A stretch of 25,914 nt of DNA from a virus. The position numbers and the translations under genes were made by a program. Location of the stretch: positions 1 to 25,914 of the IMG/VR virus record IMGVR_UViG_3300017971_000706; one strand, given 5' to 3'. Positions within the stretch are counted from its first letter, which is position 1. Every line of letters begins with the position of its first letter. Below are positions 1 to 25,914 of the stretch, one piece after another. The notes under the pieces were generated by a model. The model searched no databases and had not been told where the DNA came from. It saw only the letters and a program-made list of their open reading frames with translations.

Positions 1-293
1 ACTCCTAACCCATCGCATTCCATCGTGCCGTCGAGTACGACACGGTTGTACGTGATGTATTGCCTATGCAAGGGAACGTTGACCGTCACGTCGGCAGCGA
101 TGTAATCCCTTGGCAAATCCGGTACGCTCTCTAATAGCTGGCTGAGGGTGGGGACGCCTACCACCTGATGGTCCTTAAACGCCAACCTACCAGACGAATC
201 TCGAAAGATGCCAACGTCCTCACCCTCGCTACCTAGCGTGAACTGGTCCTCGGTGGTTCCCGCTAAGTTACCCTGTATTGCCGGTAGAGGCAT
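1..293 (-). CDS. Virion/tail-type structural protein, partial (C-terminus beyond left edge)
   Basis: An open frame starts at an ATG at 293 and stays open to the window edge, giving 97 visible residues beginning MPLPAIQGNLAGTTEDQFTL. The stretch 'GIFRDSSGRLAF' and the later 'VPLHRQYITYNRVVLDGTM' resemble beta-rich phage virion proteins, in which a short 'G-I-x-R-x-x-x-G-x-L-x-F' segment precedes a beta-strand repeat ending in an 'L-D-G' turn. That resemblance is from memory and does not assign a role. The ATG lies 3 nt after the stop of the upstream gene and has no clear Shine-Dalgarno, so translation is probably coupled to that gene. The 3' end is missing. It could be a tail, baseplate or capsid-fibre protein. 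Confidence 0.6.
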   Translation of the reverse strand, partial: MPLPAIQGNLAGTTEDQFTLGSEGEDVGIFRDSSGRLAFKDHQVVGVPTLSQLLESVPDLPRDYIAADVTVNVPLHRQYITYNRVVLDGTMECDGLG

Positions 294-296
294 GCA

Positions 297-1109
297 CTAC
301 GCAACCGAGTAGCTGAGCAAGACGGATAGCTGCCCCTGGCTTGGCGTTCCGCCAATCGTCAGGTTAGCCACCACCTGCGTGGATGACCCGTATAGGTAGT
401 ACGTCTCTACGCAGTACACCCCGACTTTTGTCAACTTGGAGTCCTTCGTCTGCATGTGCCGGTCGTCGTCGGTCGCATCGCCGATCTTCAACTCTGGAGA
501 GGTACCGTCGAAGATCTGGCTTACATACACCTTTACCTTTTCCACAATGGCGTTTGCTGGCAGGGCCGCTCCCAAGTTGTTGTTGCCGGTGTTGGTATAG
601 TCCAGAGTCAGACGCTCCGTTCGAGTAACCTTCGCCACTGCTGGTGCTGGACCAACGTCTGCCCACACTCCACCGTCCTCGTCCCAGACGTAGATGTGGT
701 CGCCGTCGTATTCGTCCGTGCCGCCTGTCAAATCATCGGTGACGGTGATTCGCATACCCTCGGTGACGGTGATCTGTACCCACTGAGTTCCGTCATCTCT
801 GTACAGTTCCTTCAGGGCGTACGACCCACCGGCCGTTGTCACGATGAATACTCGTCCCACCGTTCCGGCTGCGGGTGGTGAACCGCCGTTGATCTGTCCG
901 GTGACTCGCAGCGACGAGTGCGTCTCCATGTATTCTTTGGTAACGACGTCGCTGTCCTCTGTGGGGGAGGCAGCTTTCAATCGGGCTAGAGCGTTATCCG
1001 CTTGATTGCGTACCTCAAGGACACCGGAGTTATCCTTAATTCGCGGACCATCTTTTCCGAATTCGACATTGCTGCCAATGCCCTCTTGGTTGTAATTGTG
1101 TGATGCCAT
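297..1109 (-). CDS. Phage structural protein, probable fibre or tail-type
   Basis: A 270-residue protein. Its N-terminal third has 'GVLEVRNQADNALARLKAASP' followed by 'DVVTKEYME', a segment common near the start of phage tail, fibre and virion-surface proteins where a coiled attachment region leads into 'A-V-T-K-x-Y'. The middle and C-terminal parts are Gly/Thr/Asp-rich and strand-forming ('VGRVFIVTTAGGSYALKELY', 'DGDHIYVWDEDGGVWADVG'), as in virion beta domains. No enzyme motif is seen. The start is well supported: GGAGGAAAGACA lies directly before the ATG. It is followed after 3 nt by another virion-type gene. I infer a tail or head-fibre role from sequence style and position downstream of the capsid genes. 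Confidence 0.65.
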   Translation of the reverse strand: MASHNYNQEGIGSNVEFGKDGPRIKDNSGVLEVRNQADNALARLKAASPTEDSDVVTKEYMETHSSLRVTGQINGGSPPAAGTVGRVFIVTTAGGSYALKELYRDDGTQWVQITVTEGMRITVTDDLTGGTDEYDGDHIYVWDEDGGVWADVGPAPAVAKVTRTERLTLDYTNTGNNNLGAALPANAIVEKVKVYVSQIFDGTSPELKIGDATDDDRHMQTKDSKLTKVGVYCVETYYLYGSSTQVVANLTIGGTPSQGQLSVLLSYSVA

Positions 1110-1121
1110 TGTCTTTCCTCC

Positions 1122-1505
1122 TTACGCGGCAACCTTAATGCTGGTTTTTCTATACCGGATTGTTGGGTTTTCGCCTATGCTATTGGTCACTATGACCAGT
1201 CTTATTTCATTTCCCACAATCGCACCAGAAAAAGCTACTCCGTCTATCAGCGGCTTGATGAAATTGTAGGCGTTTTCCAAATCGACATTTGAGCCGTCGT
1301 GGTTGAAAGTGAACCTGCCTGTTATCGCTCGTCCAGCAATGGGAAGCTCGAACGAATAGTCCAGAACCACCTTACGCACCACGGTCTTATCACCCACCAC
1401 TATGTAGTCGGTGTTATTGTCGAGAAGGTCCTGTTGCACCTCCGGGTTAATTGGTTCGTACCTGGCATCGCCTCGGTGAACACTTATTGGATTAGTCAGT
1501 TCCAT
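1122..1505 (-). CDS. Small phage structural protein of unknown role
   Basis: A 127-residue protein that I do not recognise as a named family. It has no signal peptide, membrane span or Cys motif. The sequence alternates hydrophobic and polar residues ('DYIVVGDKTVVRKVVLDYSF', 'GNEIRLVIVTNSIG'), suggesting a mostly beta fold as in many small virion proteins. The ATG at 1505 follows 'GAGTTGGG', a modest ribosome site. Its stop is 12 nt before the next start, with the strong ribosome site of that next gene in the gap. The position between head-completion genes and a fibre-like protein suggests a neck, tail or decoration role, which is inference only. Confidence 0.55.
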   Translation of the reverse strand: MELTNPISVHRGDARYEPINPEVQQDLLDNNTDYIVVGDKTVVRKVVLDYSFELPIAGRAITGRFTFNHDGSNVDLENAYNFIKPLIDGVAFSGAIVGNEIRLVIVTNSIGENPTIRYRKTSIKVAA

Positions 1506-1521
1506 CCCAACTCAAATTATA

Positions 1522-1818
1522 CTAGTTGTTCAGCATCTTTTTCAAATGCCTCATCGAAGCATCGAAGTCGGCGCTCTCGGAATTGCTGAACTCCAGTTTT
1601 AAATCGTCCCATCGGTAATGGGGATCTTCGAAATTAAACTCGAACACTTTCCTGCTCACCCTCTTGGCGCTACGCAATACTAGCTTACGCATACGGCAGA
1701 ACGCAGCAAACCCTAAATCCTTTGTGGACCGTATTGGCACAGAGTCCTTAGGGGGCTCGCGCATGTTGGTGCGCTCGTCCTGTTCCATGTTATCTGCTTG
1801 TTCGTAGTCGTAGTCCAT
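1522..1818 (-). CDS. Small charged hypothetical protein
   Basis: A 98-residue protein starting MDYDYEQADNMEQDERTN. It is acidic at the N-terminus and basic in the middle ('CRMRKLVLRSAKRVSRKVFEF'), with no recognisable domain. The frame is open further upstream to an ATG at 1890, but that would overlap about 65 bp of the neighbouring zinc-ribbon gene. The ATG at 1818 is preferred because AAGGAAGAAAGG lies just upstream and the neighbour's stop is only 5 nt away. Its place in the string of small genes after the capsid gene is consistent with a head-completion or assembly protein. No function is assigned. Confidence 0.55.
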   Translation of the reverse strand: MDYDYEQADNMEQDERTNMREPPKDSVPIRSTKDLGFAAFCRMRKLVLRSAKRVSRKVFEFNFEDPHYRWDDLKLEFSNSESADFDASMRHLKKMLNN

Positions 1819-1823
1819 TAACT

Positions 1824-2114
1824 TTACCTTTCTTCCTTGCGAACGGCCATGCCCTTCTGGATCGTATAGCGGGCACGGCATCGTCCGCATCCGCAGGTCG
1901 TAGTTCGATCTAGGGATGGCTGGGCGTCGTTACCCACTACTTTGGCTGGCGTGTAACCCATTGAGCCACAGGCTGGGCAGCATAGAATGGTAAGTCCTGA
2001 TCTATGCCTAAGGATTTCCCCACGGCGCAGGCGCGTGCTCGATAGCTCGTCTCGATCTGGGAGCACCACGTACTCTCCGGTGTACCACGTTTCGGCTTTG
2101 GCTACGCTGGTCAA
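1824..2114 (-). CDS. Small zinc-ribbon protein
   Basis: A 96-residue protein with two Cys clusters: C45-C46-x-x-C49 in 'LCCPACG' and C74-x-C76-x-x-C79 in 'CGCGRC'. This matches a zinc ribbon with a loop of about 25 residues. The tail is basic ('RARYTIQKGMAVRKEER'). The start is TTG, sharing two bases with the TGA of the gene before it (TTGA), so translational re-initiation is likely. Downstream GTG codons near 2066 are alternative starts but would leave a gap. Zinc ribbons of this size often bind nucleic acid or a protein partner, and which applies here cannot be read from sequence. Confidence 0.55.
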   Translation of the reverse strand: MTSVAKAETWYTGEYVVLPDRDELSSTRLRRGEILRHRSGLTILCCPACGSMGYTPAKVVGNDAQPSLDRTTTCGCGRCRARYTIQKGMAVRKEER

Positions 2115-2539
2115 TTGGCCGATATCTCCCTCTCGATATATCTCAACGTTGCCAGCATGGCTTCGTCTGTTTGGCTTTGCGGATTTTCCTTCACCTCTGT
2201 TCTGAGCCTGTTAATAGTCATGGTCTTTTGGGGCTCGGGAAGTTTGAGGATCTCTTTTGCCATGTGCCTGGAAAACGTTCCGTCCCTCAGCTTCTTGGAT
2301 ATGCTCTCCATCATCTTCACGAAGTAGTCCCTCCTCACTCCTCCCACGTTGATCACGCAGTCGCATACAGAGGGGATGCGGGCTGGCGCTCCTGCAGCCA
2401 GCTCCTCCTTGGTTGCCTGTCTATGTCCGTCTATGCCTGTGCCATTGCAGAGCTTGCAGTCCTTTTTGGCCTTCGACAGATCGACGTCCTTTGCGAGGAC
2501 TAGCCGGTGCCTCGTCTTTTCATTTCCCTCGATCTTCAT
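2111..2539 (-). CDS. Hypothetical protein with DnaJ-like zinc half-site
   Basis: A 142-residue protein. Residues 28-35 read 'CKLCNGTG', the C-x-x-C-x-G-x-G pattern of a DnaJ-type zinc repeat, and C59/C61 in 'VCDC' could complete one metal site. The C-terminal half is helical and charged ('MAKEILKLPEPQKTMTINRL'). There is no J domain, so a chaperone role is not implied. The ATG at 2539 lies inside the end of the upstream gene (20 bp overlap), and its stop overlaps the TTG of the next gene. This is one of a run of small Cys-containing proteins after the capsid gene. Confidence 0.55.
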   Translation of the reverse strand: MKIEGNEKTRHRLVLAKDVDLSKAKKDCKLCNGTGIDGHRQATKEELAAGAPARIPSVCDCVINVGGVRRDYFVKMMESISKKLRDGTFSRHMAKEILKLPEPQKTMTINRLRTEVKENPQSQTDEAMLATLRYIEREISAN

Positions 2540-3089
2540 CTTTCTTTACCTTTGTCTTTTTCTTTGACGACTTCTTCTTCGGTTCCGTCTTACTCTTCGC
2601 CGGTTTCTTATTTGTAGCCTTGGCCTTTGGTTTCTTCTCTTCCTCGGGCGTATTGGTATAGGATGTTCTTATTTTACTAGCGGCACCTTGCCACAAGGTA
2701 AAGAAGCAAGACTCGCAGAAACCCTCTTTGGTATGGTCACATACCGGTTCGTTTTTATCGCAGCGTGGTCCCCGTCCCTGGCTGGCCGTTATAAATGATC
2801 TCTTTAGGGTACTGACATGTACCAGGACGGCAAGCGGCCAGGGGTGATACCTATCGTAGATGGCAAACGGCAGCAGCGTTTCGTCCGTGCAGTCGTCGTC
2901 ATCGTCCATACCCTCCAGCGCTTGCGATAGGGCGTCGGGTCTAATGCGGAGCTCTACCCCGCCATTGATATAAAGCCTTGGCCCGAATACCTCAACCCAC
3001 TGTTCGTCGTCGACGTGGACGACTGCCGGTTCAACGCTTAGGAACGCCGCTTCTATGAGGCGGCGGAAGTGACCGGCAGTGGTGGGCAT
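2520..3089 (-). CDS. Hypothetical protein with Cys/His cluster and lysine-rich tail
   Basis: A 189-residue protein beginning MPTTAGHFRRLIEAAFLSVE. An N-terminal mixed alpha/beta region is followed by a Cys/His cluster (C110, C117, H119, C125, C128 in 'CDKNEPVCDHTKEGFCESC') that could bind one zinc. From about residue 150 to the end the protein is an almost pure Lys/Thr/Pro tail, histone-like in composition. A GTG start at 3122 is possible but overlaps the upstream gene. The ATG at 3089 is 4 nt after that gene's stop and follows 'GAAAGAAG', so it is preferred. The family is not recognised. The tail suggests contact with DNA or an acidic partner, which is inference. Confidence 0.55.
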   Translation of the reverse strand: MPTTAGHFRRLIEAAFLSVEPAVVHVDDEQWVEVFGPRLYINGGVELRIRPDALSQALEGMDDDDDCTDETLLPFAIYDRYHPWPLAVLVHVSTLKRSFITASQGRGPRCDKNEPVCDHTKEGFCESCFFTLWQGAASKIRTSYTNTPEEEKKPKAKATNKKPAKSKTEPKKKSSKKKTKVKKDEDRGK

Positions 3090-3093
3090 TCGA

Positions 3094-3591
3094 TCACTTC
3101 TTTCGTGTCTTGGCTCGCCCACCTGTCTTGGTGGCGGGTTTCTTTTTTGGCTCTGCCTTGACTGGTGAAGTTTGTTTCTTCCTCGGTGTCGGTGTCGGCT
3201 TTGGTATGTCTGCTGTTGTCAGCGTAGCTGTGCGCCTTGGAACTGGCGGATCCAGGTCTAGGTCTTCATCATCGGATACCAATTCTCCGATCAACCCGTT
3301 CTCGGCCTCCTCGACTGAGAGGGCATCGTTCGCACCGCGTTTGCGCCTCGCGTCTATTTTCTCCCTGCGTTCCAGCTCTAGTGCTTCTTCTTTTGTGCAG
3401 ACATCGAACGCCGGCGGAGAGTAGGGTCTGTTTTCGACTTGCCTTACTTCACGGAGTTGCTCTGCGACGTCGGCTGGAACCTTGTACCAACCTCTCCCCT
3501 CGTCGAATCGCCAACCCGGCTGCGAGTAGCGTCTTTTGACGTGCCCCTTTGCCGGGTCGTACGGTTTAAGCCTTACTAGCATCTGTTCCAT
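3094..3591 (-). CDS. Hypothetical phage protein with basic C-terminal tail
   Basis: A 165-residue protein. The N-terminal part ('MLVRLKPYDPAKGHVKRRYS', then 'GWRFDEGRGWYKVP' and 'SPPAFDVCTKEEALELE') looks like a compact conserved phage domain that I recall from head regions but cannot name. From about residue 120 to the end it becomes Lys/Pro/Thr-rich, with 'AEPKKKPATK' matching the 'TEPKKKSSKKK' of the next protein. The ATG at 3591 has an excellent ribosome site (GGAGGCGATC directly before it). It is probably a head-completion or head-tail joining protein, judged by its place two genes after the capsid protein. Confidence 0.55.
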   Translation of the reverse strand: MEQMLVRLKPYDPAKGHVKRRYSQPGWRFDEGRGWYKVPADVAEQLREVRQVENRPYSPPAFDVCTKEEALELERREKIDARRKRGANDALSVEEAENGLIGELVSDDEDLDLDPPVPRRTATLTTADIPKPTPTPRKKQTSPVKAEPKKKPATKTGGRAKTRKK

Positions 3592-3620
3592 GATCGCCTC
3601 CCTTCCAGAGTGCGGTCCGC

Positions 3621-3641
3621 CCCGCTCAATAGCGGAGCGGG
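3621..3641 (-). other. Intercistronic RNA hairpin
   Basis: A perfect 7 bp stem, CCCGCTC and GAGCGGG, with a 7-base loop sits in the 80 bp gap between the small head protein and the next gene. No T tract follows on the minus strand, so it is not a standard intrinsic terminator. An mRNA stability or processing element is possible. Confidence 0.5.
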
Positions 3642-3671
3642 ATTACCTCTAACTCGGCAGCCTTATTGCTG

Positions 3672-3998
3672 CTATATGCTGATGACCAGCACGTTGAACG
3701 TGGTGCTATTCAGCGGGGTGGTGTCGGCTACCTCATCCCAAGTAGCATGTCCACCGTCCAGGACCTTCAATTTCTTGTTGGCGAAGTCCCACGCCGGAAC
3801 GTACTGCCCACAGTCCTGCGGCAGCACCGCGAGAATGGTGGGTGTAACTCCCAGTTCTGCTGCGAGGGCGGCTTCTAACCCAAGCGAGCCACCGAGTGGA
3901 TAGCTGGTGTCGCCCGCGAATGAAATGATGTCCGCTCTCAGCGGTGCGCTCGCCACGTCGCCCGCTCGGTCATTGAGTGTAATTGCTCCTAAAGCCAT
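3672..3998 (-). CDS. Small head protein, probable capsid decoration or stabilisation
   Basis: A 108-residue protein starting MALGAITLNDRAGDVASAPL. It lies directly after the major capsid gene and is flanked on both sides by intercistronic hairpins. That is the usual place for a decoration, cement or head-completion protein. The sequence is neutral and strand-rich, without Cys clusters or enzyme motifs; the end 'NSTTFNVLVISI' is a typical buried beta strand. GAGGAGAAAGACG precedes the ATG, a strong ribosome site expected for an abundant structural protein. The decoration role is inferred from position and expression signals, not from a recognised family. Confidence 0.6.
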   Translation of the reverse strand: MALGAITLNDRAGDVASAPLRADIISFAGDTSYPLGGSLGLEAALAAELGVTPTILAVLPQDCGQYVPAWDFANKKLKVLDGGHATWDEVADTTPLNSTTFNVLVISI

Positions 3999-4024
3999 CG
4001 TCTTTCTCCTCTGTATTCGATATA

Positions 4025-4046
4025 GCGTTGCTCAAGCGAGCAACGC
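4025..4046 (-). other. Intercistronic RNA hairpin downstream of capsid gene
   Basis: A perfect 9 bp stem, GCGTTGCTC and GAGCAACGC, with a 4-base loop lies between the major capsid gene and the next gene. It has no following T tract. It may protect the capsid mRNA 3' end or slow transcription in order to set capsid and decoration ratios. Confidence 0.6.
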
Positions 4047-4078
4047 CATACGAGTTCAATTTCATCTGCCAAGGCTAC

Positions 4079-5017
4079 TTAGATAACCTTGACGTTGTAA
4101 CCCTTCACCACTGCCGTCTCTTCGGCGTACTTCACGTCGAATCGCAATGTGGCCACGATGCGCAGCACGCCAGCCGAGATATCCCTGTCGGATTCGATTT
4201 TGATCTGGCGCCAGATTCCAACGTGGATGTTCTTCGGGTCTGTCAGCAACACGTTGGTGCAGTGGTTGCCTGTACCGATGTTCTCCGGGAACATGGGTAC
4301 GGGTACGACTGGTACTCCTGCGTAGGGTACGGTGCCCGGTTTGATGAGCCAGTCGTCGCCTAGCGATGTCTCGCGCTCTGCGATGCTGTCTCTCCAGTCC
4401 GTCTCCGCGTCGATAGAAGTCAAGAACTTCATCTTGTTGCGATCCCGCAGGTACTCGGAGGGCATGGTTTTGATGATAGCCTTCAGAATGTCCTTGTCCA
4501 ATGGGCTATCAGTTGCGTTGGAAGTGTTGGAGGTGGCTTGCACGAATAGTCCGTCCAACTGCTTGAGGAACAGGTCGGTTGAGGTGGTGTCACCGTTGAT
4601 GATGACTTCCTCCATGTCCCTTGCGATAGCTTCTCCGAGGATGGCCATTATGGTCTGCTTGAGCTGGCCACGCTCGATGCTATCCTCCAGCACCTCGTCA
4701 CTTATACGCACTTCGGCCTTGAACAGCTTGGCGTCCAGCTCGACCTTGGAGAGATCGGGTTTGGTCCGGTCGGCTTCTGGCAGCGCGACCCCTTCGGAGC
4801 CAGCGCGTAGCACGCGGGAGCCAAAACGAATCTTCTCGATCAGCTGTTTTTGTGACCGCATTGGAACGACTGTCGCATGCTGCATGATGACAGATTCCTT
4901 AATAAGCAGTCGGATGAATTTCGCGGCCTGTGCGGGCAGTAAGAGACCGCCGCTGGTCAGGTCCGAAAGGGCCATGTCGGCCTTCTCCAGAATCACGCGA
5001 TTTGACGTGAGACCCAT
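4079..5017 (-). CDS. Major capsid protein, HK97 fold
   Basis: A 312-residue protein of the size of an HK97-fold shell protein that lacks a fused delta/scaffold domain. The N-terminal helix region ('[20 protein letters not shown]') leads into 'VVPMRS', then an E-loop-like segment, then the '[11 protein letters not shown]' and '[17 protein letters not shown]' helices with 'LKQLDGLF'. This series is typical of major capsid proteins beside XkdF-type proteases. The C-terminal part ends in strands ('[24 protein letters not shown]'). GGAGGTTATC directly precedes the ATG. The gene follows the protease and scaffold genes and precedes small head proteins, the standard order. The HK97-fold call rests on sequence style and context. 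Confidence 0.85.
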
Positions 5018-5037
5018 GATAACCTCCTATTGTTTTC

Positions 5038-6135
5038 CTAGTCTTCCCAAAAATGGGGATCGTTTTTGCCAACCGCGCTCCTGTCGAAACGCGCATCGTT
5101 CATATCAGGCGGCCAAGAGATCTCGGCTGGCTCGCTTCTGATCTCTTCCGGCAACTCGGAGTTCGGCATACCCTCAGCCTTCTCCAATTTAACCAACCGG
5201 TCGCCTTGCTTTTTCAACTCTTTTTTGAGCGGGTCTACCTGGTCCTTCAACGTGCTGCCTACTTCTTTCAGCAGTGCGTCTTTGAGGCCGGAGATGAGGT
5301 CCGACTTCAACTCGTCCATGTTGACTGTGGACTTGGTGACTTCCTCACCATCGCCCTCTTCTTTTTTCTCCCCCTCGCTGTCTGCCGCTTCCTCGCCCTC
5401 GGGTTTCCCCTCACCCTCCGCTGGTTTCTTCTCTTCACCTGCTTCTGCGTTCTCGTCTGCTTTGGATTTAGGTGTGGGGTACTTCTCTCCGATGGAGCTT
5501 AACAGGGCTACGATGGAGTTGATCTCCGCTGCTAGATTTTTCGGAAGGGGCGTGGGGGTTTGATCTTCGGTTGTTTTGGCATCTTTGAGAGCGTTGACCA
5601 CGCTCATTAATCGCTCTTGCGCTTCGACCGTTATGCGTTTTACGGCTTCGGCAACAGGCTTGGGCAGCTCGATGGCCTTACTCGTTTCCCCTGGGAACTT
5701 CTCCCCAATGGAGTTGAGGGTATTCGCTATAGCTGCGAACAGGCCGGAGACTTCTTTCGGAAGCGAGTTTGATTTCTCGTCCGCCTCGGGAGCTCCCTCC
5801 ACCTGTTTGATCGCGTTGGTCAGTTTTCCTTCTGCCTCCTTTGCGATCTTCACCACGGCTTGCTTTACCGGTGTGGCGATAGCAGGCAGAGCCTTTTGTG
5901 TCTTGCTTTCGGACGACTCTTCAGTTACCGTCAGTTCTCCGTTCTCGTCCGTTACGACTTCTTGGCCTGTATTTAGGTCCATTTTATTCCTCCTCTTCAC
6001 AACTAGGAAGCGACGTTTATTTGCCGGGTGATCAACTAGGCTGACCTCTTGGACTATCATGTCCACAAGTCGCCTTGGCTTATCGCCTTTTACCTCTTCG
6101 TCGAATAGGCCCATAGTTTTATTGCCCGTCGTCAT
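5038..6135 (-). CDS. Scaffold-like protein carrying the protease end strand
   Basis: A 365-residue, highly charged protein. Residues 21-48 hold 'IVQEVSLVDHPANKRRFLV', the 'E-[IV]-S-L-V-D-x-P-A-N' motif normally found near the end of phage prohead protease domains. The rest looks like a scaffold: a helical tandem duplication (about residues 82-225), an acidic disordered stretch rich in Glu/Gly/Lys (about 226-265), a coiled-coil segment (about 272-320), and the end motif 'ISWPPDMN' (339-346) shared with another protein here. It lies between the protease-ending giant gene and the capsid gene, the expected scaffold place. The reading frame is the same as that of the giant gene, separated by 51 nt with several stops. 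It probably shapes the procapsid and is cleaved by the protease. Confidence 0.75.
   Translation of the reverse strand: MTTGNKTMGLFDEEVKGDKPRRLVDMIVQEVSLVDHPANKRRFLVVKRRNKMDLNTGQEVVTDENGELTVTEESSESKTQKALPAIATPVKQAVVKIAKEAEGKLTNAIKQVEGAPEADEKSNSLPKEVSGLFAAIANTLNSIGEKFPGETSKAIELPKPVAEAVKRITVEAQERLMSVVNALKDAKTTEDQTPTPLPKNLAAEINSIVALLSSIGEKYPTPKSKADENAEAGEEKKPAEGEGKPEGEEAADSEGEKKEEGDGEEVTKSTVNMDELKSDLISGLKDALLKEVGSTLKDQVDPLKKELKKQGDRLVKLEKAEGMPNSELPEEIRSEPAEISWPPDMNDARFDRSAVGKNDPHFWED
5461..5892 (-). repeat. Tandem duplication inside scaffold gene
   Basis: Two units of about 72 codons. Matching landmarks are 'LPAIATPVKQAVVKI' with 'LPKPVAEAVKRI', 'LPKEVS' with 'LPKNLA', and 'NSIGEKFP' with 'SSIGEKYP', offset by 72-74 residues. 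The units have diverged and each probably forms two helices. Confidence 0.7.
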
Positions 6136-6186
6136 CTTCCATCAATTCTGAACTGTAAATTAGGCGGATGTCAAACTCCGCAATTT

Positions 6187-9100
6187 TCAAGCGGCAACCC
6201 GGCGGGCCGAGCCGCCGATTGAGAAGCCTGTCAGTTTGCCTTCTTTCACGGCCTTCCACAACCCGTCGTCGATGATTCGAACAGCCATTAGCCATGTGCC
6301 AGCTTTAATCCGTGTACCGTCAATTGTCAAATCGCATGGTGCAACGTAGTTCTCGAGTATTTTGACTTTGCCGCTCACGATGTATCGGTGCATCAAGCCA
6401 ACACCGCCGAACTCTTCCATAAACTTGTGGCAGACGTTTCTAATCTCTTCCTTGCTGTAGATGTCGTTTTGAGCATCGACCGTTTCCGGTTCCAGCACTA
6501 TGCCGTAGACGAAGCGTTCTTCTTGCGTTTTGACTATCGGCAGGACTGATTCTTCACCGCGTTTTGTAATGTCGCAGAGGATGGACTCCAGGCACTTCTT
6601 TATTTCCCACGGGTGGGCTTTTCCGGCTACCTCTTCTGTCGTCATGGGCCGTTCGTTGGTCTTGTCGATCACAGTGGGGGTGAACCAGTGTATAAATTGC
6701 TGCCTACCCGGTGTCTTATCCACCAGCAACTCCGTCGACTCTACTCGCAGCACGTCGCCTGGCTTGGCGTCCAATTTAGCGCTAAACGTTTTGCCAATAG
6801 GCGTATAGAGCTTGCCGTTGATCTCCACCACCTCTTTCCACTTGTCTTTTTCGCTCTCTGGTATGGGGCCTATGGCGCAGTGGAAGTTGTATACTCCACT
6901 GGTTCCCTTTACCGGGTGGCGGTCGTAGACGATGGCCCGTATTTCCTGTACCTCTTTGAGCTTACCCCACGAAGACGTTTGCCCGCCCAGCGAATAGGTA
7001 GAGGAAGCGAGCTTGAGCATTACCCCTTCCGAGCCCGGCAGCTTCCTCGCCCAGCTCATAGCGCTTCTCATTTCGTCTACGTCGCCCACCATTTTGACCT
7101 CGGATAGAACTAGTGGCTGACGCTTGCCTTTGGCGCCTCCGAAGAAGTTATCCTCCAGTACCTTTCGGCGTGCTACGAACGACTCGGCGAGAAGGTTATG
7201 GCCTTGGTAGTACAGTATGTCGTGTACCATTAACCGCACGTTGGAATCGTCCTGTTTCTCCTTGCCTCTGAACATAGCCAAGTCGCGGCGTGGCATGAAG
7301 TCTCCAGCTTCGTTTATCGCCATAAATTCCGTGTCGATTATCCAATCGCCTGGAATCTTTTTAAGCTCTGCCGTTACGTAGGGCAGGAGGGGTAGGAGGT
7401 CGCGTTTCTCATCGTCGGTGAACGATAGCAATCGATCACCTTTTTTCTCAACCACGAACCTAAAGCCATTCCACTTTCCCTCCACGCCTACGCCTTGCTC
7501 CAGGTACTCCGGCTTGCCGAACTCTTCCATTGCCACGTTGGCATCGTCCAATAGCTTAGTCGGCTTCATCGGTTTGAATATTGCCAACGGGCGTAGCTCC
7601 GTTCTGTCCGTGTCTGGATCTTTCTTTTCTGGATCCCAGATCTGCACTCCGTCTTCGACGGGCACTGCCTTATCCACTTCTTCCTCGGTCGGATACTCCA
7701 CGTCGATGAGCGTAACGTCTCCTGCCAGCCACGGGTCGTCGTCGGCCTTGGACGTAGTTACTTCCTTATTAATTGCCAGAACCCAGATCGGGGAGTCTTT
7801 CTCCTCTGCCTCTAGCGTGTAGCTGCCCGTCAATTTCTTACCGCCGAAGCGTAGGTGCAATCGACCGGCATCCATCTCCTCCACCTCTACCTTGCCGCTG
7901 TCGATGATAGCTACTTGAGAGGGTGTGGCTTTGGTATCGTTGAGGACGTCCCCGTCGTACATCTCACCCGGTTCCACGGCTCCGTCCAATGTCAGTAGAG
8001 CCTTGCCTTTGACGCGGACCAGGTGGGCCGTGATAGCCTCCTCGCCGGAGAGCGGGTCGTGTTGCAACCTGTAATCGAGCAGGCCCTTGGTGTCGTCGAT
8101 AGCCAGGTGCCAGATCTGACGGCTCGGGGCGTTACGGACCGACGCCGGTCCTTTCCACCACTGCCAGGAGAGCACGAACTTGCGCTCGGCCTTGCCAACT
8201 CGTTTGTTACACCACCCTCCTACCCGCTCCTCATCTCCACAGATTATGCAGCGTGGATGTCCGTTGGGGTGTGTCCATTTTGCAGCCTGAAACTTATGCG
8301 GCTTGGTCGCTTCTGGTTTCTTTTTGTTCTCCGCGATCAAGGCGTTCTCCCTTTCGAGATCTGCCTGATCCGCTGGGCTGAGTTTTTTAGTAACGTCTTT
8401 AGGGGGAACGTAGAGGTACATCTTCTGTATAACTCTGCGGAACTCGCCGTTGACTATTTTAACGTTCTCCTCCGTAAAAAACTTCTCCTTTACCAATGCG
8501 TCGCGTGCCTCTTGCGCTTCTCTACCGTTCATTTCCCAGTAGCGGAATTGCTTGGGCGTTGCTTCTTCCAACGTGCTCGGTATGGCCGACCTTCCTTGAG
8601 GTGGCATGGTTCCTCGCTGTACGGCGTGGGGCTTGAGCACGGAGGGCAGAGCCGATTTAGAAACCATGCACGTCCAGAAGAAGCGGTCTGATGCCGGGTG
8701 CCCTTCGTCGTCCTGCTCGTTCTCCGCTGCTTCCTTCGCTCCTGACAGTTGGCGGAAGTACATCACCCCGTTGAGCGCCTTGCCGTTGGTGAAGAACTGC
8801 TCGTGGAAGTATGGCTTCTGAATACCCCACTCCACCTTGGGCCTATCGGCTACCACCATTACGCCTGCTTCCTCCCTGGTGCCTCCCACCGTACCAGGCT
8901 CGAACACTTTATTGTCCATATCCAGCCAGGCGAGCGGCTGCCTGCTTTTCGGGTAGCACGCCAGCCTTGCCGGTGCGATGAATGGCTTGGTGTACCGGCT
9001 ACCATCCGGTGAGAACTCGTCGGCTATCATCCTCGCCTGCTCCACCGTGTTCACGTCCGGCACTCGTCCTTCTCTTTGGTTAGCCATGGTCCAGCCTACC

Positions 9101-10806
9101 AAGTAGCCGTCGATTTTCATTCGCAAGTCCATGTGCAACGACTTCCCTCTGAAGTGGTACTGCACAACTGATTCCAGCTTGCCTTCTTTCTTAGGCCAGT
9201 CCATTAATGGGTCGTCCTGCTTGGCGACTGCCATCTGCTTGATCTCGTACTTCGGCCTGAATTGCACAACGAGATCTGCAAGCTCTATGTGGTTGGTGAA
9301 CGGTCCTCCCAAGTGGTCGTCCATTAATGATAGTCGTTTAGAGAGGTCGGGCGGCAGCATACGTCCAAGCCTGAAGTGCAGGACGTGCTTTAGCTCATCG
9401 CTAATCGGGCCTTTTACCAGGAGGTCTATATCGTTGTTCGTCTTCCCTCGATTGGGCAACCCGCCCACCATGTATAAGAACGGCATGCGAATCTTGAACG
9501 ACTCGAAGTGCTTGAGCACGTCGTCCATTAAAATCTCCGGCAGCTCTGCGCCATCGGCGGACGGTCGTATTACAGCCGCTGCTCGCTTGGCGTTACGCAT
9601 GTCTTCCGACTCCCTCCACAAGTCGTTATCGTGGCTAACGTTCATTCCTCGCAGGGTCATTTCGTCGATGATGAACACATAGGCGTTGAGCAGTGCCTCT
9701 CTATTCAGCTCGCCCACGCTCAGTTTATCATTGCCAGCAAAGTTAGCGCCGTGCAGTTGGTGCATACGGTGGTGTAGCGATAGCAGCTCCTGGTCGTCAA
9801 TGGGCCTTAACGACCTTGGGTTAATCTCGTCTATCGCCATCTTCGTCTCTGTTTGTACCTCGTACGGCTCATCCGCCTTTGCCAGTTGAGTTAAGTCTTC
9901 CTTCTTTGCCTTTGCCTGTTGGTATCGGGCGTCGAAGGCCTTTTGGAAATCTAGCGACTCTCGAATACAGAACTTGAGCCTTCCTTCCCACCCGCTCGGG
10001 TCCAGCTTACGCCTGTTGAATCTACCTCTTACCTCTTGCGACATTCCCCTCCACGGCCCACCGTGCATACGCGGCCAGCCGTCTGGATCTTTCGTAACCC
10101 ACATCACCCGTCCGAACGCCCTTGGCCCAACGGCGTACGAAGCGGGGTCGACGGAATCGATGATGTCCCAGTAGCGTAAATAGTATCGCAGGCGGTTAGC
10201 TGCCACGCCCAACAGGTGGATCTTCGTTTTCGGCACGAGGTAGGCAAGCTCTGCGCGTTGAGCCAGGCGGTCCCTGATTATCTGCCTGTACAATTGTCGC
10301 AGCTTGTCGTAGGGCAGCTTGTCGTTAACCTTTGAGCCGCTTGGCGCGATGGCCAGTGGGTTGTTAGGGCTGGCTCCAGTGAGCAAGCCTGCCCAGCAGA
10401 TCTTATCTCCCGACCGGTACACGGGGTCCAGCTTATTGGTAAACTTGTACCACATATGGTCGACGAGGATGGGGTTGAACCCTTTGCCCTTCATCGTTTC
10501 GTAGTTACGCAGCGTTACCCCTCTGTTTCTAAGATCGTCTAGCACCACGTACTCGTCGAACAGGCCCTTATGGTCGGACAGGAACTTGAGGTAATCTTTC
10601 AACACCACCGTGCCAGGCGCTTTGAAGTTAGTGAAGGCGCCCGAGTCCAGCATGAGCGAAACGCCGTCTTGCCTCTTCAGCTTGTCGAGGTGCTTTACGT
10701 GCATCTTTCCTTTGATGATATTCGCGTACGAGATCAGCATATGCGAAACCATAGGCCGGAGGTATTGAATATCCCTAGGCTCGTTTAAAGCGTAGTACCA
10801 CTTCAT
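6187..10806 (-). CDS. Giant fusion: DpdA/TGT-like, nucleotidyltransferase, LigD phosphoesterase, DNA ligase, XkdF prohead protease
   Basis: An uninterrupted 1539-residue frame. Residues 1-300: TGT/DpdA-like base-exchange domain, with 'LMLDSGAF' (D54), 'YVVLDD', 'KIHLLGV' and 'DSVDPASYAVG' (candidate nucleophile D217). Residues 340-530: Pol-beta-type nucleotidyltransferase, 'GGLPNRG..NDIDLL' (D459, D461) and 'IELADLVV'. Residues 544-720: LigD 3'-phosphoesterase-like, 'VVQYHF..SLHMDLRM' (H551, H558, D560, R562) and 'GIQKPYFHE'. Residues 853-1015: a Cys cluster and a second, degenerate phosphoesterase-like region ending 'WVLAINK'. Residues 1070-1385: ATP-dependent ligase with motif I KWNGFR (K1111), 'DTEF', 'SEGVMLK', 'WGKLKE' and an OB fold. 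Residues 1430-1539: XkdF protease, 'VYGIVLEPETVDAQNDIY', 'GLMHR' (H1473) and 'GFSIGG' (S1529). It starts 3 nt after the ArcS-like gene, with GGGAG upstream. It could act whole or be self-cleaved. Confidence 0.82.
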   Translation of the reverse strand: MKWYYALNEPRDIQYLRPMVSHMLISYANIIKGKMHVKHLDKLKRQDGVSLMLDSGAFTNFKAPGTVVLKDYLKFLSDHKGLFDEYVVLDDLRNRGVTLRNYETMKGKGFNPILVDHMWYKFTNKLDPVYRSGDKICWAGLLTGASPNNPLAIAPSGSKVNDKLPYDKLRQLYRQIIRDRLAQRAELAYLVPKTKIHLLGVAANRLRYYLRYWDIIDSVDPASYAVGPRAFGRVMWVTKDPDGWPRMHGGPWRGMSQEVRGRFNRRKLDPSGWEGRLKFCIRESLDFQKAFDARYQQAKAKKEDLTQLAKADEPYEVQTETKMAIDEINPRSLRPIDDQELLSLHHRMHQLHGANFAGNDKLSVGELNREALLNAYVFIIDEMTLRGMNVSHDNDLWRESEDMRNAKRAAAVIRPSADGAELPEILMDDVLKHFESFKIRMPFLYMVGGLPNRGKTNNDIDLLVKGPISDELKHVLHFRLGRMLPPDLSKRLSLMDDHLGGPFTNHIELADLVVQFRPKYEIKQMAVAKQDDPLMDWPKKEGKLESVVQYHFRGKSLHMDLRMKIDGYLVGWTMANQREGRVPDVNTVEQARMIADEFSPDGSRYTKPFIAPARLACYPKSRQPLAWLDMDNKVFEPGTVGGTREEAGVMVVADRPKVEWGIQKPYFHEQFFTNGKALNGVMYFRQLSGAKEAAENEQDDEGHPASDRFFWTCMVSKSALPSVLKPHAVQRGTMPPQGRSAIPSTLEEATPKQFRYWEMNGREAQEARDALVKEKFFTEENVKIVNGEFRRVIQKMYLYVPPKDVTKKLSPADQADLERENALIAENKKKPEATKPHKFQAAKWTHPNGHPRCIICGDEERVGGWCNKRVGKAERKFVLSWQWWKGPASVRNAPSRQIWHLAIDDTKGLLDYRLQHDPLSGEEAITAHLVRVKGKALLTLDGAVEPGEMYDGDVLNDTKATPSQVAIIDSGKVEVEEMDAGRLHLRFGGKKLTGSYTLEAEEKDSPIWVLAINKEVTTSKADDDPWLAGDVTLIDVEYPTEEEVDKAVPVEDGVQIWDPEKKDPDTDRTELRPLAIFKPMKPTKLLDDANVAMEEFGKPEYLEQGVGVEGKWNGFRFVVEKKGDRLLSFTDDEKRDLLPLLPYVTAELKKIPGDWIIDTEFMAINEAGDFMPRRDLAMFRGKEKQDDSNVRLMVHDILYYQGHNLLAESFVARRKVLEDNFFGGAKGKRQPLVLSEVKMVGDVDEMRSAMSWARKLPGSEGVMLKLASSTYSLGGQTSSWGKLKEVQEIRAIVYDRHPVKGTSGVYNFHCAIGPIPESEKDKWKEVVEINGKLYTPIGKTFSAKLDAKPGDVLRVESTELLVDKTPGRQQFIHWFTPTVIDKTNERPMTTEEVAGKAHPWEIKKCLESILCDITKRGEESVLPIVKTQEERFVYGIVLEPETVDAQNDIYSKEEIRNVCHKFMEEFGGVGLMHRYIVSGKVKILENYVAPCDLTIDGTRIKAGTWLMAVRIIDDGLWKAVKEGKLTGFSIGGSARRVAA

Positions 10807-10809
10807 TGG

Positions 10810-11691
10810 CTACTCCCGTTCTTTGTCCAGCTCATTGACAGCACGTTCCAATGCGTGCAGGTGCTCAGTGAGCAGAAGGTTCTCATAGGTGTCGCGGTAG
10901 TGATTACCAAGCACCCATTTTATTTTTGGTTTAGCTTCTTGCGGCACGAGGTCCATCCCCCGCCGCACACCGTATGCGTAGAAGTCGGAGTACACTACTA
11001 CGGAATCATAGCGATGTTTGGTGAAGTACCACGACACGGCATCCACCACTCGCTCGATGTAGGGTACTCCCGAATCGTAGTGCGGCATATACTCCCATAG
11101 CTCTTGCGGTGCCAGCCCCAGCACGCCCGTGGCTATTATCAGGTGCCATCCTTTCGGCATTATGTTGAGGATAGCTTTGTGCAGCGCCGATGGGTACGGT
11201 TTCTCCGCGGAGCATGGTGAGATGATAGCCAGGTTGCCTGGTGGCACGTAGTCGTTGAGCTTCTCTCTGAACGCCAGCACCTCCGGTCGGAAGAACGAAC
11301 CATTGCACGTTACCGGGAAGGCTTGCTTCTTACTCCATCTCACTCTCAACGAGCATGGCCATTCGGTGTCTGCCAGGTAGAGTGCGTGTACCAGCTCCGG
11401 CCTGCACGTCGATGAAACCTCCAGCACTCGGCGCTTGTCATCCGCCTCGGCGTAGGCTGCGGGCCAATCCATATTGCCAGCCTCCCACCCCGGCTGGTGC
11501 ACTTCGGCAACTGAGAGCACCTTGTGTCCAAGGTACTGCACGAACGGCGACCAGCATGACGGAACGTTCTCGCACTCTATAGTGTTCGTCGCGTAACCTA
11601 ATAGGCGAAAGAAGGCCAGCCACGCATCGTACTCGTGGGCGTAGGAAGCTCCTACTGCACCGCTGATTAACTCCGCACAATCGATTTTCAT
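10810..11691 (-). CDS. Archaeosine-synthase-like (ArcS/DUF5591) 7-deazaguanine enzyme
   Basis: A 293-residue protein. Its centre reads 'ISPCSAEKPYPSALH' (C160, K164, P165, Y166, H171), close to the ArcS signature P-C-x3-K-P-Y-x2-S-x2-H but with one residue fewer between Y and S. It is followed by 'TGVLGLAPQELWEYMPHYDS' (about 188-207), matching the 'L-G-x-V-P-x-E-L-x-x-x-Y-P' segment of the same family. In archaea ArcS acts on preQ0 in tRNA, the conserved Lys motif being essential. Here the substrate is more likely preQ0 as a free base or in DNA. It overlaps queC by 4 bp (ATGA) and precedes the DpdA-like fusion, so it probably decorates or converts the 7-substituent. The N-terminal 140 residues are not recognised. 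The exact product is unknown. Confidence 0.72.
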   Translation of the reverse strand: MKIDCAELISGAVGASYAHEYDAWLAFFRLLGYATNTIECENVPSCWSPFVQYLGHKVLSVAEVHQPGWEAGNMDWPAAYAEADDKRRVLEVSSTCRPELVHALYLADTEWPCSLRVRWSKKQAFPVTCNGSFFRPEVLAFREKLNDYVPPGNLAIISPCSAEKPYPSALHKAILNIMPKGWHLIIATGVLGLAPQELWEYMPHYDSGVPYIERVVDAVSWYFTKHRYDSVVVYSDFYAYGVRRGMDLVPQEAKPKIKWVLGNHYRDTYENLLLTEHLHALERAVNELDKERE

Positions 11692-12350
11692 TTTTCGTAC
11701 TCCGTTGGGTCTTTCACGCCAGCGTCTCTGAACGCTTCCTTACGCTCCGTGCAAGTACCGCATGTGCCGCAGTGCAGCTTGCCACCTCCACGGTAGCAGC
11801 TCCACGTCTTTTCGAAGGGCACCTTTAACTCTGCTCCTCGTTTCACTATTTCTGTTTTCGACATACCCGAGAACGGAGCCGATAGCTCCATGCAGCTCCA
11901 GTCGCATAGCCATAGGGCTTGTCGCATGGCTGCGATAAACTCCTCTCGACAGTCGGGGTAGATGGCGTGGTCGCCTTTGTGCGCTGCGTATGCGAGGGCG
12001 TTGCACTTGTTGGCTATGGCGTAGCCTGCGGCGATGGAGAGCATAATCATATTGCGATTAGGCACAACAGTGACCTTCATGTTCTCCGACTCGTAATGTC
12101 CGTCCGGCACCTCTACTGCATCGTTGAGCAGTGCGCTATTCCCTGCGATGATAGGTCCTATGCTACTCACGTCCGCTACTCGGTGCGGTACTTTTATGAG
12201 CTGGCACACCTCTTTGGCTTTTTCCAATTCGCAGCTATGGCGCTGTCCGTAATCGAAGGAGATAGCGAGCAGGCCGTGTCCTGCTTCTTTGAGGTGGTAC
12301 AGCAAGGTGGTTGAGTCCAGTCCTCCGCTTACTACCGCTACGATCTTCAT
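11688..12350 (-). CDS. queC: 7-cyano-7-deazaguanine (preQ0) synthase QueC
   Basis: A 220-residue protein of normal QueC length. QueC converts 7-carboxy-7-deazaguanine to preQ0 using ATP and ammonia. The PP-loop 'SGGLDSTT' is at residues 8-15, with '[12 protein letters not shown]' after it and 'VPNRNMIML' in the core, all QueC hallmarks. The zinc site is C185, C194, C197 and C200 in '[17 protein letters not shown]'. It overlaps folE upstream and the ArcS-like gene downstream by 4 bp each, so all are made from one coupled message. In phages QueC supplies preQ0 for insertion in DNA by DpdA-type enzymes, and the neighbouring DpdA-like domain fits that use. QueD and QueE are not in the window. Confidence 0.95.
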
Positions 12351-12958
12351 CGCTCACCTCCAAGATCCATCTCCATCAGTCTTAGCGCTTCTGCTCGTGC
12401 TGCCACGTCGTGGCGCAGGGCACCTTGCATATAGGAGGTGACGAGCCCGGCCCCGTTTTTCTCAACTCCTCGCGCTGCGAAACAGAGGTGGCGGGCTTTT
12501 ACCACCACCGCTACGCCCAGCGGCGCTATGGCTTCTTGTATGGCTTCGGCTATTTGTTTTGTCAGCCTCTCTTGGAGTTGAAGTCTTCTGGAGTATGCCT
12601 CCACCACCCTTGCCAATTTACTTGCTCCCACCACCCGGCCGTTGCCGTTGGGTATGTAGGCGACCGTGGCCGTACCGCTGAACGGCAAGATGTGATGTTC
12701 GCAGAACGACCAGAACTCGATTGGGCCCATGAGAATCATTTGGTCGTAGCCGTCCGATTCGAAATCGCGTTGCAGTATTTTTTGAGCATCGACCTTGTAG
12801 CCTTGGAACAATCTCCTCCACGATCTCACTACTCTCGCTGGAGTATCTTTGAGCCCCTCTCGATCTGGATCATCGCCTATGGCTTTGATCATAGCTCGCA
12901 CTATTTGCGTATGCTCTTGCTCTAACTTTGTCAGCTCGTTCGCTTCACTCTCGCTCAT
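12347..12958 (-). CDS. folE: GTP cyclohydrolase I (FolE)
   Basis: A 203-residue protein, slightly shorter than most bacterial FolE. FolE turns GTP into dihydroneopterin triphosphate, the first step of 7-deazaguanine (and folate) synthesis. '[18 protein letters not shown]' is the usual N-terminal signature. '[11 protein letters not shown]' carries zinc ligands C86 and H89, with C159 in '[14 protein letters not shown]' as the third. '[25 protein letters not shown]' is the long conserved block, given here as positions 109-133. It starts by a 4 bp overlap with the unknown gene upstream and overlaps queC at its end. With queC next to it and no folate genes around, a role in DNA base modification is the best reading. 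Confidence 0.94.
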
Positions 12959-13839
12959 TCTATTTCACCTTCTGATTCCTCTTCCGACTGCCAGCAGGCC
13001 TCTGCTGCTTCTTCGTAGATGGCGTCTCGCAGGTCGGCGTCGCTCAACTCTCCTCCGCCATCCTCCGGCCCTTGGAAGTCTTCGTCGTAGTGCTTCAGTG
13101 CCCACGTGGCTTTCACTTGCAGAGCCGACGCCTCATCGCTCAGTTCCCGCCACGACTTCTCCAAGTCGCGTGGCAGGTCGGCGGGGCGTTGGCTCAGTGC
13201 TGCTACCAGCGCGTCGATCACGTCGAGCGGGTTGGAGCTTTCCTTTGCCAGGTCGCACTTCTCTATCTCCATGCCGTCCAGGCTATAGGCCAGCTCCTCT
13301 GTCTTTTCAGCCAAACTCCTGCAACCTGCTGCAAGTGTAGGAGCCAGCGAGTCTATTTCCTTTGCATAGCCTGGTAGGGTATCGCTGGTCCATGCCAGTG
13401 CCACCTTGAGAATGGAGAGGCGTTTAGCTGTATGTTCGTTCAGTTCCATGCTATCCATCGCCACTCCCGACCAGTCGAATTTTTCTATCATCCTGGTAGA
13501 GCCGTAGATGCTTTCATCCAGCGGTCGTGGTTTATCGAACAGTTCCACAACGATTACCGGGTACAGCGAGAACTTCCTTACAGAAGGCCACTGTGCTCGT
13601 CGCTCGTCGTGCGACAGTCCGTGTTCTTCTTGTCTCTTGGCCAGTTGCTTTATGGTGACTGCTTCCGGCTCGCCCAGCTCCACGGTGCCCAGTACTTCTT
13701 CCGGTCCAACCAGGAGCGAGTGGCCAGCCACGTCTTCTGCTGCTGGCACGACCACGCACGTCTCCATGCCCTTGGCGATCTTGTCGCCGTGCGTACCAGC
13801 TACGTATAGTGCCCTAGCGGGCAGAGCGGAGATATTCAT
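12955..13839 (-). CDS. Hypothetical protein, first gene coupled to folE
   Basis: A 294-residue protein with no family I recognise. The N-terminal half is mixed alpha/beta and neutral; '[20 protein letters not shown]' looks like a buried strand after a helix. The middle is helical. The end (from about residue 250) is strongly acidic ('[20 protein letters not shown]', then Glu-rich). GGAGAGTAAA precedes the ATG at 13839. Its stop overlaps the folE start by 4 bp (ATGA), so it is produced together with the base-modification enzymes. That coupling suggests, but does not show, a role in the same pathway. It could instead be a head protein that folE was inserted behind. Confidence 0.55.
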
Positions 13840-13850
13840 TTTACTCTCCT

Positions 13851-14363
13851 CTACTTGGGTTCTGGATCTTTACCCCAGTCTATTTTGTCCTTGTCCTCGT
13901 CTTCTTCTTTTGCGTTGAGGTCGGAGGGCCACACGAAGTCGTCCTCCTTTTTTTCGCCTTGCTCCTCCTCTCCCGCTGTCGCAGTTTCCTTCTCTCCTTC
14001 TCCATCTCCACCTTCTTCATTCCCCTTGCCGTCGTCGCTTCCTCCCTCTCCGCCTGCTTCGCTTTCACCTTCGTCTTTAGCTGGTGGTTCTTCTTCTTTC
14101 TTTTCTTCTTCTTTGTCGCCTTCTTCGTTCTTCCCCACGGAAGCTTCTAATAAGGAGCGACCGCAATGTGGGCATGTGTCTGGGTTTCCCACGAAGCGCC
14201 CGCCGCAGAACGGGCATGTCTTTTGAGGCGGCCTTGGCGATGACATACCGCCTGGCACAACCTTCTCTTCTTTCTCCTCCGCCTTGTTCATATCGCTGGG
14301 CCAGGAGAAATCCTCATCCGTGCTCTTTATTACCTGCTCGCCTTGCTTCTTCTTCTCGTCCAT
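13851..14363 (-). CDS. Acidic zinc-ribbon protein with two WPSD[ML]N motifs
   Basis: A 170-residue protein. A compact zinc ribbon, C50-x2-C53 and C64-x2-C67 ('CPFCGGRFVGNPDTCPHCG'), is embedded in disordered Glu/Lys/Gly-rich sequence, strongly acidic from about residue 79 to 142. Near each end is the same short motif: 'FSWPSDMNKAEE' (19-30) and 'FVWPSDLNAKEE' (143-154). A third copy of the core lies at the C-terminus of the scaffold-like protein. GGAGGTAAAGTT precedes the ATG. The 58 bp gap upstream holds this ribosome site and an imperfect small hairpin. The motif sharing suggests an assembly partner that binds the same surface as the scaffold, which is inference. Confidence 0.6.
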   Translation of the reverse strand: MDEKKKQGEQVIKSTDEDFSWPSDMNKAEEKEEKVVPGGMSSPRPPQKTCPFCGGRFVGNPDTCPHCGRSLLEASVGKNEEGDKEEEKKEEEPPAKDEGESEAGGEGGSDDGKGNEEGGDGEGEKETATAGEEEQGEKKEDDFVWPSDLNAKEEDEDKDKIDWGKDPEPK

Positions 14364-14421
14364 AACTTTACCTCCGTTATTTAGAATCGCTCACGCTTTC
14401 GGCGTCGCTTTACCTAGCTAG

Positions 14422-14754
14422 TTACTTACTCCAATCCTCCATTGCCTCTTGAGGCGGTGGGCCGAGTCGCAGCCCTACCGCCGGGAGGCAGAGTCGCAGT
14501 GCTCCGTAAGTTCCCTCAAAACCGTTCCACCCTTTTACCTTGCTTCGTTCTCCCAGCGAATGGAACCATACTCTCAGCAGGTCGGTACGGCTACGCGCAA
14601 TCGACCTTGCCTGTTTGATTCTCGTGTCGTACTTCTCATCCAGTGGGGCCATGTAGCCGTTGCCTTTATACAACGTACCCGACCACTTAAAGTCACCTAC
14701 GTGATCTCCACCACCATTTTCGTATATAGGTGTAGTGTAGATCTTATTGACCAT
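14422..14754 (-). CDS. Small hypothetical protein in head module
   Basis: A 110-residue protein, unrecognised. It starts MVNKIYTTPIYENGGGDHVG and has Gly/Tyr/Trp-rich, strand-prone sequence ('DFKWSGTLYKGNGYMAPLDE') followed by a basic helix ('RIKQARSIARSRTDLLRVWF'). It lacks Cys clusters, a signal peptide and membrane spans. Its ATG overlaps the end of the 321-residue gene by 11 bp, so translation is probably coupled. Its place between the minor head protein and the base-modification genes suggests a head or virion component. Confidence 0.55.
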   Translation of the reverse strand: MVNKIYTTPIYENGGGDHVGDFKWSGTLYKGNGYMAPLDEKYDTRIKQARSIARSRTDLLRVWFHSLGERSKVKGWNGFEGTYGALRLCLPAVGLRLGPPPQEAMEDWSK

Positions 14755-15709
14755 TGTCTACCTCTATAAACTGCCCTCTCACCATAGCCATGTAGAGGCC
14801 TACCTGGTTGGGCGCCAATTCGTATGCCAACCCGATCTCGTATTTTCTAGTGGGCACCGTTCGTTTAGCTATGCTGGCCGTCAACAATGTTGCTTCTTTA
14901 TCGTAGCTCGTTTCCTTCACCGCTCCGTCGTACCAGTCTATCCACGGTCCTGGGTAGGCCATTATGGCCGGTGTTATCCTACGTGGCTGGTGAGGCAGTG
15001 CCATTTGTCTTCTCACCAATTTGGCGGCGTCCATATTTTTCCCCAGCGTGTCTACGTACAGTTGCACCGCCCAGCGGAGCGTGCTCAAGTCGCTCTTTGT
15101 GGGCGTTAGTATCAGCCTCCGTTCCGGCAGGTACTCCGGTTCTCTCACGTTGGCGTAATGGAGTGGTGGGAACTCTTCTTTGCTCATAGCCTTAATCAGA
15201 ATCCACCCGACCGTACCCAACGCCGCCTCATGGTCTTTGTTGTTCACCTTGCTGACATTTTTAAGTCCGTTCGTATCCGGCTTGGCGAATGTGAGGCGTG
15301 GCAGTACCGGCTCGTCGTTGTATTGGCTTGCTGTCTCGATGACGATGGCTCCCACCTCGTCTCTACGCAGTTGTCTCCTCAGCGATTCGCTTCTTTCTTT
15401 TACCAGCGACGCCACCTCTCCGAGCGCGTCGGCAATCCTTCGCTCCACCTGCTCTTCGAATTTCACACCAGGTCGGAGGCCTGTTCTGTACCACTTCACT
15501 TCTTTACCAGTCCACCGTTCTTCTTTTATCAGGCCGGAGCGAAGGGCGTTGTTGTACATAGGCCACGTCTGGAATACTTCCAGCGTAATGCCTCTCTCGT
15601 TCATCCACTCGCCGAACTCTTTCGATCTATAGGGTGGCACGGTCCACTTGGTACGCAGCCATTCTGCGTTCTCCGGTTCTGTGCCGAGATCTGGTACTAC
15701 TCTACTCAC
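14744..15709 (-). CDS. Hypothetical protein following the minor head protein
   Basis: A 321-residue protein that I do not recognise. Residues 1-100 hold several Trp and charged residues ('WMNERGITLEVFQTWPMYNN'). A charged helix 'VERRIADALGEVASLVKERS' follows at about 96-115, and the rest is mixed alpha/beta. The start is GTG, 8 bp inside the end of the minor head gene, with AAGG upstream. This strong coupling suggests a protein needed in similar amounts to the minor head protein. A portal-associated, neck or internal virion protein is possible, but none is supported by a motif. Confidence 0.55.
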   Translation of the reverse strand: MSRVVPDLGTEPENAEWLRTKWTVPPYRSKEFGEWMNERGITLEVFQTWPMYNNALRSGLIKEERWTGKEVKWYRTGLRPGVKFEEQVERRIADALGEVASLVKERSESLRRQLRRDEVGAIVIETASQYNDEPVLPRLTFAKPDTNGLKNVSKVNNKDHEAALGTVGWILIKAMSKEEFPPLHYANVREPEYLPERRLILTPTKSDLSTLRWAVQLYVDTLGKNMDAAKLVRRQMALPHQPRRITPAIMAYPGPWIDWYDGAVKETSYDKEATLLTASIAKRTVPTRKYEIGLAYELAPNQVGLYMAMVRGQFIEVDNGQ

Positions 15710-18221
15710 CTGCTAGTAACCTTCCAAGCTCTGCTCCCTTCTCTACGGGAGAGTCGATGAAAGCGTCCAGGTTTGATCTGCTTATTCCTGCTGCGCTCAC
15801 TGTGTCTGTGCCTCCTAATACGACCACCTCGTACTCGTCCGCTAAGCCAAGGCCTGTAGAGTGCAACGAGAAGACTCTTTCCCTTGGCACTTCTTGGAAC
15901 GTTATCTTGGATGCTCTGTGGTAGTCGCTGGTATCGAGTGCGAAATTCATAGCGGTAGTGCCGTCGTGCGACGTGGAGATCAACGGCTGTTCGGAGATGG
16001 TTTCGGAGTAGTACTTGCCGTCGAATCTTTGCCCAGCGCCCAACGCTTTGTTGTACCGGCCCTTGTTGTACTTCATTCCTCTAAACACCTTAACGCTTTT
16101 TATTCCCTTCTCCTTCAAAACTTCCTGGGTATGGTTATACATGGAGCGCAGCGTCTTACGTGCGCCTCTTACTGCTGCCTCATCGAAGCTGCGATTAATC
16201 ATAGGCAGCTTCATGTTGAGGCGAGCCACGTCTGCCTTTGCCAGGTCGAACTCCAGCCTTGCCGCGTGTTGCAGCAGGAGGGCGTTGGGTGAGTTATCAC
16301 CGCTCGTCTCGTCCCATGTGCTAATCACTCTATCTATTGTAGTACGTGTAGCTTTACTCAGCTCCGCGTCGGACGTAACCGAATAGAACTCTTTCTTGCT
16401 CAACTCCTCCCACTGTCTCACGAACTCTTTCACATCGGGATCTTTGTAGATGGGATCCGCGATCTTGAACAGGTCCGGCCCCTTTTTGCTTTTTGGTATT
16501 TTGTAGTATTGCTGTTCCAGCTCTTTCGCCAGTCCCGGTTTACCGTGGGCTGCTTTCAGGCTAGGCAGTTTCATCGGTTTCGTCTTAGGCGGGCGTACTA
16601 CTTCCTTTGGTGGTGGCGGAGTCTTCAACTTGGCAGTGGGCTTGCCGATCTTCGTAGGGCTGCCCTCGGTTGGGTTCTTCACCAAGCTCAACGGCCTTTG
16701 AGACAGGGTAGGTTTAGCCTTGGCTTTAGCTGGCGTGGTAGTTGGGAAGAGACCGGGCTGTGCGTCTTTGGGTTTAGCTACGGACGGCAGCGGTTTCTTA
16801 GGCGGCGCCTTTGTTGGCGGGGTCACTGGTCCGGGGTCTGCTTGGGCCGAGTAGCCGGAGGGGACTGCTACCGAGGACATACGCGGCACGGTGTAGGACC
16901 GGCATTGGTGGTGGTACGGTGGCGGTCCTATGTTGGCTACTTCCGGCAGTTGAGAATCGGGGACGAATGTTTTGTATTCCCCTCTGTCGTCTGCCGCTCC
17001 CACCCCGGAGCGTGTGATCATACCAATCGCGCTACCTCCTTCGGGCCCGATGTAGTACCTGCCTGGTTGCATACCTTCTTCGCGCCACGTTCTCAGGAAG
17101 GGAGCTGCTTGTTGTATAGTGCCGGGGCTGGCTGACATAGCGCGGTAGATGTTTCCTTCCGCCTTACGCACTTCGATAATCTTGCCATCCATGTACCGGC
17201 ATTGGTCTGTTGTTCTCTCATCGAGCACGGCCTGCACTTCCAATAGCTCTATTCCGGCCTCGGTGTATCCGGTTACTTCTGCGTACGTCCTTGCTCTGTT
17301 CACTGCCGTGCTTGCTGCTGCGCGGGCGTAGTTGACTCCGTACTGATCCCATAGTCCGGGGAGTTTTTGCAGGTCGCGTGCTATGGTCTGCTGTGCGAGT
17401 CCCTGCTTCATACCGTTCTCGATAATTCGCAGACCTTTTTTAGTAAGGGCCGCCGACCGTTTGCCCATATTGTCTTTCAAGTGCCAGCCTTGGTGTTGGG
17501 TCAAAGTGCTTATAGCCTTCGACTCCTCCATGCTCAGCGACGTTCTCAAGTCTATTCCGAAGGTATCTTTAAGCGCTGTCTTCGTGCCTGTAGCCGTGTT
17601 CTCCAAGGTGACTTGCATCCTTGGTTTCCAAGCGTCTGTGATTTTCTGCACGGACAGTTTATCGACCACCTTCTTCGTCACGTTGTCCATAGCCTTTTTC
17701 CAGGCTTCGGGCGTGATGTTTTTGAGCTTGCCCACTTCTTTCTTGAGGTGTTTTTCGAGCAGAGGCGCCGTCACTTTTCTTTCGGAGCTCATCATGGTCG
17801 ACGCGAGCATACCTGCTAGGCGTTTATAATCTACCGGCCCTCCCTTCCATGCTTTCTCCAGTAGGTAGCCGGTGGAGGTATCGACGAGCATGGCAGCTTC
17901 TGCCAGCTCGTCCGCCGGTTGCCATTCGATTCGTTCCAGCGTTCTCCAGACCGGAGTATCGTTTTTCGTCAGGGCCACTGCTTCGCAGATGGTGACGTTG
18001 CCGTTGAGCAGGAGGGCTTTGCGTCTTGCGTCTTCCAGCGACTTGGCGTGTGCCGCTAGTCTCCCTTCCTGCATGATGGCTATGCCGTGTGCTGCTTTGG
18101 GAAACACCGGGTCCACGCCTGCTGCGAGCAGGGCCGGTCCTGGCAGTGTACCCAGGTAGCGTGGTGGGTGACTAACGAGGTAGCCTCTTGCGAACGTGGT
18201 AGTGGGGAGGAGGTCTATCAC
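15702..18221 (-). CDS. SPP1 gp7-type minor head protein fused to ADP-ribosyltransferase
   Basis: An 839-residue protein. About residues 150-445 form the Mu F/SPP1 gp7 head-morphogenesis region: 'NYARAAASTAVNRARTY', 'DERTTDQCRYMDGK' (C341) and 'PPPYHHQC' (about 433-440) are its usual conserved blocks. A Pro/Lys linker (about 455-560) leads to a C-terminal ADP-ribosyltransferase of the R-S-E class: R714 in 'VKVFRGMKY', 'STS' at 749-751 in 'EQPLISTSHDG', and E796-x-E798 in 'DEYEVV'. All three catalytic motifs are intact, and the E-x-E form is typical of arginine-specific enzymes. The start is GTG, sharing one base with the portal stop. Such minor head proteins sit near the portal inside the capsid, so the enzyme could be ejected with the DNA to modify host proteins. 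Confidence 0.85.
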   Translation of the reverse strand: MIDLLPTTTFARGYLVSHPPRYLGTLPGPALLAAGVDPVFPKAAHGIAIMQEGRLAAHAKSLEDARRKALLLNGNVTICEAVALTKNDTPVWRTLERIEWQPADELAEAAMLVDTSTGYLLEKAWKGGPVDYKRLAGMLASTMMSSERKVTAPLLEKHLKKEVGKLKNITPEAWKKAMDNVTKKVVDKLSVQKITDAWKPRMQVTLENTATGTKTALKDTFGIDLRTSLSMEESKAISTLTQHQGWHLKDNMGKRSAALTKKGLRIIENGMKQGLAQQTIARDLQKLPGLWDQYGVNYARAAASTAVNRARTYAEVTGYTEAGIELLEVQAVLDERTTDQCRYMDGKIIEVRKAEGNIYRAMSASPGTIQQAAPFLRTWREEGMQPGRYYIGPEGGSAIGMITRSGVGAADDRGEYKTFVPDSQLPEVANIGPPPYHHQCRSYTVPRMSSVAVPSGYSAQADPGPVTPPTKAPPKKPLPSVAKPKDAQPGLFPTTTPAKAKAKPTLSQRPLSLVKNPTEGSPTKIGKPTAKLKTPPPPKEVVRPPKTKPMKLPSLKAAHGKPGLAKELEQQYYKIPKSKKGPDLFKIADPIYKDPDVKEFVRQWEELSKKEFYSVTSDAELSKATRTTIDRVISTWDETSGDNSPNALLLQHAARLEFDLAKADVARLNMKLPMINRSFDEAAVRGARKTLRSMYNHTQEVLKEKGIKSVKVFRGMKYNKGRYNKALGAGQRFDGKYYSETISEQPLISTSHDGTTAMNFALDTSDYHRASKITFQEVPRERVFSLHSTGLGLADEYEVVVLGGTDTVSAAGISRSNLDAFIDSPVEKGAELGRLLAGE

Positions 18222-20107
18222 TACTCTTCCATCTCCTCGTCGTCGTTGCTTTCCAAGCTAGGCAGGAGGAAGTCTGCCGAGTCCACGTCTGCCAGCTTGG
18301 ATTCTGTTTCTTCCAAGGCGTCGGTGACGTACCTATGCAGCAGGTGGAGGCGTTGTGTCTCCTGTCTCAGCGCTCTTATCGCTGATAGTTTGGGGTCGCC
18401 TTCTCCTATTGCTTCTGCGTTATTGGATGAGGAGTTATTGTTAGCTCTCATCTCTTCGGCGGTTGTGTCCAACGACTCCGGTCTGTATCCTGCCAATGCG
18501 AAGGGCAGGGACATGTTGCCCCAGTCTTGATCTACCTTATTATATTGCCGGTTGAAGATGTCCGAGGCGAGCACTCTTCCTTCGTTGGGCAGGAGCACGC
18601 CAGCCTTCACCAGCTTCTCCACCATTACTGTCATGCGTTCTGGATCTCTAGTCACTGGCGAGTTAGAGACGAAGGTCCAGTATTTTACTTCGTACTCGGA
18701 GAGCAGCTTGTGGTTTATCACGAAATCGAAGTCGTTCCTTTCCGGCTCGAACACCTGTTCTTCTGCGAAGCGGATGCTGGCTTGTGCGGTGGCGCGGTTA
18801 AGGGAGGCTGGTGTTTCTCCTCGCAGTATGGGGGGAAGCCTAAACGCCTGTCCCACCTTGTCGATGTTTCGTTCGTCGTACTTGGAGAACAGTTCTTCCT
18901 TGTACTGCGCTTCGGTAAGTGGTTTTAGTTCCAGCTTGAGCTTGCCTGTTTCCGCCGTGCCTTGTTCCTCCGCTTCGATGATGAGGATTTTATGGAAGTT
19001 CTCTTGCCCTTTAATCTCTCGGTCTATGTAGTTCTCCAGTCTTTCCACTGCGTTGTCGGCGAGTCTGCCGTTGCTAACGAGGAGGGCGAGTGGCGGGACG
19101 GATTTATTATCGAAGTAAGCCAGGTTCACTTCTTCAGCCGAGCGGCTACCTAATACGGAGAGGAGAGCGCCGATCCATCTTGGCACGCCGTATGGGGTAC
19201 GGGAGGAGTGGATGTTCCAGTAGATGATCTCCGTGGCTGGCGCATCCCCTTCTTGGATCATTTGTTCTCTTTCTTCTTCCGTGTTTATCACCTTACCTGT
19301 ACGCATGGAGACTGTACGCGGGTCGCCGAATTCTTTGAAGTAGACCACCTTGGTTCCGGTCGTCTGCGCGAAGTGTCTAAATCTTTTTCTTGTGGTGACA
19401 TCTTCGTAGGTGAGCGGGCCTGTCTTTTGTTTTCTGGTGATGGGCACGAATGGTCCGTTGAGCGGCATGAGCCGCATGGTATGGGATGGCACGTAGACGA
19501 GCCTGGAGACTTGGCCTGCTTTGTTACGCAACACTTCCCAGTATGCTCCGCCTGTTGTTTCCTTGTCCTCTCTGGTTATGCGTCGTAGCTTTGTGAAGGA
19601 GTAGCCGTCGGTGGCGGTAAACCCTTCGAACAGGTTACGCAGGAAGAGGTATTCTTTTCTGGCTTCTTTATGCATTGTTTTTATTTGCGTGTTTATCTGC
19701 TCGTCCGTTGGGTTGTCTCCGCCCGGCACGATGCCTTGCTCCATCAGGTCTCGCACTTGTTGTTTAGCTTCTTCGCCGTCCAGGTTGATGGTAGGTTCCC
19801 AGTGGTGGCCGAAGCCGTCTATGTTGGTAGCATATGCTTCCACGCATTGTTTGAGGGCGGAGGAGTGTTCGAGGAGGAAGCAGAGGGAGTTGAAGTCGTA
19901 TGGCGGGTCGAGTGCTCCTGCGGTTTGGAACGGCAGGTTGTTCTCGTCTGTTTCCGCCATAGCGCGGGACCATGCGTCCGAGCCTGGTTTATCTCCCACC
20001 ACTGTAGCTTTGAGCACGGTGGTTCTTTTTGCCTGTCCTTTGTAAGCTTCTTTGACCACGAAGGCGTGGTGTGGGTTTACGATGGGCTTGCCTTTGGCTT
20101 CCGTCAT
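18221..20107 (-). CDS. Portal protein, PBSX/XkdE type
   Basis: A 628-residue portal, the ring through which DNA is packaged and leaves. The core shows the family blocks: 'VPSHTMRL' (about 206-213), 'VVYFKEFGDPRTV' (about 254-266), 'IIYWNIHSSRTPYGVPRWIG' (about 294-313), 'YFDNKSVPPLALLVSNG' (about 331-347) and 'AFRLPPILRG'. The N-terminus is Lys-rich and the C-terminus acidic ('SNDDEEMEE'). It is longer than many portals of this group, with both ends extended. It begins 1 nt after the stop of the small beta-rich gene with AAGGA upstream, and is followed by the minor head protein, as usual for terminase-portal-minor head order. Confidence 0.92.
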   Translation of the reverse strand: MTEAKGKPIVNPHHAFVVKEAYKGQAKRTTVLKATVVGDKPGSDAWSRAMAETDENNLPFQTAGALDPPYDFNSLCFLLEHSSALKQCVEAYATNIDGFGHHWEPTINLDGEEAKQQVRDLMEQGIVPGGDNPTDEQINTQIKTMHKEARKEYLFLRNLFEGFTATDGYSFTKLRRITREDKETTGGAYWEVLRNKAGQVSRLVYVPSHTMRLMPLNGPFVPITRKQKTGPLTYEDVTTRKRFRHFAQTTGTKVVYFKEFGDPRTVSMRTGKVINTEEEREQMIQEGDAPATEIIYWNIHSSRTPYGVPRWIGALLSVLGSRSAEEVNLAYFDNKSVPPLALLVSNGRLADNAVERLENYIDREIKGQENFHKILIIEAEEQGTAETGKLKLELKPLTEAQYKEELFSKYDERNIDKVGQAFRLPPILRGETPASLNRATAQASIRFAEEQVFEPERNDFDFVINHKLLSEYEVKYWTFVSNSPVTRDPERMTVMVEKLVKAGVLLPNEGRVLASDIFNRQYNKVDQDWGNMSLPFALAGYRPESLDTTAEEMRANNNSSSNNAEAIGEGDPKLSAIRALRQETQRLHLLHRYVTDALEETESKLADVDSADFLLPSLESNDDEEMEE

Positions 20108-20108
20108 T

Positions 20109-20441
20109 TTATTCCGTCCTTACGTTGTAACCTGCCACCTCTGCCCACGCTGTGCCTGCTGTGTAGGCTGTAGTTTGAGCGCGGATGTATTTTACCGTCT
20201 CGTCCACGTACACGTTCGCCGCCCAGCCTGGTGTTCCTGCGTTGGAAACGGGGCTGCCCACGTTGGACCAGTGGGTACCGTTCTGCGAGGCTTGGAACTG
20301 TATGGTGCCGTTCCAGTTATTGGAAGCGACGTGGATAGTTTTATGCGTGAGGTTCCTCACGTCTTTGGCTACTCCGTCTCCTGCTCCTGCTGGTGGTGCT
20401 ACTGCGGCTTTCACTTCCAGCTCTATGTTATCCTGTCTCAT
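20109..20441 (-). CDS. Small beta-rich protein between terminase and portal
   Basis: A 110-residue protein starting MRQDNIELEVKAAVAPPAGA. The segments 'KTIHVASNNWNGTIQFQASQ', 'GTHWSNVGSPVS' and 'VDETVKYIRAQTTAYTAGTA' alternate as beta strands with Gly/Asn turns. They resemble small beta-sandwich domains of phage surface proteins, in which 'I-x-F-Q-x-S-x-D/N-G-x-x-W' is common. GGAGGTTTTAA directly precedes the ATG, so expression is probably high. A capsid-surface or decoration role is possible. Its place between TerL and portal is unusual for a decoration protein, and no named family is assigned. Confidence 0.6.
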   Translation of the reverse strand: MRQDNIELEVKAAVAPPAGAGDGVAKDVRNLTHKTIHVASNNWNGTIQFQASQNGTHWSNVGSPVSNAGTPGWAANVYVDETVKYIRAQTTAYTAGTAWAEVAGYNVRTE

Positions 20442-20477
20442 TTAAAACCTCCTTGCGCTAGGCGCTATTTTTTTAAC

Positions 20478-22043
20478 CTACTGGAAGGCTAGTTCCATAG
20501 GTTTCTTTTTTTTGTTTCCGCCCACCACTCTAACTCCTACCTTGGTTGAGTTACGCACTGAGCCTTTGAGCAATTTGAAAGCCAGGCCGAGGCCTTGGCT
20601 GAAGGCGTCTACCATGTCGTCGTGTCTGCCTATGGGGAACTCCATTAGCTCGCCGATCAAGTTACCTCGAGCCGGGTCCCATTCGCTACTTTCTGGATCC
20701 AGGTGTCTTGCGAACCTCACTTGATCTCTTTCCATGATTGGTGTCACGTCCATGAGGCGTTGGTACTTGGAGACTTTTGGTTTGCATATCTCCAGGTCTT
20801 TCATCATCTCCGGGTAGGATTCAACCAGCCATTGGTCCAACGTGGACTGGCCTGCTTTTTCCAAAGCCACGACTGGGTTGTACCAGCGTTGCCAATCTTT
20901 GTGCAGTGCTTCTACTTGTTGTCGCATAGTGATGCGAGCACGCCAAGCGTCTACCACGTAGATTTTATCGGCGCTTGGGTCTACTGCGAACACCACTCCT
21001 GCTGTATAGTCGTTCATTTCTTTCAGGCCGACTGCGGTGTCGTAGGAGGTAAGGTGTGGAGCGCCTTGTCCTGGAATGTCTGCGTTACGTGCGAATTTAA
21101 TCCACGAGTCTTTTATTGGTGCTATTGATTCGTCGTGCGCTTCGTTTCTGAAGGCTCTGTTGAAGTCGACGCTGCCGATCTCTTCGAACCTCTCTCTCAG
21201 TGCTGCCTCATTCCATTTGAGCCATAGGGATCCGAAGTTAGCAGGCACTGCGTAGAACAGCACGGTGTAGGCTGGATTTTTCATCAGCTCGTGGTTGAGA
21301 TCGTCCTTATGCCAGAGGGTACACACGCCCCATATTTTTCCGTCTGGCCCTAGTAGGTTGGTCCAGTCGTTCTTCCAGGCTTGTTTAATCTGCGCTCTTA
21401 GTGCTGGGAAGGCCAGGGCGTTTCTTCTATCCACCACGTCGTCCGGGAAGAGTATGTCCGCCCTACCTCCTGTGGCTGTGGAGGTAACGCCCACGGCTTC
21501 GATGCTTGCGTCTCTGTGTCTAGCTGGGCGTTGGAAGTAGATTTTATGTTTGGACCATTCGCCTTCTTCGTCGGGGTGGAGGTGTGGGAAGACCTCTTTG
21601 ATTCTCGGGTTGGTTTCCACGTGTTGCTTTATTTCGAAGAGTCGTTCTTTTGCCTTGCCGTCTGAAGCGCAGATTATTTTATGTCGCAGGTTGAGGTTGC
21701 GGCCCAGTTCCCATAGCGGCCTGCCCACAACTACCTGGGTGGACTTACCGTGGTATCGTGGTGCGACGATGAGCACGCGGTTATGATTAGACATGGCTGA
21801 GTCCCACTCGTCGTGGAACCATTGTTGCTGTAGTGGTTTATTATTTTCCTCGTCGTAGAAGCAGTACTCCATGAAGGCTCCGAAGTTCTGTCTGGCGAGG
21901 CGCACGTGGGCTAGTTGTAGAGCGGCTACTCTGCGTTTTTCTTCGGCTAGGGATTCTGCTGTTATTCTTCTTGAGGGCGGCACGCGGGGCAGGTGTCCTT
22001 TTGGTGCTTTGTAGTTGGGGTGCAGGTTGCCGATCTCGTTCAT
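20478..22043 (-). CDS. Terminase large subunit
   Basis: A 521-residue protein with both terminase domains. The ATPase has Walker A 'VAPRYHGKST' (93-102) and a Walker B region 'ADILFPDDVVD' (195-205), with the coupling-type segment 'WGVCTLWHKDD' (about 238-248). The RNase-H-like nuclease has the first acidic residue D335 in 'SYDTAVG', the second E395 in 'VALEKAGQS', and the last pair D475/D476 in 'GRHDDMVDAF'. All catalytic positions expected for DNA cutting and translocation are present. AAGGAAAAAAC precedes the ATG. The gene is separated from the probable small terminase gene by five small genes and a regulatory region, which is not the common adjacent pair. Confidence 0.95.
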   Translation of the reverse strand: MNEIGNLHPNYKAPKGHLPRVPPSRRITAESLAEEKRRVAALQLAHVRLARQNFGAFMEYCFYDEENNKPLQQQWFHDEWDSAMSNHNRVLIVAPRYHGKSTQVVVGRPLWELGRNLNLRHKIICASDGKAKERLFEIKQHVETNPRIKEVFPHLHPDEEGEWSKHKIYFQRPARHRDASIEAVGVTSTATGGRADILFPDDVVDRRNALAFPALRAQIKQAWKNDWTNLLGPDGKIWGVCTLWHKDDLNHELMKNPAYTVLFYAVPANFGSLWLKWNEAALRERFEEIGSVDFNRAFRNEAHDESIAPIKDSWIKFARNADIPGQGAPHLTSYDTAVGLKEMNDYTAGVVFAVDPSADKIYVVDAWRARITMRQQVEALHKDWQRWYNPVVALEKAGQSTLDQWLVESYPEMMKDLEICKPKVSKYQRLMDVTPIMERDQVRFARHLDPESSEWDPARGNLIGELMEFPIGRHDDMVDAFSQGLGLAFKLLKGSVRNSTKVGVRVVGGNKKKKPMELAFQ

Positions 22044-22065
22044 GTTTTTTCCTTTACCTCTAACA

Positions 22066-22087
22066 GCCTACCTTTGCAGGTACGGGC
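22066..22087 (-). other. Intercistronic hairpin with GNRA-type loop
   Basis: On the minus strand TACCT-GCAA-AGGTA forms a 5 bp stem with a GCAA tetraloop, extended by GCC/GGC across a 2-base bulge. It lies in the 84 bp gap before the terminase large subunit. No T tract follows, so a stability or processing role is more likely than termination. Confidence 0.5.
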
Positions 22088-22127
22088 TAGGAAGTTTCAA
22101 TGCCCTGCTAACGTCACTTCGTACGAT

Positions 22128-22772
22128 CTATCGTTTTAATAACAGAGGTTGCAGACGTGGTGTTGGTAACGCCACGGCCTGGCCTGTTCCTCTGTATTCT
22201 GCGGCGTACTCATTGAGCCATGCTATGGCTGTTTTGGAGGAGTCGTTTATAACGCCTCCGTACTTAACGGTGATGGCCATGCTTTCCAGGTGTTTTTGGG
22301 CGACGCGGATGTGTTTATCTTTGCAGCCGTAGTCGTACAGCTTCTCTGCCAGCGCCACTGGGTCCAGGACGTGGCCGGCGTACCAGAAGTGGAGCTCCAT
22401 GTTGGCTCCGTACGCTTCGGCCTCGACGTATGCGCGGTATGCTTTGTTGAAGATGTACTTTCTGGAGTAGCCGTTGTCGCGTCTATTCTGTTGGATGTGT
22501 TGGTGCTCGTGTACGCAGATAGCTATTTGGCTTTCCAGGCGTTTGGTGTTGGCGTCTCCGATAGTGAACGGGACGTATATCTTGCCGAACAGTGTAGTGG
22601 TGAAGTCGTTCATGAATTTCTTACCGGACATGATGCCGAAGTCGTCCATGAAGTTAGCGACGGCGCGCATGAGTTTGGACTTCTTTTTATTCACCACTTT
22701 GGTATCGTATTTTTTTTGCATGTAATGCCAGAAGTCTATGACCAGTTCTGGCGATAATTCTTTAGTGGACAT
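22128..22772 (-). CDS. Putative HEXXH zinc metallopeptidase
   Basis: A 214-residue protein. 'CVHEHQHIQQ' at 87-96 is an HEXXH motif (H88, E89, H92), the usual zinc and catalytic set of metallopeptidases. About 25 residues later, 'YVEAEAYGANME' (E117/E119) is placed to give the third, glutamate zinc ligand, as in gluzincins. The rest is helical, with a basic N-terminal part and no signal peptide or membrane span, so it acts in the cytoplasm or within the virion. GGAGGTATT directly precedes the ATG. Possible tasks are processing of a virion protein, cell-wall or host-protein cleavage. The real protease for head maturation is probably the XkdF domain, so this would be a second one. Activity is inferred from the motif only. 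Confidence 0.65.
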   Translation of the reverse strand: MSTKELSPELVIDFWHYMQKKYDTKVVNKKKSKLMRAVANFMDDFGIMSGKKFMNDFTTTLFGKIYVPFTIGDANTKRLESQIAICVHEHQHIQQNRRDNGYSRKYIFNKAYRAYVEAEAYGANMELHFWYAGHVLDPVALAEKLYDYGCKDKHIRVAQKHLESMAITVKYGGVINDSSKTAIAWLNEYAAEYRGTGQAVALPTPRLQPLLLKR

Positions 22773-22784
22773 AATACCTCCTTA

Positions 22785-23045
22785 TTAAATGCCGGAGATG
22801 TCTTCGGCTTCTTGCCAATCCACGTCGAGGCGCAGGTGACCGGAGTTGTAGAGGTTGACGATCGCTTTGGCGCGTACGGTTTCGTTCTCTCCGATGTCTG
22901 CCGGGTTAAGGCCGCACTCTTCCCACCATGCTTCGAACAGTACGGAGAGGAGCTTGGCGCGTTTAGAGTCATGCAGTATTTTTTCTTTTTGCGGCACGGG
23001 TGGTTCGACGAGCTTTACGGACCAGTGTTTTGAATTAGGAGTCAT
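22785..23045 (-). CDS. Small hypothetical protein
   Basis: An 86-residue protein starting MTPNSKHWSVKLVEPPVPQK. The middle is a helix with Trp and acidic residues ('LLSVLFEAWWEECGLNPADI') and the end is acidic. It overlaps the upstream lipoprotein gene by 11 bp, and its stop is 12 nt before the metallopeptidase start. I do not recognise a family. It may be a small regulator or adaptor made together with those two proteins. Confidence 0.5.
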   Translation of the reverse strand: MTPNSKHWSVKLVEPPVPQKEKILHDSKRAKLLSVLFEAWWEECGLNPADIGENETVRAKAIVNLYNSGHLRLDVDWQEAEDISGI

Positions 23046-23316
23046 TTTCCGTGCAGTAATCAGCCGGTATACACGCCAGCGTGCCGTCTTCTTCGCAGCA
23101 CGTCCAATCCAGCTCTACCGGTTCGGTGGTATTGCAGTCGTCCACTGTTTGCCATTCTCCGTCTGCGTTGCAGAGCTCTACTATGTTATCTCTGCATCTC
23201 ATCTCTTCGGGTTGGCATTCGTTTTCGCAGCCTGTTATGGCGAGGAAGAGGAGGGTTAACCCCACGTAGGGGAGCGAAACGGAGAAAACGAAAACGGCCA
23301 GGGCGTTTTTTTGCAT
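23035..23316 (-). CDS. Cys-rich lipoprotein
   Basis: A 93-residue protein with a signal peptide: a hydrophobic stretch at about residues 5-28 leading to the lipobox 'AITGC' with lipid-modified C30. The mature part has eight further Cys (34, 41, 49, 61, 73, 74, 82, 88) and the pattern 'MRCRDNIVELCNADGEWQTV', which looks like small disulphide-knotted domains common in secreted proteins of Myxococcota-like bacteria. GAGG lies 7 nt before the ATG. It would sit in a membrane of the infected cell facing outward or the periplasm. Phage lipoproteins often block superinfection, so an exclusion role is plausible but not shown. Confidence 0.7.
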   Translation of the reverse strand: MQKNALAVFVFSVSLPYVGLTLLFLAITGCENECQPEEMRCRDNIVELCNADGEWQTVDDCNTTEPVELDWTCCEEDGTLACIPADYCTENDS

Positions 23317-23325
23317 TTTGGGCCT

Positions 23326-23808
23326 CTATCTTTTCCTTTTGCCTGCCTTTGTAGCTTTGTTGCTGTCTTTTATCTCTTCTTTTGGTCGTTCGTTCTCTTC
23401 CACGGCCTCGTCCACAGTCGTTACTTCTGTTTTTACGGGCTTTGGTTTCCGACCAGGCGGTCGATTAGGCAGCTTATTGAACACGGTGGGTGTGAAGTGC
23501 AGTAATTTACCTGGCCCGTCGTCGTTGGGGTCTTGATTTTCGAACACTGCTGTTATTGGCCCGAATCCGGTGCGCTCGTCCACGCCGAACATGCCGTTGA
23601 GCAGGCCCATTAGGCCTACGTTGTACTCCATTTCCCCGCCCACGACGCTCGGGCCCTCTTCCGCAACTTGTATGGTGTCGTGTTCTGCCAGCTTGGAGTT
23701 GCACGGAACCCTTGTTTCTATCAAGGCCTGTACCGCTTCGCGGTCCAGCTCGAGCGCATTGTTCAGAATAGCCACTGCAATCTTCGGCGTAACGTTTTTG
23801 CGTAGCAT
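23326..23808 (-). CDS. Hypothetical protein with basic tail
   Basis: A 160-residue protein. The first 110 residues form a compact alpha/beta region ('IAVAILNNALELDREAVQAL', 'VGLMGLLNGMFGVDE'), with 'ETRVPCNSKLAEHDTIQV' resembling small conserved phage proteins I cannot name. Residues 116-125 ('RPPGRKPKPV') are AT-hook-like and the end is Lys-rich ('KATKAGKRKR'). GGAGGATAAC directly precedes the ATG and overlaps the end of the zinc-finger gene. The small size, basic tail and location beside the terminases suggest a DNA- or packaging-associated role, by inference. Confidence 0.55.
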   Translation of the reverse strand: MLRKNVTPKIAVAILNNALELDREAVQALIETRVPCNSKLAEHDTIQVAEEGPSVVGGEMEYNVGLMGLLNGMFGVDERTGFGPITAVFENQDPNDDGPGKLLHFTPTVFNKLPNRPPGRKPKPVKTEVTTVDEAVEENERPKEEIKDSNKATKAGKRKR

Positions 23809-23809
23809 G

Positions 23810-24199
23810 TTATCCTCCTTCTTTACCTTTCATTTTTTTGTGCATAGGCATACCGCCTGTTTTCCGATTCACAATCCTACCACGTTTTTTAAGCAGCCTA
23901 CCAATCTCTAACTCAAGCTCGTTCCGTTCTTTGGTTAGGTCTTCTATCTCGCTCCTCAGCTCGGCGCGTCGGCCACCCAACACCTCCCCCGCGCTCACAA
24001 ACTCCCGCTCGTGCTCCGCGTACTCCAACAACACCCGAATCGCGTCCAATCGAACTCCACACGAAGAACAAAGCACCTCCCGCGTACACTCGTCCACCTC
24101 AACATTCCTATGCCGACACTCACTCCTCCTCCTCACACGAATCCTTACACCACTAAAATCTACCTCCACCACCTTCCCACTACTCCCACCACTACGCAT
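23810..24199 (-). CDS. Zinc-finger and coiled-coil protein
   Basis: A 129-residue protein. 'ECRHRNVEVDECTREVLC' followed by 'SSCGVRLDAIRVLLEYA' gives C28, H30, C38, C44 and C47, a small zinc-finger type often seen in phages. A coiled coil follows at about residues 78-106 ('LRSEIEDLTKERNELELEIG'), then a basic, Met/Lys-rich tail. The ATG at 24199 has no ribosome site but overlaps the stop of a short leader ORF by 8 bp, so it is probably translated by coupling. Codons are unusual: the coding strand is G/T-rich with almost no C (bases 24121-24180 contain one G on the plus strand). It may be a regulator or a packaging accessory. Confidence 0.6.
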   Translation of the reverse strand: MRSGGSSGKVVEVDFSGVRIRVRRRSECRHRNVEVDECTREVLCSSCGVRLDAIRVLLEYAEHEREFVSAGEVLGGRRAELRSEIEDLTKERNELELEIGRLLKKRGRIVNRKTGGMPMHKKMKGKEGG

Positions 24200-24311
24200 G
24201 GGCGCAGCCCAGCCGCGCCGCCGCGCCGTAAAAATTTTTTTTCAGCCAAACCATAATATCTCCTTTAAAACACCACCCCACTACCCAAAGTTTAAAATTT
24301 TTTTCCCACAT
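24192..24311 (-). CDS. Short leader ORF coupled to the zinc-finger gene
   Basis: A 39-codon frame starting MWEKNFKLWVVGWCFKGDIM. An in-frame second ATG at 24254 would give only 20 residues (MVWLKKNFYGAAARLGCAHA). Both ATGs have strong ribosome sites: GGGAGGGG before the first and AAAGGAG before the second. Its TAG overlaps the ATG of the next gene (ATGCGTAG). The peptide is rich in Trp, Phe and Lys and may be membrane-active, or translation itself may matter, opening the next start. The same frame is open back to 24722, but the upstream part does not look like protein. It could be chance, although the paired ribosome sites make that less likely. Confidence 0.4.
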   Translation of the reverse strand: MWEKNFKLWVVGWCFKGDIMVWLKKNFYGAAARLGCAHA

Positions 24312-24418
24312 AATAATACCCCTCCCTAAACCCACTCCTACACGCGTACAGATTTCTACCACCCATCCCAATGCCCTAATTAATCCATCGGTGTACGACC
24401 GAAGTTTGAATTTTTTGG
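24227..24418 (-). repeat. Three A/T-tract repeats
   Basis: On the minus strand three related blocks occur: AAAAAATTCAAACTTCGG (24401-24416 region), AAAAAAATTTTAAACTTTGG (about 24287-24304) and AAAAAAAATTTTTACGG (about 24226-24242). The first two share A6-7-TT-x-AAACTT-x-GG at a 114 bp spacing. Such bent A tracts are common at promoters, origins and packaging sites. Confidence 0.5.
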
Positions 24419-24730
24419 AGACGGTTATGAGGGGGTGATCCATTCCATACTTAGAATACGTTACGAAAAAAAAAGGGACGGGGTCCGGTCTCGCTGGGTG
24501 TGGCTGACCCCCTGTGCGACTTTGTAGCGGGCTGTAAGGTTGCTCCGTTCCCAGGTAACTGGCACAAGGAGAACGCGAGTCAGGGGGTCGTGTGGTAGGG
24601 CGTGGGGGGGCATGGTGCGGTTGGCCATGGTTTACAGGTTGCAGGGCGTAGACGTGTACCAGTCTCTTAGCTGTACGCTTTGGTACAAGTAGCTGCAGCT
24701 CACTGAAGAAGGGGAGTGGCATGGCGTTGG
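24312..24730. other. Non-coding region with GC-skew switch
   Basis: No convincing gene lies in this 419-base stretch. By hand count, bases 24001-24360 on the plus strand hold about 149 C and 36 G, while 24421-24720 hold about 60 C and 110 G, so skew reverses near 24390-24410. A small hairpin (TCGGT and ACCGA, 24388-24402) sits at the switch. No clear -10/-35 promoter pair was found. It could hold an origin, a packaging (pac/cos) site, or the promoter of the head operon. Confidence 0.5.
24466..24589 (-). terminator. Attenuator-like competing inverted repeats with T9
   Basis: Reading the minus strand, GACCCCCTG (24589-24581) can pair with CAGGGGGTC (24514-24506). The GGGGTC part of the latter (24511-24506) can instead pair with GACCCC (24485-24480), which is followed 5 nt later by nine T (24474-24466). 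The two pairings exclude each other, as in attenuators. The terminator stem is short (6 bp) with a 20-base loop, so strength is uncertain. It lies about 220 bp after the end of the small terminase gene and before the head operon. Confidence 0.4.
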
Positions 24731-25914
24731 TTACTCTCGGTTGCCATCAGGCGTAATAATCATCACATCGCTCCTGTCATGGTCCGGCACCTTGCCAGTA
24801 GTGCTGTATTCTATTAGCTCTTCCACGGTCCACGTCTCATATCGTTCGCTGCCGTCCCTGTTTTCGTTGATATTATCCGGCCCGCCTAATAACCTTTCGC
24901 CGAGCCGTACCATTCTGTCTATGCTCTGTGTTAGCTTATCAAGGGAAGTGGAGGCGCGTGGCAGCTCATCGGGGTTGGCGTTCTTCATCTCCTCTATACG
25001 CTGCTCCACGTCCTTCTTCATGAGTACCAGTTCCCCTGCCGCTGCACTAATGGCATCGGAGACTATGCCCATCTGTTCTCTTCTGAACTTAATTAAAGAA
25101 AGCTCTTCCTCTGCCTGCACTCTCGCCTGTACTCGCAGCCACCGTTTCTTGATTGGCACCATCCCCGCTTCTGGGCAGCCTACCCCGTCGATGTATCGCT
25201 TGGCCGTGCTCTCGGCCACGCCCACCACCTTGGCTACGTGCGCTATGCTCTGCTTCTCGCACCAGGCATCCCACATTCGGTTATACATACCGGCATCGAC
25301 CTGTACCCTACCACTTAAACTCAAGTTCCGTTCTTCTAACAGGCCTGTACCGGTCTCTAAGGGGTGCTTCGATTCATTTATTATCGCAGGTTTCCTACCC
25401 CCCGCTGCCCGTCTCTTAGCCCTACCTTTAATGTTGTTATCTGTAGAACCCTTACTACCAGTAGATGTCCTGTTGTCATCTGCCCGTTCCCGCTCCCCGA
25501 GATCTGGTGGCAGGGCCACAGGACCATCGGCAGCGTTTTTCCCCAACTCCCCATCCGGTTCGTACGGAGTGACGTCGCCACCCCCCGACCCGTCTAAGAA
25601 AATAGAATCTTCATCTTTTTCCTGGTTATCATTTACTGTGTGGGCATCGAGGTCCAACTTAAAGTCGATTAAGTTGGTTCCTTCAACATAAGGGGTGTTA
25701 AGTTGGGAATCGAGAGAGGAATTGGAGTTAGTTAAAAGCTCCTCGCCTTCGGCGTGGTTGTTTTCAGTGGGAGGCGTTTGGTCATGGGGGAGGTGGTTGG
25801 GATGGGGTGTTATGTTCTGTATGGGGGAAGAGGTTAAAGAATCGCACTTGTGGGAGGCTGGCTCCGTTCCCTTATTCCCCTGTCGTTGTCTACGTTTAGC
25901 TAACGGACGGGCAC
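24731..25914 (-). CDS. Probable terminase small subunit, partial (N-terminus beyond right edge)
   Basis: A frame open from the right edge to a TAA at 24731, about 394 codons visible with no ATG in the last 257 bases, so the true start is outside the window. A TTG at 25657 is a possible start (308 residues) but has no special support. The visible N-terminal 180 residues are disordered (Ser/Asn/Gly/Pro-rich), with a basic patch 'AKRRQRQGNKG' at the edge. The C-terminal part has a helix-turn-helix ('SIAHVAKVVGVAESTAKRYI'), then long helices and 'SIDRMVRLGERLLGGPDNIN', which resembles phage small terminases. It would recognise phage DNA for packaging and recruit TerL. A different HTH regulator is possible. 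Confidence 0.6.
   Translation of the reverse strand, partial: ARPLAKRRQRQGNKGTEPASHKCDSLTSSPIQNITPHPNHLPHDQTPPTENNHAEGEELLTNSNSSLDSQLNTPYVEGTNLIDFKLDLDAHTVNDNQEKDEDSIFLDGSGGGDVTPYEPDGELGKNAADGPVALPPDLGERERADDNRTSTGSKGSTDNNIKGRAKRRAAGGRKPAIINESKHPLETGTGLLEERNLSLSGRVQVDAGMYNRMWDAWCEKQSIAHVAKVVGVAESTAKRYIDGVGCPEAGMVPIKKRWLRVQARVQAEEELSLIKFRREQMGIVSDAISAAAGELVLMKKDVEQRIEEMKNANPDELPRASTSLDKLTQSIDRMVRLGERLLGGPDNINENRDGSERYETWTVEELIEYSTTGKVPDHDRSDVMIITPDGNRE

Follow-up and report, generated by a model that had tools for sequence, protein, structure and literature searches.

A viral head maturation protease fused to a predicted DNA-marking enzyme and a LigD-like end-healing set

The window, by which the whole analysed stretch of 25,914 nucleotides from the virus record IMGVR_UViG_3300017971_000706 is meant, contains a head operon in which the order is portal, MuF, FolE, QueC, ArcS-like, polyprotein, scaffold and capsid. 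The polyprotein gene is an intact frame of 1539 codons on the minus strand, which starts with ATG and occupies exactly positions 6187-10806. The features on which the argument depends are listed below, the residue numbers being those of the polyprotein.

20478..22043, minus strand: terminase large subunit
18221..20107, minus strand: portal
15702..18221, minus strand: MuF head protein
12955..13839, minus strand: stand-alone gene with an N-terminal ASCH fold, according to the predicted structure
12347..12958, minus strand: FolE GTP cyclohydrolase I
11688..12350, minus strand: QueC
10810..11691, minus strand: ArcS-like (DUF5591) protein
6187..10806, minus strand: polyprotein of 1539 residues with the order DpdA, helical linker, nucleotidyltransferase (NTase), PE1, PE2, ligase, OB, XkdF
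9847..10806, minus strand: DpdA, TGT-like 7-deazaguanine-inserting enzyme, residues 1-320
9592..9846, minus strand: conserved linker domain, residues 321-405, predicted to be helical from its sequence pattern
9226..9576, minus strand: Pol-beta-superfamily (MNT-like) NTase, residues 411-527, with a GG...DID motif
8482..9216, minus strand: PE1, LigD-type phosphoesterase-like domain, residues 531-775, with the motif QKPYFHE
8209..8250, minus strand: possible Zn site CxxC...C, residues 853-866, proposed from sequence
7762..8187, minus strand: PE2, LigD phosphoesterase fold, residues 874-1015, catalytic residues lost
6940..7506, minus strand: ATP-dependent ligase core, residues 1101-1289
6652..6936, minus strand: OB-like domain behind the ligase, residues 1291-1385, identified by its position and by the family profile
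6196..6537, minus strand: XkdF (Peptidase_S78_2) head maturation protease, residues 1424-1537
5038..6135, minus strand: scaffold-like protein, directly after the protease
4079..5017, minus strand: HK97-fold major capsid protein

The FolE, QueC and ArcS-like frames in front of the polyprotein gene overlap or touch. The ASCH-fold gene adjoins FolE, and in other viruses an ASCH domain is located inside the polyprotein. In the C-terminal half of the MuF protein, which gave no Pfam match, two stretches (VFRGMKYNKG and STSHDGTTAMNFA) look ADP-ribosyltransferase-like by eye. The protein encoded at 22128-22772 strongly matches PHROG 13834, whose function is unknown, and gives a weak metallopeptidase match below the cut-off.

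An earlier note had placed a DpdA domain, a Pol-beta-type NTase, two LigD phosphoesterase-like regions, a ligase and XkdF in this one frame, and the composition was confirmed. The profiles of the ligase (PF01068, residues 1103-1284, 1.6e-21, over the cut-off), of XkdF (PF14550, residues 1424-1537, 2.6e-30) and of DpdA (PHROG 887, queuine tRNA-ribosyltransferase, residues 19-346, 1.9e-11) all matched in the polyprotein. A PADLOC search gave no match.

Comparison of the DpdA segment with nine phage DpdAs by hhalign gave a probability of 96.6% (6e-10). The columns invariant in these nine proteins are, in the numbering of phage 9g, D72-S-G-A75, H141, H196, G199, S213 and D215, and all of them are kept in the window as D54-S-G-A57, H117, H197, G200, S218 and D220. 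A tblastn search of 50,697 phage records with the same segment returned weak matches, and among the listed matches with gene names almost all are of the DpdA type; a sequence search against solved structures found no TGT. A chance match to DpdA is ruled out by the residue conservation together with the gene context. In the window, FolE and QueC adjoin the fusion gene; QueD and QueE were not seen in this genome fragment. DpdA-XkdF fusions were found in three distinct viruses, each with QueC, which is present in every searched record whose DpdA is fused (window, L097/L098, L163) and in 0 of the 17 records without fused DpdA. In L096, genes for FolE, QueC, a PTPS-family (QueD-like) protein and a radical-SAM (QueE-like) protein stand right before the fusion. 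In the records searched, fused DpdA is exclusively linked to preQ0 genes, and the DpdA of the window virus is predicted to put 7-deazaguanine into DNA. The DpdA of L163 is the sister of that in the window (33% identity, 2e-48). In a small tree the DpdA of L096, which was recognised by an incomplete profile match together with motifs and context, lies on a separate branch; therefore the fusion of DpdA may have arisen more than once.

The linker is common to the sister fusions and marks the border at which DpdA and methyltransferase are swapped. In the NTase, the motif reads V447GG..D459ID, and E508 and D511 are the candidates for the third acidic residue, which is missing in many relatives. In the predicted structure, which covers residues 401-1070 (mean pLDDT 77.8), MNT antitoxins are the nearest to the NTase in fold (Z 6.4, with an rmsd of 3.5 over 80 residues), although the MNT matches taken together (Z 5.1-6.4 over about 80 residues) are of middling score.

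Both LigD-type regions proposed in the earlier note are present, but PE2 is degenerate and PE1 is altered. In PE1, the LigD metal site His42/His48/Asp50 with Arg52 is matched by H551/H558/D560/R562, and the metal triad is invariant in all 22 aligned members. The phosphate site His84/Tyr88 of bacterial LigD, on the other hand, is without equivalents in PE1, where Q and W are found when the motif is matched by eye. Residues 531-576 match TIGR02777 (NCBIfam) with 1.7e-4, which is under the cut-off of the model. As PE1 gave no LigD match when the complete model was compared by fold, the assignment of this domain rests on sequence. The predicted fold of PE2 resembles solved LigD phosphoesterases (Z 15.9 with 3p43, rmsd 2.4 over 121 residues; Foldseek match 5.6e-6); its metal residues are lost in the window, whereas L013-L015 keep H...HWDLR. 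The putative Zn site between PE1 and PE2 was not seen in the aligned relatives.

The ligase core contains K1111 within KWNGFR as motif I, EGVMLK as motif IV and WGKLK as motif V; it is absent in L006-L009. Most XkdF fusions that bear a ligase core have KxNGxR in place of KxDG, the form that predominates among the unfused members. Because most ligase-bearing XkdF fusions have it, KxNGxR is regarded as a conserved signature and not as a recent mutation. The XkdF domain combines its profile match with the conserved H1473 and S1529 and with a position upstream of scaffold and capsid. Key residues are retained in DpdA, in the metal site of PE1, in the ligase and in the protease.

A scan of viral contigs with a PE alignment yielded 41 loci of two layouts, namely XkdF fusions on the one side and NTase-LIG-OB plus PE proteins without XkdF on the other. 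Another 98 matches, several of them on the same contigs, came from scans with the linker-NTase region and with XkdF by itself. No domain was detected after XkdF in any of the 77 distinct proteins, which have scaffold or capsid downstream in 74 cases and portal or MuF upstream in 48. Other modules were detected in 53 of the 77 (adenine methyltransferases, DpdA, ASCH, nucleotidyltransferase, phosphoesterases, ligase), and some XkdF proteins have no detected module. In the set selected by XkdF only, 38 of the 59 ORFs with complete 5' ends contain another detected module; a methyltransferase or DpdA is present in 20 of these 59 ORFs and a ligase in 12. The N-terminal modules include one or two D12 methyltransferases, DpdA and ASCH. 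The same backbone order recurs in independent fused relatives, such as L092 (MTase-NTase-PE1-PE2-LIG-OB-XkdF, 1629 aa) and L096 (DpdA-MTase-NTase-PE1-PE2-LIG-OB-XkdF, 2226 aa), and the same kind of fusion is found in distant viruses, also in L107, L160 and L184.

The near neighbours L006-L008 have the head cluster in common with the window (portal 44%, capsid 65%), carry an adenine methyltransferase in place of DpdA, and their ligase core is cleanly missing. Between L008 and the window, residues 321-1056 and 1282-1537 align with 48-55%. Modules are swapped at clean borders on one backbone. The polyprotein is a member of a large, undescribed family of proteins with interchangeable modules, which probably hold DNA-protecting tools within virus particles; a literature search, mostly outside subscription papers, found no paper describing this protein family. 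An inorganic pyrophosphatase domain is present in the 1228-residue XkdF protein of L145 (2662-6348). Some XkdF loci have IMG genome numbers instead of metagenome numbers and may come from proviruses of isolates; among them L115, L116, L118 and L119 encode MTase-XkdF, and L176 encodes NTase-MTase-LIG-PE-XkdF. The label 'DNA methyltransferase' of PHROG 1530 is distrusted, as the labelled gene of phage PA10 (L078, 2899-3369) has only 156 aa at the head-protease match and its label looks inherited from fusion relatives.

Relatives without the fusion are also found amid virion genes. The ANMV-1 protein AJP62006.1, annotated as an ATP-dependent DNA ligase, is homologous to the NTase, PE1, PE2, ligase and OB of the window in another order, the ligase being ahead of PE1, and differs from the window protein in having neither DpdA nor XkdF. 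This permuted set adjoins the portal, and in L013, L022, L029 and L034 the unfused set adjoins portal, head protease or capsid genes. The adjacent ANMV-1 record entry AJP62005.1 (L004, 1913-3193), annotated as 'MutT-like phage hydrolase', matches portal PF06381 with 3e-22. A first profile scan of genome contigs, made with a two-sequence alignment, gave no match; the second scan found two unfused loci in Archaeoglobales and Thermoprotei MAG contigs. Unfused relatives also bring a metallo-beta-lactamase, a PNK 3'-phosphatase and a 2H phosphoesterase, and the latter two, which accompany the ligase set in L020, point to end healing. Apparent LAGLIDADG inteins (L029 aa 992-1310, L024 aa ~545-720, L039 aa 292-401, L040 aa 154-514) sit at several different sites of the ligase/phosphoesterase proteins. 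As to the host, the clues point both ways: Shine-Dalgarno-like sites are present in the window and its capsid is closest to those of bacterial phages, while some relatives of the ligase set belong to archaeal viruses; PCNA, a marker of archaeal hosts, was not found in 13 records.

The earlier note had tied a DNA modification and repair set to the head protease. This idea held up, and it is strengthened by the comparison across relatives, because XkdF invariably ends the series of detected domains, the modules are swapped at clean borders and the unfused relatives lie among head genes.

Several enzyme domains in one chain, encoded amid virion genes, are what characterizes the polyvalent phage proteins, which are described as multidomain proteins of virion context with conflict enzymes and Pol-beta NTases (Iyer et al. 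2017, PMC5512222). In the available text of that paper, C-terminal assemblin-like head proteases are rare among polyvalent proteins, P1 DarB is a packaged methylase that protects phage DNA in cis, the ligases mentioned are RNA ligases that were not encountered alongside 2H domains, and the terms queuine and archaeosine are absent; the LigD-PE/ligase/DpdA set of the window is not among the polyvalent proteins described there. Phage DpdA, for example that of 9g, resembles the window domain in its key invariant residues and adjacent preQ0 genes; it is, however, a stand-alone protein, whereas the window DpdA is fused to an end-healing set and a head protease. The methyltransferase-XkdF proteins of PHROG 13242 also fuse a DNA-marking enzyme to a C-terminal XkdF but, judged by profile length, are without the end-healing set and without DpdA. 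Bacterial LigD likewise combines PE and an ATP-dependent ligase in one chain. Its POL domain is an AEP primase, whereas the window has an MNT-like NTase instead, and profile scans of the window proteins gave no primase match. Polyvalent proteins with C-terminal head proteases, methyltransferase-XkdF fusions (in PHROGs) and DpdA as a single protein are already known; what is new is that DpdA and a LigD-like end-healing set are joined on a polyvalent chassis, that the family is so large and modular, and that it is tied to preQ0 genes.

What function(s) could such a chain perform? We consider it somewhat more probable than its opposite that the polyprotein is a polyvalent head protein, which uses its protease to bring a kit for DNA marking and end healing into the procapsid. 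The C-terminal XkdF would target the chain into the procapsid and cut it during head maturation, and the freed enzymes, being too large to exit, would remain with the genome; packaging, cleavage and the enzymatic activity of the modules are what we infer here. The N-terminal part would be the DNA-marking enzyme (DpdA in the window, an N6-adenine methyltransferase in sister viruses), and the middle part an end-healing and sealing set of LigD-type phosphoesterase, ligase with OB and MNT nucleotidyltransferase. PreQ0 made by FolE and QueC, together with QueD and QueE from the host or from the missing part of the genome, would feed DpdA, which could mark the genome against restriction at packaging and/or on entry, and the ArcS-like protein may finish the modified base. 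PE1 and the ligase might be an end-joining kit brought along by the virus, which cleans and seals genome ends or nicks, either for circularisation or to repair cuts made by host nucleases. Corndog, with a phage Ku, is a precedent for end joining at entry (PMC4351075), and P1 DarB is one for marking in cis by a packaged enzyme (PMC5512222). The lost metal residues of PE2, the missing H84/Y88 equivalents of PE1, the KxNG form of motif I, the missing ligase core of L006-L009 and the XkdF proteins in which no module was detected speak against this proposal.

That virus-made preQ0 is available late makes marking by DpdA easier to explain during packaging than at entry, and the action of DpdA may be confined to the producing cell, preQ0 being unready at entry. 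The ligase/PE part makes sense at entry, for end sealing and repair of cuts. The alternative that survives best, although we regard it as unlikely, is that the enzymes work late in the cytoplasm of the producing cell and none is packaged; the fusion would then do no more than couple expression of the enzymes to the assembly of heads, or the protease would later free or destroy them. The location of FolE, QueC and the ArcS-like gene in the head operon, which places preQ0 on hand late, agrees with it, and phage 9g modifies its bases with a free DpdA (PMC6884629), but it leaves unexplained why XkdF is constantly fused at the C-terminus to varied modules, as well as the parallel with DarB as a packaged enzyme (PMC5512222).

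Still less probable is that the ligase, PE and NTase, after delivery, mend RNA, such as tRNA or mRNA that host defence has cut, and not DNA. MNT-type nucleotidyltransferases of toxin-antitoxin systems act on proteins or tRNA, L020 has a 2H phosphoesterase and relatives give weak RNA_ligase/capping-enzyme matches; against these stand the best ligase profile (DNA_ligase_A_M), the best solved relatives, which are DNA ligases, the LigD PE fold and the partner modules, which are DNA-modifying enzymes. It is very improbable that most enzyme modules have decayed into a DNA-binding internal scaffold that fills or organises the head; the degenerate PE2 and the lack of the ligase core in L006-L009 would fit, but distant members conserve the residues of DpdA, the metal site of PE1, and both the lysine and the KxNGxR motif of the ligase. 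An artefact, in which assembly or a frame error merged separate genes, has a negligible probability: such errors do arise in this family, as in the twins L010 and L011 (one mismatch and one indel apart), where the broken frame in L010 separates XkdF from the polyprotein, but the frame error that the earlier note named as a possible refutation is ruled out by a second contig (L002, 12,477 bp), which is 100% identical and gapless over the gene, and by many independent full-length fusions in distant viruses.

A bolder reading, to which we give less than even confidence, is that in a broad range of tailed viruses, archaeal ones among them, the head maturation proteases serve as docks for virion-borne marking and end-joining kits. 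The genome would be marked with 7-deazaguanine or N6-methyladenine, and enzymes freed in the head would heal and seal its ends or cuts, without Ku and before viral expression. Three fields that have been studied separately meet in the polyprotein, namely the maturation of heads, base modification that counters restriction, and the repair of DNA ends. Should the modules be packaged, the virus would deliver its own anti-restriction marking and break repair to the cell ahead of gene expression. The swap between DpdA and methyltransferase on one backbone, with preQ0 genes tracking DpdA, amounts to a natural experiment through which the function can be tested, and the family offers new types of ligase and phosphoesterase, some of archaeal-virus origin.
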